Assembly: GCA_008682415.1 (NCBI GenBank) | Contig: VANK01000002.1 | Span: 248,001-312,000, forward strand | Direction of reading: 5' to 3' | Length of the DNA: 64,000 bases | Source of the DNA: Acidobacteria bacterium AB60 | GTDB taxonomy: Bacteria; Acidobacteriota; Terriglobia; Terriglobales; Acidobacteriaceae | Shown here: positions 1 through 64,000 of the stretch, in pieces | Layout of the letters: the number at the start of each line of letters is the position of its first letter | Position numbering within the stretch: position 1 is the stretch's first letter | The notes under the pieces: model-generated | What the model was told of the DNA's origin: nothing | The model's database searches: none | What the model saw: the letters and a program-made list of their open reading frames with translations, nothing else | Translations under genes and position numbers: made by a program

Positions 1-261
1 ACCATTCGCATCCTCGAGCAAAAAGGCTACGTCGAGCACCGCCAGGAAGGCCGTGCCTTCCTCTACAGCGCCTCCATCGGCGAACAGGAAGCCAGCCGCT
101 CCGAGGTCCGCCACGTCCTCCAGCGCTTCTTCGGCAACTCCCGCGAGCGCCTCCTGCTCTCGCTCCTCGGCGACGACGAGATCACCCCCGACGAAATCCG
201 CCGTCTTAAAGAAGCGATTGCTGCCGTCCCCGACGAGTCCGAACAGGAGGTCGAGTCGTGA
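1..261 (+). CDS. BlaI/MecI-family repressor, C-terminal part
   Basis: This is the 3' end of a gene that starts outside the window; 86 codons are visible up to a TGA at 259-261. The translation begins TIRILEQKGYVEHRQEGRAF, which is the end of the winged helix and the beta wing of BlaI/MecI/CopY repressors, followed by the usual helical dimerisation region. Its stop overlaps the GTG start of the M56 peptidase gene by two bases, the classic blaI-blaR arrangement. Such repressors bind the promoter of their own operon. The call rests on the wing sequence and the neighbour; the effector is unknown. Confidence 0.88.
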   Translation, partial: TIRILEQKGYVEHRQEGRAFLYSASIGEQEASRSEVRHVLQRFFGNSRERLLLSLLGDDEITPDEIRRLKEAIAAVPDESEQEVES

Positions 262-1682
262 ACGCCTTCTATCCCCTCCTTTCGCACCTCTCCGCCCAGG
301 CCACCGGAGCCCTCATCTCCGCCGTCTGGCAGGGAGCGCTTCTCGCCGCCTTGGTCGGCGTCATCCTCCGCGTCTTCCCCGGCCTCAGCGCCGCAGCCCG
401 CTCCGTCATCTGGTTCAACGTCTTCATCCTCCTGGCCCTGCTGCACCTCATCGCCCTCTCGCCGGCGCCCTTTGCCCTCGGAGACAGCGCAGCGCCGCAC
501 CTCGCCTCTCACGCCTTGCAGCTTGACGCCCGCTGGAGCCTTGTCGTCGCCGCGCTCTGGCTCGGCCTGTCCCTCGTCCGTGCCGTCCAGCTCGTCGTCA
601 GTGCTCTCCACCTGCACGCCCTCGCCGGTCGGGCCATCCCTGTCGACGCCGACCCTTACCTGAACCCGCTCCTGCTCGCCCCCTTCCGCCGCCGCGTTCA
701 GCTCTGCGCCTCGGCAGAGGTCGCCCGTCCCAGCGTCCTCGGCTTCTTCCGCCCCCGCATCCTGGTTCCTCCGCAGGTCCTCGAGAACCTCTCCCCAACG
801 GAGTTGCGCCAGGTCGTCATCCACGAGATGGAGCACCTCCGCCGCGGCGATGACTGGACCAACCTGCTCCAGAAACTAGCGCTCGTCGTCTTCCCGCTCA
901 ACCCGGCCCTGCTCTGGGTCGAGCGCCAGCTCTGCACCGAACGCGAACTGGCCTGCGACGACCGCGTCCTCCGCTCCGGATCCGGTCGTAAAGCCTATGC
1001 GCTCTGCCTCACCCATCTCGCCGAGTTCTCCCTCATTCAGAAGGGCTTCTCCCTCGTCCTGGGAGCCTGGGAGCGCCGCCCCGAGCTGGTGCGCCGCGTC
1101 CATCGCATCCTGAGCCAGCCGGTGCGCACCATGGGCCGCAAGCCCGCCCTCGCCCTCACCGGAGCCGTCCTCTCCGGCCTCTTCGCCGGAGCCCTCACCC
1201 TCGCCCACGCCCCGCAGTTGGTCGGATTTGTTTCCGCCTCCGCCCCTGCGCAGACCGCGCAGCTGCCCTCCGGCGTCGACACCGTGAGCGGACCCACCCT
1301 CATCTCCAACACCGGCAGCGGCGAGATCCGCGCCGTCAACGCCGTCCTGCGCACCGGGGCGACTCAGTCCTCGGGCACCGCCTACGCCCGCAACATCGCC
1401 CTCAAAGCGCGGCCGTCCAAGACTGCCCTGCCCTGCCCCATCAAGCTCGCGCACAAGCACCGCAAGCTGCCCAACCTCCAGCCGGAACGGCTCGCCGCTC
1501 TGCGCACGCCTCCGGCGCCCGCCCCTGCCGACACCACAGCCTTCTTGGTCGTCGCGCAGACCGCGACCCAGGACGCCGCCTTCAACACGCTCGCGCACAT
1601 CCGTCAGCCGCATCGCATCATCGCCGTCTCCGCCGTCTACCTCGTGCGGACCCCGGCCGGCTGGGTAATCATCCAGATCTAA
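258..1682 (+). CDS. M56-family (BlaR1-like) membrane metallopeptidase
   Basis: The gene encodes 474 aa from a GTG start that overlaps the upstream repressor. Hydrophobic segments lie near residues 10-30, 37-65 and 90-115, followed by a cytosolic zinc peptidase domain with HEMEH (H189, E190, H193) and the downstream ERELACDD segment typical of M56. Another membrane segment lies around residue 300. The roughly 160-residue C-terminal part is Ala/Pro-rich and is not the penicillin-binding sensor domain of true BlaR1, so the signal is probably not a beta-lactam. It presumably cleaves or inactivates its cognate BlaI partner. Confidence 0.85.
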   Translation: MNAFYPLLSHLSAQATGALISAVWQGALLAALVGVILRVFPGLSAAARSVIWFNVFILLALLHLIALSPAPFALGDSAAPHLASHALQLDARWSLVVAALWLGLSLVRAVQLVVSALHLHALAGRAIPVDADPYLNPLLLAPFRRRVQLCASAEVARPSVLGFFRPRILVPPQVLENLSPTELRQVVIHEMEHLRRGDDWTNLLQKLALVVFPLNPALLWVERQLCTERELACDDRVLRSGSGRKAYALCLTHLAEFSLIQKGFSLVLGAWERRPELVRRVHRILSQPVRTMGRKPALALTGAVLSGLFAGALTLAHAPQLVGFVSASAPAQTAQLPSGVDTVSGPTLISNTGSGEIRAVNAVLRTGATQSSGTAYARNIALKARPSKTALPCPIKLAHKHRKLPNLQPERLAALRTPPAPAPADTTAFLVVAQTATQDAAFNTLAHIRQPHRIIAVSAVYLVRTPAGWVIIQI

Positions 1683-1728
1683 ACCAGGCTTCAGAAACAT
1701 ACGACCTGACATTCGGGAGAAATGACTT

Positions 1729-3324
1729 ATGACTCAACCAACTAATCATTTAGTAGGAATCACCAGGAAACTCGCTGCACCCGCCGCCATCGCCGGCGCC
1801 TTCGCTCTCGGCGCGGCCATGTTCGCCGGGCACGGCGGCGTCCACGCCGCGGCCGCCGCCGGCATGCCCCTCGATGACAACAGCGTCTCCGCCCTCACCT
1901 CGCTCGATCACGCCATGGAGGCCGTGGCCTCCAAAGTTACGCCGGCCGTCGTCAACGTGGCCGTCACCTCCCGCGTGAACCCTGCCGACATGAGTGATCC
2001 GCAGGGCGACGAGGAAGACGACAACGGCGGCCCGAGCAATGGCCACGGCCGCATGCAGCAGCTCCCTCCCGGACTCCGCCAGTTCTTCGGACCAGGCTTC
2101 CAGTTCCAGCAGCCCCAGGGACCCCAGATCGAGCACGGTATCGGCTCCGGCATCATCGTCTCCCCCGACGGCTACATCGTCACCAACAATCACGTCGTCG
2201 ACGGCGCTACCCAGGTCCGCGTCACCCTCAATGACCGCCGCGTCTTCAGTGCCAAGGTCGTCGGCACCGACAAGCTCACTGACCTCGCCGTCATCAAGAT
2301 CAACGCCTCCGACCTGCCCACCATCGCCTGGGGCGACTCCACCAGGCTCCAGCCCGGGCAGACCGTGCTCGCCTTCGGCAGCCCCTTTGGCTACTTCCAG
2401 TTCTCTGTCACCCGTGGCATCGTGAGCGCGGTTGATCGTCCCAACCCGTATCGCGATGACGCCCGCAAGCCCGGCGGCTTCATCCAGACCGACGCCGCCA
2501 TCAACCCCGGCAACTCCGGGGGCCCGCTCGTGGACGCGCGCGGCGAACTGGTCGGCATCAACACCTTCATCATCTCCTCCAGCGGATCCTTCCAGGGCGC
2601 CGGCTTCGCCATCCCCTCCAAGCTCGTCAAAGCCACCACCGACCAGATCATCAAGAACGGCCACGTCGACCACGGCTACCTCGGCGTCAACATTGAAGAC
2701 GTCACCCCCGAAAACGCGCACTTCTTCAACCTCAACGACGCCTCCGGCGCCATCATCTCCCAGGTCACGCCGGACTCCCCAGCCAGCAAGGGCGGCCTGC
2801 ATCAGGGCGACGTCGTCCGCGAAGCCAACGGCCAGAAAATCCCCAACTCCAGCAGCCTCCAGCTTGAGGTCAGCGAGATGACCCCGGGCAGCCCCCTCAA
2901 GCTCGAAGTCATGCGCGACGGCAAGCCCATGACCGTCAACCTCACCGTCGGCCAGTTCCGCGCCAAGAGCGAGATGGCCAGCAACGACAGCGGCGGCTCT
3001 CACCAGAAGGGCAAGATCGGCGTCGCCGTCGCCAACCTCGACGACCAGGCCCGCCAGCAGTTCAACGTACCTGACTCCGTTAAGGGAGTAGTGGTGCAGC
3101 AGGTCCGCCCCGGAAGCCCGGCAGACGACGCCGGCCTCCAGCCCGGCGACGTTATCGAAGAGGTGAACCGCAAGCCCGCAGGCGATGCCAGCCAATTCGC
3201 CGGCACCGTTCACGCCGCCCCCGCCGACAAGGACCTGCTCCTCACCATCTGGTCCAGGGGCAACTCCACCTATCGCACCGTCCACCCCGACCAGAGCCTG
3301 GCCCAGTCGGACAACAACCAGTAG
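1729..3324 (+). CDS. Periplasmic serine protease, HtrA/DegP (Do) family
   Basis: The gene encodes 531 aa. A CGGGAGA ribosome-binding site (1714-1720) precedes the ATG. An N-terminal signal/anchor covers about residues 15-40. The trypsin-like domain has a complete triad: H155 in NNHVVDG, D185 in DLAVIKI, and S263 in GNSGGPL. Two PDZ domains follow, at about 310-410 and 430-520, as in the Do proteases that degrade or refold misfolded envelope proteins. A low-complexity acidic/Gln-rich insert at about 85-135 lies before the protease domain. It stands alone, 47 bp after the M56 gene. I cannot tell DegP from DegQ-like function by sequence alone. Confidence 0.95.
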   Translation: MTQPTNHLVGITRKLAAPAAIAGAFALGAAMFAGHGGVHAAAAAGMPLDDNSVSALTSLDHAMEAVASKVTPAVVNVAVTSRVNPADMSDPQGDEEDDNGGPSNGHGRMQQLPPGLRQFFGPGFQFQQPQGPQIEHGIGSGIIVSPDGYIVTNNHVVDGATQVRVTLNDRRVFSAKVVGTDKLTDLAVIKINASDLPTIAWGDSTRLQPGQTVLAFGSPFGYFQFSVTRGIVSAVDRPNPYRDDARKPGGFIQTDAAINPGNSGGPLVDARGELVGINTFIISSSGSFQGAGFAIPSKLVKATTDQIIKNGHVDHGYLGVNIEDVTPENAHFFNLNDASGAIISQVTPDSPASKGGLHQGDVVREANGQKIPNSSSLQLEVSEMTPGSPLKLEVMRDGKPMTVNLTVGQFRAKSEMASNDSGGSHQKGKIGVAVANLDDQARQQFNVPDSVKGVVVQQVRPGSPADDAGLQPGDVIEEVNRKPAGDASQFAGTVHAAPADKDLLLTIWSRGNSTYRTVHPDQSLAQSDNNQ

Positions 3325-3671
3325 CGCGCTCCGGGTGCCCGGTTCCAAGTCAGGGTGCCCCGTTGTTGCTCCGGGTGCCCCGTTCTAAACCGCGCTTTTC
3401 GCGGTTTAGGGCGGGACCCCTCTACCCTCAACTCACCAGGCACTGTTCACTGTCCACTGCTCACTGTCCACTGTCTCTTCTTCTTGGTCCCCCGCGCGTG
3501 GAAGCGTCGGGGTAGAGGCGAGACCCTCATTGCCAAGGACACGGGATTCCCACGGACAGGTTCTCGTCCGTGGGGCGTTAGGACACGCCTCAGGGTTCCC
3601 CGGCCGGCACCTCCTCCCGCCCGCCGCCGAATCCCTGGGGCGCTTTTTTCCTGTTCCCTATTCCCTATCCC
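3325..3671. repeat. Intergenic block with extragenic palindromes and heptamer repeats
   Basis: No gene is seen here. The block has repeated GGGTGCCC-type words, a perfect hairpin with 9-bp arms (3386-3394 and 3400-3408, TAAACCGCG/CGCGGTTTA), and a second palindrome with 9-bp arms (3549-3557 and 3566-3574, CCCACGGAC/GTCCGTGGG). It also has CACTGTCCACTG repeats near 3440-3475 and a (TTCCCTA/G)n tract from about 3653. The first hairpin may act as a terminator for the protease gene, but no T-run follows it. The pattern resembles repetitive extragenic palindromes seen between acidobacterial genes; that family assignment is inference. Confidence 0.6.
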
Positions 3672-4463
3672 CTATTCCCTGTTCCCTGTTCCCTGTTCCC
3701 TGTTCCCTGTAATCCGGTACTCCACACTCACCCGATCCCACCGCATCCCCACCGTCGCATACGTCCGGTGCAGCGTTCCATTCAGAAAGATCAAGGCATC
3801 CCCCGCCTCCAACTGCGGCGCCCAGAAATCCTCCGCCTCGAACCGCCTTCGCAGCCCCGCGTCATCCAGCTCCGTAAAGTGCAGCAACCCCTTCAGCGAT
3901 CGGCGAACGAACTCCAGCCCCGGACACTCCACCCCGCACGCATGCAGCGGAATCCAGCACGTCAGCAATGCCGTCATCGGAGGCTCCGCTCCAGGCTCCG
4001 CCGGGAAGCGAACCCCCAGCGCTCCATCCTGGTGCCAGCCCTGATACGCCTGACCATGCTTGCCCTCCGCCATCGGAGAACGCTTCTTCCGCACCCACGA
4101 CTGCTCCCGCCAGCAACTCCACCCGGCGCCCATCGCCTCCGTAATCACCTCCGCGATACGCGGCTCGCTCAATGGTGCGAGCAACTCGGCCAACCCCATG
4201 CAGCCAAACTCCAGCAGCGCGGCCGCAAGCGCCGAGTGCGAAAAGCGATTGAATCCGCAGCGTTGCCGCAGTGCCTCCCCGTCCGTTCCCTCCGCCTCCA
4301 TCGCCGCAAAGCACCGCTCCGCCGCTGCCCGCAGCCGCCCCACGAAGCCGGTCTCCACCACCCCGCGCAAAACTACCACGCCCTCTCGCCTCAGGCGCAG
4401 ACATGTATCCTCGCGAGCACTTACGCAACTCACGTCTAGTCGTCTTTCCTCGGGCCAATCCAC
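3672..4463 (-). CDS. PhyH-like Fe(II)/2-oxoglutarate dioxygenase
   Basis: The gene encodes 263 aa. The jelly-roll metal site is recognisable as H144 and D146 in WHQDGAL, with distal H232 in NGTLHRTY and a 2OG-binding Arg near 244 in DRVSVEYR. This matches the phytanoyl-CoA dioxygenase superfamily; the substrate cannot be inferred. The last twelve or so residues (TGNREQGTGNRE) are encoded by the neighbouring (GGGAACA/TA)n heptamer repeat, and the TAG stop is itself a repeat unit, so the C-terminus has been extended by repeat sequence. The ATG at 4463 has only a weak ribosome-binding site, and a start further in is possible. Confidence 0.8.
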   Translation of the reverse strand: MDWPEERRLDVSCVSAREDTCLRLRREGVVVLRGVVETGFVGRLRAAAERCFAAMEAEGTDGEALRQRCGFNRFSHSALAAALLEFGCMGLAELLAPLSEPRIAEVITEAMGAGWSCWREQSWVRKKRSPMAEGKHGQAYQGWHQDGALGVRFPAEPGAEPPMTALLTCWIPLHACGVECPGLEFVRRSLKGLLHFTELDDAGLRRRFEAEDFWAPQLEAGDALIFLNGTLHRTYATVGMRWDRVSVEYRITGNREQGTGNRE

Positions 4464-4514
4464 CAGGCAAGTCTAGACCCCCGCCCATCCGCGACCCACC
4501 TTTTCGCATCCCAA

Positions 4515-4623
4515 CCTATTCCCTATTCCCTATTCCCTATTCCCTATTCCCTATTCCCTATTCCCTATTCCCTATTCCCTATTCCCTATTCCCTATTCCC
4601 TATTCCCTATTTCCTATTCCCTT
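4515..4623. repeat. (CCCTATT)n heptanucleotide tandem repeat
   Basis: About fifteen near-perfect head-to-tail copies of the 7-bp unit CCCTATT fill the gap between the divergent dioxygenase and blaI genes, ending just before the blaI -35 box. The same unit recurs at 3653-3712 and 12030-12052. The unit length is not a multiple of three, so copy-number change shifts frame in anything it enters. It is not a CRISPR array because there are no spacers. Confidence 0.95.
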
Positions 4624-4625
4624 TC

Positions 4626-4691
4626 TTGACACCGGCCGCGCAGCGCGGTATGCTCTCTGACACTTGTCGTAAATGAAATGACACGGGTCAT
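4626..4691 (+). promoter_or_regulatory. Sigma-70 promoter with BlaI-like operator
   Basis: TTGACA (4626-4631), a 17-bp spacer and TATGCT (4649-4654) form a near-consensus promoter. GACA-CT-TGTC (4659-4668) follows at the expected start site; it has the ACA-N2-TGT core of BlaI/MecI operators. A second dyad, ATGAC-N4-GTCAT, lies at 4678-4691. The layout suggests autorepression of the downstream blaI-M56 pair. Confidence 0.7.
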
Positions 4692-4695
4692 AACC

Positions 4696-5085
4696 ATGAA
4701 CGCAAAGCGATTGACGAAGCTCGAAATGCAGATCATGGAAACGCTCTGGACCCGGGGCCAGGCGTCCATCCGCGAAATGCAGGAGGCCTTTCCCGGAAAG
4801 AAGAAGCCGGGATACACCACCATTCAGAAAACCGTGTACCGCATGGAAGAGAAGAAGGTGGTGCGCCGCACCAAGCGCGTCGGCAACTTTCACCTCTTCG
4901 AGCCCACCGTCTCGCGCGATGCCGCCCAGCGCAAGCTCATTGACGACCTGCTCGCCATGTTCGGCGGGCAATCGCGGCCCGTCGTCGCCCACCTTATCGG
5001 AGCCGGCAAGCTGAGCCGCGCCGACCTGGAATATGCGGAGAATCTGCTCAGCGAGCTCAAGAAGGAGGCTGGTCATGAAGGCTGA
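4696..5085 (+). CDS. BlaI/MecI-family transcriptional repressor
   Basis: An N-terminal winged helix (LTKLEMQIMETLWTRGQASI) and wing (GYTTIQKTVYRMEEKKVV) are followed by a helical dimerisation tail, 129 aa in all. I prefer the ATG at 4696 (MNAKRLTKLE). The in-frame ATG at 4678 would add six residues and lies inside the downstream dyad of the operator region. The gene overlaps the M56 gene by 11 bp. It should repress this pair until the M56 partner inactivates it. Confidence 0.9.
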   Translation: MNAKRLTKLEMQIMETLWTRGQASIREMQEAFPGKKKPGYTTIQKTVYRMEEKKVVRRTKRVGNFHLFEPTVSRDAAQRKLIDDLLAMFGGQSRPVVAHLIGAGKLSRADLEYAENLLSELKKEAGHEG

Positions 5086-6997
5086 ATCCTTGCAGTCCAT
5101 CCTCCGCAGCGCCGGACCGTTCCTGGCAAATCACCTGTGGCAGTCCACGCTCGTCGCCGCGATCGCCGCACTCTTGACCGTGATGCTGCGCCGCAATCGC
5201 GCCTCGTTGCGCGCTGCCCTATGGCTGGTCGCATCGCTCAAGTTCCTCCTTCCGTTCTCTCTTCTGATCGCGTGCGGCGCCCTGCTCCCGCACCCTCATC
5301 GAGTTTCCCTGGAGCAGGAGACCACCATTTACTCCGCTCTCGACTTTGCCGGCCGGCCCTTCCACAACGGCACGCCCTCCGCCGCGCCGACGCCGGCGCC
5401 GCGCCCAGGCGTCCCCCTCGCAGTCTTCCTCCCAGAAACCATCGCGGCCATCTGGCTCGTCGGCTCCCTGACGGTCCTCCTGGTCTGGCTGCGGCGCTGG
5501 CGCCACCTCCACCGCAGTGTGTCTCTCGCGTCTGTCACGGAGGATGAGCGCGAAGTGCGAATCCTGCGCCGGCTGGAGAGTGAATTCCAGTTGCGCCAAA
5601 AGATCTCCGTGCTGCGTTCGCAGCAGCTCATGGAGCCCGGGATCTTCGGCATCCTGCGCCCCCAGTTGCTCTGGCCGGAAGGCCTTACCGAGCGCCTGAA
5701 CGAGGAAGAGATCGAAAGCCTGCTGGCCCACGAATTGGTGCACGTCCTTCGCCGCGACAACCTGGTTGCCGCCCTGCACATGGTCGTGCAAACTCTGTTC
5801 TGGTTTCACCCGCTGGTGTGGTGGATGGAGCGGCGCATGGTGGAAGAGCGGGAACGCGCATGCGATGAAGCAGTGGTAGCGCGCGGAGCCACGCCCGCGA
5901 CCTACGCCGAGGGCCTGTTGAAGGCCTGTCGCTTTTGCCTTGAGTCACCTCTGCCGTGTGTCTCGGGAGTCACCGGCTCTGACCTGAGCAAACGCATGGT
6001 GCTCATCATGCGCAAGCAGGTCGGGCAGCGGCTCGACCGTAGTAAAAAGCTACTGCTTGCCGCCGCGGCATTCGCCTTGCTCGCTCTGCCCATTGCCTTC
6101 GGTCTCGAACGCGCCGCGCAGATCCCAACGCAAACCGCGGGCGAGCCCGACTGGCAGGCGAAGGCAGGCGGCAAGATGGCGTTTGAAGTGGCATCCATTC
6201 ATCCCAGCAGGCCCGACGCCTTCTTCCCGCCCACCTTCGCCCTCAGCCCCGATGGGTCCTTCGTCGACAGCGCCGGGCATTTCCGTGCCGTGTTCCCCCT
6301 GATGGTCTACTTCCAGTTCGCGTACAAATGGATGCCCTCGCCCGCGCAAAGCGAAGCGCTTCTCGCCCCTCTCCCCAAGTGGGTCAGCACCGACTATTAC
6401 GTGATTGAGGCGCGCGCTCCAGGACATCCAACCAAGGACCAGATGCGGCTCATGATGCAGTCTCTGCTCGCCGACCGCTTCCACCTGGCCATGCACTATG
6501 ACACCCGCCCCACCCCCGTATATGCCCTGGTTCTTGACAAGCCGGGAGTCCCCGGCCCCCAACTCCACCCGCATGCGGAAGGACCCCCGTGCCCGAACAA
6601 CATTGACCTCAATGATCGAAACGCAGTCTCTGCTTTGGGAGGCGTCTTCCCGCCCATCTGCGAGGCCTTCATGGAAAGACCCGCCAAGGACGGGCAGGTG
6701 CTCGTCGGATCCCGCAACACCACCATGGCGCTGCTGGCGACGAATCTCACCACGATCCAGGACCTGGGACGGCCCGTCGTCGATGAGACCGGGCTTACCG
6801 GCCGTTTCGACTTCACCCTGCAATGGACGCCCGACGCCAACAGCACCGTCCCTCACGAGCCTGCCGCCGCCGGAGAGCTCTCCGGAACCACGTTTCTCCA
6901 GGCGCTGAAAGAGCAGCTCGGCGTGAAACTGAAGCCCGCGAAGGCCCCCGTCCAAGTCCCGGTCATCGATCACGTTGAGCGCCCCAGCGACAACTGA
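5075..6997 (+). CDS. M56 metallopeptidase fused to a TIGR03435 domain
   Basis: The gene encodes 640 aa from an ATG with AAGGAGG 6 bp upstream, inside the end of blaI. N-terminal membrane segments (about 10-30, 45-65, 115-140) precede the zinc motif HELVH (H219, E220, H223) and ERERACDE. A membrane helix at about residue 325 leads to an exported C-terminal region (about 368-630) starting FEVASIHPSRPDAFF, with MQSLLADRFHLAMHYDTRP and a closing DETGLTGRFDFTLQW. This is the TIGR03435 domain expanded in soil acidobacteria. It occupies the place of the BlaR1 sensor domain, so it may sense an unknown envelope ligand; that role is inference. Confidence 0.88.
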   Translation: MKAESLQSILRSAGPFLANHLWQSTLVAAIAALLTVMLRRNRASLRAALWLVASLKFLLPFSLLIACGALLPHPHRVSLEQETTIYSALDFAGRPFHNGTPSAAPTPAPRPGVPLAVFLPETIAAIWLVGSLTVLLVWLRRWRHLHRSVSLASVTEDEREVRILRRLESEFQLRQKISVLRSQQLMEPGIFGILRPQLLWPEGLTERLNEEEIESLLAHELVHVLRRDNLVAALHMVVQTLFWFHPLVWWMERRMVEERERACDEAVVARGATPATYAEGLLKACRFCLESPLPCVSGVTGSDLSKRMVLIMRKQVGQRLDRSKKLLLAAAAFALLALPIAFGLERAAQIPTQTAGEPDWQAKAGGKMAFEVASIHPSRPDAFFPPTFALSPDGSFVDSAGHFRAVFPLMVYFQFAYKWMPSPAQSEALLAPLPKWVSTDYYVIEARAPGHPTKDQMRLMMQSLLADRFHLAMHYDTRPTPVYALVLDKPGVPGPQLHPHAEGPPCPNNIDLNDRNAVSALGGVFPPICEAFMERPAKDGQVLVGSRNTTMALLATNLTTIQDLGRPVVDETGLTGRFDFTLQWTPDANSTVPHEPAAAGELSGTTFLQALKEQLGVKLKPAKAPVQVPVIDHVERPSDN

Positions 6998-7238
6998 TCG
7001 CACGCCTCTCCCGCTCACACTTCGATACCATCTTCCTATTTACGCAGGCACTTGCTACTATGCGTTCAAGAATCGACCGGAGTTACTCGAGCAACTGCTG
7101 AAGAGATTCCCGGACGCTACCTTCCTGACCGCTACATGCACGGGCCAACTTGAAAACCTCTCCGCAGGGAGCTTGCTTCGGCCGCGTACAGAAACATTCC
7201 GGCTAAAATTACGGAACGAGCTTCACCTGGAGTAAGCG

Positions 7239-8375
7239 ATGCTGCGATCCCGCTCAGTGGCCGTATTGCTCGTTTGCGGGAGCCTGCTGGCTGGCCTGGC
7301 AGGCTCGCAACCAAAAACCGAAACCAAGAAGAAAGACGCAGTTACCGAAGAGGGCTCTTCCCCCCGAACCGTCATTCCGAACCTGACGATCGAGATTGAG
7401 AAGCGCGAGAAGATTGTGGGCATGCCGCAGGCGATGCTCATGATTTTCCCGACCCTGCCAGTGGACGGCGGCGGGATGCTGGTACGCAATTTGACCTTGC
7501 CCCCCGGTCCGCCGGATCCGTCCCATTTCCGCATGGATCCCGTGATGGTCCGCGTCAAATCGGCACAGGAAACGAATCGGTTTGACAACTCCTATCCGGG
7601 ACTGAGCGACGTTGATTCGCAGGGGAACGTTGCCGTTTCGAAGACCCATGTTGTTCTGCTGGTGCGCGCGATCACTCAGGACGAAAGGCGAAATGCCCCC
7701 GAAACCCCGCCGCACTCATTCCTCGTCTTTTACGATCTGAACGGCAGCCTGAAAAAGATTGTGCCAGTGGAGGTGGGCCCATCGGTATCAGCGTTGGGCT
7801 TGTTTGGAAACGGAGAGATTCTGATCGCCGACGGTACTAGCGCCGGAGCGGGATCTGTGCGCAAACATCTCCGCCTATACAACGACAAGGGAGAATTTCA
7901 GAAAGAACTGTACGTGGATGATCCGAACATCGATCTCACCAAAGGAGAGCGATTTTCCCGGCCTGCGGGCGATCTCGTTGGGATCTTTCCGAGCGGCGAT
8001 AACCTGCTTGCGGTGTTCAAGTCAGACCGAGGAGTTCGCCTGCAAGAGCTCAATTCCTCGGGGGTAGTGCGGGAGTGGAATCTGGTCTTGCCGCAGGACA
8101 CCGCTCCCATGCAGCTGATCCCGTCGGACGGGCCATATTGGCTGGTCTCCTACGAAAAGACAGGACAGGATACCGGACAGCCTACCGGGCATCATGCGGA
8201 AGGCATCATCGAGTTCGACAAGGCGACCTCGGAACCAGTGGCAAATCTGACGAGTTCCTCCCCTCAGATCCTCGTGGGCGCCGTTTACGAGCACTCCGGG
8301 GAGATTGTCGGGTTGGTTAATGACCCTCAGGATAACTCACCCCAAATCTTCTCGGCCCGAATCGGCGGTAAATAG
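7239..8375 (+). CDS. Secreted protein of unknown function
   Basis: I do not recognise a family. The 378-aa product starts with a signal peptide (RSRSVAVLLVCGSLLAGLAG) and then alternates short beta-rich segments with Asp/Gly turns (DVDSQGNVAVS, LGLFGNGEILIADG, GIFPSGDNLLAVF). This pattern suits a beta-propeller-like or NHL-like fold. A CTGGAG ribosome-binding site precedes the ATG. The stretch 6998-7238 upstream shows no convincing gene. The stretch 8376-8598 downstream also has no gene. Confidence 0.6.
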   Translation: MLRSRSVAVLLVCGSLLAGLAGSQPKTETKKKDAVTEEGSSPRTVIPNLTIEIEKREKIVGMPQAMLMIFPTLPVDGGGMLVRNLTLPPGPPDPSHFRMDPVMVRVKSAQETNRFDNSYPGLSDVDSQGNVAVSKTHVVLLVRAITQDERRNAPETPPHSFLVFYDLNGSLKKIVPVEVGPSVSALGLFGNGEILIADGTSAGAGSVRKHLRLYNDKGEFQKELYVDDPNIDLTKGERFSRPAGDLVGIFPSGDNLLAVFKSDRGVRLQELNSSGVVREWNLVLPQDTAPMQLIPSDGPYWLVSYEKTGQDTGQPTGHHAEGIIEFDKATSEPVANLTSSSPQILVGAVYEHSGEIVGLVNDPQDNSPQIFSARIGGK

Positions 8376-8598
8376 TCTTCGGCGCGAAGAGAGGGCGGGT
8401 CCCCCTGAAGTCTTTTCAGAACGAAAGGATGAGGCGGAAGGAGCCCGGGTCGGGATGTCGGGAGACGGCCCGCTTCCGGGTCTGATTTTGAAGGACGATA
8501 TTTCCATCCTCAGGCCGCGAAAGCCCCGTCCAGGTCGCCGCGCTTCCTGGCGTCCTTTCCGCGTCCTACTCTTCGCTCATTCTCTGCCTCTCATCACA

Positions 8599-8655
8599 TT
8601 CCCCTTGCATTCCAAGGGGAAACTCTGCCATCCTCCCCTTGCAACCTCAGGGGAG
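8599..8655. promoter_or_regulatory. Tandem palindromes upstream of padR (putative operators)
   Basis: A perfect dyad, TTCCCCTTG-N5-CAAGGGGAA, occupies 8599-8621. A second, CTCCCCT-N9-AGGGGAG, lies at 8633-8655; its right arm is also the ribosome-binding site of padR. The centres are 34 bp apart. They are good candidates for PadR autoregulatory operators, and the second could also block translation as an RNA hairpin. Confidence 0.55.
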
Positions 8656-8658
8656 CAC

Positions 8659-9021
8659 ATGGACAACGCCTCCAAACTCGAGTTTCTCCGCGGCACCCTC
8701 GACCTCCTCATCCTCAAAGCCCTCATCTGGGGCCCCCTTCACGGCTATGCCATCTCCAGCCTCATCCGCCGCCAGAGTGATCAGGCCCTCATCCTCGAAG
8801 AAGGCACCCTCTATCCCGCCCTCTGGCGCCTGGAGAGCAAAGGCCTTCTCGCGCCCGAATGGGGCCTTTCAGAGAACAATCGCAAAGCCAAGTTTTACTC
8901 CCTCACGGCCGCAGGTCGCCGTCACCTCCGCAATGAAGTCAAAACCTGGGAGGCCTACGCCGCCGCCGTCACCAAGGTTCTCTCCGCCGCCCAGCCTCCT
9001 CTCCCCGAGGAGGCGTCATGA
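8659..9021 (+). CDS. PadR-family transcriptional regulator
   Basis: The gene encodes 120 aa. [20 protein letters not shown] and [14 protein letters not shown]-type sequence (here [19 protein letters not shown]) form the PadR winged helix; a short C-terminal helix completes the small PadR type that accompanies ADOP permeases. The reading frame stays open far upstream (to 8305), but the ATG at 8659 has the AGGGGAG ribosome-binding site and starts at the family N-terminus. Its stop overlaps the permease start (ATGA), so the two are translationally coupled. Confidence 0.93.
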
Positions 9022-11891
9022 AACCCACGCCCATGTGGCGCCGCTTCGATCGCCTCTTCGGCGCTGATCGTGCCTCCGACGTGCGCGACGAGCTCCGCTT
9101 TCACCTCGAAGCCAAAATAGACGACCTCATCGCCCGCGGTCTCACCCCCGAAGCAGCCCGCCGCGAAGCCGAACGCCAGTTCGGCGATCTCCGCGCCCTC
9201 GAACGAATCGGCAAACGTATGGGAGCCAAAATGGAACGCCGCAAACACATCAAAGACTACTGGGGTGACGCCGCCCGCGACCTGCGCTACGCAATCCGCT
9301 CGCTGTGCAAGTCCCCCGGATTCGCTCTCGTCGCCATCCTCACTCTCGCGCTCGGCATCGGCGCCAACACCGCCATCTTCAGCGCCCTCGACGCCGTCCT
9401 CTTCCGCCCGCTTCCCGTAGCCGACCAGCAGCATCTCGTGGTCTTCAGCTGGTCCGCGCACCACTATCCCAAGCAATGGGGACAAAGCGACTACGGCGAC
9501 TGCGCCGACCAATACAACTGCTCCCTCTCCGTACCCGTCTTTCAGACCCTGCACGCGCAAAACGCGAACTTCGCCAATATCGCCGCCTTCGTCGGTCCGT
9601 TCGAAGTCAACGTCAGCGGCAACGGTCCCGCTACCATCGCCCGCGGTGAATTTGTATCCGGCGACTGGTTCTCCACCCTCGGCCTCAACACCTTCCTTGG
9701 CCGCCCGCTCGGTCCCGCCGACGACACACCCTCCGCGCCCCCCGCCATCGTCCTCAACTACAACTACTGGCAGCGCGCCTTCGGCGCAGACCGCTCCGCA
9801 GTCGGCCGCACCGTCCGCCTCAACGGCGTCGAAGTCCTCATCGCCGGCGTTGCCCAGCCGAACTTCCAGCACATCACCCCCGGCAAGCTCCAGGACTTCT
9901 TCATGCCCCTCTCGCTCGCCTCCCGGGTGCGCAGCGAATGGTGGGGAACCAAAAACCGTCTCACCGATCCCACCACTTTCTGGGTTCTCATCGTCGCGCG
10001 TCTCAAGCCCGGCGTCTCCGTGGCTCAAGCCCAGTCCGTCGCCACCGCCATCTTTCGCAGCCAGGTCGTCTGCAACTCTCTCTTCGTTGCAGACGACGCC
10101 CCCACCATCGCCCTGGTCCCCATCAAGCAGGCCCTCAGCGGCGAAAGTTTCTCCATCGCTCCCATTCTCGACATCATCATGGCCGCCGTCGGCCTTGTCC
10201 TTCTCATCGCCTGCGCCAACGTCGCCGGACTCATCCTCGCCCGCTCCGCAAAACGCCAGAAAGAGATGGCCATGCGCAAGGCGCTCGGCGCAGGCCGCGC
10301 CCGCATCATCCGCCAGCTCCTTACCGAAAGCGTCTTGCTCTCCGCCGCCGGAGGCCTGCTCGGCATCCTCTTCGCATGGCTCGGCGTCGTCGCCATCCCC
10401 AAACTGGTCAGCGGTGGTACAGGCGAGCCATTCCCTTACCTCATCTCCCCCGACGCGCGCGTCCTCGCCTTCACCATCGCCATCACCCTCGGCACGGGCA
10501 TCCTCTCCGGACTCGCCCCCACCCTCCGCGGCTCGCGCGCCGACCTCACCCGCGCCCTTCGCGAAAATGCCTCATCCACGCCCGGTGCGGCCCACACAGG
10601 AAATCGCCTCCGCATCGGCGACGCCCTCGTCGTCCTTCAGGTCGCGCTCTCCATCGTCGTCCTCATCGGCGCAGGACTGCTCGTCCGCACCCTGCTCAAC
10701 ATCCGATCCATCAACCCCGGCTTCGACACTCACAACATCCTCATCTTCGGCCTCAATCCCTCCATGGCCGGATACAAAGACGAGCAGATGATGCACCTCT
10801 ACGCTCAACTCCAGGAACGCTTCGCCACGCTCCCCGGCGTCGTCTCCGCCGCCTACTCCGATGAGCCACTGCTGAGCGGCGGCTATTCGGCCGACGAAGT
10901 CCACCTCGATGGCGCCGCCCCCAACACCAATGTCAATACCGATATCCTCACCATCAGTCCCACCTTCTTCTCCGCCATGCGCATTCCCCTGCTCGCCGGA
11001 CGCACCTTCAACTCTGCCGACTTCGCCTCCGCCCTTCAGACCGACGCCGCTGTCAAAGCCGCCGAGCAGGCCGCCGACACCAAATCTTCTGCAGCCGGTG
11101 CTCCTGCTTCTCCATCCCGCGCCTCGGCTGCGCACCCCGTCGCTCCCATCCCCGTCATCCTCAACGAAACCTTCGCCCGCCAGTTCTTCCCCGGAAAAAA
11201 CCCCATTGGCATGCACATGGGCAACGAAGAGAGCGAGCACTCCCGCGCCGTCCTTCGCCCCGGTTACCGCATCATCGGCATCAGTGGCGACACCAAGTAC
11301 AAGGACCTGAGGCGCCCCATCCGCCCCGCGCTCTACATGCCTCTCGTCGCCAGCCATGCATACTTCGAACTGCGCGCCGCCGGCGATCCAAACCAGCTCG
11401 CCACTGCCGTCCGCAACATCGTCGCCGCCACCGACAGCCGCCTGCCCATCATCCAGATGCGCACCCAGACCGAGCAGATCGCACGAACCCACTTTGAGGA
11501 ACTGCTGCTCTCGCGTCTCTCCAGCTTCTTCGCGATCTTGGCCACGCTGCTCGCCTGCATCGGCCTCTACGGACTGCTCTCCTACGAAGTCGCCAGCAGG
11601 ACGCGCGAATTTGGCATCCGCATGGCCCTCGGCGCGCAGAAACTCCACCTCATGCGCCTCGTCGTCCGCCACGGAATCCTTCTTTCGATTGCCGGCATCG
11701 CCCTCGGCGTCGGAGGAGCCTTTGCCATCACCCGCTTCATGGCAAAGATGCTCTACAACATCCGCCCCAACGACCCCGGCACCTTCGCCGCCGTCGCGGC
11801 CCTGCTCCTCGCCGTCGCCCTCGCCGCCTGCATCCTCCCCGCCCTGCGCGCCATCCGCGTCGACCCCCTCGCCGCCCTCCGTAGCGAGTAA
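9018..11891 (+). CDS. ADOP-type (MacB/FtsX-like) duplicated permease
   Basis: The gene encodes 957 aa. The N-terminal region ([20 protein letters not shown]) is the prefix domain typical of acidobacterial duplicated orphan permeases. Two FtsX/MacB permease halves follow: a first membrane helix at about 95-120, periplasmic domain 1, three helices at about 380-510 ([31 protein letters not shown] split here into its visible parts [10 protein letters not shown] and [11 protein letters not shown]), periplasmic domain 2, and C-terminal helices at about 835-955. An Ala/Ser/Pro-rich insert lies at about 680-705. No ATPase is encoded nearby, as usual for orphan ADOPs; the substrate is unknown. Confidence 0.93.
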
Positions 11892-12094
11892 GCATCCCAC
11901 TCCGAACTCAATGCAGCGCCCATTCGCGACGCCCGCGAGCTCGAGCTCCCGGAGGAGCACCAATAATCCGGTGAAGCAAAACCTGGCCGCGAAGCGGAAG
12001 AGAGCTCCCGGAGGAGCGAAGGTCCCTATGCCCTATTCCCTGTTCCCTATTCGGCCATCCTCCGCCAGAAGGCGGCCGCGATGCGCTTGGCTAT
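11892..12094. repeat. Intergenic repeats between the two permease genes
   Basis: A 16-bp sequence, GAGCTCCCGGAGGAGC, occurs twice (11943-11958 and 12002-12017); each copy contains the small palindrome GCTCC-N4-GGAGC. A short (CCCTATT/CCCTGTT)n run follows at about 12030-12052, immediately before the truncated permease begins. No gene is seen. Confidence 0.7.
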
Positions 12095-13819
12095 TTGCTG
12101 GAGTTCAGAGCGCCCGCGCTCGATGGAGACGCCATCTTCCCCTCCACCAATGGGGATCGTGGTGCATCTGTCTTGCCCCTCGCCGATTTGATCCGCGGCG
12201 ACTTCCGCCCTACCATGATTGCCCTCTCCATTGGAGCCACGCTTCTGCTCCTCATCGCCATCTTCAACGTGGCGGGCCTCCTGTTGGTGAAGGCTCGACG
12301 CAAACGAAGAGACATGGCTATACGCGATGCCCTCGGCGCTTCGCCGAACCGACAGTTGCTTCAATTTGCAACTGAGGGAGTTCTGGTCTCCATCACTAGC
12401 GTGGTCCTCAGTTCGCTGCTCACGGCGGCCGTCATCCCGGTGCTCCGCTCGTTGATCCCCTCCCGAATGGAAGAAACCCTGCCCACCATCTTGACCCTTC
12501 ATCTGTCTTGGCCGGAGATCGCGTTCTTTTCCACGGCGGGCGCGTTCTCTGCCTTGCTGTTTGCCATCATCCCAATGACCGCGTTTTTTGCCGGCAGTCG
12601 GATGCAAGCCCTGCATGATGGTGGACTCTCATCCACGGGAACCGATCGGCGCACCCTCGGATCCAGACTGATCATCGGCGAGCTGGCCATCACCGTCCTG
12701 CTGCTCGTAAGCGCGGGCCTCCTCGCGAAAAGCTATAACAAGCTTCAGCATGTCGACTTGGGCGTCCTCCCCAAAGACCTTGCCGTCATGCAGATTGAGA
12801 TTCCCGATCAGCTCACTGGCTTGCAACGCGTCGCTACGACCGATCGGATTCTCGGCTCCGTTCTCGCACTCCCTGGAATCAAGGCCGCCGGCCTGTCCTA
12901 CGGCATTGCCACCGGCGGGTCCGACAACTATTGCCACTTTCATGTGCCTGGCCGTTTCTATACCGGCCAGGGCGAAGAGTCCAACCTGCTCAGCGCCAGC
13001 ACTGGCTACTTTGAAACCGTGCAGGCCACGTTGATCAAGGGTCGATTCTTCACAGGTGCCGACCGTACCAGTAATCGGCCCGTCGTCGTAATCAACGAAA
13101 CCATGGCCAGGCACTTCTTCCCCGGCGAGGAGCCCATCGGCAAGAACGTCGTTTGCGAGTGGCTGTCCAATCGACCCCTGGAGGTGATCGGCGTTATTCA
13201 CGACATTCAGGAACAGGCTCTCGACTCCGAGCCGAGGAACGCCGCTTACACCTCTTTCGAACAAGGGCCCGATAGCGTGGTCTTCCTGACGGTTCGCGAC
13301 AAACTGGCGGACGAATCGAACCTCAAGGCACTTCAACTCGCAGTTGTCCGCGCCGCACCAGGCGTCGTAGTCGATCAGCCCGAAATGATGCAACAGAGAA
13401 TTGAACAGACTCCGGAATCTTATCTTCACCGTGCGGCAGCATGGCTGACCTCCTCCTTTGCCGCAATCGCCGCCCTCCTGGCTTTTGTGGGCATCTATGG
13501 GACCGTCTCCTACTCGGTCGCCCTGAGAACCCGCGAGATCGCCGTGCGCTTGGCAGTCGGAGCTCCAATTCACTCCATCTACCAGATGATCTTCATCGAG
13601 GGACTGAGACTCGCAGGATGGGGCGCTGCGCTGGGTCTCCTTGCATCGCTTCTGGCAGCCTCCTCCCTGCGTTCGCTTCTGTTCGAGGTCAAACCTTGGG
13701 ACGTTTTCGCCCATCTCTCCGCCCTGTTGGGAGCCGGCTTTGTCGCGCTCTTGGCTTGTCTTGTCCCGGGAAGAAACGCCGCGCGCGTTTCCCCCATCGA
13801 GGCTCTGAAGTCCGATTAG
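12095..13819 (+). pseudogene. ADOP-type permease lacking its N-terminal ~300 residues
   Basis: 574 codons are open from a TTG, but homology to a full ADOP starts mid-protein. The first recognisable feature is the end of periplasmic domain 1 and the following helices (MIALSIGATLLLLIAIFNVA, KRRDMAIRDALGASP). The second permease half is complete to the closing SPIEALKSD, including AFVGIYGTVSYSVALRTREI. The prefix domain, first helix and most of domain 1 are missing, and only about 200 bp separates it from the previous gene. The break coincides with heptamer repeats, so I read it as a 5'-deleted remnant, possibly still translated. The stretch is 60% or so the length of the preceding intact permease. 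Confidence 0.7.
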
Positions 13820-14425
13820 CTCCGAGAGAGCTCGCCCAGTCGGCGCGAACCCCGCGTCGATCCCTGGTCGCCTCCGCAGCGAGTAAGCGTCCCCCGAACA
13901 GGGCCCAGCCCCTGGAGCCTCGGGCGCGCTGCAAAATGGATTTTAAGACTCTTCTAGTCTTTTTACTGCATGTGTAGTTTGCATTTACCACGAAAATAAG
14001 GCGAAAATGCCCCTAAACGTGACGCTAATCACATTCCGCGTCCTCTCGGCCCGCGCCACGTTGGCGCTCGCGCTCGCTAATCGCAACCCTCAACTCGCCG
14101 GAAGCCTGTCAAGCCCCCAATCTGTGGAAAACAGGCGGATGTCGCACAAATCAAAGCGAAAATAATTCCGCAGCTTCTTGGGGGTTAATTCTGCGAACCT
14201 GCCATACTGGTTTTAGGCTTAGAACGAACGTGACGCCGGCAAGTCGCCCCGGGCACAAGAATAGGGGCGGAGGAGACCACCCCCCCCCCCCACCCCCTAT
14301 GTAGATTTCGCTATCTATTCGCTGCAGAAGATTTACAAACTATTCAAAACAGACGAGTAACGCCGCACGTCTCGGCGAAGAAGAGGCGAAAGCACCCAAA
14401 ATGACGATATTGCAAGCCTCTCATT
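13820..14425. other. Intergenic region with C12 tract
   Basis: I see no gene in these ~600 bp. A weak terminator-like hairpin (AAGACT-N5-AGTCTT followed by TTT) lies at 13945-13964, after the permease remnant. A run of twelve C residues at 14280-14291, then A and five more C, stands about 135 bp beyond the stop of the convergent coiled-coil gene. Base composition is lower in GC around 13970-14000 and 14300-14410. Confidence 0.6.
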
Positions 14426-15277
14426 TTACTGGGGTTGTGGAACGAGCTTCTGCCGCGCTCCAGGCTGGGTCGTCGCCGTCTGCTCGGTGCCGGGCGTCGT
14501 GCTCGTCTGAGCCATGGAGGTCAGCTCCGACTGCCGGTACTTCGGCGCGCTCACATACCCGTGCACGTGGTCCTTGCTGATGTTGTTGATCACAACCTCC
14601 ACCGGCTGAGGGCTGTCGGGGGTGTAGAACATTACCGGCTGATACAGGTTGATGTGCTTCTGCGACAGGTTCCGGTCGTCCACGATCAGCTCCATGTCGG
14701 CGTACTGGTGCTTCTCGTTGGCCTTCTTCAGCCGCATCCCGAAGGGACCCTTGTGCTCGTACTGCTTGGACTTGGAGAGATCGAACTCCGTGTAGTTACG
14801 CTCGCCCCGCTTCTGCAGCAACACCAGTTCATCGTGCGTATGTGCAATCGATCCTGTAAGTTCCGTGCGCGTGTTGGCCAGGTCTCCCTGGGTGCTGGCG
14901 ATCTGGCTGCGCGTGTCCTCGATGGCCTTGCCCTGGGCCTCCAGCTGCGACTGCAGCTTCTTGAAGCGCGGATCCTCGCGCCGCACCGCCGGCCGCGGCT
15001 TCACCGGGCGATCGACGCTCACCGCCGGCGCGGCGGGAGGCGCGGGTGCCTCGGCCTTGGCCACCAGCGTGTTCACCTTGCTGGTCAGGTCATCCAGCTG
15101 GTGGCGCGTCTGGTCCAGCGCCGCCGTCGCCTGCTGGTTCTTTACTTCGAGGTTCTGCGCGGTATTGTGCTCGTGGATCGCGTATCCCCCCAAGGCACCG
15201 CCTAACACTACGATCGCGGCCCCGGCGGCTACCTTCTTGATGGCCATGCCGCCCGCGGCGGATGTTGCTTCAAACAT
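14426..15277 (-). CDS. Membrane-anchored coiled-coil protein of unknown function
   Basis: The gene encodes 283 aa with a GGAGG ribosome-binding site 6 bp before the ATG. One membrane helix (about 15-35, VAAGAAIVVLGGALGGYAIH) is followed by a coiled coil (about 38-75), a Pro/Ala linker, a second coiled coil (about 100-150, KLQSQLEAQGKAIEDTRSQI), and a compact C-terminal domain (about 160-255) with MELIVDDRNLSQKHINLYQP and VEVVINNISKDHVHGYVSAP. The tail is Thr/Gln-rich. I know no function for it. Topology suggests the coiled coil and C-terminal domain lie outside the membrane. Confidence 0.7.
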   Translation of the reverse strand: MFEATSAAGGMAIKKVAAGAAIVVLGGALGGYAIHEHNTAQNLEVKNQQATAALDQTRHQLDDLTSKVNTLVAKAEAPAPPAAPAVSVDRPVKPRPAVRREDPRFKKLQSQLEAQGKAIEDTRSQIASTQGDLANTRTELTGSIAHTHDELVLLQKRGERNYTEFDLSKSKQYEHKGPFGMRLKKANEKHQYADMELIVDDRNLSQKHINLYQPVMFYTPDSPQPVEVVINNISKDHVHGYVSAPKYRQSELTSMAQTSTTPGTEQTATTQPGARQKLVPQPQ

Positions 15278-15577
15278 ATTCCCTCCAGGCGAACCAACCC
15301 ATTCGCCCCTGCAACGGGAATGTGCACGTCCATTGCCAGACGCACCTATTGCGCATATCTATGATCCCGAACGACTTATCAAACAGGCCAGTCGGGGCTG
15401 CCCGTGCAAGAATCACCATTTCAGGAAAAAGTTACCGCGCGGCAACCCTTCCCGGAGGCGCGCCTTCCAAGGCCGGTTCCGCCGGGACCGGCCGCAACCT
15501 TGCCGCCGGGCAATGTAAGAACGGGCCCAAGTGGCCGATAGTAGACCAACACGCGCCACGCCCGAAAAGGAGTTTCC

Positions 15578-15787
15578 ATGACCGGTTCTGCCTGGACGGA
15601 TGTTCTCCTTTTTGTGGTCTTCATCACCATTTCTTCGGTGATCGTCTTCCGCCTGGACACCATGATGACGAGCGCGCGCTCCCGGCCGATCCAAGAGCCG
15701 AAGACGGCTCCCGCAAGGGAGAGGGCGGGCAAGGTCATCATGATCCCGCCGCCCTGCCGGTCGGCGCGGCTGCGCGCCAGGAAGTAG
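15578..15787 (+). CDS. Possible small single-pass membrane protein
   Basis: A 69-codon ORF has a strong AAAAGGAG ribosome-binding site (15565-15572) 5 bp before its ATG. It has one hydrophobic helix (residues 7-24, WTDVLLFVVFITISSVIVF in part) and a basic C-terminal tail. It lies alone between two genes of the opposite strand. No family is recognised. The Shine-Dalgarno is the main argument for it; the low-complexity tail argues against. Confidence 0.4.
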   Translation: MTGSAWTDVLLFVVFITISSVIVFRLDTMMTSARSRPIQEPKTAPARERAGKVIMIPPPCRSARLRARK

Positions 15788-15840
15788 CACCGATCCGACA
15801 GCTTTCAGCGGCCCTTCCCGCAACGCGAAGAACGCACCTG

Positions 15841-17511
15841 TCAGATCGAAAAGGGGGACGCGCCTTCTTCCTCCCAGAGGTAGGTCTTGCTCTGAGCGCC
15901 GCTGCCTCCGCCCGATCTCCAATGACGCGGAGTACTGGTCAGAAGCAGGTCTTCCGGAACAGAGACCGGGGAGGACGCGGCGATCGCGAAGGCATCGCGC
16001 AGGGCCTGCTTCTGCGGCTCGCCCACTGCCCCAGGCTCGGCGGAGACGATCAATGCCGTGCCACTGCGGGCTATGGCATCGAGCCACATGCGCGTCTTCT
16101 CCCACGCGACGGCTTTGGTGATGGGGACGCAATCGGCGTCCACGATGAAGAACGCGCGGTTCTGCGGAAGCCGGAAGGCGAGGGTGTTGACGCCCATACG
16201 GCGGGTTCGCTCCCAGATGCGCCCGCTGACATCGTCGCCGGTCCGATTTGCCTCAAAGAGACCGGCGGCAAGATGCCCGATCGTGTTGCAGCCGATGACC
16301 ACCGTCTGCTCGCCTGCCGCTTCGCGCAGGCCACGATACAGATCCAGCACGATCTCCGCATTGGTGCGGGACCGATCGTTGAAGTGCCAGCCGTTGGCCG
16401 TCATCGACGGGCCCATCTCATTCCCCCACGCGCCGAAGAGTTCGTAGGTGGAGAAGTCGTGCTTCACCAGCTTGTTTCCCCACCGCACGGCGAGCCGCAT
16501 GGTTTCGAGAGCGGCTTCGCGGGCTTCCGGAATCGTTGGATCGTAGGCCAGATCCTTGAATCGATCGGTGCGGTCGCCGAAACGTGCTTCGGGAAGGAGC
16601 AGCTTGCGATCCCCATCTCTTTGGGCCCGCAACGGCCGGATCCACAATCCGGGCAGCGCGCCCGAAGACTGGATTCTGGCGGTCAGCGCCGCCATGTCGG
16701 GGAATCGCTGCTTGTCCTGCCAGCCATCATCCACAATGGCATAGGGCTTGGGGCCGCCCGGCGGGGCGAGGGAGGCCACCAGGTCCGCGTCTCTCACGAT
16801 GCCGTCCGCGGAGTTCTTGCCATAGGCGTAGTACCAGTCGTTTGATCCGTAGACAGTGCTCCTGGGCAAGCGAGGCGACGGACAAAGACTGCGGCAGAAC
16901 GCGGAGAGCGCGTTCACGACCGATTCGCCGCGCTCTCCGCGGCGAGCAACGACGGTTGCGGCTTTGAGCGCGCGCGACCCCAGGATCACGCCTTCTCCGC
17001 CGCTGCGCACATCGAGCCAGAGCGTGATGCCGGAGGCGTCGATCTGCCACAGGGCGAGGCTCGCCGCACCGGTCGCGACGCCATAACTGTGGGTTGAGCC
17101 GTTCTGATGGACAGCGCAGTACCAGGGCAGAGGGCGCTCGGGAACGAGGTTGCGCCAGCCGAGGTCGCCGTAGGAGCGCTCCCACGCGTCCCCCAGAACC
17201 AGGGTGTCGTCGGGATGCTGGATCTGCCAGCGCAGACGCACATGCGTGATTGCCAGAGAAGGCGCCGCAAGCGATACGGCCACTCCCTGGGGCGCGTTAT
17301 CGAGTGCCACGGCCAAGTCGCCGGAGCGCCACTCCGCGCCGGAGCGCGTAAGGATGCGCGCATCGTCCAAGCCTGCGAAGGCAGCTATCTGCGAGGGCGC
17401 TTCCCGAAGATCTGCGAAGGGCAAGGAAGGCTGAATCGTTTCCGAGGGCACGGACGTGGCTGCAAGAGACGCCGCGGAGGCCGCTCCCAGAATGAGATCG
17501 CGACGATTCAT
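15841..17511 (-). CDS. Tat-exported GH36/GH27-like glycoside hydrolase
   Basis: From the ATG at 17511 the protein begins MNRRDLILGAASAASLAATS, a twin-arginine signal; the frame continues upstream to a GTG at 17550 but that would bury the signal. The central region resembles clan GH-D alpha-galactosidases: YGSNDWYYAYGKNSADGI, then PYAIVDDGWQ (strand 2), then KLVKHDFSTYELFG, where the Asp sits where the nucleophile is expected. A later GDDVSGRIWERTRRMG could supply the acid/base. N-terminal beta-rich and C-terminal segments fit the fold. About 556 aa. Family membership is likely; the sugar specificity is not inferable. Confidence 0.65.
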   Translation of the reverse strand: MNRRDLILGAASAASLAATSVPSETIQPSLPFADLREAPSQIAAFAGLDDARILTRSGAEWRSGDLAVALDNAPQGVAVSLAAPSLAITHVRLRWQIQHPDDTLVLGDAWERSYGDLGWRNLVPERPLPWYCAVHQNGSTHSYGVATGAASLALWQIDASGITLWLDVRSGGEGVILGSRALKAATVVARRGERGESVVNALSAFCRSLCPSPRLPRSTVYGSNDWYYAYGKNSADGIVRDADLVASLAPPGGPKPYAIVDDGWQDKQRFPDMAALTARIQSSGALPGLWIRPLRAQRDGDRKLLLPEARFGDRTDRFKDLAYDPTIPEAREAALETMRLAVRWGNKLVKHDFSTYELFGAWGNEMGPSMTANGWHFNDRSRTNAEIVLDLYRGLREAAGEQTVVIGCNTIGHLAAGLFEANRTGDDVSGRIWERTRRMGVNTLAFRLPQNRAFFIVDADCVPITKAVAWEKTRMWLDAIARSGTALIVSAEPGAVGEPQKQALRDAFAIAASSPVSVPEDLLLTSTPRHWRSGGGSGAQSKTYLWEEEGASPFSI

Positions 17512-17630
17512 GTGCGCGAACAGATCCTCCCCATGATCAGGATTATCCACCAGCGTATTGGGGCGCAGCGGCGTACTTGGCCGGTCGATGGTTTTGCCTG
17601 GATCCGGGAAGGAGTGGAAGAGAGCAAGAG

Positions 17631-17664
17631 AAATGACTGCGCGAGCTTTGCTGCGCAGTCATTT
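17631..17664 (-). terminator. Strong hairpin, probable rho-independent terminator
   Basis: Perfect 12-bp arms AAATGACTGCGC (17631-17642) and GCGCAGTCATTT (17653-17664) enclose a 10-base loop that can pair further. It lies just after the end of the small minus-strand gene, and on that strand a TTTCTCTT run follows. The A/T-ended arms make it usable in both directions. Confidence 0.65.
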
Positions 17665-17705
17665 GCCGATTGGATCAGTGGGGTTACGAGGCCGCTGGCC
17701 CGAGG

Positions 17706-17906
17706 CTAGCCGACGCGGAGGCAGGAGTCATCGAACACATAGCCTTTCAGGTCCTGCTCTTCGAGCTCCAGCATTTTGTATAGGTCGCACAGATGACGCA
17801 AGCTGCACTCGTGGCTTGAATCGAGGGACTCGGGGTGAGGTTTGATTCCTGACTGGAAAACTACTTCTGAGGAAATCTCTGCTTCCAGAACCAATGCGTG
17901 TGTCAC
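17706..17906 (-). CDS. Small acidic protein of unknown function
   Basis: A GTG at 17906 has GGAGG 5 bp upstream, giving 66 aa that begin VTHALVLEAEISSEVVFQSG. The sequence is acidic with two closely placed Cys around SLRHLCDLYKMLELEEQDL and a third near the end. A strong hairpin terminator follows the stop. No family is recognised. Good initiation signal plus terminator support a real gene. Confidence 0.5.
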   Translation of the reverse strand: MTHALVLEAEISSEVVFQSGIKPHPESLDSSHECSLRHLCDLYKMLELEEQDLKGYVFDDSCLRVG

Positions 17907-18206
17907 AGACACCTCCGGGGTTGGGAAGGGGTTGGATCAATTGAGACACTCGGGAACGAAGCGACCAGTGAGCCATGTGAGCACGCGCGGGATTCTGACT
18001 TCAGTGACAGCCGTCACGACGATAGGAGGGCTGGAGAAGTTTGAAGCGCTGCCGCGCCGCGGAGGGGCAACTTGCCCCCAGACCGGTTTGGCTGCTCGTC
18101 CGCAAGTGCCCATGGATGACCTGGAAACACAGGCGCCACACCAGGCTTGTGCTAGGCTGTCGCGTTAAGAGCAGGTATCGCACCAATCAGTTATCGGAGG
18201 TGGGAG

Positions 18207-18374
18207 ATGCACACGACAGTCGTTGAACCGCAAGCCGCAGTCGCGCGCTCGCATACGGGGCCCCGTCCGGAATCCTATGACTCCGGTGAGGAATTCAGCC
18301 TCGATCATTGGATGGAAGTGTCTGCATTGGTAGAAAGAGGGGAGCTTTTGCTGGAAGACGAAGAGCTCCCGTAG
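18207..18374 (+). CDS. Very small acidic protein of unknown function
   Basis: A 55-codon ORF starts at an ATG preceded by GGAGGTGGGAG, an excellent ribosome-binding site. The product begins MHTTVVEPQAAVARSHTGPR and ends in an acidic helix-like segment (MEVSALVERGELLLEDEELP). It is divergent from the other small gene at 17706-17906, with about 300 bp between. No membrane segment or known motif. Confidence 0.45.
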   Translation: MHTTVVEPQAAVARSHTGPRPESYDSGEEFSLDHWMEVSALVERGELLLEDEELP

Positions 18375-18410
18375 AACGAGGCGATTGAGGGAGCGCTGTG
18401 AGAGACGCGC

Positions 18411-19286
18411 TCAGAAGTGCAGCCCGCCGCCACATATCAGAACTTCCCCGGTGACGTAGTCGGATAGCGGGGAGCAGAAGAACAGCACCGCTCCGGCGGC
18501 CTCCTCCGGCGTGCCCAGGCGACCCAACGGACAGGCATTCTTGACGGAATCAAGCAGGATGGGTTGTACCCCGAGGCGGATATGGTGGCCGTGCATCTCC
18601 ATGGACGCGCCCTCCGCATCGAGCGGTTGGACCAGCCTTGTTTCGATCAGGCCGAATCCGACGGCATTCACATTGACGTTGTAGCGTCCCCATTCTTTGG
18701 CCAGGGTTTTGGTGAGACCGATCACTCCCGCCTTTCCGGAGGAGTAGCCGACCTGCCCGGGGTTCCCGTCGGTTCCGGAGATCGAAGTGATGTTGACGAC
18801 CTTCCGCATGACGCGATGACCGGCGGCCATCTCGGTTTTTGCGGCCTCTTTAATGTGCGCGGATGCGGCGCGCAGGAGCCGAAACGGTGTGACGAGATGG
18901 ATGTCGAGCATAGCCTGGAACTGCTCGTCCGAGGTTTTCTGGATCACGTTATCCCAGCTATATCCAGCGTTGTTGACGATGATGTCGAGGGATTTGAAGG
19001 TGTTGAGAGTGGCGTTGACCACCTTTGCGGGAACCTGCGGATCGGTCAGGTCGCCAGCGATGACATCGACCCGCTCGGGATCGGACAACGACTCTCTGGA
19101 TTCCTGCAGCATGTGTTCGTCGAGATCGTTGAGCATGACGGATGCGCCAGCAGCGACGAGTCGCCTGGCGATCGCTCTCCCGATTCCGCGGCCGGAGCCA
19201 GTCACGATGGCGGTTTTGCCCTCCAGGGAGAAAGGCATCTGCGAGGCTTTGAGTGATTCACTGGGCGCGACAGTTGTCGTTTGCAT
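18411..19286 (-). CDS. SDR-family oxidoreductase (3-oxoacyl/acetoacetyl reductase type)
   Basis: The gene encodes 291 aa from the ATG at 19286 (GGAG 8 bp upstream); an in-frame ATG at 19328 is disfavoured because it would overlap the operator sites. The Rossmann motif TGSGRGIG, the NNAGYSWDN loop and the catalytic Tyr/Lys in YSSGKAG are present, with the closing YVTGEVLICGGGLHF, so it is a classical NAD(P)H-dependent reductase. It lies downstream of malate synthase and carries CTGC-N3-GCAG sites in its promoter, which suggests a role in 3-hydroxyacyl-CoA metabolism linked to storage polymer. That link is inference. Confidence 0.85.
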   Translation of the reverse strand: MQTTTVAPSESLKASQMPFSLEGKTAIVTGSGRGIGRAIARRLVAAGASVMLNDLDEHMLQESRESLSDPERVDVIAGDLTDPQVPAKVVNATLNTFKSLDIIVNNAGYSWDNVIQKTSDEQFQAMLDIHLVTPFRLLRAASAHIKEAAKTEMAAGHRVMRKVVNITSISGTDGNPGQVGYSSGKAGVIGLTKTLAKEWGRYNVNVNAVGFGLIETRLVQPLDAEGASMEMHGHHIRLGVQPILLDSVKNACPLGRLGTPEEAAGAVLFFCSPLSDYVTGEVLICGGGLHF

Positions 19287-19314
19287 GGGGAATTCTCCGT
19301 ATTCAGGCACGATT

Positions 19315-19346
19315 GTGCATTGCAGCAAAATAATGCTGCAATGCAG
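19315..19346 (-). promoter_or_regulatory. PhaR-type operator pair upstream of the SDR gene
   Basis: CTGCAATGCAG (19336-19346) is an exact CTGC-N3-GCAG site. GTGCATTGCAG (19315-19325) is a one-mismatch copy. Their centres are 21 bp apart, two helical turns, so both face the same side of the DNA. CTGC-N3-GCAG is the reported binding sequence of PhaR repressors of polyhydroxyalkanoate genes, and phaR lies 10 kb away in this window. Confidence 0.6.
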
Positions 19347-19442
19347 TATACACCTAAATTACAGGGGAAAATGCGCCCTCTCCTGAGTCAGCGCGGGATC
19401 CGGGTCCGATGCGGGCGCCCGGAACCGGGCCTTTCCAAGCGA

Positions 19443-21026
19443 TCAAACCAGGTCCGCGTAAGCCTTCGTGGTGAGAAATTCCTGAAACTCACCCCCGGTG
19501 AATTCACAAAGGAGTTCGCCGGCCCGCTCGAATTTGGAAGCCGCATAAGCCTCTGCGCTCATGGTTCCGCGCAGTTCGGCAAGAAGGCCGGTCAGCACCT
19601 TTTGGTGCAACTCCGCTGTGATCAGGCGGCCATCGTCGAGGCGCGCGCCGTAGCGGATCCACTGCCACAACTGCGCGCGGCAGATCTCCGCGGTGGCGGC
19701 ATCTTCCATGAGGTTGTAGATGGGAACGCAGCCGTTGCCGCGCAGCCAGGACTCGAGATAGCGCAATGCGACATCGATGTTCCTGCGGAGACCGGCTTCA
19801 GTGATCCGGCCCTGCGGGATCTCGAGCAGGTTGCTTTCCGTGATGCGGGAACGAGGATCGGCCGGCATGCTGATCTGATTGTTGCCCGTCATGAATTCAT
19901 CGAAGACGCCACGCGCGACGGGGACCAAGCCGGGATGCGCGACCCATGTGCCGTCATGGCCGGCGCGCACCTCCCGGAGTTTATCGTCGCGCACCTTCTG
20001 CATGGCCTCATCGTTGGCTTGAGGATTGTCGCGGATGGGGATCTGCGCGGCCATGCCTCCCATGGCATGAATGCCGCGCTTGTGACAGGTGTGGATTAGC
20101 AGCTCGACGTAGGAGCGAAGGAAGGGCTGCTCCATGGTGACATCGCCGCGCTGCGGCAGAACGAAGTCAGGGCGGTTTCTGAACTTTTTGATGAAGCTGA
20201 AGATGTAGTCCCACCTGCCGCAGTTCAAGCCGGCGGAGTGCTCGCGCAATTCGTAGAGGATTTCATCCATTTCAAAGGCAGCGGAGATGGTTTCAATGAG
20301 CACAGTTGCGCGTATGATGCCCGCGGGGACACCCATGAACTGCTGAGCGAAGACGAAGACATCGTTCCAGAGACGGGCTTCGTGATGGCTCTCCAGCTTG
20401 GGGAGGTAGAAGTAGGGCGCGGAACCGCGGTCGAGGAGGATGCGGCAGTTGTGGAAGAAGTACAGGCCGAAGTCGAAGAGGGAAGCCGAGATGGGGGTTC
20501 CCTCGACGTGAAAGTGTTTTTCAAGGAGGTGCCACCCGCGCGGGCGCACGAAGAGCACGGCCGGCGTGGAGCCCAGTTGGTACTGGCGACCATCGGCGGC
20601 ACGCCAGGCGATGGTTCGGCGGTTCGCGTCGATCAGGTTTTGCTGGCCCTCAAGGCAGTTGTTCCAGGTGGGGGAGTTGGCGTCTTCAAAATCGGCCATG
20701 AATACCCTGGCCCCGGAGTTCAGCGCATTGATGACCATCTTGCGCTCGGTGGGGCCGGTTATTTCGACGCGGCGGTCAAGCAGTTCCGCAGGGATGGGAG
20801 CTACCTGCCACGCCGCGCTTCGAATGGATTGCGTCTCTGGCAAGAATCGGGGGAACTCGCCGCGATCGAATGCCTGCTGACGTTTCCGGCGCTGTTCCAG
20901 CAGGCTCAAGCGCGTGGGCTCAAAGCGCGCATGCAGTTCTCGTAAAAACGCCACTGCATCCGGGCTCAGGATCTTCGCAGATTCCTGGGCCGTTGACGCC
21001 AGTTCGGAGATGGAGACAGTGCTCAT
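19443..21026 (-). CDS. aceB: Malate synthase A
   Basis: The gene encodes 527 aa. It condenses glyoxylate with acetyl-CoA to malate, the second step of the glyoxylate shunt. Family sequence is clear throughout: [65 protein letters not shown] and AHPGLVPVA. The length is that of the A isoform (G is about 720 aa). GAGGA precedes the ATG. It lies 60 bp downstream of isocitrate lyase on the same strand, so the two form an operon, aceA-aceB. Confidence 0.96.
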
Positions 21027-21085
21027 GAGTCAGTCCTCTTAGGAGATAGTAGTGCTTTCGTTCGGCCTCTGGGGGAGGGCGTATG

Positions 21086-22393
21086 TCAAGCAGTGGCCCG
21101 GTGCTGGCCGGGAATTTCGTGATCGTAAGGGTCTTCGAACTGATCCTCTTCCGTGGAGCCGGGGAGTGCGCAGGTTGAGGTTTCGCCGCCGGAGATCACG
21201 GTGGCGAGGCGGTCAAAGTATCCGGTGCCCACGAAGCGCTGGTGCTTGACCGCGCCGTAGCCGGACCTTTCGGCGAGTTCGAATTCCCGCTGCTGCAGCT
21301 GGGAGTAGGCCAGCATTCCTGCGCGCCGGTATTCGAGCGCGAGCTCAAACATGGAGAGGTTCAACGCGTGAAAGCCTGCCAGGGTGACGAACTGAAAGCG
21401 GTAGCCCATGGCTGCGAGTTTCTGCTGGAACGTCGCCATCTCGGAGAGGCTCAGCTTGCTCTTCCAGTTGAATGAGGGCGAGCAGTTGTAGGCAAGCAGC
21501 TTGCCAGGAAACTGCGCATGAATGGCGGCGGCGAACCTGCGGGCATCGTCCAGGTTCGGCTCCGAGGTTTCGCACCAGATCATATCGGCGAAGGGCGCGT
21601 AGGCCAGGCCGCGGGCAATGGCGGCATCAAGGCCTCCCCGGAAGGAGAAGAACCCCTCCACCGTCCGGCGTCCATGGATAAACGGCCGATCGGCGGGATC
21701 GCAATCGCTGGTGATCAGTTGCGCCGCATCGGCGTCAGTCCGCGCGATCAGAACGGTGGGAACGCGGAGGATATCGGACGCCAAGCGGGCGGCTGTGAGT
21801 TTCTGAATGGCTTCGCGGGTAGGCACGAGCACCTTGCCGCCCATGTGACCGCATTTCTTCGCGGAGGAGAGCTGATCTTCGAAGTGCACGGCGGCGGCTC
21901 CGGCTTCGATCATGCTCTTGGTCAGCTCGAACGCGTTCAGGACGCCGCCAAAGCCGGCTTCCGCATCGGCAACGATGGGCAGCATCCAGTCGACGGAATT
22001 CTGGCCTTCCATGTGGGCGATCTGATCGGCGCGCATGAGTGCGCTATTGATGGCGCGCACGAGGGTGGGCACACTGTTGACGGGATAGAGGCTCTGATCG
22101 GGGTACATGTGCCCGCTCAGGTTGGCGTCGGCCGCGACCTGCCATCCGCTCAGATAGATGGCCTTGAGGCCGGCGGTGGCCATCTGGACGGCCTGATTGC
22201 CGGTGAGGGCTCCGAGAGCGGGGATATAGCTCTCGTGATGGAGCATGCGCCAGAACTTCTCGGCGCCGGCCCGGGCGATCGAGTGCTCGACTTCAACCGT
22301 ACCGCGCAGACGGGAGACGTCTTCGGAGGAGTATGTTCGCGTAATGCCGGACCAGCGATCGGCGCTCCATCCATTCTTTCCTGAGTGATTCAT
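21086..22393 (-). CDS. aceA: Isocitrate lyase
   Basis: The gene encodes 435 aa. It cleaves isocitrate to glyoxylate and succinate, the entry to the glyoxylate shunt, allowing growth on acetate or fatty acids. The signature [14 protein letters not shown] carries the catalytic Cys; [31 protein letters not shown] and NCSPSFNWK are all in place. AAAGGAG lies 6 bp upstream of the ATG. The divergent regulator gene begins 170 bp away, and a degenerate CTGC-type site lies between them. Confidence 0.97.
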
Positions 22394-22404
22394 CTATTTC
22401 TCCT

Positions 22405-22436
22405 TTGACAATGCGTTTGCCGCAATGCAGCATAAT
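22405..22436. promoter_or_regulatory. Divergent aceA / regulator control region
   Basis: Between the two divergent starts are TTGACA (22405-22410) and CCGCAATGCAG (22420-22430), a one-mismatch version of CTGC-N3-GCAG, followed by CATAAT (22431-22436). The -35/-10 spacing of these boxes (20 bp) is long, so the exact promoter is uncertain. The site is placed where a repressor would block transcription. Confidence 0.4.
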
Positions 22437-22563
22437 TGCGAGTAGAGAGCAGAGGCGGCCTGCGGAGCAAGCAGCCTGGTCCGTTTCGGACGGTTGGACA
22501 AGAGCCCCAAGGGCGGGCCATAATCCGGGTCGCGGCGGCTACTGGCGATCAAGAGGAGATCTG

Positions 22564-24183
22564 ATGTCACTCAATGTCAACTTTGCTGAGGCTCTGGCTG
22601 CGGCTCTCAGGATGCGCCATATGGAAGAGGGATTTGGCCTTCTGGCGGAAGCAGAGGGGGAGCTCGCCGAGTGCGGGTTCGACACGCCGGGATCCGCGGG
22701 TCTTTTGCTTTTGCTGGCGCAGTGGGTGGACGCGGGCTACCGGGATCACCGGTTGCTGGGGCCGCTGCTGCAGCGCTTCCCACAGAGCGGCCGCGGCAAG
22801 ATGGCGGTGGAGGACTATATCCGGGTGAGCATGGTGCAGGCCTTTCACGATTTCGCCGACGGGCAGCTCGATTCTGCTGTGGACCGGCTGGAACTGGTTC
22901 TCAGGACGTTGCGTGATTTGCCCAGCTCGGCGAATGAGACGCTGGCGAATTTCTGGAAAGGAAGAGCCCACCGGAAAAGGGGAGAGTATGAAACCTCGCT
23001 GAAGCACATCGTCAAAGCTCGACAGACGGCCCAGGCGGACGGCGAGGAGATATTCTGCGCCGTGATTCAGATCCAGGAGAGCTGGCTTCTATTCCAGAAG
23101 GGGATGACGCGGGAGGCGGTACAGATCCTGGATCAAGCCGCGCGGGTGTTGAAGGCCACGGATGATTCTGTCGCTCTGGGAAATATCGAATCGGCGCGCG
23201 GGCGGATCGTACGGCGTTCCGGCGAATACTCCAAGGCACTGGAGCATTTCTCGCGTGCGGTGGAGATTTACAGCCGACGGGATCCCGATCACGTGAATGT
23301 AGCCAGGACGCTGGTGAACAGCGCGTATGTGCGGCGTCTTCTGGCGCTGCAACTGCGGAAGCGGATCGATGAACAGGCACGCAACGGGAGGAACAAGACC
23401 GCGGCGGGCTCTCGCGCGTCGGGACGCGAGACTCCTATCTCGCGGTACCAGCAGCTTTGGAAAGAGGCTGTGGATGCACTCCGGCGATCGCGCACAATCT
23501 ACGAGCGTCACGCCAATTATGACGGCATCGGGAAGGTGGAGCTGAACCTGGGCTTCCTTCATCTTGATCGCGGGGATATCGAGCATGCGTCGCAGGAAGC
23601 GGTGGAGGCGTACGAGATCGGCCAGAGACAGGAAGACCACATTCTTATGGCGCGAGCGCGCATTCTTCAAGCGGCCATAGAGAATGCTCATGTCGAGGAG
23701 CAGACGGGGGCGGAGCTCGACGTTGCCGCTCACGCCAACCGCGCCCGCGAGTATAGCGAGGAGGCGTTGACTCTCGCGGAAGGCACGCAAAACCGGCGGT
23801 TGCGCGCGGGAGCGTGCATTGCGCGGGGAATGACGGCGGCCAATGACTTCTACCAGGACTGGGAGACGGCTCGCCGCTACGCCACGGAGGCGACGACACT
23901 GATCGGGCCCGGCGAGAGCGATCATCTGGTCGAGGATCTTGTTTTGTTGAAATCGAGGATTGTGCAAGTGTCAGGGATCAACGACATGCTGCGGGGGTGG
24001 TCCGAGGGTATAGTGGCCAACAAAAGTTTTCAGCAGATCACCGAAGAATTCGCTGAGATCGTAATTCCCAAGGTGTGGTTGCGCGAGGATCGCAAAATAT
24101 CCCGGGTTGCAGCCGTGCTTTCAGTCTCGCCGAAGAAAGTAAGGCGCATTCTTCGTAACTCTGGAATCACCGAGAGGCTCTAA
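22564..24183 (+). CDS. TPR-repeat protein with C-terminal Fis-like HTH (putative regulator)
   Basis: The gene encodes 539 aa from the ATG at 22564, which has AAGAGGAG 7 bp upstream; the frame is open to 22405 but lacks a site there. Most of the protein is helical repeats of TPR type (for example ANFWKGRAHRKRGEYETSLK, ARGRIVRRSGEYSKALEHFS, LNLGFLHLDRGDIEHASQEA). The last ~45 residues, KISRVAAVLSVSPKKVRRIL, form a Fis/HTH_8-like helix-turn-helix. The architecture is that of a DNA-binding regulator with a TPR sensor. Its position divergent from aceA suggests control of the glyoxylate shunt. No named family recognised. Confidence 0.65.
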   Translation: MSLNVNFAEALAAALRMRHMEEGFGLLAEAEGELAECGFDTPGSAGLLLLLAQWVDAGYRDHRLLGPLLQRFPQSGRGKMAVEDYIRVSMVQAFHDFADGQLDSAVDRLELVLRTLRDLPSSANETLANFWKGRAHRKRGEYETSLKHIVKARQTAQADGEEIFCAVIQIQESWLLFQKGMTREAVQILDQAARVLKATDDSVALGNIESARGRIVRRSGEYSKALEHFSRAVEIYSRRDPDHVNVARTLVNSAYVRRLLALQLRKRIDEQARNGRNKTAAGSRASGRETPISRYQQLWKEAVDALRRSRTIYERHANYDGIGKVELNLGFLHLDRGDIEHASQEAVEAYEIGQRQEDHILMARARILQAAIENAHVEEQTGAELDVAAHANRAREYSEEALTLAEGTQNRRLRAGACIARGMTAANDFYQDWETARRYATEATTLIGPGESDHLVEDLVLLKSRIVQVSGINDMLRGWSEGIVANKSFQQITEEFAEIVIPKVWLREDRKISRVAAVLSVSPKKVRRILRNSGITERL

Positions 24184-24245
24184 GATTTTCGCGCTTAGTA
24201 ATCACATATGCTGAAGAAATCTTCTCCTGCCTAACATTCCTCATA

Positions 24246-24270
24246 AGTGCTCGTTCCGTCAACGAGCACT
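24246..24270 (+). terminator. Hairpin after the TPR/HTH gene
   Basis: Perfect 10-bp arms AGTGCTCGTT and AACGAGCACT flank a 5-base loop, 63 bp after the stop codon. No T-run follows, so it is either a weak terminator or an RNA-stabilising structure. Confidence 0.5.
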
Positions 24271-24284
24271 GGGCAACATACTAG

Positions 24285-24629
24285 TTGACAATTATCTTCT
24301 CGGGTTCAGAATTACAAGAAGCCGCGAATCCTTTGAGCCGCGTGCGCGATCCGGCATCCCTCGCGGGAGCGCCTGAGGCGCACATGCACCCGGGGAGATC
24401 CGCGGTTGTGGGCCTGGGGCTTTGTGCGCTGTGAGCGCTAGCAGTTGGTTTGGATCTTGCCTGGCGGAGGGGTCCGTCGCAAGGGCAAGGCACATCCTGG
24501 GGTAGACGTTCTATCTCACTTGGACCACCTAGCGAGCAGCGTTCCGCCCATTATCCGATTCAAGCCTGGGAAGCTGCGCATATGTGCGGCCGTCCCCGCA
24601 TCCTGGTTGCGGATGCGTGTACGGCCGCA
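24285..24629 (+). promoter_or_regulatory. Candidate phaA promoter and long structured leader
   Basis: TTGACA (24285-24290) with CAGAAT 16 bp on (24307-24312) could start a leader of about 370 nt that holds no convincing gene. Near its end is a large imperfect hairpin: 9-bp arms (24585-24593 and 24621-24629, TGCGGCCGT/ACGGCCGCA), a 3x3 internal loop, then 7-bp arms (24597-24603 and 24611-24617, CGCATCC/GGATGCG) around a 7-base loop. A TCTTTTT run follows at about 24645. It sits 60 bp before the phaA start and may attenuate or stabilise the message. Confidence 0.4.
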
Positions 24630-24688
24630 GGGGCGGCGGTCTGTCTTTTTGCTTCATAACGTCACGACATTTTTCACGGAGAGCAATT

Positions 24689-25876
24689 ATGCCCGAACGA
24701 GAGGTTGTCTTGTTGAGTGCGGTACGGACCGCGGTGGGGAAGTTTGGCGGGACGCTGAAAGATGTTCCGCCTACGGAATTGGCGGCGAAGGTGATTTGCC
24801 AGTCGCTACAGCGTTCCGCGATCGATCCCGAGCTGATCGGTCATGTCGTTATTGGCAATGTGATTCAGACGGAGCCTAAGGACATGTACTTGTCCCGGGT
24901 GGCGGCGATGCGCGCCAATGTGCCGGTGAAGACTCCTGCTTTGACGTTGAACCGCCTGTGCGGAAGCGGTCTTCAGGCGATCGTGACGGCGGCCGATTCG
25001 ATCCTTCATGGGGACTGTGAGGCGGCGATCGGCGGCGGTGTGGAGGCTATGAGCCGGGCTCCCTATTGGCTGCCTGCCATGAGATGGGGAGCGCGCCTCA
25101 ATGACGCGAAGGCTGTGGATGCGCTGGTGGCCGCTATTACGGATCCATTTGAAGACGTCCACATGGGTATCACGGCCGAGAATGTCGCCCGGGAATGGTC
25201 GATCTCTCGCGAGGACCAGGATGCGTGGGCTGTGGAGAGCCATAAGCGGGCAATCGCCGCCATGCGGCAAGGACGATTCGCGGAACAAGTCGTTCCGTTC
25301 GACTTGAAGACCAAGGCTGGATCGACTCAGTTTGCGACGGATGAATCCCCGCGCGCGGACGCAACGATGGAAGCTCTGGAACGCCTCAGACCAGCTTTCG
25401 ATCCGCAGGGCACGGTCACGCCGGGCAATGCCTCAAGCATCAATGATGGTGCGGCGGCGGTGGTTCTGATGGAGGAGAGTGCGGCTGAAGCCCGTGGGCT
25501 CAAGCCGATGGCTCGGCTCGTCAACTACGCTGTGATGGGCGTAGAGCCAAGGATCATGGGCATGGGCCCTGTCTCCGCGATCCAAAAGCTCTATCAACGC
25601 ACGGGCCTCAGCACAGACGACATGGATGTGATCGAGCTGAACGAGGCCTTCGCGGCGCAGTTCCTTGCGGTTCAGCGGGAACTCGACTTGCCGCTCGAGA
25701 AGACAAACCCCAATGGCAGCGGGATATCCCTTGGCCATCCGATTGGGGCCACTGGGGCCATCCTGACGGTAAAAGCTCTGCACGAACTGCGGCGCATCGG
25801 CGGTCGATACGCGTTGGTATCGATGTGCATTGGCGGCGGACAGGGAATCGCAGCGATCTTCGAATCAGTCAATTAG
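24689..25876 (+). CDS. phaA: Acetyl-CoA C-acetyltransferase (beta-ketothiolase)
   Basis: The gene encodes 395 aa from the ATG at 24689 (GGAGAG 7 bp upstream). It condenses two acetyl-CoA to acetoacetyl-CoA, the first step to polyhydroxybutyrate. The acyl-accepting Cys lies in NRLCGSGLQAIV, the His in NPNGSGISLGHPIGATGA, and the second Cys in CIGGGQGIAAI. phaB follows 14 bp downstream in the same operon. Degradative thiolases have the same motifs; the biosynthetic assignment comes from the neighbours. Confidence 0.93.
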   Translation: MPEREVVLLSAVRTAVGKFGGTLKDVPPTELAAKVICQSLQRSAIDPELIGHVVIGNVIQTEPKDMYLSRVAAMRANVPVKTPALTLNRLCGSGLQAIVTAADSILHGDCEAAIGGGVEAMSRAPYWLPAMRWGARLNDAKAVDALVAAITDPFEDVHMGITAENVAREWSISREDQDAWAVESHKRAIAAMRQGRFAEQVVPFDLKTKAGSTQFATDESPRADATMEALERLRPAFDPQGTVTPGNASSINDGAAAVVLMEESAAEARGLKPMARLVNYAVMGVEPRIMGMGPVSAIQKLYQRTGLSTDDMDVIELNEAFAAQFLAVQRELDLPLEKTNPNGSGISLGHPIGATGAILTVKALHELRRIGGRYALVSMCIGGGQGIAAIFESVN

Positions 25877-25890
25877 GAAGGGAGTTTGGC

Positions 25891-26676
25891 ATGGCCAGCG
25901 TTGTTGTACATCCAGAGACGAGGATAGCCACGGAACGCTCGCTCGAGGGCAAAGTCGCTCTCATCACTGGCGGGTCCAGGGGAATCGGCAGGGCAATCGC
26001 AATGGAGTTTGCCCAACGCGGCGCCTTTGTTGCCGTGAATTTCAAAGCGAGCCAGGCTGCTGCCGAAGAGGTGCGGCAGACGATTCGCGGCCTGGGCACA
26101 GAGTGCGAACTATTTCAGGAGGATATATCCAATCGTCAACGCGCCCGTAAGCTCATTGAAGACGTGACCAGTTGCTACGGGCGCATCGATATCCTGGTCA
26201 ACAATGCCGGGATCACGCGCGATCGCTCCATCCGGAAGATGACGGATGACGAGTGGTCGGAGGTAATCGACACCAATCTGAACAGTGTTTTCTACTGCAC
26301 GAGCGCCGCAGTGCCCTACATGATCGAGCAGAAGTTTGGCCGGATTGTGAACATAGCTTCTTTCTCCGGGCAAGCGGGCAACTTTGGTCAGGCAAACTAT
26401 GCAGCCACTAAAGGCGGAATCATCGCCATGACCAAGGTGTTGGCTCTCGAACTGGCCAAGTTCAACATCACAGCCAATGTGGTGGCGCCGGGCTTCACCG
26501 AGACCGAGATGCTGGCCGCCATCCCGGCCGATGTCATGGAGCAGATTCTCAGCAAGATCCCGTTGAAGCGACTTGCCCGGCCTGAGGAGATTGCGAGGGC
26601 CGTGGCGTTCCTCGTCTGTGATGGTGACTACGTCACGGGCCAACAACTCAATGTGAACGGTGGAATCTATATGTAG
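25891..26676 (+). CDS. phaB: Acetoacetyl-CoA reductase (SDR family)
   Basis: The gene encodes 261 aa starting at 25891 after AGGAAGGGAG. It reduces acetoacetyl-CoA to (R)-3-hydroxybutyryl-CoA with NADPH. TGGSRGIG binds the cofactor; NNAGITRDRSIRKM, the Ser of ASFSGQAGNFGQ and the catalytic YAATKGG follow, and the C-terminus is YVTGQQLNVNGGIYM. This is very close to the PhaB/FabG consensus; the position between phaA and phaC favours PhaB. The gene ends 42 bp from the convergent phaC end. Confidence 0.92.
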   Translation: MASVVVHPETRIATERSLEGKVALITGGSRGIGRAIAMEFAQRGAFVAVNFKASQAAAEEVRQTIRGLGTECELFQEDISNRQRARKLIEDVTSCYGRIDILVNNAGITRDRSIRKMTDDEWSEVIDTNLNSVFYCTSAAVPYMIEQKFGRIVNIASFSGQAGNFGQANYAATKGGIIAMTKVLALELAKFNITANVVAPGFTETEMLAAIPADVMEQILSKIPLKRLARPEEIARAVAFLVCDGDYVTGQQLNVNGGIYM

Positions 26677-26718
26677 CGCGGCGGAGCTGAAAGCTGTACT
26701 GAAGTCGCGGCTGTTTCT

Positions 26719-27786
26719 TCAGTGCGACCGCGCTCCAAGCCATTGTTCGATGTGGGGCCAAGTGGTTCGGTGAGCGGCGCTACCGGCCATGATCCCGATG
26801 TGTCCTCCGGGAACGCGATAGACCTCTTTATCCCGGCTCGAGACCTTCTGGAGAATGGCCTCTGACTGGCAGGGGGGGGTGATGTGATCCCCCTCGGCTA
26901 TCACGGTGAGCAAGTTGGCTCGTATTCTGCTCAAGTCGACCAACTGATTTCTGATGCGCAGCTTGTTTTGGATCAGAGCATTGTTGCGATAGAAATCTTC
27001 GATGAGCTGGCGATAGGCAGCCCCCGCCATAGGGATGGTGTCAGTAACCCAAGTGTTCATGGCATGCCAGGCTTCCACAGCGCGCGGGTTGTCCAGGTTG
27101 TCCCAGAGTTTGCAGTAGTTCGTGATGTAGTTGTCAACCGGTTTCAAAGCCTTAGCGCCATAGTCGATCATTTCCGCCGGCATGTTGCCGAAGGCATCAA
27201 GGATTTTGTCGACGTTGAAGTATCTCTTGTCGGTCCACCTGGCGAAGGTGACATTGCTCCGATTACTGAAGTCCAGGGGGGCCGTCAGCAACAGCAGGTT
27301 GTGCAATCCTTCGTCCGATTTCAGCGCCGCGTAGATGGTGGTGAGAATCGCTCCGATGCACCAGCCCAACATACTGAAGACTTCGGAGCCAGACTCTGCC
27401 TTCATCTTGCGAATCGCGCGAGGAAGATATTCCATTGCATAATCGTCGAGCCTTATGCCTCTGTCTTCGTATCCGGGGATGCCCCAATCGAGCAGGTAGA
27501 CATCGTAACCATGGCTCACCATGAATTCGACGAAGCTGTGGCCTGGCCGCAGGTCGAGGATCGAGGGGCGGTTCATGATGGCAAATACAAGCAGAAGCGG
27601 GATGCGAAGGCGCTTTTGCGCAGGAACTACGGGCGTATAGCGATAAAGCTTCGCCTTATTGAGGGTCCAGACTGCCACCTTGGGTGTTTGGGCGATGGAA
27701 GCTTTGCTTGAGAGCACCTGGGTGAATGAGCGTAGGCGCCTTTGATAGGCGAAATACTCGGCCGTCACAGATGGAGGCGACTGCAT
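26719..27786 (-). CDS. phaC: Class III poly(R)-hydroxyalkanoate synthase, PhaC subunit
   Basis: The gene encodes 355 aa, the short length of class III synthases (class I is about 590). The alpha/beta hydrolase triad is complete: C143 in the lipase-like box GWCIGA, D300 in EGDHI, and H329 in GGHIGIM. PGHSFVEFMVSHGYDVYLLD and DNYITNYCKLWDNLDNP are typical of the family. It polymerises 3-hydroxyacyl-CoA on the granule surface and needs a PhaE partner, encoded immediately upstream on the same strand. Confidence 0.95.
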   Translation of the reverse strand: MQSPPSVTAEYFAYQRRLRSFTQVLSSKASIAQTPKVAVWTLNKAKLYRYTPVVPAQKRLRIPLLLVFAIMNRPSILDLRPGHSFVEFMVSHGYDVYLLDWGIPGYEDRGIRLDDYAMEYLPRAIRKMKAESGSEVFSMLGWCIGAILTTIYAALKSDEGLHNLLLLTAPLDFSNRSNVTFARWTDKRYFNVDKILDAFGNMPAEMIDYGAKALKPVDNYITNYCKLWDNLDNPRAVEAWHAMNTWVTDTIPMAGAAYRQLIEDFYRNNALIQNKLRIRNQLVDLSRIRANLLTVIAEGDHITPPCQSEAILQKVSSRDKEVYRVPGGHIGIMAGSAAHRTTWPHIEQWLGARSH

Positions 27787-27863
27787 CGGTTCTCTCCTTG
27801 CCGGCAGGCGAGCAAGGCGGCGGCAACCACGCGTTGTGCCCAGAATGGCCGCCGCCGCGCGGT

Positions 27864-28268
27864 TCAGGCCCGTTTGCCTGATTGCGGCGAGTGCTTCGGC
27901 TCCGCTCGGGCGGCTGGCTCCGTCTTCTGCTCTGAGAAGGCGATCAGAAGACGATCGAGCTTTGCGTCGAGATCATCCAGCCGCATCTCCAGATTCGTGA
28001 ACCGCTCCGCCAGGGCGGCCACTTCCTGCCGCGATGGCAGGGAAAACTGCTGGAGTCCCTGAAGGATGGACTTTTCCAGCGCTTCACGAAAGGGCGCTGA
28101 CGCCGAGATGCAATAGTCGAGCATTGCTCCTGTGGCCTGCGCATACGATTCAGTATTGACGGTATCGATCATTGCCTTGGACATCGCATCGAGGTACTTA
28201 TCGCGCATCCCTCGGAACGACTCGTAGGGATCGAATGGCTTGGCGTTTTCTTGTCTAGTTTCTGACAT
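27864..28268 (-). CDS. phaE: Short PhaE-like subunit of the PHA synthase
   Basis: The gene encodes 134 aa. The segment SYAQATGAMLDYCISASAPF followed by LPSRQEVAALAERFTNLEMR matches the conserved C-terminal part of PhaE, with the LPSR turn and the coiled coil that follows. Known PhaE proteins are about 350 aa, so this is a minimal version lacking most of the N-terminal region. Its location directly upstream of phaC supports the role as activating partner. A small phasin is the alternative. Confidence 0.7.
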   Translation of the reverse strand: MSETRQENAKPFDPYESFRGMRDKYLDAMSKAMIDTVNTESYAQATGAMLDYCISASAPFREALEKSILQGLQQFSLPSRQEVAALAERFTNLEMRLDDLDAKLDRLLIAFSEQKTEPAARAEPKHSPQSGKRA

Positions 28269-28404
28269 AGGTCACCTGGAACAAGCGCAGCATACTCTTT
28301 TCGATCGCGCCGGGCAGTGACTTCGCGAAAAAAGCGGGCGAGATCGCTGCCCGGCTCGTCTGCGGAAGAACGACGGTCGTGCCGATCCGAAGTGCGACGC
28401 CGGA

Positions 28405-28983
28405 TCAGTGCGTTACGAGGTCCAGCAGTTCCTTCTGCGCCTCCACAACGGTGTCGACGCTCCGCTGGAAGGTATCGGTGAAGGCGTCGGCCTGTGTCCC
28501 GGTGAGCCCGAATTGGCGCCGTGTGGCGTCTACCACCGCCTTGGTTTGCGCAGCCGTGTTCTCCAAGGCTTTCTTTTGGACCGCGAACGAACGTTCGAGA
28601 GCCTGCTTGGCCACGCTGGTCGTTGATTCGCTCGAGATCTTTTCCGACCGAGATCGATCTTTGAACATATCGGTCCACACTCGGCCCTGTTCGACCACGA
28701 AGTCAATGGCAGCTTTTTGCGTATCGGCGTAGCGGTTGATTGCGCCGCTGGTCACTTCCAGAATGGGAGCGGCCGGGACTCCGGGCAGCTTCCCGGCGGT
28801 CTTCCTGGCGACATCCACCAACTCCGTTGCATGCTGCACTGCGACATCAATGCACTGCTTCTGAACGTCGGCAATTCGCTCCATCCCGCGCAGGAACAGA
28901 GCGGCTGATTCGTCCTGGAACTCAGGTTTTGATGGGCCATCCTCCATGACTGGGTCACGATTGGCCTTGGCTGCTGCGGTCAT
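28405..28983 (-). CDS. Phasin-family granule-associated protein
   Basis: The gene encodes 192 aa from the ATG at 28983, which has AAGGAG 7 bp upstream; an in-frame ATG at 29028 would run into the operator. The protein is almost entirely amphipathic helix (GMERIADVQKQCIDVAVQHA; SVAKQALERSFAVQKKALEN; TFQRSVDTVVEAQKELLDLV), which is the phasin pattern. Phasins coat PHA granules and control their size. It is the first gene of the minus-strand phasin-phaE-phaC set, divergent from phaR. Confidence 0.8.
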   Translation of the reverse strand: MTAAAKANRDPVMEDGPSKPEFQDESAALFLRGMERIADVQKQCIDVAVQHATELVDVARKTAGKLPGVPAAPILEVTSGAINRYADTQKAAIDFVVEQGRVWTDMFKDRSRSEKISSESTTSVAKQALERSFAVQKKALENTAAQTKAVVDATRRQFGLTGTQADAFTDTFQRSVDTVVEAQKELLDLVTH

Positions 28984-29003
28984 TTTGATTCTCCTTCCGT
29001 GCG

Positions 29004-29033
29004 CTGCATGCTGCATAAAATGCTGCACTGCAG
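29004..29033. promoter_or_regulatory. PhaR operator between phasin and phaR
   Basis: CTGCACTGCAG (29023-29033) is an exact CTGC-N3-GCAG site. A degenerate half-site copy (CTGCATGCTGC, 29004-29014) lies about two turns away. The site stands between the divergent phasin and phaR genes, the usual place for autoregulation and phasin control by PhaR. Confidence 0.65.
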
Positions 29034-29102
29034 CAGACGCTTAATATGGTACTCCGTTCGGGATTTCTGTCAAGACGCATATTATGGAAAGAAGTCTTCT
29101 TT

Positions 29103-29672
29103 ATGGCCGCCAAATCCATCCTGATCAAAAAGTACGAGAATCGGCGCCTCTATGACGCGACGAACAGCCGGTACGTGAATCTGGAGGAGGTGGCGGCGTT
29201 CGTGCAGCGGGGATACGAGGTGCGGGTGATCGACGCTTCCTCGGGTGAAGATATTACGCGGGTTGTCCTGACGCAGATCATTGCTGAAGGCGCCAAGACG
29301 CCGGATTCCGGCTTTCCGCTCGATATTTTGCGCCAGATGGTGATGGCGTCGGGGCGGGCCAGCCAGGAGAATGCGCTCCGATACACCAAGGCCATGCTCG
29401 ACCTGTACCAGAGCACGTACCGAGCGATGGCGCCGGCCTTAAATCCCTTTGAGTTTCTGCAGAAGGCGCCGGGGACGGGCGGGCAGGCCGCGAAGGATAT
29501 GACCGATGCTTCGGCGCCTCCCGAGGTGTCTCGGAGCGATCAGGAAACGGAAGAGATGGGCCGCCTTAAAAAGCGGCTTGCCGAGTTGGAAGAACTGGTG
29601 TCGACCCTCGCGACGAAACCGACTCGCGCCAAAAAGGGCCGTCCGAAGGCCAAGAAGCGGAAGGCGAAATGA
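29103..29672 (+). CDS. phaR: Polyhydroxyalkanoate synthesis repressor PhaR
   Basis: The gene encodes 189 aa from the ATG at 29103. The N-terminal ILIKKYENRRLYDATNSRYV and GEDITRVVLTQIIAEG are the PHB accumulation regulatory DNA-binding domain. A central region (LRQMVMASGRASQENALRYT) may bind polymer or granules, and the C-terminus is a coiled coil with a Lys/Arg-rich tail. PhaR represses phasin genes and is released when it binds nascent polymer. Matching operators are found at 29023 and 19336. Confidence 0.94.
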   Translation: MAAKSILIKKYENRRLYDATNSRYVNLEEVAAFVQRGYEVRVIDASSGEDITRVVLTQIIAEGAKTPDSGFPLDILRQMVMASGRASQENALRYTKAMLDLYQSTYRAMAPALNPFEFLQKAPGTGGQAAKDMTDASAPPEVSRSDQETEEMGRLKKRLAELEELVSTLATKPTRAKKGRPKAKKRKAK

Positions 29673-29734
29673 GGGGCAATTTCAGAGAGAACCGGGTATT
29701 TCTGGTGAATTAGCTACTCATCGGCCAGAAATAA

Positions 29735-29767
29735 AACGGCCTAGAAGCCGGTATCTTCTAGGCCGTT
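29735..29767 (-). terminator. Rho-independent terminator of tRNA-fMet
   Basis: Perfect 13-bp arms AACGGCCTAGAAG / CTTCTAGGCCGTT surround a 7-base loop. On the minus strand the stem is followed by TTATTTC, so it terminates the tRNA; on the plus strand it also lies 62 bp after phaR and may serve both. Confidence 0.8.
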
Positions 29768-29797
29768 GTCATTTCGCCACTTGCGCGTGGACTTGAA

Positions 29798-29874
<77 letters not shown>

Positions 29875-29879
29875 TTTAC

Positions 29880-29908
29880 ATTTTAGCAACGGGGGTGGCG
29901 GGGGTCAA
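29880..29908 (-). promoter_or_regulatory. Promoter of tRNA-fMet
   Basis: On the minus strand TTGACC (29908-29903), a 17-bp spacer and TAAAAT (29885-29880) form a strong promoter. The -10 ends only 5 bp before the mature 5' end of the tRNA, so the primary transcript would have little or no leader. Confidence 0.8.
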
Positions 29909-29973
29909 CACGGCCCGCCGCGCAAGGTGTCCCGAGCAGAAACCACATCGCATCAACTGCTACATTGAGCAAG

Positions 29974-31563
29974 ATGCGAGGTGTGATTTCCTGGATCTCG
30001 GCACGATCCCGCCACCCTTTGTTTCTGCTCGGGTTGGCGGCCGGCCTGGTGGCGTTTGTGGTTCAGTCAGGGGAGCTCGGCTCGGCCGATACCCAGCACC
30101 GGCTGCAATCCGCGCATTCGTTCTGGACCTCCGAGCCGCCGGTGTTTCCCAATGAGTACCCGGAGTTCGGGATTCACGGACGCGATGGCAGTCTACAGAG
30201 CTGGTATGGTATCGGACAGTCTCTCCTGCTGCTGCCCTTCGACATCGCGGGAACCTACCTGGAGCGTCTCCCGGTGTTTGCCGACTACAACGGGGATGAC
30301 CCGAGCGTGCGGAACATCTTTGTTAGCGGCTGCGTGAACATTCTGCTCAGTGTCCTGACGGCGCTGGTCTGCTTCCGGCTGCTGCGCCTTATCGGCTTCT
30401 TGGTCCGGCAGAGTGTAGGAGGCGTGCTTGGCCTACTATTGCTGACGACGCATCTGCACTACACCCAAAACATGATGGAGAACAATTACATCTGCCTTCT
30501 CACGATCTGCGGGTTGACGTACCAACTGGACTGGACCAGGATGGGGCGGGAGCGGTCACTCCTGGTCGGATCATTCGCCTTCGGGCTGAACCTGCTCACC
30601 CGTCTGACCACCGGCCTCGATCTGTTGGCAGGCGCCCTGTTTGTGGTCCTAGTGCTACACCTGGAGGGCTGGCGGGGACGCGCGTTCTGGGGTGCCGTTA
30701 AGCGCTATGCGGTGGTCGCCGGACCTGTCTACGCGGTATTCGGGCTGCTGGACCGCCTGTACCAATACCACCGCTTCGGATCGTTCTTCAATACGTATGT
30801 CTCGGTAGTGGCGCGGGAGGCGCGAGCGCGCAATCCCTTGCTGCCGGCGAGCTACCCGTTCGAAACTCCATTTCACGTGGGGTTCTTCGGGGCGCTCTTC
30901 TCCCGGCAGAAGTCGATCTTCCTTTTCGACCCGCTGCTGATCCTCATGCTGCTCCTGATCGTGATCGCATGGCACAGGTTCAACCCGGCTGTGCGCGCCT
31001 ATGTGATCGCCAGCGGGGCCCTGCTGCTTGCCTATCTCTGCTTTTATGCCAGATACACGGTGTGGAGCGGCGACTTCGCGTGGGGTGACCGCTACGTCTC
31101 CACAGCGGTGGAACTGGCGTCTCTGCTCGCGGTTCCCCTGCTGATGAAGTACTTCGGCGAATTCGGGCGCCTGTTTCGGGCGGTGTGCATCGCAATCGTC
31201 GCCGCGAGCGCCGCGATCCAGGCGGCCTCGCTGGCGTTTTGGCTACCGCTGGAGATCTACCAGCGCGCATTCCTGGGCACCCGTTTCGTTGTCGGGCTAC
31301 GCTTCGAGAACATCGTTGGTTTTGCGATCGGGAAGATGCAGACGTGGGGGCTGTTTCCCTCATCCATCACTGACGATCCGTGGGACTACGTACACATCAG
31401 CTGCTGGAACTTCCTGCCATTTCTGCTGGCCCGCGTGGGGGCTGCGCCACGGTGGGTGGTGCACGTCACCCTCGGCATCTGGCTCGCAGGGCTTTCACTG
31501 CTGGGATGGGTGCTGTGGCGGGTCTATGGCGTGATCCGATCCAGCGCGACCGAGCCGGCATGA
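29974..31563 (+). CDS. Polytopic membrane protein, GT-C glycosyltransferase-like
   Basis: The gene encodes 529 aa; I prefer the ATG at 29974 to the TTG at 29965. About a dozen hydrophobic segments are visible. An acidic loop after the first helix (NEYPEFGIHGRDGSLQSWYG) and the SRQKSIFLFDPLLILM and WSGDFAWGDRYVS stretches resemble the periplasmic loops of GT39/ArnT-like mannosyl- or arabinosyl-transferases that use lipid-linked sugars. No exact family or substrate is recognised, and it stands alone. Confidence 0.55.
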   Translation: MRGVISWISARSRHPLFLLGLAAGLVAFVVQSGELGSADTQHRLQSAHSFWTSEPPVFPNEYPEFGIHGRDGSLQSWYGIGQSLLLLPFDIAGTYLERLPVFADYNGDDPSVRNIFVSGCVNILLSVLTALVCFRLLRLIGFLVRQSVGGVLGLLLLTTHLHYTQNMMENNYICLLTICGLTYQLDWTRMGRERSLLVGSFAFGLNLLTRLTTGLDLLAGALFVVLVLHLEGWRGRAFWGAVKRYAVVAGPVYAVFGLLDRLYQYHRFGSFFNTYVSVVAREARARNPLLPASYPFETPFHVGFFGALFSRQKSIFLFDPLLILMLLLIVIAWHRFNPAVRAYVIASGALLLAYLCFYARYTVWSGDFAWGDRYVSTAVELASLLAVPLLMKYFGEFGRLFRAVCIAIVAASAAIQAASLAFWLPLEIYQRAFLGTRFVVGLRFENIVGFAIGKMQTWGLFPSSITDDPWDYVHISCWNFLPFLLARVGAAPRWVVHVTLGIWLAGLSLLGWVLWRVYGVIRSSATEPA

Positions 31564-31642
31564 TCGATCGTCCCTTACGAGCCTGATGCATCAGGTGGAC
31601 TTCACCTGGGAAACGTGCATACTCAGAAGGCAAGGAGTCCGC

Positions 31643-33067
31643 TTGAGCGTCCACGATCCATCGTTATCGAACAACGATCTCTCTCCCACCGGGCCGGCGC
31701 AGAGGACCTGGGGCATGTACAACTATATTGCCCTGTGGTTTTCGATGTCGATGGAGATCACCACGTACCAGCTTGCGTCCTCGCTGATTGCGAAGGGGAT
31801 GGATTGGAAGCAGGCTCTTGCCACGGTTCTCCTGGGAAACCTGATCGTGCTGGTGCCTATGCTGCTGAACGCACATGCTGGCACCAAGTACGGAATTCCG
31901 TTTCCGGTTTTGATCCGGGCTCCCTTCGGCGTGCGGGGAGCGAACATCCCGGCTATTCTTCGAGCCGTTGTGGCGTGCGGCTGGTTCGGAATCCAGTCGT
32001 GGATCGGGGGAACGGCGATCCACTCGATGCTGGGCGTGATCTGGCCGGGGGCGGCGACGATGGACGGGGTCCGATGGATGTGCTTCCTTGCGTTCTGGCT
32101 CCTAAACATGGCCATCGTATGGCGCGGAGTGGAGTCCATCCGGCACCTGCAGGCTTTCGGGGCTCCCTTCATGTTTGTGATGGCCGCGCTGCTCATGATC
32201 TGGGTGCGGATGAAGGCGGGAAGCTTCGGGTCGATGCTCTCGACCCCGAGCCAGTTCCATTCGACGGGCGATTTCCTCAGGGTCTTCTTCCCTTCGCTAA
32301 CGGCGATGGTGGGGTACTGGGCTACGCTCGCCTTGAACATCCCGGACTTCACGCGGTATTCGAAGTCGCAGAACGCGCAGATTGTGGGACAAGGCTTCGG
32401 GCTGCCGGTGGCGATGACCCTGTATACGTTTGTGGGGATCTCGGTGACGTCAGCCTCGGCAGTTCTTTTCGGTAAGCCGATCTGGAATCCCATCGAGTTG
32501 ATTGGAGCCTTTCATCAGCCGGTGGTGGCGTTCGTGGCGCTGGTGGCTATTCTCATTGCCACGCTGAACGTGAATATCGGGGCGAATGTCGTGTCACCTT
32601 CGAACGACTTCTCCAACCTCTATCCGCGGCTGATCAGCTTCAGGACGGGCGGCCTGATTACGGGATTCCTGGGGCTGGCAATGTGTCCGTGGAAGCTGCT
32701 GGCGACTCCGGACAGCTACATTTTCGGATGGCTGATCGGCTACTCGGCGCTGCTGGGGCCGGTAGCGGGTGTGATGGTGTGCGATTACTTCCTGATTCGC
32801 GGGACCGACCTTGACGTGAATTCCCTCTACCACCGCGATGGGATTTACCACTACACGAAGGGCATCAATCCGCGCGCGCTTGTGGCACTGGGGGCGGGCG
32901 TGGGTGTGGCGCTACTCGGAACGGTGGCGCCGCCGTTCCACTTCTTATACGACTATGCGTGGTTCGTGGGAGCCTTTGTGGCCGCTGGTTTGTACCTCGC
33001 TCTTATGAAGGCAGCAGCGCCGGTAACGGATGCTGCGGAATCACTGAACGCGGCGGGATCAAACTGA
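31643..33067 (+). CDS. NCS1-family nucleobase:cation symporter
   Basis: About 474 aa from a TTG at 31643 with CAAGGAG 7 bp upstream; the frame extends to an ATG at 31586 without a site. Twelve membrane segments and NCS1 sequence are visible: NYIALWFSMSMEITTYQLAS, RAPFGVRGANIPAILRAVVA, GWFGIQSWIGG, LNIPDFTRYSK and NVVSPSNDFSNLYPRLISFR. NCS1 carriers import uracil, hydantoins, allantoin or cytosine. The convergent pyrimidine catabolic operon makes uracil or dihydrouracil the likely substrate. Confidence 0.9.
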   Translation: MSVHDPSLSNNDLSPTGPAQRTWGMYNYIALWFSMSMEITTYQLASSLIAKGMDWKQALATVLLGNLIVLVPMLLNAHAGTKYGIPFPVLIRAPFGVRGANIPAILRAVVACGWFGIQSWIGGTAIHSMLGVIWPGAATMDGVRWMCFLAFWLLNMAIVWRGVESIRHLQAFGAPFMFVMAALLMIWVRMKAGSFGSMLSTPSQFHSTGDFLRVFFPSLTAMVGYWATLALNIPDFTRYSKSQNAQIVGQGFGLPVAMTLYTFVGISVTSASAVLFGKPIWNPIELIGAFHQPVVAFVALVAILIATLNVNIGANVVSPSNDFSNLYPRLISFRTGGLITGFLGLAMCPWKLLATPDSYIFGWLIGYSALLGPVAGVMVCDYFLIRGTDLDVNSLYHRDGIYHYTKGINPRALVALGAGVGVALLGTVAPPFHFLYDYAWFVGAFVAAGLYLALMKAAAPVTDAAESLNAAGSN

Positions 33068-33080
33068 GCGGCCTTTGCGT

Positions 33081-34595
33081 TTAACGGACCTGCGGAAATC
33101 CCAGGTCGACTTTGCTCGAACCCGGATCGGGCCAACGGCTGGTGACCACCTTGGAACGTGTGTAGAACTGGATGCCCTCGGGCCCGTACATGTGCAGGTC
33201 GCCAAATAGGGAGGACTTCCAGCCACCGAAGCTGTAGTACGAAACCGGCACAGGAATCGGGACGTTGATGCCGACCATCCCCACTTCCACATCGAACTGG
33301 AACTGCCGGGCGGCGCCCCCGTCGCGTGTGAAGATGGCGGTGCCATTGCCATAGGCATTCTTGTTGATGAGAGCGATTGCCTCAGCGTAGGTGGCGACGC
33401 GGACAACGCTGAGAACCGGCCCGAAGATCTCCTGGTCGTAGCACGCCATGCCGGGCTGGACATGATCGAGCAGGGCCGGCGCGAGGAAGAACCCTTCGCC
33501 AGACGCAGACGGGCCGAGCTTGCCCTCAAAGGCAACAGTGGCGCCCTCCTGCGCGGCACGGCTTACGTGAGATGCGACCCGATCACGATGCTCGCGCGAG
33601 ATGAGAGGGCCCATCTGGGTCGCGGAGTCGGAGCCCGGGCCCACGGTAATCTTCTCGATTCGCTGACGGATGGCCTCGATCAACGGCTCAGCGACGTCGC
33701 CCACGGCAAGAACGACAGAGATGGCCATGCAACGCTCGCCGGCTGCTCCGTAGGCCGCGGAGACGGCTGCGTCGGCCGCCATGGAGAGATCGGCGTCAGG
33801 TAGAACGAGCATGTGATTCTTTGCCCCGCCAAGCGCCTGTACGCGCTTGCCGTTGCGAGTAGCGGTCTCATAGATGTATTTTGCGACCGGCGTGGAACCA
33901 ACGAAGCTGATCGCGCGAACGTCAGGGTGTTCGAGCAGGCGGTCTACCGCCACACGATCACCCTGCACCAGGTTGAGCACACCGTTCGGGAGGCCGGCCT
34001 CGCGGGCCAGTTCGGCGAGGAGAACACTGGCGGACGGTACCTTCTCCGATGGCTTCAGCACAAAGCAGTTGCCGCAGGCGAGGGCGTTGGCCAGCATCCA
34101 TAGCGGAACCATGGCGGGAAAGTTGAACGGGGTGATGCCAGCGACGACGCCGAGGGGCTGCCTGATCTGGTAAACGTCGACTCCGTGGCTGGACTGCTCC
34201 GAGTAGCCTCCTTTGAGGAGATTCGGAATTCCGCAGGCGAACTCAACGTTCTCAAGTGCCCGTGCGACTTCTCCCAGCGCGTCGGAGGTGGCTTTACCGT
34301 TTTCACGGGTGAGGATTTCAGCGATGCGCTCACGGTTCTGGACGATCAGATCGCGCAGGCGAAACATGATTTCAGCGCGGCGCGAGAGAGGCGTAGAACG
34401 CCAGCCTGCGAATGCGTCTTTGGCCGCCGCGACCGCGCGATCGACTTCGGCAGTGGAAGCGAAGGCGACCTGACCAATCACCTGGCCAGTAGCGGGGTTA
34501 TAGATGTTGCCGGTACGGCCGGAAGTGGATTGCAGCAACTTGCCATCGACCCAATGCGCAACGGTTGGGAAGGTTTCGATCTCGGAGAGGCTCAC
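33081..34595 (-). CDS. mmsA: CoA-acylating methylmalonate/malonate-semialdehyde dehydrogenase
   Basis: About 504 aa from a GTG at 34595 with TGGAG 7 bp upstream; an ATG at 34631 would overlap the preceding gene by 22 bp. ALDH-fold motifs are present: GVVAGITPFNFPAMVPLWML, FVLKPSEKVPSA, FVGSTPVAKYIYE, QALGGAKNHMLVLPDAD and the catalytic Cys in AAGERCMA. NADH-dependent CoA acylation would turn malonate semialdehyde, from beta-alanine, into acetyl-CoA, completing the pyrimidine pathway. The beta-alanine aminotransferase is not in the cluster. Confidence 0.92.
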   Translation of the reverse strand: MSLSEIETFPTVAHWVDGKLLQSTSGRTGNIYNPATGQVIGQVAFASTAEVDRAVAAAKDAFAGWRSTPLSRRAEIMFRLRDLIVQNRERIAEILTRENGKATSDALGEVARALENVEFACGIPNLLKGGYSEQSSHGVDVYQIRQPLGVVAGITPFNFPAMVPLWMLANALACGNCFVLKPSEKVPSASVLLAELAREAGLPNGVLNLVQGDRVAVDRLLEHPDVRAISFVGSTPVAKYIYETATRNGKRVQALGGAKNHMLVLPDADLSMAADAAVSAAYGAAGERCMAISVVLAVGDVAEPLIEAIRQRIEKITVGPGSDSATQMGPLISREHRDRVASHVSRAAQEGATVAFEGKLGPSASGEGFFLAPALLDHVQPGMACYDQEIFGPVLSVVRVATYAEAIALINKNAYGNGTAIFTRDGGAARQFQFDVEVGMVGINVPIPVPVSYYSFGGWKSSLFGDLHMYGPEGIQFYTRSKVVTSRWPDPGSSKVDLGFPQVR

Positions 34596-34609
34596 GGGGA
34601 AGCTCCATT

Positions 34610-35854
34610 CTATGGACGCGCAGCGATCCATGCGATGGTTTTGGAGGCGAGGCGATCGAAGGCATCGACGGCGAGACGAAGATGATCCTCGCGGGTGTCT
34701 TCAATGCGATTGTGACTGATGCCTCGCAGCGACTGGACGAACATCATAACGGTGGGGATACCGGCGCGGGATACCTCGGCTGCATCGTGCAGGGGGCCCG
34801 AGGGGAGCCGATGCGATTGGCCGGCGGTCTCATTGATGGCCTGCTCGCAGAGTTGGATCAGTTCCGGATGAAAGGGTACGGGTGCGATGTTCCAGATGCG
34901 CGACCACTCCACGGTGCAGCCCTCTTCTTCAGCGAACTGGCGACTCTTCTCCTGCGCTTCCGCGTACATGCTCCCGAGGATGGCGGGATCGAGGTCGCGC
35001 TGGTCGAGGGCGACTTCGCAGCGGCCCACGACGGCGGTGACGATGCCGGGATAGGTTTTGAGGCTGCCCACGGTACTGACGGCGTCGGGGTGCTGCATGG
35101 CGATGGGCCGAACGGCGAGAGCGAGTTTGGCGGCGGCAGCGAGAGCATCGCGACGCGTCTTCATCGGAGTGGATCCGGAGTGCGCCTCCTGTCCATTGAA
35201 CGTGATGGCATGGCGCTCGACTCCCTTGGTGCCGAGCACGACGCCGAGGGGCAGTCCGAGCTTTTCGAGGACCGGGCCCTGTTCGATGTGAAGCTCAAGG
35301 TAGGCCGCGGCCTCCTGGCGTTCGCGACGGGCTTCACCGATGGCTTCGATGGAGACGCCGCAGGCGGCCACGGCGTCTTCCATGCGTGTGCCGGCTGCGT
35401 CCGTACGGCCGCGATCCTGTTCGATCGATTGAGTGCCCGCAAAGGCGGAGGAGCCAAAGAGGCTTCGACCGAAGCGTGCTCCTTCCTCGTCGGCCCAATC
35501 GACCAGGCGGATGGTGATGGGCGGCCGCCCGTGGAACTCCGCGGAAATGCGGGTAATCACGGTGAATGCGGCCACGACGCCGAGCGCACCATCGAGCCAG
35601 CCTCCATTGGGAACGGAGTCCAGATGGCTGCCCAGAATCAGCGTGCGGGGTGACTCGCCGCGGAGCGTGGTCCAGCTGTTGCCGGCGGCGTCGAGGTGAT
35701 GCTGGATGGGCAGAGTGTTGAGCTTCTGCTGGAACCATGCGCGCGCCTTTAGCCACATGGGTGTCCAAGCCACACGCTGCGCTCCGTGCTCGTCTGAGGT
35801 TAGGGCGCGCAGTTCCTTGAGGAGGTCGATTGCGAGCTGCGCATCAGCGGGCAT
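34610..35854 (-). CDS. M20-type N-carbamoyl amino acid amidohydrolase (beta-ureidopropionase role)
   Basis: About 414 aa from the ATG at 35854, which overlaps the end of the hydantoinase gene by 11 bp; the frame runs further upstream without a site. Zinc-peptidase motifs of the hydantoinase/carbamoylase family are visible: GSHLDSVPNGGWLDGALGV, VDWADEEGARFGRSLFGS, LELHIEQGPVLE, and near the end LPSGPLHDAAEVSRAG, SHNRIED. It should hydrolyse N-carbamoyl-beta-alanine to beta-alanine, CO2 and ammonia. Allantoate amidohydrolase is a close relative; the operon favours the pyrimidine role. Confidence 0.88.
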   Translation of the reverse strand: MPADAQLAIDLLKELRALTSDEHGAQRVAWTPMWLKARAWFQQKLNTLPIQHHLDAAGNSWTTLRGESPRTLILGSHLDSVPNGGWLDGALGVVAAFTVITRISAEFHGRPPITIRLVDWADEEGARFGRSLFGSSAFAGTQSIEQDRGRTDAAGTRMEDAVAACGVSIEAIGEARRERQEAAAYLELHIEQGPVLEKLGLPLGVVLGTKGVERHAITFNGQEAHSGSTPMKTRRDALAAAAKLALAVRPIAMQHPDAVSTVGSLKTYPGIVTAVVGRCEVALDQRDLDPAILGSMYAEAQEKSRQFAEEEGCTVEWSRIWNIAPVPFHPELIQLCEQAINETAGQSHRLPSGPLHDAAEVSRAGIPTVMMFVQSLRGISHNRIEDTREDHLRLAVDAFDRLASKTIAWIAARP

Positions 35855-37244
35855 GGGCAGCCTCACGGAAGTACTGAGGATCCCGACGTAGCATGCGGCC
35901 CCGGTTCTTGTCTCCGACGAATGCTCCATCGCGGACCTGGATGCTTCCGCGAACGGTGACGACGGAGGGCCGGCCCTCAACGGAGAATCCTTCGAAGCCG
36001 TTGTAGTCGTTGTTCACGTGTTGCGAACGGGCGGAGAGGGTTCCACGGTAATGGGGGTCGTAGACGACGAGATCGGCATCAGCACCGACCGCGATGACAC
36101 CCTTGCGGGGCGCGAGGCCGAAGATACGCGCCGGACGGGTGCTGAGGGCGTCGACGAAACGGTGGATGTCGAGAAGGCCGCGCTTGACGCCGTAGGTCCA
36201 CATCAGGGTAACGCGGTCTTCAATCCCGGGAATACCGTTGGGAATGCGGGTGAAGTCGCCGTCGCCGAGCAGCTTCTGTTCCGTATCGAAGGGACAGTGG
36301 TCGGTGCCCACGGTATCGATGAGGGCCGCCTGAAGGGCATCCCAGAGGACCGGCGCGTTGCGGCGATCGCGGAGGGGCGGAGACATGATGTACTTCATGG
36401 CTTCAAGGCCGCCTCGCTCCGCGTAGGATTTGTCGAGCAGGAAGTGGGGCAGGACTGATTCAACGAAGAGGCGCACGCCGCGGAGCTTGGCATCGACTGC
36501 GGCGCGGAGGGCGGGGGCGCAGGAGAGGTGAACGACGTAGCCCGCTGCACCTGTCTGCTGGAGGAAGGTTGCGAATCGGCCGGTGCCCTCGGCTTCAACG
36601 GATTCGGGGCGGGAAGGCTCATGCCATTCGGGGCTGGTCTTTCCCTGGGCGAGAAGGCCCTGTTGCAATCTGCTGACCAGCTCGGCGTTTTCGCAATGCG
36701 CGGTGGTGATGACTCCGAGTTTCGAGGCAAGGCTGAGGGTCTGGAACATCTCCGCGTCATCGACGCCGAAAAAGCTTTTATAGGCGAGGAAGATTTTGAA
36801 GGACGCGGTTCCATCAGCGACGATCTCGCGGAGTTGGGACTCGGTGCTCGCGTCAAACCGGGTGACCCCCATGTGGAAGGCATAGTCGCAGGCGCTGTTT
36901 CCCTCCGCCTTTTGCTTCCAAGTGTGGTAACCGGCGAGGGCATCCTCATTGCGGGAGGGACAGACCATCTCGATGAAAGTTGTGGTGCCCCCGATCAGCG
37001 CGGCCCTGCTTGCAGTGGCGTGCGTGTCCTTGGCAAAGGTGGCCATGAAGGGGAGATGAACGTGCACGTGGGGGTCGATGAAGCCAGGAAAGACGAGCTT
37101 TCCTGTTGCGTCGACGACCTGGCATTCCGGGGGCTGCTCCAGCCCTGTTCCTACGGCAGAGATTGTTTCGCCTTCGACGAGAATGTCGGCGTGGAATCGC
37201 GACTCCGCCGTGACGATCTCTCCCCCTTTGATCAACAACGCCAT
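35844..37244 (-). CDS. hydA: Dihydropyrimidinase / D-hydantoinase
   Basis: The gene encodes 466 aa. It opens dihydrouracil to N-carbamoyl-beta-alanine. The amidohydrolase metal ligands are in place: HVH in FIDPHVHVHLPF, the carboxylated Lys in ASFKIFLAYKS, His in TTAHCENAEL and VVHLSCAP, and Asp in TVGTDHCPFD. The C-terminal VGADADLVVYDPHYRGTLSA is typical. The gene sits between preA and the carbamoylase on the same strand. Confidence 0.94.
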   Translation of the reverse strand: MALLIKGGEIVTAESRFHADILVEGETISAVGTGLEQPPECQVVDATGKLVFPGFIDPHVHVHLPFMATFAKDTHATASRAALIGGTTTFIEMVCPSRNEDALAGYHTWKQKAEGNSACDYAFHMGVTRFDASTESQLREIVADGTASFKIFLAYKSFFGVDDAEMFQTLSLASKLGVITTAHCENAELVSRLQQGLLAQGKTSPEWHEPSRPESVEAEGTGRFATFLQQTGAAGYVVHLSCAPALRAAVDAKLRGVRLFVESVLPHFLLDKSYAERGGLEAMKYIMSPPLRDRRNAPVLWDALQAALIDTVGTDHCPFDTEQKLLGDGDFTRIPNGIPGIEDRVTLMWTYGVKRGLLDIHRFVDALSTRPARIFGLAPRKGVIAVGADADLVVYDPHYRGTLSARSQHVNNDYNGFEGFSVEGRPSVVTVRGSIQVRDGAFVGDKNRGRMLRRDPQYFREAAHAR

Positions 37245-37283
37245 GCGAAAAACCTGACCTCTCCAAGTAGATTGTGATCGCTT

Positions 37284-38668
37284 CTAGTGAATGCGAATGC
37301 CGACCTTTTCGCGCCACGCCTTCATTGCTTCCCAGTCTTCGGTGACGGACGTGTGGTTCTGAGCCAGTTCGCTCCAGGTGACCGGTTGCCCTTGGGAAGG
37401 CACCTCAACCATCGCGATGCAGTTCTCGACGGGGCATACGTTATAGCAGAGGCGGCAACCCACGCAATCTTCCTCGCGAACGATGGGGTGAGGGCGGGTA
37501 GCGGTCGCTGCTGCTTTTCCGTTGGAGCGCTCGTCATAGGAGTGGGGAGGAACTACTGACCCGTCGCTGGAGACCAGATCAATGCATTGGTGCGCGGTAT
37601 CGTTGCAGGCGACATAGCAGAGATTGCACTTGATACATTTCGCAGAGTCGATGCGGGCCACGGCCCGATAGGAGAGGTCGAATTGATTGAAATCGGAGAC
37701 CCGGTGCAGGCTCTTGCCTACCACTTCGGCGATGGTCTTGAAGCCTTTGTCATCCATCCAGTTGGAAAGGCCATCGCAGAGGTCTTCGATGATGCGGAAG
37801 CCGTAGTGCATGACGGCGGTGCACACCTGCAGGCTTGAGGCGCCGAGAAGGAGGAACTCGGCGGCGTCTTTCCAGGTCGCGATGCCGCCCATTCCGGAGA
37901 TTGGCAATCCGGACGCGGAGACGATGTCGTCGGTTCCGAGGGCAGCGAGCATGTTGAGCGCGATCGGTTTCACTGCCGGCCCAGCGTAGCCGCGTGCCCT
38001 CCTTTACCGGCAATATTCGGTGTGAGTTCGAGGGAATTAAGGTCGACGCCGACGATGGAGTTGACGGTGTTGATGAGGGAGAGGCCGTTCACGCCCGCCG
38101 CAACTCCGGCGCGTGCGGGGAGAGCTACGTTGGTCACATTGGGCGTGAGCTTCATGATCACGGGGATATGAGCGGCCTGCATGACCCAGCGCGAGATCTG
38201 TTCACAGTACTCAGGAACCTGTCCGACTGCAGCGCCCATGCCGCGCTCGCTCATGCCGTGCGGACACCCGTAGTTCAGCTCGATTCCATCAGCGCCCGTA
38301 TCCTCGATTTTGCGAACGATGTCGTGCCAGGCCTCCGGCTTCGATTCAACCATGGCGGAGACGATGACAGCGCGATCGGGCCACGCGCGCTTCACTTCTG
38401 AGATCTCCCGCAGATTGGTTTCGAGCGGCCGATCCGAGATCAACTCAACGTTGTTGATCGCCAGCATGCGCTGGCTGCCGTAATGCCAGGCTCCATAGCG
38501 GTTGGAGACATTGAGTACGGGAGCGCCGATAGTCTTCCAGACAGCACCTCCCCAACCCGCTTCGAATGCCCGGTGGACCTGGGCTCCCGAATTTGTGGGC
38601 GGGGCGGAGGCCAGCCAGAAGGGATTCGGGGATTGAATTCCAGCGAAGGTCGTGCGAAGGTCGGCCAT
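37284..38668 (-). pseudogene. preA: preA, dihydropyrimidine dehydrogenase catalytic subunit, with a one-base frameshift
   Basis: Two adjacent frames make one PreA. The 5' frame (38668-37970) carries the FMN TIM barrel (ASAPPTNSGAQVHRAFEAGW, NYGCPHGMSERGMG). The 3' frame (from 37973) carries the rest of the barrel and two 4Fe-4S clusters (CIKCNLCYVAC; CVGCRLCYNVCP). At about 37992-37994 the minus strand reads CACGCGGCTAC where a single extra G would give the family sequence HGGYAGPAVKPIAL. So one base is missing: a real lesion or an assembly error. The resulting TGA overlaps a GTG (GTGA), so re-initiation is formally possible, but the split falls inside the barrel. Confidence 0.8.
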
Positions 38669-38669
38669 A

Positions 38670-40007
38670 TCAGATTGCCTCGGAGCTGGCGGACGCAGGC
38701 TGGAGGCGGCGCCGGATCGTTGCGGCTGCGAGTTTACCGTCCTGTACTGCCATCACGGTCGAGGCTGCGCCCTTTGAGCGGATGCAGTCGCCGATTGCAT
38801 ACACGCCAGGAATGCTGGTTTCGAAGTTGCCATCGACTGCGATAAAACCATTCACGGTACGGACTCCAAAGAGGGATGCAATGGAGGGTTTCTGCTGACC
38901 CACGGCCTTGATGATCTGATCCGCTTCGAGGGTGAATTGCGAGCCGGCGATGACGACCGGGGCGGGCCGGCCTGATTGATCACGGGGACCCAACTCTACG
39001 CGCAGGCACTCGAGTCCCGCAGGCTGCCCTTGGTGAACCAAGACGCGAGAGGGCTGGCTCAGGAACCGGAATTCAATGCCTTCCCGGAGTGCAAACTCGT
39101 ATTCGTGCCGGTAGCAGGTCATTTCGTCCTCCGAGCGCCGGTACACGATTGTGACATGTTCCGCTCCGAGCCGGCGGGCAATGGTGGCGCAATCGATGGC
39201 CGTATTCCCCGCTCCTATGACCAGGACGCGGGCCCCAATCTTCAGGGTGTCCAAGGAGGTCTTGCTTGCCTCAATGAATTCGAGCCCATCCATGATGGCC
39301 TGCTCGCCTTCGATATCCAGAGAAGGCGTGCGTCCCAGCCCCGTACTCAGGACAATGACGTCGAAGTCCCGTTGGAGTTCCGGCAAGGTGAGGTCGACCC
39401 CTACCTCCTTCTCGCAGATGATTTGAACCCCGAGCTTTTGAATCATGCCGACTTCATCCAAAGCAATCTCTACGGGCTCGCGGAGCCCAATGATTCCATA
39501 GGTAGAAAGCCCGCCGCCGAACGGCCGCTTTTCAAAGACAGTTACGGAGCAGCCGTTTCGCGCGAGTTCTCCGGCGCAGGACAAGCCGGCTGGACCTGCG
39601 CCGACGACCGCAACGCGCCCAGAAGCGGACGGGAGGTGCGTTTCAGGCATGATCCCGTGGGCGCTTGCATAGTCCATGACGTACCGCTGCAGACGCCCGA
39701 TGGCAATGGGGTTATGGTCCGCGCCGAGGACACAGGCCCCTTCACATAGTTCCTGGACCGGGCAGACGCGGGCACAGGTGGCTCCGAGGAGGTTGGCAGC
39801 ATAAATGACCTGCGCTGAGCCGCGCAGGTTCCCCGTGGCGACCTTCTTGATGAATCCGGGGATGTCGATGTGGGTCGGGCAGGCATGGGTACAGGGGGCG
39901 TCGTAGCAGTAGAGGCAGCGATCCGACTCGACCGCCGCGGCGTTCCCGGTGAGAGGCGGCAACGACTCTGAGAGAGGTCCAGCCGTCTCGCGCAAATGCG
40001 GGTCCAT
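38670..40007 (-). CDS. preT: Dihydropyrimidine dehydrogenase PreT subunit (NADH/FAD)
   Basis: The gene encodes 445 aa. It passes electrons from NAD(P)H through FAD and Fe-S clusters to PreA for reduction of uracil to dihydrouracil. N-terminal Cys clusters (CLYCYDAPCTHACPTHIDIP and CARVCPVQELCEGAC) are followed by the FAD site GAGPAGLSCAGELARNG, the NAD site IGAGNTAIDCATIARRLG and the closing IPGVYAIGDCI. It precedes preA by a single base, as in bacterial preTA operons. Confidence 0.93.
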   Translation of the reverse strand: MDPHLRETAGPLSESLPPLTGNAAAVESDRCLYCYDAPCTHACPTHIDIPGFIKKVATGNLRGSAQVIYAANLLGATCARVCPVQELCEGACVLGADHNPIAIGRLQRYVMDYASAHGIMPETHLPSASGRVAVVGAGPAGLSCAGELARNGCSVTVFEKRPFGGGLSTYGIIGLREPVEIALDEVGMIQKLGVQIICEKEVGVDLTLPELQRDFDVIVLSTGLGRTPSLDIEGEQAIMDGLEFIEASKTSLDTLKIGARVLVIGAGNTAIDCATIARRLGAEHVTIVYRRSEDEMTCYRHEYEFALREGIEFRFLSQPSRVLVHQGQPAGLECLRVELGPRDQSGRPAPVVIAGSQFTLEADQIIKAVGQQKPSIASLFGVRTVNGFIAVDGNFETSIPGVYAIGDCIRSKGAASTVMAVQDGKLAAATIRRRLQPASASSEAI

Positions 40008-40570
40008 TCAGAAGGCTCCTTGGAACGGAGATGAAGGCGTTTTGCAGCGTCTCCCTGAAAACGATCAAGGGACGCTGCTTGTTGCGTGCTTTCGACGGAC
40101 AGGAGCTTCCATTCTAGAGCAGTTCGGCAAGCGCCGAGCGCGCCCCGGCATTTGGTGCAGTATGACTGGTCCGGGATCGTGGGGAGCCCTATCGTGTACT
40201 CTCCCGGCGAAGAAATAGTGAATATGCGAGAGACGCCCGGACGAGGTCGAAGCAAGTTCCGCAGCACGACCGTAGATTCGTGAGGAGAGATTTCCTCCCA
40301 GCGCGCTTTCCCACACTTTCGTAACCCGAAGGTGGGAATGACACCTGCTCAGCCAACTGCTACAACTGAGCTCATAATCTCGAAGCACGTCTATGGAAAC
40401 GGGCTCCGGAGGGGGAGTTCCCTCTTGTTAAGCACTCCCTTTCAGTTGAGCACAGTCGTCTGAATCGCACGAGGTGACGACGTTATGCGGCAGCCTGGCG
40501 GAAGAGAATCCGCAAATTGATCCCGGCTGGATTCTCAATAAAAGAAAGCGTTACGACAGAAATGAGTTGA
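40008..40570. promoter_or_regulatory. Intergenic region upstream of the cellulose synthase gene
   Basis: I see no supported gene here. A possible promoter for the cellulose synthase is TTGATC (40517-40522) with TAAAAG (40539-40544), a 16-bp spacer. I looked for a c-di-GMP (GEMM) riboswitch and did not find its conserved core. Promoters for preT on the minus strand must also lie here but none stands out. Confidence 0.35.
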
Positions 40571-43500
40571 ATGGAAATGGGAGAGAGTCGCGAAAGACCA
40601 GGCGCAGTGAAGCGATTGTTTAATCTCCTGGTCATCTGTGCGGCAGGTTTTCTCTTCTTCCAACTCATCAGTATCCCGCTCGAATGGGAAAGACAGGCCG
40701 TTCTCGGCGGAATTGTGATTCTTATTGGCTTTATGGCCAATCGGGCTTCAGCCTCCCGCGTTGCCACTATTGCATTGATGTTGATCTCGATGACAGCTAC
40801 CTTCCGCTACGGCTGGTGGCGTATCCACATGCTGGTGGTCTTCTTCGCGGATGGAGAGAATCGTCATGTCTCTCTGGACGCCGCATTACTCCTGCTTCTG
40901 ATCTCTGCGGAAGTCTACACGATCGTGATCATGGTGCTGGGATACATGCAAACGGCGTGGCCTTTGCAGCGCAAGCCGATTCCCTTGCCCGCGGACGACA
41001 CGGAGTGGCCCGCGGTCGACCTGCTAATCCCGACATACAACGAGCCCTTATCTCTGGTCCGCTACACGGCGCTGGCGGCGCTGAATATCGACTACCCGCC
41101 CGACAAGCTGCATGTCTACATACTCGACGATGGGACGCGCGAGGAGTTCAGCGAATTTGCCGCAGAAGCGGGAGTGGGTTACATCATTCGGAAGGATCAC
41201 GGACATGCGAAGGCGGGGAACATCAACCATGCGCTCACGATGATGTCATCCCCATACGTGGCCATCTTCGACTGCGACCACGTACCGACCCGCAGCTTTC
41301 TGCAGATGACGGTGGGATGGATGCTAGCTGACGCACGACTTGGCATGCTGCAGACTCCGCACCATTTCTATTCTCCCGACCCTTTTGAGCGGAATCTGCA
41401 GCAGTACAAGACAATTCCCAACGAATCGCAACTTTTCTACGGGATCGTTCAGGACGGGAACGACTTCTGGAATGCTACGTTTTTTTGCGGCTCCTGCGCT
41501 CTCATCCGGCGATCCGCACTGGATGAAGTCGGCGGGATTGCGACGGAGACGGTCACGGAGGACGCTCACACCTCGCTTCGGATGCAACGAAGGGGCTATA
41601 ACACGGCGTACATCAATATTCCGCAGGCAGCAGGCCTCGCCACAGAGAGTCTCGCCGCGCACGTGGGACAGCGCATCCGCTGGGCGCGGGGAATGATCCA
41701 GATTCTTCGCACGGAGAACCCTTTGTTCGGCAGCGGTCTGCGGCTATCGCAAAGACTTTGCTACTTCAACGCAATGATGCACTTCATGTACGCGGTGCCC
41801 CGACTCGTGTTTCTGCTGTCTCCGCTTGCGTTTTTATTGTTGGGCCGCACGATCATACCCGGTTACTGGGTGGCAATCCTCGCGTACGCGTTCCCGCACC
41901 TTATTTTGGCGAGCTTGACGAATTCGCGGGTCCAGGGCCGGCACCGTCACTCCTTCTGGAACGAGATCTACGAGTCCGTTCTCGCACCCTATATTCTCGC
42001 TCCGACGCTGCTGGCCCTCATCAATCCCAAGCTCGGCAAGTTCAATGTGACGAGCAAGGGCAGCACGCTGGACAAAACACAGTTCGACAAGAAGATCGCC
42101 ACTCCGACGCGGTGGATGCTGGGATTGAACTTCTGCGGACTGCTTGCTGTCCCCTATCGCCTATTCGTGACCGACCCTCAGCATCCGGGCGCGGTGGTGA
42201 TGAATATGGTGTGGGTGATTTTCAATATAGTCATTCTTGGCGTGGCAGCCGCAGTCGCTTTGGAACAGAAGCAGAGGCGCGGGTCGGTTCGTATTGGGGC
42301 CGCTCTGCCGATTCAAATCACCGCTGCAGGGGGCCGGCGATACGAAACGTTGACTGTCGATATGTCCGTGGGCGGTGCCTCGATCAAGTATCCCAAAAGC
42401 GCCAAGATCGAAAAGGATGACGTCGTTAAGGTGGCCTTTCCCACAAACACCGGCAGCGATGAGATAACCGCTCGCGTTGTGGGGGCAGACAGCGAACTCC
42501 TGCGAATCGCGTTTCAGCTGAATACGATCTCTGAGCAGGAGGTGCTCACACGCGCTCTTTATTCTCGCGCGGATGCATGGATCGAATCGGCGAATCTCAA
42601 GGAGGTCGACCGACCGCTGGTGAGCCTCGGAAGGGTGATCGTACTCTCCACCTTCGGTATTCGACAGGTTCTGCGGAGCCTCATTCCCGACCGAAAGCGA
42701 TCAGCCAGAGCGGGTCAGGTAAAGACAGCGGGGATCGTCCTTGCTCTCGTGTTTTTGGGGAACTCCGCCCCGGCACCTGCTGCACAACAGGAAATCAACC
42801 CGCCTGCGGAGCCGGGAAATACTCAGATCACAAGTCTCAAGGATATGGGGATCAATGGGGCCCTTGAGATGCGCGGGCCTCGTTCCTATTCCGAGGTGCA
42901 TTTCACGCTGGCCCATCAACTCGTCCCGAAGGAAGGAGTCCTTCATCTCGCGTATTCGCTCGATCCTGCCGTCGATGCGGCGTCGACGTCTTTGCACGTT
43001 TTTCTGAACGGAACCGACATCGGAACGCCGCCCCTGACCACATCGCCTGGCGGCGGGGGAATGGCACGGATCGATCTACCAGTCTCAGGTTGGCTGTTGG
43101 TGAGAAGCAATGCCCTGGCATTCGAGTTCAAAGGCAGCCGGGGGATGACTACTGAAGAGAGCGCACGGTCACGCACACTATGCCGCATCTTCGGCTCCAC
43201 CACGTTTGAAGTGACCGGGGAATGGCTGCGACTGGGCAGCGACCTGGGGCAGCTTCCGCTGCCGATCTTTGACAACGAGCTTCAGACCTCCACGACCGTT
43301 CCGTTTGTCTTTTTGACACCGCCGACTCCAGTGATGCTTGAAGCGGCTGGAGTACTGGCGTCATGGCTGGGTCTCCTGAGCGGATCGGCGCCGGTTCGCT
43401 TCGTCGTTTCATCTACGGATATCCCGCCCGGAAATGTCATTATCCTATCGAGCAACCGATCGGATCTTCCAGCCACACTGCAGGTTCCAGCCGGCACTGG

Positions 43501-44971
43501 AGAAGTGCTTGCACTCAGGACGAATCCTGTCGATTCGAGCGGAAGCGCATTGATCTTGAGCGGTGAGGACGCCGACGGTGTCCTGCGTATGGCGCAGGCT
43601 GTTGCGCTCATGCCAAGGAGTAGCCCAGGCCAACCGGCGCGAGTATCTGTCTTTTCTGGCGACACGGTAGAGTCCCCAGCATTGGTGATGCCCCCGAAGC
43701 GCCAGGAGGATGACGCACCGCGATGGCTGCCGGTGCGGAACGATGCACCGTTGACGAATTGCCAGGAATCCGCACTCCAGACCGACGGCTCTTCACCGAT
43801 TCCGGTCTATTTCCACACCCCGCCTGACTTGTTCTACGGAGAAAAGGAGTGGGTACGCCTAAAGCTTAAGTATCGCTATGATGCTCAGCTAGTGGCGGCG
43901 GGGTCTGCGTTGCGAGTCACCCTGAACGGTACGCTGATTAAGGAAATCCCGCTTCCGCCCGGATCCGGCCCTGTTGACGGCGAACGTATGGTTCTGATGC
44001 CGGTTAGAGAGATGCGGCCCTTCGGAAATACGGCATTATTCAGCTTTGATTTCGTGCCCGCGAACCGGGACTGGGGCTCCAGCCCACGGCTGTCCGGCGA
44101 AATACTGTGCCAATCAACGCTGGACCTCCACACTCTGTCCCGTTGGGCCGAGATGCCCAATCTGCAGTTGTTTGCGAATGCTGGTTTTCCCTTTACCCAA
44201 TTTGCCGATCTATCCCATACGGTTGTTGTGATGCCGGCGAAACCCAGTGCTTCGGAGATCTCTCTCTATCTGCGTCTCATGAGCTACTTCGGCTTGCAGA
44301 CGGGATATCCGTCGCTCGGCGTCACTGTCACGGGACCGGGCAGCACGATTGCACCGGATCGCGATTACCTCGTGTTGGGGACGATGGCAGATCAACCCGG
44401 ATTTCAGTCGCTGGGAGCCCTTCTGCCAGCGGAATTCGATGGCGTGAGCCTCAGAATGAAACCTGTCAACGGGCTCAAGGCTAATTTGGCGTTCGTTCAG
44501 AAGATCACCGCGCGCAAGTTCCCATTGTTGTTTGGCGAGACAGTTTCGGATTTCAATCCAGCTGCGGTGGGAACCAGCGCGGATGCGGTGATCCAGGAGA
44601 TCCGCTCACCGGCATCTCGCGATCGCTCCATCGTGACGATTGTTCTTAGCCAAGAGTCGGCGGCGAACGAAGTCTCCGATTTGCTGCTAGACTCATCCCG
44701 GTCTTCAGAGATGGCTGGTGGGCTGGTGACCGTACGTAATTCGACCTTCAGTTCGTTCCAGACCAGCGCCGAAGCCTATCATCTGGGCGAGGTATCCTGG
44801 TTTGCCCTCGTGCGGAAGTACGCTGTACGGTATTACCTGCTCCTGCTGGTTTTGTTGGTCTCCATTCACTTTCTTTGCGCCCGAATCGTTTATGGCTGGA
44901 TGCGTCGCCATGCGAGAGAAAGACTGATGGCGAGCGAGGACGACGAGGTTGGAGAAAGTTCTACGCCATAA
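40571..44971 (+). CDS. bcsAB: Cellulose synthase BcsA-BcsB fusion with PilZ domain
   Basis: The gene encodes 1466 aa. N-terminal membrane helices (about 15-135) lead to the GT2 domain with LDDGTRE, D-x-D in FDCDHVPTR (about 234-236), TEDAH (about 329-333) and Q-x-x-R-W in GQRIRWARG (about 367-371). More helices follow, then a PilZ c-di-GMP domain (about 565-670: RRGSVR and DMSVGGASI). An internal export helix (VKTAGIVLALVFLGNSAPAP, about 720-740) starts the periplasmic BcsB part (about 745-1410), ending in a membrane helix near 1415-1440. The fusion resembles the acsAB type of Komagataeibacter. No bcsC or bcsZ is adjacent. Confidence 0.93.
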   Translation: MEMGESRERPGAVKRLFNLLVICAAGFLFFQLISIPLEWERQAVLGGIVILIGFMANRASASRVATIALMLISMTATFRYGWWRIHMLVVFFADGENRHVSLDAALLLLLISAEVYTIVIMVLGYMQTAWPLQRKPIPLPADDTEWPAVDLLIPTYNEPLSLVRYTALAALNIDYPPDKLHVYILDDGTREEFSEFAAEAGVGYIIRKDHGHAKAGNINHALTMMSSPYVAIFDCDHVPTRSFLQMTVGWMLADARLGMLQTPHHFYSPDPFERNLQQYKTIPNESQLFYGIVQDGNDFWNATFFCGSCALIRRSALDEVGGIATETVTEDAHTSLRMQRRGYNTAYINIPQAAGLATESLAAHVGQRIRWARGMIQILRTENPLFGSGLRLSQRLCYFNAMMHFMYAVPRLVFLLSPLAFLLLGRTIIPGYWVAILAYAFPHLILASLTNSRVQGRHRHSFWNEIYESVLAPYILAPTLLALINPKLGKFNVTSKGSTLDKTQFDKKIATPTRWMLGLNFCGLLAVPYRLFVTDPQHPGAVVMNMVWVIFNIVILGVAAAVALEQKQRRGSVRIGAALPIQITAAGGRRYETLTVDMSVGGASIKYPKSAKIEKDDVVKVAFPTNTGSDEITARVVGADSELLRIAFQLNTISEQEVLTRALYSRADAWIESANLKEVDRPLVSLGRVIVLSTFGIRQVLRSLIPDRKRSARAGQVKTAGIVLALVFLGNSAPAPAAQQEINPPAEPGNTQITSLKDMGINGALEMRGPRSYSEVHFTLAHQLVPKEGVLHLAYSLDPAVDAASTSLHVFLNGTDIGTPPLTTSPGGGGMARIDLPVSGWLLVRSNALAFEFKGSRGMTTEESARSRTLCRIFGSTTFEVTGEWLRLGSDLGQLPLPIFDNELQTSTTVPFVFLTPPTPVMLEAAGVLASWLGLLSGSAPVRFVVSSTDIPPGNVIILSSNRSDLPATLQVPAGTGEVLALRTNPVDSSGSALILSGEDADGVLRMAQAVALMPRSSPGQPARVSVFSGDTVESPALVMPPKRQEDDAPRWLPVRNDAPLTNCQESALQTDGSSPIPVYFHTPPDLFYGEKEWVRLKLKYRYDAQLVAAGSALRVTLNGTLIKEIPLPPGSGPVDGERMVLMPVREMRPFGNTALFSFDFVPANRDWGSSPRLSGEILCQSTLDLHTLSRWAEMPNLQLFANAGFPFTQFADLSHTVVVMPAKPSASEISLYLRLMSYFGLQTGYPSLGVTVTGPGSTIAPDRDYLVLGTMADQPGFQSLGALLPAEFDGVSLRMKPVNGLKANLAFVQKITARKFPLLFGETVSDFNPAAVGTSADAVIQEIRSPASRDRSIVTIVLSQESAANEVSDLLLDSSRSSEMAGGLVTVRNSTFSSFQTSAEAYHLGEVSWFALVRKYAVRYYLLLLVLLVSIHFLCARIVYGWMRRHARERLMASEDDEVGESSTP

Positions 44972-45004
44972 TCTCGTACGCCGAAGGCTTGCTCTTTCAG
45001 CGAA

Positions 45005-45790
45005 TTAGTTGCCAGGGTTCTGGCGCAAGTAGCTGATGATATCTCTCCGCGATTGAGGATTAGGAACTGAGAAGTCCATGGCGTTTCCGGGCACAAAGGC
45101 ATCTGGATCGCTCAGCCATCGATCCAAGGCCGCCTCATCCCACACGAAGCGCACCTTTTTCAAAGCATCGGAGTAGGCAAATCCAGCTGCGATTCCTACG
45201 CTGCGTCCATACACGCCCTGTAACGTTGGACCCTCATGATTCTGCGAGAGGGAATGGCAGCCCGTGCACTGCTTGTTGAAGAGCTCCTTCCCATGAGCCG
45301 GATCAGCTGACCCGACCTGAACCATAACCGGAGCCCGATCTACATTGCTCGTCAGAGTACGGAACACCTGCAGGTCAGAATCCGTGATGCGGGAACCCCA
45401 ATGAACGAGCCGGTATTGCAAGGGTGGCATCTCTCCCGAATTGGTTTCATGAACGATCTTGGCGAGGAGAACTCTCTGCTCTTCTGCCGGGTAAGAACTC
45501 CATGCAGACAGGTCCATCGAGGATCTCGCCCGAACAATGTCCCTCTCCATCAACCATGAGACGGGGGCGAAGTGTCCATAAAGAGGGGCCCGGGTGTGGT
45601 TGGAGTGGCAGTCCGCGCACTTCTGAATCAGGATCGACTGCACAGGCGACGGTAGCTGTGACCCGATCCGATCACTTCCGTTGTTGGATTCATACATCCG
45701 CGCATTGCCAAAAGGGTGGTAAGCGCCCAAAGTGATCGAGAGAACCAAAGCAACCGCGCAGCTGAGCAAAACCAGTGGACCTCGACTCAC
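45005..45790 (-). CDS. Exported di-heme cytochrome c
   Basis: About 261 aa from a GTG at 45790 that overlaps the stop of the phosphoesterase gene (GTGA); the frame extends much further upstream but only as the shadow of that gene. A signal helix (PLVLLSCAVALVLSITLGAY) is followed by two heme sites. The first, CADCH in a CADCHSNHTRAPLYGHFAPV context, is the heme-binding domain type; the second, CTGCHSLSQNHEGPTLQGVY, is class I cytochrome c with a possible Met ligand in PGNAMDF. Its electron partners are unknown; coupling to the phosphoesterase suggests a joint redox role. Confidence 0.85.
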   Translation of the reverse strand: MSRGPLVLLSCAVALVLSITLGAYHPFGNARMYESNNGSDRIGSQLPSPVQSILIQKCADCHSNHTRAPLYGHFAPVSWLMERDIVRARSSMDLSAWSSYPAEEQRVLLAKIVHETNSGEMPPLQYRLVHWGSRITDSDLQVFRTLTSNVDRAPVMVQVGSADPAHGKELFNKQCTGCHSLSQNHEGPTLQGVYGRSVGIAAGFAYSDALKKVRFVWDEAALDRWLSDPDAFVPGNAMDFSVPNPQSRRDIISYLRQNPGN

Positions 45791-46791
45791 CCCTGTTCCT
45801 CCAATGAGGAATCGACCACGGCAAGATGCGTCTTGCGTCCGACGTACCGGACCTCCGTGACGCCGAGAACGCTTTTCAGCTTGCCCGCTGGGACGACCAT
45901 TGGACCGGCGTGCGGTGCCGTTCCTGGCGCAGGCTGGGGAAAGGCGGTGGAGCAAGCTGTGTGGAAGGTGACGCCTCCTTCGACTTTCTGCACGACTTGA
46001 TGGATATGTCCGTTGAGTACAGTCACTGATCCAAATTTCTTCAAGCTCGTGAGAGCTTCCGCCGCGTCGGGAGTGCCCCATCCCCATTCCGGGTAGACCA
46101 TCCACAGGGGGATGTGAGCGAAGACCACAATCGGCGTGGAGGAGGATTGTGCCGCAAGATCTCCCTTCAACCACTTGAGTTGCTCGTCGCCGAGCTTGCC
46201 CATTGCGTCTACCTGCTGGCAGTTGTTGAGGCCGATGAAATGCACCCCTTTGTGGGTGAAGCTATACCAACCCTTGCCCTGGGTTCCTTTGCCGAGGCGA
46301 CCCAGGTAGGCAGCGCCGTCGTCCGTAGCAATATCGTGCTCGCCGGGCACATAGAAGGTTTCGCCGGCCTTGGTCTGCTTGATCATTTCCAGCGCGGTGT
46401 CGAACTCCGCAGGCTTCGAGGCGTGCGTGATGTCTCCCGTATGCAACAGTAAGTCGGGAGGACTGGCGAGAGCGTTGATCTTATCGATCGCAACCTTCAA
46501 CGTACCGGTGACATCCTGGTTGGCAGGTTTGTTGAAACCGATATGACTGTCACTGATCTGAACGAAACTGAATCCGGATCCGGCGTCCGCTTTCCCTGTT
46601 GCTGCGAAGAGCTTCGAGGTGGGGACCCCTCCCGCCATGGTCCACAGCAGACCGGTTCCAGCCCAGGCCATGCAGCTTAAAAAGTTGCGCCGATCGATCC
46701 CATCGTGAACGCCACAATCTTCCCGGCCGGCTGGAGATACTTGCCCGTTGGATTGGTGGTACGCGTCGCCCCTACTTTGCGTATCCTTCAT
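45787..46791 (-). CDS. Tat-exported metallophosphoesterase
   Basis: About 334 aa from the ATG at 46791 with GGAGG 9 bp upstream; the frame extends to 46878, but that would lie upstream of the promoter. A Tat signal, DRRNFLSCMAWAGTGLLWTM, precedes the calcineurin-like phosphoesterase core: D-x-H in QISDSHIGF, GD in LLLHTGDITH, a GEHD variant of GNHD, HIPL, and the closing GHIH. Substrate unknown. The stop overlaps the cytochrome c start, so the two are co-translated and co-exported. Confidence 0.87.
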   Translation of the reverse strand: MKDTQSRGDAYHQSNGQVSPAGREDCGVHDGIDRRNFLSCMAWAGTGLLWTMAGGVPTSKLFAATGKADAGSGFSFVQISDSHIGFNKPANQDVTGTLKVAIDKINALASPPDLLLHTGDITHASKPAEFDTALEMIKQTKAGETFYVPGEHDIATDDGAAYLGRLGKGTQGKGWYSFTHKGVHFIGLNNCQQVDAMGKLGDEQLKWLKGDLAAQSSSTPIVVFAHIPLWMVYPEWGWGTPDAAEALTSLKKFGSVTVLNGHIHQVVQKVEGGVTFHTACSTAFPQPAPGTAPHAGPMVVPAGKLKSVLGVTEVRYVGRKTHLAVVDSSLEEQG

Positions 46792-46811
46792 GTTGTCGAT
46801 CCTCCGGGGGT

Positions 46812-46876
46812 GTAAACCGGCCCGGAGCTGATTTATTCCAAGGCAGCGGAATAAACTGGGTAGCTCGGTAGTTTGC
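46812..46876. promoter_or_regulatory. Divergent ECF-type promoters sharing an inverted repeat
   Basis: TTTATTCC-N8-GGAATAAA (46832-46855) is a perfect inverted repeat. Each arm reads GGAATAAA outward. On the plus strand GTTTGC follows after 15 bp (46871-46876); on the minus strand GTTTAC follows after 14 bp (46817-46812). GGAAT with GTT about 17-18 bp further on is the form of ECF promoters, so both operons are probably driven by the adjacent sigma factor. Confidence 0.65.
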
Positions 46877-46906
46877 ATCTTCGAAGGAAGAGGACGGACT
46901 CGTCAG

Positions 46907-47503
46907 ATGGCGCTGTTGTCATGGAAGAGAACCGCCCGCGAGAACGCCGAATCGTCAGCGTTCGAGGACTTGGCGTTGCCACTCGTGCCGGCGCTGTACA
47001 ACCTCGCGCACTGGCTCACGCGGAACGAGGGTGATGCGGAGGATCTTGTGCAGGAGAGTCTGCTGAAGGCACTTCGCGGATTTAGCTCGTTTCAGACCGG
47101 GACAAATTTCAAAGCATGGATCTTCCGCATCCTTCGTAACACATACCTCACTTCGCGATCCGGACTCGCCGCGATGCGAACGGTGGCACTTGAGGACGAG
47201 CTGAGGGGCCGAGATGATTCCTTGCCCGCTGCTCCTCCGGAGGGTGTCATCGATCGCCATACACCTGAAGTGAATCTGATCCGGTTGAACGATGCCGCAG
47301 CTCTCTACCGCGGGATGGAAAAGCTCCCACCACCGCTGCTCGAAGTGATTTTGCTCTGCGACCTGGAGGGGATGAAATATCGGGAGATTGCAACCGTGCT
47401 TGAGATCCCGATTGGGACCGTGATGTCTCGCATTTCTCGAGCGCGCGCGGAATTGCGAGGCGTACTGCACACCGAATTTGGTTTGAACAGGGGGACACGA
47501 TGA
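46907..47503 (+). CDS. ECF-subfamily RNA polymerase sigma factor
   Basis: The gene encodes 198 aa. Region 2 is LYNLAHWLTRNEGDAEDLVQ with KAWIFRILRNTYL; region 4 is KYREIATVLEIPIGTVMSRI SRAR-type (visible as EIATVLEIPIGTVMSRIS). Regions 1 and 3 are absent, as in ECF sigmas. The stop overlaps the anti-sigma start (ATGA). A divergent ECF-like promoter lies just upstream, suggesting it transcribes both its own operon and the phosphoesterase/cytochrome operon. Confidence 0.92.
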   Translation: MALLSWKRTARENAESSAFEDLALPLVPALYNLAHWLTRNEGDAEDLVQESLLKALRGFSSFQTGTNFKAWIFRILRNTYLTSRSGLAAMRTVALEDELRGRDDSLPAAPPEGVIDRHTPEVNLIRLNDAAALYRGMEKLPPPLLEVILLCDLEGMKYREIATVLEIPIGTVMSRISRARAELRGVLHTEFGLNRGTR

Positions 47504-48315
47504 GCAATCATCTCTCGGAAAACATCCTTAGCGGCCTCGCAGACGGCGAGCTTTCCCCCGAGCAATTGGCTGCCGCTCAAGCGCATTTGGACTCGTGCTG
47601 TGCCTGCACCTCGAATGCTCTGGGTCAGGCATTGCTCAAGGTTTCTCTTGCCAAATCCGGACAGCGATACTCCCCGTCCCCGGAATTTACGGAGAGACTT
47701 AGACAGGAGATTTCAGAAGAGACACGGAGACCGGCGACGCCAGTCAAGGAAGCTTCTACCCAAAGGCCCTCGTGGACCGCTGGACTTGCCGTAGCAGGAT
47801 GGGCATTTGCCCTGGTTCTCCTGATTGCCGGCCTGATCGCGGTTCAGCGGAACTCTGTCTTCTGGGGCGGAGCGGCTGCGAATCGGACAGCCCTGGTTGC
47901 GGAGATGTTCGACTTGCATATCGCGGCTCTTGCGGAAGGGTCGACTTTGCAGGTTTTGTCGTCGGATCGCCATACGGTCAAGCCCTGGTTTCAGGGAAGG
48001 ATTCCGTTCACGTTCAATCTTCCAGAACAACTGCCTTCCGACGAGAAGCTTGACGGCGCAAATCTCGTCTACGCAGAGGGAAAGCCAGTCGCACAGCTAA
48101 TTTACAGCATCGGCCACCACAAGGTGTCAGTCTTCCTTGCACAGGGAGGGGGCGCAGGCACAACCGGCCCGAGTACGCAGGCGCGATCGGGGTTCAGCGT
48201 AAGCAGGTTTACTACAAACGGGCTCGAGGGAATCGCGATCAGTGACATAGATCCGGCACGGCTCACTAGCTTGGTTGAGCTTATTGATCACGCCCAAGCA
48301 GGCACTCAAAATTAA
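47500..48315 (+). CDS. Anti-sigma factor with zinc-finger-like N-terminus
   Basis: The gene encodes 271 aa. The N-terminus NILSGLADGELSPEQLAAAQ then HLDSCCAC gives the H-x3-C-x2-C arrangement of ZAS anti-sigma domains. A membrane helix (about 92-115, AGLAVAGWAFALVLLIAGLI) leads to an exported domain rich in beta strands (LPSDEKLDGANLVYAEGKPV). It would hold the sigma factor inactive at the membrane until a signal arrives. Coupled to the sigma gene by overlapping start and stop. Confidence 0.85.
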   Translation: MSNHLSENILSGLADGELSPEQLAAAQAHLDSCCACTSNALGQALLKVSLAKSGQRYSPSPEFTERLRQEISEETRRPATPVKEASTQRPSWTAGLAVAGWAFALVLLIAGLIAVQRNSVFWGGAAANRTALVAEMFDLHIAALAEGSTLQVLSSDRHTVKPWFQGRIPFTFNLPEQLPSDEKLDGANLVYAEGKPVAQLIYSIGHHKVSVFLAQGGGAGTTGPSTQARSGFSVSRFTTNGLEGIAISDIDPARLTSLVELIDHAQAGTQN

Positions 48316-48427
48316 GCGGCTTAGTCGGTGGGTCCGAGAGATGCCCGGTAGCGGAGCGTATTGCCCTAGTGCCATGGATTTGCGTTAGCGGGCATCCATG
48401 TAAGGGAGGCGCTCAGGCAAATCGAAT

Positions 48428-51400
48428 TCAGAACAAGCTTACTTGTTGGCTGGAGGTCTCGACCGGAGGAGCGATCCGGCTAGGTTCATGGTGACGGCGG
48501 GGTGCTGGTTGACGTAAGGAAGGATTACTCGGGTGGGACTCCTTCCCATCCGCCGTTGAGAAGATGAAGGAACGGCCTGGCAACGCGTGTGTCCGCTCAC
48601 CTGGGACTATCACCCCGACCAGATTCAGCGGGTCAGCGCCGGCGATTGCAATCTCATGATCATCGGACTGATCCTTCGCGAGGCGAAGACTCTCGAGCAC
48701 CTCAGGAAGCGCGAATTGCTCTCCCGCAAATCCGGTAACGAATCGGCCGCCGCGCACTTCACCTCGATCTTCAAGCCGGCGGAGCATCCGCAAAAGTAGC
48801 GTCCATCCAGGGATATTCGACTCGAGCACGAGAAGATCTCGAAAGACTACTCCGTAGCGGGCAAGGAGCATGCGCGCGGCGGATTCGATCGCCTCGTCTT
48901 CGGCTCGAGCACGTTCCAACGTATCTTGAGGCTGTGGTTCGTTCGATCGCAGGAGAGACCATCGGCCTGAGGCGCTGCGTGCCTTCTTATAGGAATCAGA
49001 CGTTCTTTGGCGGCGGGCCGGGTCGAGCATGGCGCGTAGCTGGTCATATCCATCCGCTGCGGCGACTCCGGCTGCCGCAAGCTCCCAAAGGGCATGATGG
49101 ACCTCGACCGAGCTGAGATTGAGAAGCCGTTGAACGTCTTCGGCAAAGCATGCCCCTCGCTGTTTGAGCAGTTCCAAGGCCTTCAGCGCGTTCGGAGTGA
49201 GTGTCCGCGCAAGCGACGCTTCGTTCGCCTCGCGGTTCTTCAATGCGTAATGGAGCCAGGTTGCCGATCCGCGCAGGTAGAAGGTGATGGGAGCCGCCTG
49301 GCTGGGAACCACCCGGTGGGGGCCGTCAGAGTCCGGCGTTGTGAATGCGGGGTGAGGCGATAGCCGTCCCCACGCAACCAGGCCTGCAAGGCAAAGATGA
49401 TCAAGCCAGCGTGGATCGTAGCCCGCCACGCGTGATGGGAGAATTGACTGCTCCCACTCGATCGCGGGAGCTTCGAAGCCTTCTAGCCGGCCAAGAGCCT
49501 CCAGGAGGCCGTCCTCTCCCGTCAGCTGCATCCGGGGTGCAAGGTGTTGCCATCTGAGGAGCCACCGCATGAACGTATGCGGTGAGACTGGCTCCACCTG
49601 TTTCCGTACGATTCCGATGGTGAGCTTGTGAATTCGCTGCAGGATGCGCCGTTCGCACCATTCAACATCGAAGTCATCTTCTGGGTGAGCGTTCTCGAAT
49701 GTCCCTCGCATCAGGAGACCCTGAACTTCGAGCGCGATGAACTGCTGCCATACCAAGGCTGGATCGAGTGACAGATCAGCGGCCAGCTGACGCGCAGTCA
49801 CGGGGCCGAGGATCTGAATCCAGCCTTGCACGCATCTGCGCAGCGCCTCCTCTCGTGCAGAGAGAATGCTCGGACCTTCTCCCCAGAGTGAGAGCGCGGA
49901 TTCGACCCTTTCGGTGGCGACCCAACATTGCGATGTCCCGCAGGCCATCGTGCGTGCTCGTCCGTCAGAGAGAAGACGTTCGTAAAACCCGCTCCAGTGC
50001 GCATCTCCCTTCTCCAGAGCGAAGGCAACGGGCATGACAATAACGCTCATCAGCAGATCGTGCAGTTCGTGATGATCACGAACATCGGGCCGGCATTCCG
50101 CGCGCACCGTGGCGATGGCCTGCGGTTCAAGGCCGCCGGGACGCTCGAGAACACTGGAAGGAATGCCGGATTTGAGCGAGACGGCTCGGGCACGGCGTTC
50201 CTCGAGTCCCGCCTCATCCAGGAAGGCATAGGGATTCGCGTTGAGGAGCTCATGAGCAAACTGCGAGGGAACGGGCGTGTCGATCGCGAGGCATTGGATC
50301 GTACCGTCCTGGATGCCTCGCAGGACGCTGATAAGGCCGTCGAGGTCCATTGCTTCGTGTAGCACATCGCGCATGACCTCGCGAACCAACGGATGGTCTG
50401 GAATCTGGATGTCGCCCTCAATGTTTTCGAAACACGCGGCAGCTTGGGGGAAGACGCTCGCGAGGAGGTCTTCGGAGCGCGTGCGCTGGACCTGCGGTGC
50501 GATACGCTTTCCCTTCGCGTTTCTCAGTAACTGCAGGCTTCGGCCTGCGGCCCAGCGCCAGCGAGTCTTGAACACAGGTGCGGCGAGGGATGCCTGCTCA
50601 AGCAACTCCTTAACCGTGACTTCAGTCAGGAACTGAAAGACATCAGAGAGGGGGAAGCTATGCTGCTCGGCGAGGGAGATGTTGATCCCGTTATCCGTGG
50701 CGGCGGCTTGCAACTCGAAGTTGAAGCCACGACAGAAGCGCTTTCGCAGCGCGAGACCCCATGCCTTGTTGATACGGCCGCCGAACGGAGCATGCAAGAT
50801 CAGCTGCATGCCGCCCCCCTCGTCAAAGAAACGCTCGGCGACTATGGTGGTCTTGGTCGGGACCGCGCCAAGCACGGCCCGCCCGGTGACTATGTATGAG
50901 ACTAGTTGCTGGGCGGCCCAGGTGCAGACTTTGCATTCAGCCATAAGCCACGCCATGGTGGACGAGACTTCAGGGTGCGCCAGCGAAATGCACTGTGGCA
51001 AGATGGTCTGGGTTCGAGAGGAAATTTCGCGACGCAATTGGCATACGCCATCAGACAGCTCGTCGGTGCGCAATGGCGCCTCGCCGGTCCAGAAGGGAAC
51101 GCTGGCCGGCGCCCCATGGGCATCCTCGACGTGCACTTTGCCTGCTGGATCGATGCGTTGAACCCGCCAGCTGGAGTTGCCCAGCAGAATCACGTCGCCG
51201 GGGCTCGAGTCGACCGCGAAATGCTCGTCAAGCGTGGCTATTTGTAGCCCCTCCGGTTCGAGAATCACATTGAACAGTGCAGTATCGGGGATGGCCCCTC
51301 CGTTGGCAATCGCGATCATGCGAGCGCCGCGCCGGGCGTGAAGCTGGCCGTGAACTCCGTCGTGCAGAAGATATGCGCCATAGCGACCGCGGGTTGACTC

Positions 51401-52831
51401 AATCCCGTTGCTGAGAATCGCGATCACCTCTTCGAACTGTTCTCGCGTGAGTTCGCGATAGGGGTAAGCACGACGAACAACTTCGAACAGCGAGTCCTTC
51501 TCCCAGGGCTCGGCTCCGCACATGGCGACGATCTGCTGCATGAGCACGTCGATGGGCTGCGAAGGCACCTCGAGTCGATCGAGTTCACCGGCGTACATTT
51601 TGCGGACCAGAGCGGCCTGCTCGAGCAGGTCATCTCTCGTGGTGGCAAAGAGCCGTCCTTTAGGGATCGCTCCGCGCCAATGGCCGGCGCGTCCAACGCG
51701 CTGTAGCGCCATTGAGACCGCGCGCGTGCTGCTGATTTGACAGACAAGATCGACGTTTCCGATATCGATTCCGAGTTCAAGCGAAGCAGTGGCGACGAGA
51801 ATCTTGATCTCACCGCGCTTCAGCCGCCGTTCGGCATCGAGGCGAAGGGCACGGGAGAGAGAGCCATGATGTGCGCCAACATTCTCTTTTCCAAGGCGCT
51901 CGGCGAGCGCAAAGGAAACCCGCTCGACGAGTTTGCGCGTGTTGACGAAGACGAGGGTGGATCGATGCTCCTCCGTCATCTTCGCGAGCTTGTCAAAGAT
52001 TTCCTCCCACATAGCGTGGGAGGTTACCGAGTTCAATTCGGCGGTGGGAACCTCGATGGCAAGATCCATCTCCCGTCTTTGGCCCACTTGGATTGTGGTG
52101 GCGGGCTCGCCAGCAGAACGGCTGCCGGTGAGAAAGTCGGCAACCAATTCAATGGGATTCTGCGTGGCCGATAGACCTATGCGCTGAGGCGGCGTCATGA
52201 GCCCGGTGATCAACGCCCCAGGAGAAAGTCGATTCTCTCCGCAGTTCAGCGCATCCAGGCGCTCCAGGGATAGGGCGAGGTGAGCCCCGCGCTTGTCGTC
52301 TGCCACAGCATGGATTTCGTCCACGATGACCGTTTCGACGCGATTCAGGTGCTCGCGGCTGCGCCTCGACGTGAGCAGAATGTAGAGGGACTCCGGTGTG
52401 GTGACCAGAATGTGCGGCGGGTTGCGCAGCATAGCCGCGCGCTCTCTCTGCGACGTGTCGCCGGTGCGCACCGCCGTGCGAATGTCGAGTTGGAGGTAAC
52501 CGCGGTTAAGACCAAGCTGCTGAATCTCGCTTAGAGGTTCTTCCAAATTCTTCTGAATGTCGTTCGACAGTGCCTTGAGAGGCGAAACATAGACCACCTG
52601 GGTCGTTGGCGCGAGAGTCCCATCGAGCGCCCGGCGGACGAGTCGGTCAATGCACACCAAAAACGCGGCAAGGGTTTTACCGGAGCCCGTGGGGGCGGAG
52701 ATGAGGGTCGGTCTGCCTTGGAGAATGCAGGGCCAGCCGCGCAGCTGCGGTTCGGTTGGAGTACCGAACCGCGTGACGAACCATTCCGCAACGATGGGGT
52801 GAGCCCAGGCAAGCTCGGCGGGGAAGGCCAT
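48428..52831 (-). CDS. lhr: Large ATP-dependent helicase Lhr
   Basis: The gene encodes 1467 aa, the full length of bacterial Lhr. The helicase core occupies the first ~420 residues: Walker A SAPTGSGKTLAAFLV, motif Ia VYVSPLKALSNDIQKNLEEP, DEIH at about residue 172, and motif VI QRVGRAGHWRG. Winged-helix and beta-barrel regions follow; the last ~650 residues form the Lhr C-terminal extension. Lhr-type enzymes unwind RNA:DNA hybrids and are linked to repair. It stands alone; no nuclease partner is adjacent. Confidence 0.95.
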   Translation of the reverse strand: MAFPAELAWAHPIVAEWFVTRFGTPTEPQLRGWPCILQGRPTLISAPTGSGKTLAAFLVCIDRLVRRALDGTLAPTTQVVYVSPLKALSNDIQKNLEEPLSEIQQLGLNRGYLQLDIRTAVRTGDTSQRERAAMLRNPPHILVTTPESLYILLTSRRSREHLNRVETVIVDEIHAVADDKRGAHLALSLERLDALNCGENRLSPGALITGLMTPPQRIGLSATQNPIELVADFLTGSRSAGEPATTIQVGQRREMDLAIEVPTAELNSVTSHAMWEEIFDKLAKMTEEHRSTLVFVNTRKLVERVSFALAERLGKENVGAHHGSLSRALRLDAERRLKRGEIKILVATASLELGIDIGNVDLVCQISSTRAVSMALQRVGRAGHWRGAIPKGRLFATTRDDLLEQAALVRKMYAGELDRLEVPSQPIDVLMQQIVAMCGAEPWEKDSLFEVVRRAYPYRELTREQFEEVIAILSNGIESTRGRYGAYLLHDGVHGQLHARRGARMIAIANGGAIPDTALFNVILEPEGLQIATLDEHFAVDSSPGDVILLGNSSWRVQRIDPAGKVHVEDAHGAPASVPFWTGEAPLRTDELSDGVCQLRREISSRTQTILPQCISLAHPEVSSTMAWLMAECKVCTWAAQQLVSYIVTGRAVLGAVPTKTTIVAERFFDEGGGMQLILHAPFGGRINKAWGLALRKRFCRGFNFELQAAATDNGINISLAEQHSFPLSDVFQFLTEVTVKELLEQASLAAPVFKTRWRWAAGRSLQLLRNAKGKRIAPQVQRTRSEDLLASVFPQAAACFENIEGDIQIPDHPLVREVMRDVLHEAMDLDGLISVLRGIQDGTIQCLAIDTPVPSQFAHELLNANPYAFLDEAGLEERRARAVSLKSGIPSSVLERPGGLEPQAIATVRAECRPDVRDHHELHDLLMSVIVMPVAFALEKGDAHWSGFYERLLSDGRARTMACGTSQCWVATERVESALSLWGEGPSILSAREEALRRCVQGWIQILGPVTARQLAADLSLDPALVWQQFIALEVQGLLMRGTFENAHPEDDFDVEWCERRILQRIHKLTIGIVRKQVEPVSPHTFMRWLLRWQHLAPRMQLTGEDGLLEALGRLEGFEAPAIEWEQSILPSRVAGYDPRWLDHLCLAGLVAWGRLSPHPAFTTPDSDGPHRVVPSQAAPITFYLRGSATWLHYALKNREANEASLARTLTPNALKALELLKQRGACFAEDVQRLLNLSSVEVHHALWELAAAGVAAADGYDQLRAMLDPARRQRTSDSYKKARSASGRWSLLRSNEPQPQDTLERARAEDEAIESAARMLLARYGVVFRDLLVLESNIPGWTLLLRMLRRLEDRGEVRGGRFVTGFAGEQFALPEVLESLRLAKDQSDDHEIAIAGADPLNLVGVIVPGERTHALPGRSFIFSTADGKESHPSNPSLRQPAPRRHHEPSRIAPPVETSSQQVSLF

Positions 52832-52874
52832 GAGCGATTCTAGCCCATTCGCCTTTTCTTTGCTCAGCGCGGAG

Positions 52875-53624
52875 TCAATGAGCAGTCGCCGCTATCTGGT
52901 TTTCCGCGGCTCCCTTCTGAAGGGCCACCGCAAGGTCCTCAGGGTTAAAGCCGAATGGACCCGGCTTGCTCTTGTAGAGCACGCGTCCGCCAGGGGCGAT
53001 CAGATACAGGCGATCAGGCCAGCCGGTGTAGGCTGCCTCGACCTGATTGTCCAACGCATCCACGAGCGCCGGGAATCTGATACCGAGCTTGCGAACGCAC
53101 GCTCCGGCCACGCTGAATCGCTCGCCTTCATTTTTTGGACTGGCGAAGAGGACGTGGTCGCGAACGTTCGATTGCATCTCCCACACGTCAGTTGGATGCG
53201 CTTCAAGGATGTAGACAGCGTAGAACGAGACCTTGTCCTTGTACTGCTCGGCCAGTTTGTTCAGGGCGGGAACCTCCCGCCGAAATGGCGGTCAGGTATA
53301 GCTCCCGAAGACGAGAACGACGGGCTTGCCGGCCCAAAGAGACGCAAGCTGCACCGGAGTCTTCGTATCCAGGGTCTTGACCGCAAAGTCGGGAGCCTGA
53401 TCCCCGGGGTTTACGTGGCCAAACCGAGCCTGCGTCCACATCGTTTCGAATGGGAAGAGGAAGTACGCCGGCATGGGCATGTGCATCATCACGTGCCCGA
53501 AGACCTCGGGAGGCTGATGCATGGCCCAGTCAATATAGGCTACGAACGCCATCCAGGCCACGACGAGCACCCCGCCTATGCTCAGCGCCCACCGCCGGTT
53601 CGTCGGTTTCATTTTCAACCGCAT
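52875..53624 (-). CDS. Deiodinase-like selenoprotein (in-frame TGA = Sec)
   Basis: 249 codons are read through an in-frame TGA at 53292-53294. Before it: a membrane anchor (about 13-31) and the thioredoxin-fold start NPGDQAPDFAVKTLDTKTPV and VLVFGSYT; after it PPFRREVPALNKLAEQYKDK and VYILEAHPTDVW. SYT-U-PPFR is the active-site signature of iodothyronine deiodinase-like proteins, where Sec is the catalytic residue (U111). A 7-bp hairpin stands 10 nt after the TGA. selA, selB, selD and tRNA-Sec are adjacent. It is probably a membrane-tethered redoxin; bacterial homologues have no proven substrate. The start may be the ATG at 53612. Confidence 0.87.
53265..53281 (-). promoter_or_regulatory. Bacterial SECIS element of the deiodinase-like gene
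   Basis: On the minus strand, ten bases after the TGA, GGCGGGA-GGT-TCCCGCC forms a perfect 7-bp stem with a three-base loop starting GG. The distance from TGA to loop (17 nt) and G at the loop start fit the bacterial SECIS consensus recognised by SelB. Confidence 0.75.
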
Positions 53625-53640
53625 CGCTACCGGCCTCCTT

Positions 53641-54237
53641 TCATTTCGTCATCTCATTCAACTCGAGATAGCGCTGTGGCGGTACACCGAAAGCATCAGC
53701 CACGCGATTAAAGAACGCGAACATGGCAGTGATATAAACGGCTTCGGCGATCTGTGGCTCCGTCCAGCCCAATTCCCGCAAATTCTGCACATCATCGGCC
53801 GTGGTGCGATAAGCGGCCTCTGTTACCTTCCCAACATATTCGAGAAGAGCTCGCTCCGCAGGCGACAGGCCCGCCTCTTCAAGCTTGCCCTCAACCAGTC
53901 CCTGCACTGTTGTTTCATTGGCTCCCTGAACACGCAGGAAGTAGGCGTGCGAGTCCAGTCAATAGGGGCACCGATTCAGGTAGGAAACCCAGCTCGCGAT
54001 GGCTTCTTTCTGCCGCCGCGTAAGGTGCCCTTCTGAGAAATGAACCGTGTCGCCGAACCTGAGAACCTCCCGCAGGAAATCCGGGCGGTGACTGAAGCAC
54101 TTGAGAATCCCAGGAAGCTTTTGCCGGCCTGACTTGAGGCGCCACTCATCGTACACTGCGGCGACGTCACCAGTCGCATCGGCGTCCTCAATGATCTTGA
54201 TTTTGGTTTCAGGGTGAGGCTCGGCTTCGAACGACAT
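53641..54237 (-). CDS. AhpD-like selenoprotein with CxxU active site
   Basis: 198 residues are read through an in-frame TGA at 53959-53961. The carboxymuconolactone decarboxylase/AhpD fold is clear: HLTRRQKEAIASWVSYLNRC, then PY-U-LDSHAYFLR, with C90, U93 and H97 matching the CxxC-x3-H of AhpD-type peroxidase-related enzymes, and the second half ending in NRVADAFGVPPQRY. The Sec replaces the resolving/attacking Cys. A candidate downstream stem (CACGC/GCGTG, 53931-53949) is weaker than the SECIS of the neighbouring gene. The two selenoprotein genes lie 16 bp apart and form one operon. Confidence 0.87.
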
Positions 54238-54324
54238 GTGTTTGGCAGGACTATAGCATGTCCGCTAGAGGAGCAAACCATACTTTTGGTGGAGGTAAAC
54301 GATCTGGTCGGGTTGAAACTTGAG

Positions 54325-56250
54325 TCAGAGAACGATGCGGCGGTCGCCCTCTCTCCGAGTTATACGCTCGTAGTCCAGGTATTCAAGCAGAGGGATAGCG
54401 TATTTTCGACTGACGCCTGCAAGTTGCTTGAATTGTGAGACGTCAAGGCTCTGCCCTCGCATCCGCTGGATCTTGCCTTTCAAATTCAGGAGAGCGTCCT
54501 GATGCATGAAGAGAGAATCGCTACCCAGGCGCACCAGCTTCCTTTCACGAAGCAGGACGGTGACCAATTTTCGAAATTGTGTCAGGTCGATGGCCAGAGT
54601 GGATGCCAAATCGGCCGGCGTAGGCGCCTCGAGGCCAGCCAACTGATACGCGCGAGCGATCTGTGCGAGTTTGTTGTCATCGACCGATGAACGTGGTGGC
54701 GGGCCTTTCGCTGGGAGCAGGCGGTCCTCCACTACTCGCAACTTCTCACTTCGCTCAAGATACTCGATCGCTGCATCGGTAACCTCTGGCTTCAGAGCCG
54801 CCTTGCTCTTGAGAACGGATCGCTTAAATTCTCCGTGGGCGAACAGCTTCTCCAGTTCCTTCTGGACGAGGGCAGATGCCGTGATCATCGCCTCACGAGA
54901 CAAGAAGAGATCGCTTTTGAGTGAATGAATCTCTCCGCTCAAATGCATCTCCTGGAGACGATCTCTGACGAAGGCGACGGTGAAGCCGGTTTCTATGGAT
55001 AAATTTCGGCTGGTAGTCCCCTCCAGCCCTCGCCGCCCCACACGTAGTGAGAAGGTATTTTCCAGGGCTATATGCCTCATTTGCTCCAGCCAATCCTCAG
55101 TCGTCTTCTTCCTTAACCGCTGAATAGGGTGAGCGTCCAGGACACGGCCTCCTCCTATCGTTGAGATCGGTGAACCTTGTCGCAACACGAAGCGATCGCC
55201 AGGCAACAATACGACCGGGTGAGAAAGGCGCAGACGTGCCAGCCGATGACTCCCCGGCAAAATGGGTTGGTAGCCGTATAGGGAAACGTTCGCCATGCAC
55301 TCGGTTGCAAATGCGTGGAAGTGGGCGCGCATACCGTGCTTCAATGGGGGCGCGCTCTCCAGGAGGGCGATCTCCACGTCTACCGCATCCACAGCACTGA
55401 TCGTGTCTGGGGCCACGAGTGTGTCCCCTCGTTGCAAAAGATCGGCATCGACACGATTGAGATTTAGCGCGACGCGAGTTGGTGCTGTTGCACGCTCGGC
55501 AACTTGACCGTGCACCTGAATATTACGGACCTTGGCCAGTCGAGCCCCAGGTTCAACAATCAGTTCCTTCCCAATCGGCACGACGCCGGAGATCAGCGTA
55601 CCTGTGATGACTGTCCCAAACCCCTTTACCGCGAATGAACGATCGATAGGAAGCCGCAACAAAGACTCGCTTTTGGGGTGCGGCAGGCGTGCCGCCAGTT
55701 CGGTGAGCTGCTGTCGAATCTGATCCAGTCCCTCGCCCGTGAATGCGCTCACTGAGATGATCGGCTCGGTGGCGAGGAATGTGGAGGCGAGGAATTTGCT
55801 CACCGAAGATCGAGTCTCATTGAGCCTGCTCGCGTCAACCGCATCGATCTTGGAAAGCACCGTCAATCCATGTTGAACGCCCAGTAGTGAGCAGATTGCG
55901 AGGTGCTCTTCGGTCTGGGGCTTTACTCCTTCTTCGGCCGAGATGACCAATATCACAGCATCGATTCCGCCAGCGCCTGCCAGCATGTTGCGAACGAAGC
56001 GCGCATGCCCCGGAACATCAATAAAGCTTATCCGCAGCTGAGATCGGTCGTGATCTGGCAACACCAGGGATGCGAAGCCTAGATCGATAGTGATCCCACG
56101 CTTCTTTTCTTCGGGTAGACGATCAGTTTCGACTCCGGTGAGAGCACGGATGAGCGCGGTCTTGCCGTGATCGATATGCCCGGCCGTACCAACGACAAGC
56201 GTTTGTTGCGCCGCGTTCGGGCGCGCTTGATAGGGAAGAATATCAGCCAT
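54325..56250 (-). CDS. selB: Selenocysteine-specific elongation factor SelB
   Basis: The gene encodes 641 aa. The GTPase has G1 GHIDHGKT, G3 DVPGHARFV and G4 SKID. Domains II and III follow ([20 protein letters not shown]). The last ~270 residues are the tandem winged helices that bind SECIS RNA, ending [20 protein letters not shown]. It delivers Sec-tRNA to UGA codons that carry a SECIS. The ATG overlaps the end of selA by 8 bp, so the machinery is one operon, selD-selA-selB, followed downstream by the selenoprotein genes. Confidence 0.97.
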
Positions 56251-57724
56251 TTCGCCCCGGAGGAAGATTGCGGGGTTCTTCGGCAGCTATCCGGCGCAGC
56301 TCGCGCGCCAGGTAGGAATCTGAGGCAGGATCCACCGTGCGCAGGTCCAACAGCACCCGACCGCCCTCGATGCGGCCGATGACGGGAGGATCAAGACCGC
56401 GCAAGACGCGCACGAGTTCATCTGAATTGAGACCGCAGTGTTTCAAGGAGATAGCGCAACTCCTCACCCGCGCGGTGGGTGCAGTACCCCCTCCGAGCAC
56501 GCTCGCTACTTCAACCACCTCGGCTGTCAAATCCTGTTTCGAAACCTGTTCCGTGATCCCGAGACAACGACGGCCAATCTCTTCGACACTTGTGGCTAGC
56601 ATCTTCAAAACGGGCAATCCGCTCGCGTTCTCCAGGTACTGATGCAATGTCGCTTCGAGCGCAGCATAGCCAAGCTTATCAACCCGATAGGTACGGAAAA
56701 GAGGGTTCTGGCGGATTCGGTCAATCATGGGCTGCGTGCCTAAAAGGATCCCGCACTGGGGGCCGCCGAACAGTTTATCTCCGCTTGCCGCGATAAGATC
56801 ACACTGCGCTCGGATGCTGCTGACGATCGTAGACTCACCCGAGATTCCGTACGAATCAAGGCTCTCGACGAGGCCGGTGCCCTGATCGTGGAATACGGGC
56901 ACGTTGAGTCGCCTTCCGAGCTCCATCAGGCCTTCCAAGCCGGGCCGCTCAACAAACCCCTGCATGCTGAAATTGGATTGATGCACACGCAGGATCAGAG
57001 CTGAGTTTGGTGTGATCGCCCGCTCATAATCAGCAATGCGCGTGCGATTCGTGGTTCCCACTTCCCTGAGAACGGCTCCGGACGCCTGGAGAATCTCAGG
57101 AATTCGAAAGCCTCCCCCAATTTCGACGAGTTCACCCCGCGATACAAGAACTTCTTGCCCTTTGGCAAGCGCATGGAGTGCCAAGAAAGCGGCCGCAGCA
57201 CAATTATTAACAATGAGAGCGCGATACGTCTCGCCAAGACGACCAACTCCCGCCTTGGACTGCAGTACGTCTAGCAGCAGGGACTCTGTGTGAATGTCGC
57301 GCTTGCCGCGGGCTCCTGTTTCAAGATCGAATTCGAGGTTGCAGTACCCGCAGGCGATGTCAGTCACATGCTGCATGGCCTCGCGGCTAAGAAGTGCTCG
57401 CCCAAGATTGGTGTGAAGCAGAACTCCAGTTGCGTTGATGACGGGGCGGAGAGAATAGAGCCTTTGCTTCCGGAGTTCCTTCTCAATGGCAGAGGGAAGT
57501 TCGGCGATACGATTTTTCAGGCCGTCACGCGAGTGGTTGCCGAGTGCGATCTCCATTCGGAGTACTTCAAGGTGAGTGCGGCACGCCTGCACGATTTGGC
57601 CCCGTGCGTAAGATCGAAGCAAAATCTGTATCGGCTCAGCGATCAGCAATTCGTGGACAGAGGGCAGCTCACGGAAAAGATGCGCCAGGCTATCCGAGAC
57701 AGGTTCGGGAGCTTGCTCCATCAT
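56243..57724 (-). CDS. selA: L-seryl-tRNA(Sec) selenium transferase SelA
   Basis: About 493 aa from the ATG at 57724 with GGAG 7 bp upstream; a TTG at 57745 is possible and overlaps the selD stop. It converts seryl-tRNA(Sec) to selenocysteyl-tRNA(Sec) with selenophosphate, using PLP. Family sequence: INATGVLLHTNLGRALLS, NNCAAAAFLALHALAKGQEV, RVHQSNFSMQGF and the PLP lysine in SGDKLFGGPQCGI (about residue 317). Confidence 0.97.
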   Translation of the reverse strand: MMEQAPEPVSDSLAHLFRELPSVHELLIAEPIQILLRSYARGQIVQACRTHLEVLRMEIALGNHSRDGLKNRIAELPSAIEKELRKQRLYSLRPVINATGVLLHTNLGRALLSREAMQHVTDIACGYCNLEFDLETGARGKRDIHTESLLLDVLQSKAGVGRLGETYRALIVNNCAAAAFLALHALAKGQEVLVSRGELVEIGGGFRIPEILQASGAVLREVGTTNRTRIADYERAITPNSALILRVHQSNFSMQGFVERPGLEGLMELGRRLNVPVFHDQGTGLVESLDSYGISGESTIVSSIRAQCDLIAASGDKLFGGPQCGILLGTQPMIDRIRQNPLFRTYRVDKLGYAALEATLHQYLENASGLPVLKMLATSVEEIGRRCLGITEQVSKQDLTAEVVEVASVLGGGTAPTARVRSCAISLKHCGLNSDELVRVLRGLDPPVIGRIEGGRVLLDLRTVDPASDSYLARELRRIAAEEPRNLPPGRNG

Positions 57725-57741
57725 CGATGCGCTCCATCTGC

Positions 57742-58782
57742 TCAACGGAGGATAATCCGCGGTTCCCCATCGAGAACGGTTCCGATTCGGACCGCCCCTA
57801 ATCCGGCCTCGAGCAAAGAGGCAAGAATTGCAGTTGAAGCCGCCTCGGATACGCTAAGCAAAAGACCACCAGAAGTTTGAGGGTCGAACATAAGGGTATA
57901 GATCTCCTCGGAGATCTTGGCCGAGGGATCCACGCAGACGAGGCACTCGGCGTACTCTCGGTTCGATAGCAGGCCCCCCGGAATGGTTCCCAGGGCAATG
58001 GCATCGAGCGCGCCCGCCAAACGCGGCACCTTTTCCGTCTCGATCTCCAGGGCTACACGGCTGGCGAGCGCGACCTCGCGCCCATGACCCATAAGGCCGA
58101 AGCCGGTGATGTCGGTCATGCCGTGTACTCCCTCATGGGCAGAAGCGGCAGTCGCGGCCGTCAGATTGAGTGCAGTCATCGATTGGACAGCCGCATCAAC
58201 CCAGCTCTCTTGGGCCTTGCCGAGCTTTAGCGCCGTTGTGATCACTCCTGTCCCTAGAGGCTTGGTCAACAACAGAGCGTCGCCGGGACGGGCACCCGCG
58301 TTTGTATAGACTCTTTGGGGATCGATCAGGCCGGTGACCGCATAGCCGAACTTCATCTCCGGGTCCCGAACACTATGGCCCCCGACGATGGTACATCCGG
58401 CCTCCCTCATCTTTTCCAGTCCACCGCGCAGTGTCTGCCCCAGAACGTCCAGATCTCCGTCCTGGGGATAACAGACAATCGCGAGCGAAGTGAGGGGTCG
58501 GCCACCCATTGCATAAACATCGCTCAACGCATTCGCCGCCGCGATCTGGCCGAACGTAAACGGATCGTCCACCATGGGAGTAAAGAAATCAACGGTTTGG
58601 ACGACCGCGAGATGATCGCTGATTCGGTAGACGCCGGCGTCGTCGGACTGATCGAACCCCACCAGGAGATTTGGGTCGATTTGCTGCGGAAGCCGGTCTA
58701 GAACCGCCCGTAACGAACCTGGAGCAAGTTTGCTCGCGCATCCTCCAGCCTTCACGTGTTGCGTCAATCGCATAGAATTCAT
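57742..58782 (-). CDS. selD: Selenide, water dikinase (selenophosphate synthase) SelD
   Basis: The gene encodes 346 aa. It makes selenophosphate from selenide and ATP. The glycine-rich N-terminal catalytic segment GGCASKL gives Cys15 and Lys18, so this SelD uses Cys, not Sec. DDAGVYRISDHLAVVQTVDF, GGHSVRDPEMKFGYAVTGLI and DPQTSGGLLLSV are conserved. It is the first gene of the selDAB operon, divergent from tRNA-Sec 78 bp away. Confidence 0.97.
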   Translation of the reverse strand: MNSMRLTQHVKAGGCASKLAPGSLRAVLDRLPQQIDPNLLVGFDQSDDAGVYRISDHLAVVQTVDFFTPMVDDPFTFGQIAAANALSDVYAMGGRPLTSLAIVCYPQDGDLDVLGQTLRGGLEKMREAGCTIVGGHSVRDPEMKFGYAVTGLIDPQRVYTNAGARPGDALLLTKPLGTGVITTALKLGKAQESWVDAAVQSMTALNLTAATAASAHEGVHGMTDITGFGLMGHGREVALASRVALEIETEKVPRLAGALDAIALGTIPGGLLSNREYAECLVCVDPSAKISEEIYTLMFDPQTSGGLLLSVSEAASTAILASLLEAGLGAVRIGTVLDGEPRIILR

Positions 58783-58832
58783 CCGGCAACAGGCATTCGC
58801 TTTGCTCCCTCAGGTGAAGGCGAACGAATCCG

Positions 58833-58839
58833 TATTATA
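58833..58839. promoter_or_regulatory. Shared -10 region of selDAB and tRNA-Sec
   Basis: The sequence TATTATA here reads TATAAT on the minus strand (58839-58834, towards selD) and TATTAT on the plus strand (58833-58838, towards tRNA-Sec). Neither direction has a clear -35. The 78-bp gap allows only a compact bidirectional control region. Confidence 0.4.
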
Positions 58840-58860
58840 GAAGGAGGCGCCAAATTGGAT

Positions 58861-58955
58861 GGAAGTGCTTGGGCTCCGGTGATCCTCCCGGTCTTCAAAA
58901 CCGGCGGTCGTCCTTGACGGGCGACGGTGTGTTCGACTCACACGCACTTCCGCCA
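58861..58955 (+). tRNA. selC: Selenocysteine tRNA (TCA)
   Basis: 95 nt with an encoded CCA. The acceptor stem has 8 bp (GGAAGTGC/GCACTTCC) and the T stem 5 bp (GTGTG/CACAC), giving the 8+5 arrangement of bacterial tRNA-Sec. The anticodon arm is CCGGT-CTTCAAA-ACCGG with anticodon TCA, reading UGA. A long variable arm (GTCGTCC/GGGCGAC) and the D loop TCCGGTGA complete the match to E. coli selC. The discriminator is G. Confidence 0.97.
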
Positions 58956-59284
58956 GCCAGGTGGATGGGTTCAGAACCAGCGGCCGGCTGAGCTTCATCG
59001 TTATCTGGCTTCCGTCTCAGCCTTTTCCCGCAGCTGTCAGTTGAGGAAGGCTCATCGCAAGCCCACCGCACAGGCGCAAATCTGACCTGTAGGGCCGACG
59101 TTCTCAAGATCAGGCGCTGAGTTGAAGTGATCGAGTCTCCGGAGCGGGCTGGTGTCCACGCGAACGGGTTGGTGAGATGAGCGCTCTCCCGGTGCAACGT
59201 ACGATGTAGCGAACCGCCCGACCGCAAATCGCGAGCGGCGGTTGGAATCGAACCCGCCGCTCTTCCGTGTCAACTAGCCGCGGA
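58956..59284. other. Intergenic region with a tRNA-Val(GAC)-like fragment
   Basis: No gene is supported. On the minus strand around 59225-59275 the sequence reads TTGACACGGAAGAG followed by GGCGGGTTCGATTCC, which looks like the anticodon loop, variable region and T arm of tRNA-Val(GAC). The acceptor does not pair properly and the 5' half is absent, so it is a decayed fragment or chance. It ends where the truncated IS begins. Confidence 0.3.
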
Positions 59285-59485
59285 ATTGTAAACCAGGAGT
59301 GTGGCGTCAGTCAGGCAACGATCTACACATGGAAGGCCAAGTACGGTGGCGTGGATGTGAGCGAGGCACAGCGATTGCGATCGCTCGAGGATGAGAACTC
59401 GCGTTTGAAGCGCCTGGTAGCAGATCTGAGCCTGGACAAGGAGATGCTGAAGGCGGTGATCGCAAAAAACGGCCTCAGCTCGTAG
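59285..59485 (+). pseudogene. IS3-family OrfA, 5'-truncated
   Basis: The C-terminal ~65 residues of OrfA are open: ECGVSQATIYTWKAKYGGVD (end of the helix-turn-helix) then a leucine-zipper region RLRSLEDENSRLKRLVADLS. A full OrfA of this group has about 87 residues; the first ~22 are missing with the left end of the element. Confidence 0.8.
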
Positions 59486-59519
59486 ACCGAAGGACGGATG
59501 CTCACTGGCTTTGTACACA

Positions 59520-59835
59520 GTATGAGGCCAGTGAGCGCCGGGTATGCGGGCTGCTGTCGATTGCGGTTTCGAGTTATCGGTATCAATCGCGGCGATCGGA
59601 TGAGTCGCTGCGCGAGAAGCTGACGCGGCTTGCCAGAGAGAAGCCGCTCTATGGATATCGGAGGTTGCAGGTGCTGGTAGAGCGTGAGGGCGAGCGAGTG
59701 AACCATAAGCGATTGTGGCGGGTGTATCGCGAAGCGGGCTTGTGCCTGAAGCGGAAGAAGCGCCGGCACTGCATACGCATCGGCTTGCCGCGACCGTACT
59801 GACGGGCGCCAACCAGGAGTGGGCACTCGATTTCG
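59520..59835 (+). pseudogene. IS3-family OrfB (transposase), 5' fragment
   Basis: In frame, SERRVCGLLSIAVSSYRYQS, REKPLYGYRRLQVLVERE and RLWRVYREAGLCLKRKKR are the N-terminal and linker part of OrfB. A frameshift follows at about 59800, after which ANQEWALDF, the start of the integrase core, is read in another frame. The intron begins immediately after this. Confidence 0.8.
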
Positions 59836-59862
59836 GAGCGCCATGAGCACATCCGACTCAGC

Positions 59863-60893
59863 ATGTGTCCGAAGGTGAAGGCTGAAGATGGCCGACGCCA
59901 GAAGACGCCCTATCACTGGGTCATCGAAGGGGACATCAAGGGCTGTTTCGACAACATCGATCATCACCAGCTGATGGAGCGGGTTCGCGCCCGCGTCACC
60001 GACGGGAAAATGACGAAGTTGATTACGCAGTTCCTGAAGGCCGGAGTTCTGGCAGACGGCTTTTTGCTGCCAACAGACAAAGGCATTCCACAAGGTGGTG
60101 TGATCTCACCGTTGCTTGCAAACATCGCCCTCGGCGTTATCGAGGAACAATACGAGCGATGGACACATCATCGTCGAAAGATCCAGGCCCGTCGCAAGAG
60201 CGATGCTCAAACGGCGGCGATGTGGGCACGCACAACTGATCGCAATGCTGGACGGCCGGTGTTCTTCCCGATACGATATGCAGATGACTTCCTGGTCCTC
60301 GTCTCAGGAACTCGTGAGCAGGCTGAACAGGAAGGGCCGAGCTCGCAAGATACCTGAACGATACCATGGGGTTGGAGCTATCCATCGAGAAGACGCGAGT
60401 CTCCGATCTGAAGGAGGGGTTTCAATTCCTCAGTCAGCGCGTGCGCTACAAGTGGCATGGCCGCTTCGGCTATATGCCGAGGATCGAGATCCCGCCCAGT
60501 AAACGAGCGGACCTTCGGCACCGAGTGAAGCAGTTGACCGCTCGCAACACAACACACTGGTCACTGCCTCAACTTCTCCAGCGACTCAATCCTCTTCTGC
60601 GAGGATGGGGAAACTACTATCGCTTCTGCACCGGCGCTAGCCGCCAGTTCTCAACGCTCGACTTCTATGTCGGCGATTGCATCTGGCGGTGGCTGATGAA
60701 GAAGCATAAGCATCTCCATCGCAAGCGGACTCGGTTAGTACGAGTGCCGAGTCTTCTTCGTCCGACACGAAAAGTCTGGCGGGAAGGACGAACAGAACAG
60801 TTCCTTCTCTCCATGCTCCGCGTCGAGCGCTTTCGCAGAGGTTGGATGCGCACACCTGCATACATCTGTGTTCCCGGAGAGCCGGATGCATAA
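59863..60893 (+). pseudogene. Group II intron reverse transcriptase/maturase, truncated and frameshifted
   Basis: The first frame (59863-60357) reads GDIKGCFDNIDHHQLMERVR, KGIPQGGVISPLLANIAL and IRYADDFLVLVSG, the RT palm with YADD. It runs off frame at about 60330, where one A appears lost. The second frame (60366-60893) continues MGLELSIEKTRVSDLKEGFQ and the maturase region LNPLLRGWGNYYRFCTGAS. RT0-RT2 are absent at the N-terminus. Not functional as read. Confidence 0.85.
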
Positions 60894-60914
60894 CGAAAGG
60901 TGCATGTCCGGTTC
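60879..60914 (+). ncRNA. Group II intron domain V
   Basis: The stem-loop starts GAGCCGGATGC, turns at a CGAAAGG tetraloop-like segment, and closes with GTCCGGTTC, matching the domain V consensus GAGCCG...GAAA...CGGTTC. Domain VI and the 3' end follow within 61 nt. Confidence 0.8.
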
Positions 60915-60975
60915 GGAGGGCGGGCATCAGAGTCCAACGACAGAAATGTCGCACGGCGCTGATGCTCGACCCTAC

Positions 60976-61513
60976 CTCACGACGTGCTGGCTGCTGGCCG
61001 CAACATCCGCGTGCTGAGCGTCGTTGATGCCTTCACGCGAGAGTGTCTGGCGCTTGAGGTGGACACGGGCTTCGCCAGCCGACGCGTGACGCGCGTGTTG
61101 GATGAGATCGTCAGCCGGCGAGAACGGCCGCAAGCCATTCGCTGTGACAATGGCCCGGAGCTGACCAGTCGCCACTTTCTGGCATGGGCTTTGGATTCGA
61201 AGATCGAGCTGCGCCACATTCAGCCTGGCAAGCCAACTCAGAATGCCCACGTGGAAAGTTTCCATGGCCGCTTGCGAGAGAGGAGTGCCTGCGAGTCAGC
61301 TGGTTCATGAACCTGTTCGATGCACGAAGGAAAGTCTCTGACTGGAAGCTCGAGTATAAAGAACAACGGCCACACAGCAGCCTCGGCTACAAAACACCTG
61401 CCGAGTTTGCGCGTGCGGCACTAACCCTGAGCTATGGAAAAGACGCGGGCTCCGCCCACGTTGAAAACGCCCCTGGCGTTTTCAACTTTCCCACAGCTCC
61501 GGCTGCGGGGTAA
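60976..61513 (+). pseudogene. IS3-family OrfB (transposase), 3' fragment
   Basis: The integrase core resumes after the intron: DVLAAGRNIRVLSVVDAFTR, then IRCDNGPELTSRHFLAWALD (second Asp), and NAHVESFHGRLRE (Glu of the DDE triad). A frameshift near 61285 follows; the last part SWFMNLFDARRKVSDWKLEY and EQRPHSSLGYKTPAEFA is in another frame. The first Asp of DDE lies in VVDAF. Confidence 0.85.
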
Positions 61514-61523
61514 ATTTACTGGA

Positions 61524-62225
61524 TCACCTGTACGGAGACAGGGGCAGGTCATTACGACCGAGTGCGCGGATGTGATTCGATTTCGCCCATCCTAAATCGA
61601 CACGCGTGCATTCAAGCGCGGCGACTTCAAATCCCGCAGCCTCAAGAAGAGCTGATACGGACTGAGGAAAATAGAAGTTGATATGTTCGTGGATGCCGAT
61701 CTGTAGGCTTGATGTGCCTTGCACCCAGTCTTTGCGCTGTTGGTCCGAGACTTCCTGTGGGGTCTCAATGTAAAGACAACCACCATCCGCCACGTAGGAG
61801 CGCAATTTAGTAATAAGTTTCAACGGATCTGGCAGGTGCTCTACCACGTGTGCTAACAGCACCAGAGGATATACGCCCAATTCCGATTCTTCGTGCTCAG
61901 GCATGTGCAGTTCAATATGAATCGCGCCGCTACTGGGTGCCTGCGCGTCCACCGCTTCGTCGCCCAAACCTGGTGACGCTTCGACATCGGCAGAGATCGT
62001 CACCGGCAACAAAGCTGTTGGTCTGGTGCTTGCATCGGCCAACTGGCCTCGCTCGAATAGGCGACGCCACTTGAACACCCGGTTCGCGTTCACATCATGT
62101 GCCCGGGCAATCTCGGCTACGCTTGCACCTGGCTTCATCGTCAACTGCACGATCTCGAGCTTCTCTGAAGCCGTTCGCCTTTTCCTGCCACGCTGCCGTG
62201 AACCCGCAACCTCTGCATGTGTCAT
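61524..62225 (-). pseudogene. Chimeric ORF: IS66 TnpA start, methyltransferase fragment, IS3 end
   Basis: This 233-codon ORF is assembled from three sources. Residues 1-106 are IS66-family TnpA (EKLEIVQLTMKPGASVAEIA, VFKWRRLFERGQL, GAIHIEL). Residues about 107-225 are the C-terminal half of a class I SAM-dependent methyltransferase (LLAHVVEHLPDPLKLITKLR; LYIETPQE; HINFYFPQSVSALLEAAGFE). The last eight residues, DLPLSPYR, are read from the IS3 inverted repeat. The methyltransferase lacks its SAM-binding first half, so it should be inactive. It was probably once a neighbour of the FkbM gene in a glycan or polyketide-type cluster. Confidence 0.8.
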
Positions 62226-62283
62226 GCAGACATGCTTATCTGCCTGATCCCACTCGCGCCAGAGGGGACCTTCGGACGCTTAC
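61908..62283 (-). mobile_element. IS66-family element, left-end fragment
   Basis: The fragment runs from the terminal sequence GTAAGCGTCCGAAGG (minus strand, ending at 62283), a typical IS66 end, to the TnpA codon for the IHIEL motif. TnpB and the transposase TnpC are absent, so this is a one-ended remnant. Confidence 0.65.
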
Positions 62284-62635
62284 TGATAGCGTCTTCCTGA
62301 AAGGGAATCTTAGTTTGAATAAACGAGCAATCGCTGCAAACCTGTAATTCTACAAAAGCGTGCACTGAATATGCGAGAGAGAGAAGGTTTACAAGAATGC
62401 CCGCCACTTTGCGTGGCGGACTGCTTCACTCAACTTTGGGGTCGGCCCGGAGCAAGCTCCATCAGGAAGACGCGCTTGAAGGAAAAAGGGCTCCAGTCTG
62501 CCGATCGAGCCTATGTCTTGTAGATTTCGGACTCCACAATTACGGCATACACTCACTGATCACCTCTTCTCACGCAACCGGTCTGCACTAGCTTTGGTGC
62601 GAATATTCGCCACGACCACTTGGCGCAAAGAGCGG
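62284..62635. other. Gene-free gap beside the IS66 remnant
   Basis: I see no gene in these ~350 bp, which are less GC-rich than their surroundings. A hairpin with 7-bp arms CCGCCAC/GTGGCGG (62401-62419) is the only clear structure. It may be the remains of the 5' part of the broken methyltransferase locus or an intergenic spacer. Confidence 0.4.
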
Positions 62636-63823
62636 TTATGATTTTCGCGAAGACGGAACCGCATAACAGACCAAATCCCAACCCTCGATCATATGTGGCC
62701 TCAGGTAGAATGAGTAATCTGGATTGAAACTATGGATCAACAATGGTATGTTCCACAAGTCGCTCTGACGATGGTATGCGGAAATTGCCAAAATAGGGGC
62801 ATTTTCCCGAATCACTTTCTCGGCACCTTCGAGTGTCGCCATCTCAGAGCCCTCGATGTCCATTTTGATGAAAGTGACGGGATGACCTTCGAGGAGGTTA
62901 TCCAACGCAAGGCTCTCTACCTCTAGATCGCCTTTGCCGATCTGGGACGATGGGCCACTTCCCACTTCCATCATGACTTTCTCGTTGATCTTACCGGTCG
63001 CAGCGCGATAGAGCGTGATCTGTTTGGACAAGCTCGCAGGCAGCGAACTAACCCGTCTTTCCAGTTTTTCGAAATTGGCTGGATCGGGCTCGAACACGAC
63101 GGCACTCCTGAATGAATTGCCTGTCCATGCAAGGAACAGGCTAAGCGAATCGCCATCGAATCCGCCACAATCTACATAGACCTCATCCTTTTCGGCTTTG
63201 AATAAGTCATCGCGAAAGTAGATCGGCCCGGAGACGGGATCTGGCAGATTGTCGAAATCTCCTAGAAGCCGAAACCGAACCTGCGCGATATATTCGCGTC
63301 TGGACTGATCATCTGCCATTAAGTTGAAAGCCGCTTGCACCCGGTCTGCTTGAAGGTGAAGCTGATGTGGCAAATCAATCGTATAGTGTGGCAAAAAGGT
63401 GCCGCTGTATTTCCAATAGAGCGGCACAAAGGGAACGACTGTGGTGCAACCCAGCTTCTGCAATTGGGCTACGCGGCTTGCCATCCGATCTGTGCCGAGA
63501 GCACCCCACACGGTGATTACGAAAATCGCATCTTTGCCGTAGCGGCCAGCCGCATCGCTGGGGCTAGAAACGGTTAGCCCTTCCACATTTTCGCCCCCAC
63601 GGGCTGGGTTGTTATCAACGAAGCAGGCGGGTTGAATACCTAGCTCTCGTAGTCCCTTGAGCGTGCGTCTGCCAAGATTGCCCGCACCAAACAAGACGAT
63701 TTCCTGCGAACGGAAGTCAGCCAGTTGATCGAACAATCTGGCTTCTCGCTGCCGTGCCAACTCGGCCCCTTCGGCGAGCAAGGCGGCGAGTTGCTCATCA
63801 AGATTAGTACCGATACGACTCAT
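62636..63823 (-). CDS. FkbM-family methyltransferase
   Basis: The gene encodes 395 aa. The N-terminal ~140 residues carry a Rossmann-like segment, VLFGAGNLGRRTLKGLRELG, then FVDNNPA, as in sugar-modifying enzymes with a nucleotide-binding lead domain. The C-terminal ~220 residues are the FkbM O-methyltransferase: VYVDCGGFDGDSLSLFL, VVFEPDPANFEKLE and FIKMDIEGSEMATLEGAEKV. Such enzymes methylate sugars or polyketides; here, beside an SDR and a second methyltransferase remnant, a surface-glycan role is likely. Confidence 0.88.
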   Translation of the reverse strand: MSRIGTNLDEQLAALLAEGAELARQREARLFDQLADFRSQEIVLFGAGNLGRRTLKGLRELGIQPACFVDNNPARGGENVEGLTVSSPSDAAGRYGKDAIFVITVWGALGTDRMASRVAQLQKLGCTTVVPFVPLYWKYSGTFLPHYTIDLPHQLHLQADRVQAAFNLMADDQSRREYIAQVRFRLLGDFDNLPDPVSGPIYFRDDLFKAEKDEVYVDCGGFDGDSLSLFLAWTGNSFRSAVVFEPDPANFEKLERRVSSLPASLSKQITLYRAATGKINEKVMMEVGSGPSSQIGKGDLEVESLALDNLLEGHPVTFIKMDIEGSEMATLEGAEKVIRENAPILAISAYHRQSDLWNIPLLIHSFNPDYSFYLRPHMIEGWDLVCYAVPSSRKS

Positions 63824-63847
63824 GCAGTCTCCAGACCTATTGCGGCC

Positions 63848-64000
63848 CTACCAACAGGTGCGTCCGCCATCGATCACTAGGTTTGTTCCTGTCATATAAG
63901 AAGAGGCATCCGAGCACAGGAAGAGAATGGCGCCCTGGTATTCATTCCGATTCGCCATCCTTCCCAGAGGGATCAACTGTTCTAACCTGCTAAGAAATAC
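63848..64000 (-). CDS. SDR-family oxidoreductase, C-terminal part
   Basis: Fifty codons are visible before the window ends. The sequence [20 protein letters not shown] followed by [20 protein letters not shown] is the C-terminus of a classical short-chain dehydrogenase (the TG..LVIDGG ending). The gene lies 24 bp upstream of the FkbM gene on the same strand, so they are probably co-transcribed. Confidence 0.85.

Follow-up and report, generated by a model that had tools for sequence, protein, structure and literature searches.

Organization of the block

In the genome of Acidobacteria bacterium AB60, a soil bacterium, genes for the selenocysteine (Sec) machinery are followed by two genes each interrupted by one in-frame TGA. 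The locus raises the questions of whether these codons are decoded as Sec, why the machinery is kept and whether the block is a mobile unit. The window, i.e. the whole stretch of DNA analysed, covers 64,000 nucleotides of contig VANK01000002.1. The block is highly likely to represent a complete Sec-decoding operon in which selD-selA-selB precede two selenoprotein genes and selC is divergent. This reading draws on gene order, conserved TGAs, constraint on the SECIS elements, family membership and conserved active-site residues, all established at the level of sequence. Profile and Rfam scores located SelD, SelA, SelB and a canonical tRNA-Sec within 6.1 kb, where an earlier note on this DNA had placed them:

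58861..58955, plus strand: tRNA-Sec (selC), anticodon TCA, CCA encoded (ARAGORN; Rfam RF01852, 69.1 bits, gathering cut-off 47)
57742..58782, minus strand: selD, selenide water dikinase, Cys form (TIGR00476, 372.8 bits, cut-off 125; PF00586/PF02769)
56243..57745, minus strand: selA, L-seryl-tRNA(Sec) selenium transferase (TIGR00474, 491.2 bits, cut-off 267.9)
54325..56250, minus strand: selB, Sec-specific elongation factor with C-terminal winged helix (TIGR00475, 371.6 bits, cut-off 242.25; PF09107, 63.5 bits)
53641..54237, minus strand: putative AhpD/CMD-type selenoprotein, CPYUxxxH (PF02627, 56.2 bits, cut-off 23; TIGR01926, 100.2 bits, cut-off 81.8)
52875..53624, minus strand: putative deiodinase-like selenoprotein, N-terminal helix then thioredoxin fold, GSYTUPPF (PF00837, 102.9 bits, cut-off 27)

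The order on the minus strand is thus selD-selA-selB, the AhpD/CMD-type gene (CMD, with CPYU) and the deiodinase-like gene (DI, with GSYTUPPF), while the tRNA-Sec lies beside selD on the opposite strand, divergent and separated by 78 nt. The overlap of selA is 4 nt with selD and 8 nt with selB; the CMD gene begins 87 nt after selB, and the DI gene 16 nt after the CMD gene. The bacterial Sec-decoding trait is complete, with SelA, SelB and SelD passing the NCBIfam equivalog cut-offs and the tRNA-Sec that of RF01852. Read by eye, the tRNA-Sec has an 8-bp acceptor and a 5-bp T stem. SelD is the Cys form (GGCASK) and not itself a selenoprotein. A simple scan of the minus strand found no promoter for the operon, and counts of consensus promoters and terminators were close to those in shuffled sequences. 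We infer that the block is co-transcribed and that its UGA codons are decoded in the cell.

The two client genes

Alignments bear out that both same-strand genes 3' of selB contain a single in-frame TGA at a known Sec position, and ORF calling does cut each gene in two, as had been claimed. In the CMD gene, the TGA is codon 93 (53959-53961) and aligns with the second Cys of the AhpD-type CxxC; all 11 near orthologues examined, counting the window's own gene, share it. The protein belongs to TIGR01926 (AhpD-like peroxidase-related), but its AF2 model, with a pLDDT of 55.9, is too poor for use.

In the DI gene, codon 111 (53292-53294) is TGA and aligns with the catalytic Sec/Cys of Dio2/Dio3. 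The best Foldseek matches are DIO2 (9h48, E 1.2e-11) and, second, DIO3 (4tr3, E 3.2e-10), with TM-scores on the target of 0.82 and 0.80, and the protein is a member of the deiodinase family PF00837. It stays below the threshold of NCBIfam NF038285 (deiodinase family protein), scoring 193.9 bits with 250 required; the best stretch corresponds to model positions 179-340 of 347. All 15 aligned sequences share the residues matching Dio2 Ser127, Thr129, Sec130, Tyr157, Glu160 and His162, and 14 of them have the Cys at 176. Roles for Ser127, Thr129, Tyr157, Glu160, His162 and His182 in the Dio2 relay are given in PMC11592359. In the window DI, the counterpart of His182 is absent, Pro163 being aligned there; with this relay residue missing, we did not file DI as a thyroid-hormone (iodothyronine) deiodinase by function.

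TGA occupies the DI Sec site in all 20 genomes over the cut-off (119 searched, own included). It is also present in 79 of 80 named loci, chosen from 457 as the best by similarity, so that near relatives are favoured; one of the two search patterns for named loci, by demanding a Cys codon at this site, instead biases the set towards Cys forms. The one exception, locus L136, has GGA. Across the phylum, 23 of the 30 genomes with DI over the cut-off have TGA in at least one copy, and seven have only non-TGA forms. Both clients show what defines a bacterial selenoprotein gene, an in-frame TGA at a conserved redox position where homologues have Cys or Sec. Since one TGA matches the catalytic Sec/Cys of Dio2/Dio3 and the other the second Cys of CxxC, and both are conserved in orthologues, they are not chance occurrences; both are very probably decoded as Sec.

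SECIS-like hairpins

A hairpin follows each of the two codons:

53265..53281, minus strand: predicted SECIS of the DI gene, GGCGGGA[GGT]TCCCGCC, apical loop 17 nt after the TGA (compensatory changes in an 85-sequence alignment; lowest synonymous diversity of the gene)
53922..53941, minus strand: candidate SECIS of the CMD gene, 7-bp stem CTTCCTG[CGTGTT]CAGGGAG, loop 24 nt after the TGA (stem the same in near orthologues)

A published bacterial SECIS model has a loop of 3-9 nt with G in its first two positions, a stem of 4-16 bp, a loop 16-37 nt after the UGA and a minimum free energy of at most −7.5 kcal/mol (PMC13188914). Folded alone, both hairpins agree with it: the DI hairpin has loop GGT, 7 bp, a distance of 17 nt and −12.2 kcal/mol, and the CMD hairpin loop CGTGTT, 7 bp, 24 nt and −7.5 kcal/mol, exactly at the limit.

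Synonymous differences in the DI gene are zero at codons +4 to +8 from the TGA, the lowest of 181 windows. For the CMD gene, they are zero at +6 to +8 and +10 to +12, the exception at +9 being the loop codon, and the two lowest synonymous windows begin at +4 and +6. Codons −1, +1 and +2 are also nearly without synonymous change (0.0, 0.0 and 0.12), making this low stretch less sharply tied to the hairpin.

In the 85 sequences, 51 cells of the DI hairpin changed on both sides, against 10.3 in shuffles, and 86.1% of cells are paired, against 72.3%. Two of five covariation measures do not stand out: there are 6 pairs with both sides changed, where shuffles give 4.3 and 50 of 500 do as well, and 12 further pair types, where they give 10.9 and 165 of 500 do as well. 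With the stem partner slid by +1, the covariation score is similar (0.303 versus 0.309) and there are more double-changed cells (60 versus 51), but just 55.6% of cells are then paired. The two outermost positions of the stem do not pair in 29 and 30 of the 85 sequences. Variation in the CMD hairpin is too small to test covariation.

In the proposed mechanism, SelA, SelD and tRNA-Sec would produce Sec-tRNA, and SelB from the same operon would bind the hairpin just past each internal UGA and insert Sec there. The CMD-type client would then have Sec in place of the second Cys of its CxxC active site, and the DI client would be a thioredoxin-fold protein of the deiodinase family, anchored in the membrane and carrying Sec within TUPPF.

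Occurrence among relatives and inheritance

When compared across acidobacterial genomes, as the earlier note had proposed, the selDAB, CMD and deiodinase-like combination was found to recur in Acidobacteriaceae. Among 71 genomes of the genus (where the tRNA-Sec threshold, at least 56 bits, was chosen by us from a gap in the scores), selB over the cut-off and a TGA-containing DI gene occur together in 10 and neither in 58. The three discordant genomes comprise one with selB alone and two with DI alone; the latter are 74-75% complete, and one carries a partial selB adjoining its DI gene. TGA homologues in genomes lacking the Sec machinery had been named as an observation that would speak against Sec decoding, and the survey of these 71 genomes did not refute it. 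Carriers of the genes include the described species Occallatibacter savannae, Acidicapsa dinghuensis and Edaphobacter lichenicola, so the role of bacterial deiodinase-like selenoproteins is open to deletion and assay. In O. savannae and A. dinghuensis, selDAB, CMD and DI are consecutive.

Around DI genes outside sel-linked loci, one family, by eye TonB-dependent receptor-like, recurs in 10 loci; barring antisense frames of the block, other conserved neighbours reach at most five loci per family. Twice, DI is paired with a different CMD gene, a Cys form upstream in L080 and a TGA form downstream in L125, a hint of a functional link.

That the block is a horizontally transferable Sec island, with machinery and clients moving between genomes as a unit, is unlikely. 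In favour of transfer, its presence is patchy, with selB over the cut-off in 11 of the 71 genomes, and on the rpoB tree Sec-negative genomes (e.g. G005 and G019) sit beside Sec-positive ones. Debris of IS elements and a group II intron lies just past the tRNA-Sec, and there is published precedent for horizontal transfer of selABC with fdhA (PMC1794560; PMC5029168). The window, however, has no second copy of the tRNA-Sec 3' end, and no long repeats flank the block, only short, diverged, chance-like pairs. Flanks differ within the genus, with no flanking match above 37% identity except between G001 and G008, but an Lhr control gene, which shows 74-81% identity among five genomes and 66-69% to a sixth, likewise has no neighbour matched above 33% among the six genomes. 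Gene order is therefore scrambled here in general, and we rejected flank differences as evidence of mobility.

SelB and DI trees show the same groups in most genomes, and rpoB also recovers the pairs G001+G008 and G042+G013, which fits descent with losses. The well-supported conflicts between SelB and client trees, with AU rejection, concern G055 (probably Occallatibacter riparius) and Edaphobacter lichenicola, neither of which has DI downstream of selB; in both, the machinery belongs to another selDAB lineage. The groups for the AU test were named after the trees had been seen, and the Edaphobacter test included KBS83, which the careful DI tree joins to Edaphobacter. In G013, DI is also split from selB, yet the trees do not conflict. 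For G055 and E. lichenicola, this leaves an exchange of the machinery or a separate acquisition of the clients. Of the transferable unit suggested earlier, recombination of clients and machinery in these two genomes thus stands, whereas movement of the whole block is unproven. An inherited operon, and not a proven mobile unit, is the best reading of the block; in some relatives, comprising at least two lineages, the machinery was exchanged or the clients were gained separately. Clients have separated from machinery in evolution, and are better conserved than the decoding genes.

Retention of the Sec machinery

The earlier note also regarded the two redox enzymes as the reason why the Sec machinery is kept. 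The search for other in-frame TGA genes that it had recommended, run over four Pfam families only (PF00837, PF02627, PF04879 and PF00578) and not exhaustive, rules out these two as the only clients of this genome. Outside the block, at 150-210 kb, lie a Sec formate dehydrogenase gene (FdhA, ARIUHS) that has a SECIS-like hairpin of its own, and one for a probable Sec peroxiredoxin; the two clients need therefore not explain retention. A PF04879 candidate in G008 (C2, a short frame) was not counted, as the sequence beyond its stop reads as noise.

It is nevertheless very unlikely that CMD and DI are incidental passengers of machinery kept for formate dehydrogenase, the usual bacterial client. 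In favour of that reading, ARIUHS FdhA with a SECIS-like hairpin occurs in this genome and in G001, G008, G055 and G063; fdhA is directly downstream of selB in G063 and adjoins selDAB and DI in E. lichenicola. In G055, three TGA clients were found (FdhA, CMD and DI), but G050 (four families searched) and G002 (three families searched) show TGA in CMD and DI only. Furthermore, identity to the window proteins within the genus is 77-85% for CMD and 67-78% for DI but 46-57% for SelB, which suggests strong selection on both clients.

A reading of the TGAs as errors of assembly, recent nonsense mutations or programmed stops, which would make the clients pseudogenes or truncated proteins, would suit the splitting of both genes by ORF finders and the different base in L136, but is extremely improbable. 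The same codon recurs in tens of independent genomes, coding conservation runs on beyond it, and there is SECIS constraint with compensatory change, all of which already strongly disfavour it.

Possible function

If Sec is inserted as proposed, CMD and DI may work as a selenol peroxidase/reductase couple, and the deiodinase-like domain is probably on the outer side of the membrane. More speculatively, and with a distinctly low probability as a whole, the two would form one selenium-dependent pathway in soil Acidobacteria, in which an outside-facing, membrane-anchored deiodinase-type selenoenzyme has an AhpD-type selenoprotein as partner and may reduce peroxides or carry out reductive dehalogenation of natural halogenated phenolics; this pathway would be stable while the machinery swaps between CMD-DI-linked and fdhA-linked selDAB lineages.

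Comparison with known systems

In Eubacterium acidaminophilum, the Sec machinery is reportedly likewise clustered, as selDABC. The selABC and fdhA clusters described from Proteobacteria (PMC1794560, PMC5029168) resemble the block in placing Sec machinery with a client gene, but in the window the clients are two thiol-type redox enzymes and not FdhA; the near relative G063 does hold fdhA in the slot after selB.

Deiodinase-like (PF00837) bacterial selenoproteins were reported from the Sargasso Sea (PMC1088965) and are listed in a 2026 review (PMC13188914). DI shares with them the Pfam family, Sec at the catalytic position and a bacterial SECIS just downstream. The review's listing gives UxxC for this family, whereas DI has UPPF without Cys at +3, as in Dio2/Dio3, the animal proteins that are its nearest solved structures. 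Unlike the listed proteins, DI is operon-linked to selB and an AhpD-type selenoprotein. CMD resembles AhpD-like/CMD selenoproteins (TIGR01926, PF02627; CxxU) in its CxxU followed by His and its score above the TIGR01926 cut-off, but differs in belonging to a recurrent two-selenoprotein pair with a deiodinase-like gene; a Prx-like/AhpD-like pair is named in the same review.

The deep-Sep test set counts three known selenoprotein genes in Occallatibacter riparius DSM 25168 (PMC12013277), equal to the three TGA clients seen in G055, a comparison of counts. Sec-client linkage and the two protein families had been described before. The literature searched contained no description of a selDAB, CMD and deiodinase-like block, and the pairing of the two clients with the sel operon, as well as its evolution, appear new.

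Organization of the locus

The block runs on one strand through selD, selA and selB into two genes with in-frame TGA, CMD for an AhpD/CMD-type selenoprotein (CPYU) and DI for a deiodinase-like one (GSYTUPPF), and its coordinates are exactly those of the earlier note:

52875-58782, minus strand: selD, selA, selB, CMD and DI in that order; overlaps of 4 and 8 nt, then gaps of 87 and 16 nt
58861-58955, plus strand: tRNA-Sec, divergent from selD, with 78 nt between them
43 nt downstream of DI, minus strand: Lhr, a large helicase gene

Curated cut-offs are exceeded by the matches to SelD, SelA, SelB, tRNA-Sec, PF00837 (DI), PF02627 (CMD) and TIGR01926. No description of a selDAB-CMD-DI operon, or of DI operons in Acidobacteria, was recognised in the accessible portions of the open-licence literature.

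Conservation of the probable selenocysteine codons

The DI family exceeds its cut-off in 20 of 119 genomes, the window's own included, and a single-TGA match is present in all 20; one of the 20 (G059) has a second DI fragment, without TGA. From named genomes, 457 related places gave a partly overlapping set of the best 80, where the aligned codon is TGA in 79 and GGA in one. Phylum-wide (396 genomes, own included), DI is over cut-off in 30. A TGA-bearing match over cut-off occurs in 23 of these, in some of them alongside non-TGA copies, and in the other 7 the over-cut-off forms are exclusively non-TGA. The 16 best-scoring places in the phylum all have TGA. For CMD, TGA is found in 11 of 11 near orthologues, window included; a further one, 84% identical and also with TGA, lies on a separate contig in G061, the twelfth genus genome that carries DI.

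At locus L136 (Acidobacteria bacterium M_DeepCast_100m_m2_149), DI has GGA at the Sec codon and an intact SECIS hairpin containing a single G-U pair, which looks like a recent change of the TGA or a sequencing error. Three genomes of family f70, G333, G349 and G428, contain 6, 4 and 3 DI-family matches, respectively. Some of these have TGA, and some may be parts of a single gene; deiodinase-like proteins have perhaps expanded there.

SECIS-like hairpins

The DI hairpin, GGCGGGA-GGT-TCCCGCC, has its loop 17 nt 3' of the TGA. Its 7-bp helix was assessed on 85 distinct sequences, being 100 loci minus duplicates, L136 (GGA) and L099 (Ns). Of its cells, 86.1% are paired (72.3% in shuffles), and 51 show a change on each side (10.3 in shuffles); two further measures on these sequences were not clearly above shuffles. 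When the partner is slid by +1, the covariation score stays similar and double-changed cells number 60, but pairing is 55.6%. In DI, 19 hand-picked close orthologues show no synonymous differences at codons +4 to +8, and of the gene's 181 windows the one starting at +3 ranks lowest. In CMD (17 orthologues) such differences are absent at codons +6 to +8 and +10 to +12, inside the hairpin CTTCCTG[CGTGTT]CAGGGAG; the two lowest windows begin at +4 and +6, and codons -1, +1 and +2 are also low. Both hairpins match the bacterial SECIS model set out in PMC13188914, that of CMD at its energy limit.

Further selenoproteins

The two clients proposed in the earlier note are joined, in a four-family search of the window's genome, by FdhA and a probable peroxiredoxin, both outside the window on its contig (C22):

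~456.8 kb: FdhA, ARIUHS; TIGR01553, 996.6 bits (cut-off 814.2); SECIS-like hairpin
~513.9 kb: peroxiredoxin, FTGGUTKE; PF00578, 121.1 bits (cut-off 26)

The peroxiredoxin is graded probable because it reaches no NCBIfam cut-off and the folded stretch downstream is less clear. In G050 (four families searched) and G002 (three of the four), TGA occurs solely in CMD and DI; in G055 it occurs in CMD, DI and FdhA. The three in G055 agree with the selenoprotein count of 3 published for Occallatibacter riparius DSM 25168 (PMC12013277), provided that G055 is that strain.

Gene order and co-occurrence with selB

DI lies downstream of selB in 9 of the 12 DI-bearing genus genomes, the exceptions being G013, G042 and G055. 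CMD stands between the two in those nine, save in G061, and adjoins DI in 11 of the 12, again save in G061. Uninterrupted selB-CMD-DI is found in 11 of the named loci (best 80 of 457), including Acidicapsa dinghuensis and Occallatibacter savannae. The tRNA-Sec gene is divergent from and adjoins selD in 8 of 10 genus genomes with both placed; the exceptions are G001 and G008, where it is located elsewhere. In Edaphobacter lichenicola, selDAB, tRNA-Sec, DI and fdhA are clustered, with DI on the strand opposite to selDAB. A second and distant case in which DI is linked to sel genes is a Planctomycetota MAG (L152, 8996-10684), where DI with TGA directly follows selD, and selA and selB are divergent.

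Two further loci combine DI with a different, distant CMD gene, in the Cys form and upstream at L080 (9394-10723) and in the TGA form and downstream at L125 (513-1825); the DI-CMD pairing may have arisen more than once.

Of 71 genus genomes, 12 have DI and 11 have selB over cut-off; 10 have both, 2 have DI alone, 1 has selB alone and 58 have neither (Fisher p 1.5e-9, ignoring relatedness). G052, with a sub-cut-off DI match, is scored as DI-less. The two DI-only genomes are 74-75% complete, and one, G040, has a partial selB adjoining CMD-DI. In 22 further phylum genomes with TGA-containing DI, selB is over cut-off in 21 and a damaged sub-cut-off match in one. It is also present in all 7 phylum genomes with solely non-TGA DI over cut-off and therefore does not discriminate at that level; with selB in 41 of the 48 genomes searched outside the genus, the weight rests on the within-genus pattern.

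G090 has two selB genes over cut-off (C197:6211-8094 and C17:10596-12518), and G089 two tRNA-Sec-like genes 3.6 kb apart (C2:1112064 and 1115713; 60.9 and 66.2 bits).

Possible mobility and evolution of the block

Except in G001/G008, no flank of the block matches another genus genome's flank at more than 37% identity. Five genomes share the control gene Lhr, which adjoins the block, at 74-81% identity, a sixth matches them at 66-69%, and none of its neighbours matched above 33%; flank scrambling is thus normal here and is not evidence of mobility. Immediately beyond tRNA-Sec, at 59270-62225, lies mobile-element debris. It comprises parts of a reverse transcriptase and of a maturase, the end of a group II intron (60877-60975), a fragment of an integrase core, and an HTH transposase sharing its frame with a methyltransferase-like stretch. 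No border repeat is tied to this debris (59.3-62.2 kb).

Identity to the window proteins in other genus genomes is 77-85% for CMD, 67-78% for DI, 61-72% for SelD, 48-60% for SelA and 46-57% for SelB. The SelB and DI trees have in common the groups around G000 (the window's genome)/G050/G013/Acidicapsa, G001 with G008, G002/G007/G059, and G061/IncMAG36/Umea. By SelB and SelD, G055, G063 and Edaphobacter form a single group (SH-aLRT 100 and 96). In the DI tree, G055 joins G001/G008 and then G002/G007/G059, and Edaphobacter joins KBS83, G061 and IncMAG36. With groups picked after the trees were seen, AU tests reject an Edaphobacter-G055 clade for DI (p 4e-4). For SelB they reject a clade of G055 and its DI partners (p 3e-9) as well as one of Edaphobacter and the partners it has in the DI tree (p 7e-9 with KBS83, lower without). 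A split locus does not by itself imply exchange, since G013 is also split yet conflict-free. G063 is without DI and has a Sec-fdhA immediately downstream of selB; fdhA is near selDAB in Edaphobacter and far from selB in G055. We read these sequence relationships in one of two ways: in G055 and Edaphobacter, either the machinery would have been replaced by that of an fdhA-associated selDAB lineage, or the clients would have been gained separately.

Comparison with AhpD and deiodinases

The CPYUxxxH motif of CMD is the AhpD active site with the second cysteine replaced by Sec; in AhpD, this cysteine is the peroxidatic one. Our best guess is that CMD and DI act as a couple on peroxides or disulfides through selenol chemistry; dehalogenation is another possible, putative activity.

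In the predicted DI model (pLDDT 83.4), a helix at the N-terminus (7-35) precedes a thioredoxin fold whose nearest matches are mouse DIO2 and DIO3. Five of the first 11 residues are basic, suggesting that the domain would lie on the non-cytoplasmic side. Positions aligned to Dio2 Ser127, Thr129, Sec130, Tyr157, Glu160 and His162 are invariant (15 of 15), and Trp167 is retained in 13 of 15; the roles of these residues follow PMC11592359. Unlike in Dio2, His182 is not retained, and the position of Phe224 is occupied by Pro, as in Dio1.

Follow-up and report, generated by a model that had tools for sequence, protein, structure and literature searches.

A deiodinase-like gene with a predicted selenocysteine codon and SECIS hairpin next to the sel genes of an Acidobacteriaceae bacterium

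The deiodinase-like gene dio of Acidobacteria bacterium AB60 is very probably a genuine selenoprotein gene, in which the in-frame UGA at codon 111 would be recoded as selenocysteine (Sec). Recoding of this codon with the help of a functional SECIS hairpin is strongly supported by comparison of homologous sequences, which showed a shared TGA codon, a constraint on synonymous codons at the hairpin and compensatory changes in its stem across the phylum. The features predicted in the analysed stretch of DNA (64,000 nucleotides, referred to as the window) are collected in Table 1.

Table 1. Predicted features of the dio locus, with positions counted from the first nucleotide of the window
Feature	Position	Strand	Basis
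Deiodinase-like selenoprotein gene (dio)	52875..53624	-	ORF, Pfam PF00837, AlphaFold, hydropathy
UGA codon for Sec111 (SYT-U-PPFR)	53292..53294	-	TGA in 39/39 distinct homologues; Cys in distant ones
SECIS hairpin of dio, GGCGGGA[GGT]TCCCGCC	53265..53281	-	Geometry, synonymous constraint, compensatory changes, energy
Shine-Dalgarno-like AAGGAGG, 9 nt 5' of the dio ATG, directly past the ahpD stop	53634..53640	-	Read from sequence
AhpD-like (peroxidase-related, CMD) selenoprotein gene (ahpD), 198 aa + stop, CPYU	53641..54237	-	PF02627 56.2 bits; TIGR01926 100.2 bits
UGA codon for Sec93 of the AhpD-like protein	53959..53961	-	TGA in 24/24 distinct Sec-type homologues; TGT/TGC in 4 Cys-type
SECIS hairpin of ahpD, CTTCCTG[CGTGTT]CAGGGAG, loop 24 nt after UGA	53922..53941	-	Stem identical in 24/24 Sec-type; -7.5 kcal/mol
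selB, Sec-specific elongation factor	54325..56250	-	TIGR00475 371.6 bits, cut-off 242
selA, L-seryl-tRNA(Sec) selenium transferase	56243..57745	-	TIGR00474 491.2 bits
selD, selenide water dikinase, without in-frame stop	57742..58782	-	TIGR00476 372.8 bits
tRNA-Sec, anticodon UCA, divergent from selD	58861..58955	+	ARAGORN; Rfam RF01852 69.1 bits

The dio frame and its UGA codon

The dio frame was read from the ATG at 53624 to the terminal TGA at 52877-52875 and encoded 249 residues followed by the stop. Its single internal stop was the TGA at SYT-U-PPFR, as the initial annotation of this DNA had described, and the translated context of the codon was VFGSYT-U-PPFRREVPALNKL. Codon 111 was TGA in all 39 distinct homologues from the Acidobacteriaceae, with protein identity down to ~54%, and when 200 genomes of the order were surveyed, all full-length members of the Sec-type dio clade carried TGA at the same codon. 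The distant homologues of Cys type (14 distinct sequences) had TGC or TGT in this column without exception (14/14). Every relative seen therefore had Sec or Cys at residue 111, the position that had been taken as the active site. One locus with a TAA in range (L005) was excluded from the alignment (A1).

Protein family, fold and active site

The dio product matched the Pfam family T4_deiodinase (PF00837) with 102.9 bits (E 2.1e-29, cut-off 27), and its best sequence matches in the PDB were mouse Dio2 and Dio3. The AlphaFold model of the protein had a mean pLDDT of 83.6, and its top fold matches were again Dio2 and Dio3, with target-normalised TM scores of 0.81 and 0.80, followed by ResA and later by AhpE. 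The label “deiodinase-like” given to the gene was thus good at the level of the family, but the name must not be taken as thyroid-hormone deiodination. The deiodinase family NF038285 of NCBIfam (347 aa) was not assigned, as the match of 193.9 bits was below the cut-off of 250 and covered only part of the model (179-340).

The protein consisted of an N-terminal membrane helix at about residues 12-33 and a thioredoxin-fold domain from about residue 70. Since the strongly hydrophobic helix of the dio product (hydropathy 2.18 over residues 13-31) is preceded by five basic residues (K/R), the positive-inside rule predicts a periplasmic location for the catalytic domain.

Roles in Dio3 have been described for Ser167, Thr169, Sec170, Tyr197, Glu200, His202 and Trp207 (PMC7506546). 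These residues corresponded to S108, T110, U111, Y138, E141, H143 and W148 of the dio product, and none of the seven varied among the Sec-type sequences that were aligned (26/26). The alignment contained no conserved His in the loop of Dio3 His219 (Dio1 His174), and at the place of the Dio3 Arg275 clamp it contained Pro221, with a Lys/Arg one residue earlier in most members. All members of the Sec clade had Cys176, which is located in the helix of residues 166-180, and the Cys paralogues lacked it. Compared with the animal Dio1-3, the dio product was alike in the N-terminal membrane helix, the thioredoxin-fold domain and the motifs SxTUPPF, Y..E.H..D.W and GPF/GPD. It was different in that its SECIS element is of the bacterial in-frame kind, whereas the animal element is located in the 3'UTR, and in the lack of His219/Arg275 counterparts, the presence of the invariant Cys176 and the lack of a thyroid hormone context. 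A separate Cys-type deiodinase-like family was also seen (L064-L074), whose members of 313-387 aa contained FGSATCP and an extra C-terminal part; most of them had a PAH motif in the loop, which resembled the Dio His219 region (PQHRS).

Proposed function of the dio product

The dio product is most likely a periplasm-facing selenol oxidoreductase or peroxidase. It would be a membrane-anchored thioredoxin-fold enzyme, in which the Tyr-Glu-His network typical of deiodinases supports the selenol of SYTUPP. Sec111 would attack a peroxide or another electrophile, and the resulting selenenyl intermediate would be resolved either by the invariant Cys176, which we consider a candidate resolving residue, or by an external thiol.

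Deiodination of the thyroid type by this protein is unlikely and is unsupported, since nothing in the protein evidently corresponds to Dio His219 and Arg275, while dehalogenation of another compound is possible. True deiodinase chemistry, with an iodo- or bromo-aromatic compound from the environment as the target of reductive dehalogenation, would fit the retention of all of the Dio active-site residues Sec, Thr, Tyr, Glu, His and Trp, as well as the closest folds Dio2 and Dio3. We regard it as rather improbable, however, as equivalents of Dio His219 and Arg275 are not retained, the ResA and AhpE-like folds ranked close behind Dio2/Dio3, and no dehalogenation genes were seen adjacent to dio. 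Another function had also been anticipated for the bacterial proteins by Zhang et al. in 2005, because bacteria are without thyroid hormones (PMC1088965).

The SECIS hairpin of dio

The hairpin was separated from the UGA codon by a 10-nt spacer (53291-53282) and consisted of the 5' arm GGCGGGA (53281-53275), the loop (53274-53272) and the 3' arm TCCCGCC (53271-53265). The 7 Watson-Crick pairs, the GGT loop and the coordinates of the initial annotation were exact; the strand, which had been left unstated, is the minus strand. In the bSECIS model, the apical loop has 3-9 nt, the upper stem has 4-16 bp, the first two loop positions are G, the apical loop lies 16-37 nt from the UGA, and the MFE is <= -7.5 kcal/mol (PMC13188914 Fig. 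2). The dio hairpin was within these limits in its 3-nt loop of GGU, its stem of 7 bp and its energy, which was -12.2 kcal/mol for the hairpin alone and -13.3 kcal/mol over 40 nt. Its loop started 17 nt after the UGA, also within the range of the model. In the start of the loop with GG, the 3-nt loop, the 7-bp stem and the distance of 17 nt, the hairpin was similar to the fdhF-type SECIS of E. coli and the bSECIS consensus, but its stem sequence was unrelated to the fdhF type. Unrelated stem sequences are usual among bSECIS elements. At the fixed register, the loop was GGT or GGC in 44 of the 49 distinct Sec-type sequences. An alternative 5-bp hairpin (CCGCC/GGCGG) overlapped the 5' arm, and its left arm was unconserved.

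The description of this element as a “textbook” SECIS hairpin held through the comparative tests below and not through its folding energy, which by itself was no better than chance for DNA this rich in GC. Compared with dinucleotide shuffles, the z-score of the energy was -1.15, with 27 of the 200 shuffles as good, and this value was not significant and was dropped as support for the hairpin. Hairpins of SECIS geometry with at least 7 Watson-Crick pairs were located downstream of 20 of the 1903 TGAs in the window (1.05%). Owing to this frequency and the z-score, a textbook hairpin alone would be weak evidence. It is through the shared TGA, the synonymous constraint, the phylum-wide compensatory changes and the absence of the stem from Cys-type genes that the evidence for the hairpin becomes strong.

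Synonymous codon variability was normalised to the codon usage of dio itself and calculated from 39 distinct sequences. It fell to 0.16 of the expectation (H/He) at codons 115-120, the lowest value of 54 windows (median, 0.86), and in 100,000 permutations no randomly drawn set of columns was as low. The codons CGG, GAG and GTT in the hairpin were essentially fixed, whereas the codons for Pro, Phe and Leu on its flanks were free to vary, and within dio the synonymous freezing was restricted to the hairpin codons 115-120.

The stem is nearly invariant in the Acidobacteriaceae, and covariation there was too small, which is why phylum-wide sequences were used together with the synonymous constraint. 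Relatives from the phylum with roughly 33-57% identity retained the TGA, and they also had a hairpin whose loop was rich in G and whose distance from the TGA was equal or close to that in dio. The compensated stems included GGCGGGC[GGT]GCCCGCC, GCGTCA[GGT]TGGCGC, CCGCTC[GGTC]GAGCGG, CGGTC[GGTC]GACCG, GAAGATC[GGC]GATCTTC and GGGCTGGC[GGC]GCCAGCTC. A stem of at least 5 consecutive pairs was present in 46 of the 49 distinct Sec-type sequences and in 0 of the 14 distinct Cys-type sequences (Fisher 2e-11). The p-values of these comparisons are only nominal because sequences within a clade are non-independent; the covariation between distinct clades does not depend on them.

These comparisons also bear on the possibility that the hairpin is a by-product of the GC-rich coding of PPFRREVPA and carries no RNA signal. 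The folding z-score of -1.15 and the comparable stems near about 1% of the window TGAs would agree with such an origin, but it is very improbable, as the synonymous positions were frozen exactly at the hairpin and nowhere else, homologues that encode other residues (RRSVGR, KKIGDL or GLAAPA) had rebuilt a stem closed by a G-rich loop at an equal or similar distance, and Cys-type homologues rebuilt no stem. Acting as a SECIS element, the GGU-loop hairpin just 3' of UGA111 would be bound by SelB with Sec-tRNA(Sec), and the ribosome at this codon would insert selenocysteine without termination.

Two explanations dispense with recoding altogether, and each has a very small probability. A nonsense mutation or a sequencing error may have changed the TGC/TGT of a Cys gene to TGA and left a pseudogene, which would agree with the TGC or TGT at the Sec111 codon of the distant homologues; this is regarded as already refuted, because the close homologues, which came from many genera and assemblies, all had the same TGA followed by an intact frame, and the codons past the TGA were under synonymous constraint. 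A misreading of TGC/TGT, which the initial annotation had named as a risk, was likewise dismissed, since independent genomes carried the same TGA. The UGA might otherwise end a membrane protein of 110 residues, with the rest translated from an internal GTG (an ORF with a GTG start at 53186 is indeed present downstream), but the thioredoxin fold would then be cut in its middle, at the catalytic residue that precedes helix alpha-1, the GTG lies 35 codons past the TGA so that the active-site helix would be lost, and the hairpin was conserved solely in Sec-type genes. Genome-wide reassignment of TGA was rejected too, as ahpD and dio both end in TGA without a comparable SECIS-like stem; the stems at the terminal TGAs of dio and ahpD had only 3 and 5 bp, respectively.

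The sel genes and gene order

The genes selA, selB and selD and the tRNA-Sec gene formed a complete Sec-decoding set within 6 kb. The initial annotation had not included these adjoining genes or the Sec gene directly upstream of dio. The genes selD and selA, as well as selA and selB, overlapped by a few bases, and the gaps were 87 nt between selB and ahpD and 16 nt between ahpD and dio. Together with the Shine-Dalgarno sequence AAGGAGG before dio, these overlaps and short gaps suggest that selD-selA-selB-ahpD-dio is one apparent operon with dio as its last gene.

The order of sel genes, ahpD and dio was repeated in many related loci, including one of Acidicapsa (L032), and in Edaphobacter (L039) dio adjoined the sel genes without ahpD. 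In the 200-genome survey, selB was found above the curated cut-off in 32 of the 35 genomes with Sec-type dio and in 54 of the 165 others (p = 7e-11). Among the three Sec-type dio genomes without selB above the cut-off, two showed fragmentary selB matches. The profile search did not find selB in the nearly complete assembly of genome G117, which contained Sec-type dio and ahpD genes (L022, L054, L082) and a tRNA-Sec match of 69 bits; this absence would be due either to an assembly gap or to a divergent factor. No description of the ahpD-dio pair joined to sel genes was found in the open-access literature, and of all aspects of the locus, the conserved pairing of ahpD/dio with the sel genes has been documented least.

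Two mobile-element-like features were observed beyond the tRNA-Sec gene. A group II intron remnant was located near it at 59863-60975 (+) and was present as a single copy in the genome; its RT and maturase pieces were carried by separate ORFs, and its 3' end matched RF00029. The ORF at 61524-62225 (-), in which an HTH_Tnp_1 transposase domain was joined to Methyltransf_23, is perhaps an insertion-sequence fusion.

AhpD-like and other selenoproteins

The AhpD-like protein matched TIGR01926 (CxxU) above its cut-off of 81.8 bits, with the second cysteine of CxxC replaced by TGA. It fitted the known AhpD-like selenoproteins of this family exactly and was distinctive in the place of its gene between selB and dio. 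Within ahpD, synonymous variability was lowest at the hairpin (0.25, p about 1e-5). All of the four Cys-type homologues came from genomes without selB above the cut-off, and a stem was still possible at the hairpin register in two of the four, which made the contrast between Sec-type and Cys-type hairpins weaker for ahpD. Among the 200 genomes, 17 had both Sec genes, 18 had only dio and 2 had only ahpD; according to these numbers, ahpD and dio were associated but were not obligate partners.

Hydropathy predicted no membrane helix in the AhpD-like protein, so electron transfer across the membrane between it and the dio product would need another carrier. A direct electron relay from the AhpD-like to the deiodinase-like protein was kept as a weak idea, given that the catalytic domain of the latter is predicted outside. 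It is conceivable, though doubtful, that the conserved operon combines the machinery with its clients and that in aerobic soil Acidobacteria the two selenoproteins form one physiological module for redox reactions or dehalogenation across the inner membrane. The dio product would then act on a substrate from the environment, either by true reductive dehalogenation or as a selenoperoxidase.

The same genome also contained a gene for a Sec formate dehydrogenase-like molybdopterin oxidoreductase (G000:C22:456344-457081; L086, ORF from 1153). Its Sec motif was ARI-U-HSASVPGLG, and its hairpin, GGTGCCCG[GTC]TGGGCGCC, had the loop 19 nt past the TGA. Three selenoprotein genes were thus found in the genome of the window (dio, ahpD and the formate dehydrogenase gene). 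For Occallatibacter riparius DSM 25168, three known selenoprotein genes have been counted, whose names are not given in the part of that source considered here (PMC12013277).

Relation to known bacterial selenoproteins

Deiodinase-like and AhpD-like bacterial selenoproteins were reported in 2005 from the Sargasso Sea set (PMC1088965) and are also listed in reviews (PMC9312934, PMC13188914), and dio is therefore not the first of its type. It has in common with the bacterial deiodinase-like selenoproteins reported then (PMC1088965) the Pfam family, the active-site Sec, the SECIS element just downstream, and the existence of both Sec and Cys forms. It is different from the known ones in its tie to the sel operon and an AhpD-like selenoprotein and in its occurrence in soil Acidobacteriaceae. 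The motif given for deiodinase-like proteins in the reviews is UxxC (PMC9312934, PMC13188914), whereas the dio clade has UPPF, like the animal deiodinases. Two distant deiodinase-like relatives (L108 and L109) contained UxxC (GSIT-U-PYCG), the motif of the reviews, together with an 8-bp SECIS-like stem.

Our results indicate that deiodinase-like selenoproteins, which in the literature found were mostly from marine metagenomes, occur widely in the soil Acidobacteriota, and that their SECIS element covaries across the phylum. Both dio and ahpD would be split by ordinary gene calling at stop codons. The conserved link to the sel genes makes this locus a tractable system for the function of the bacterial relatives of thyroid deiodinases.
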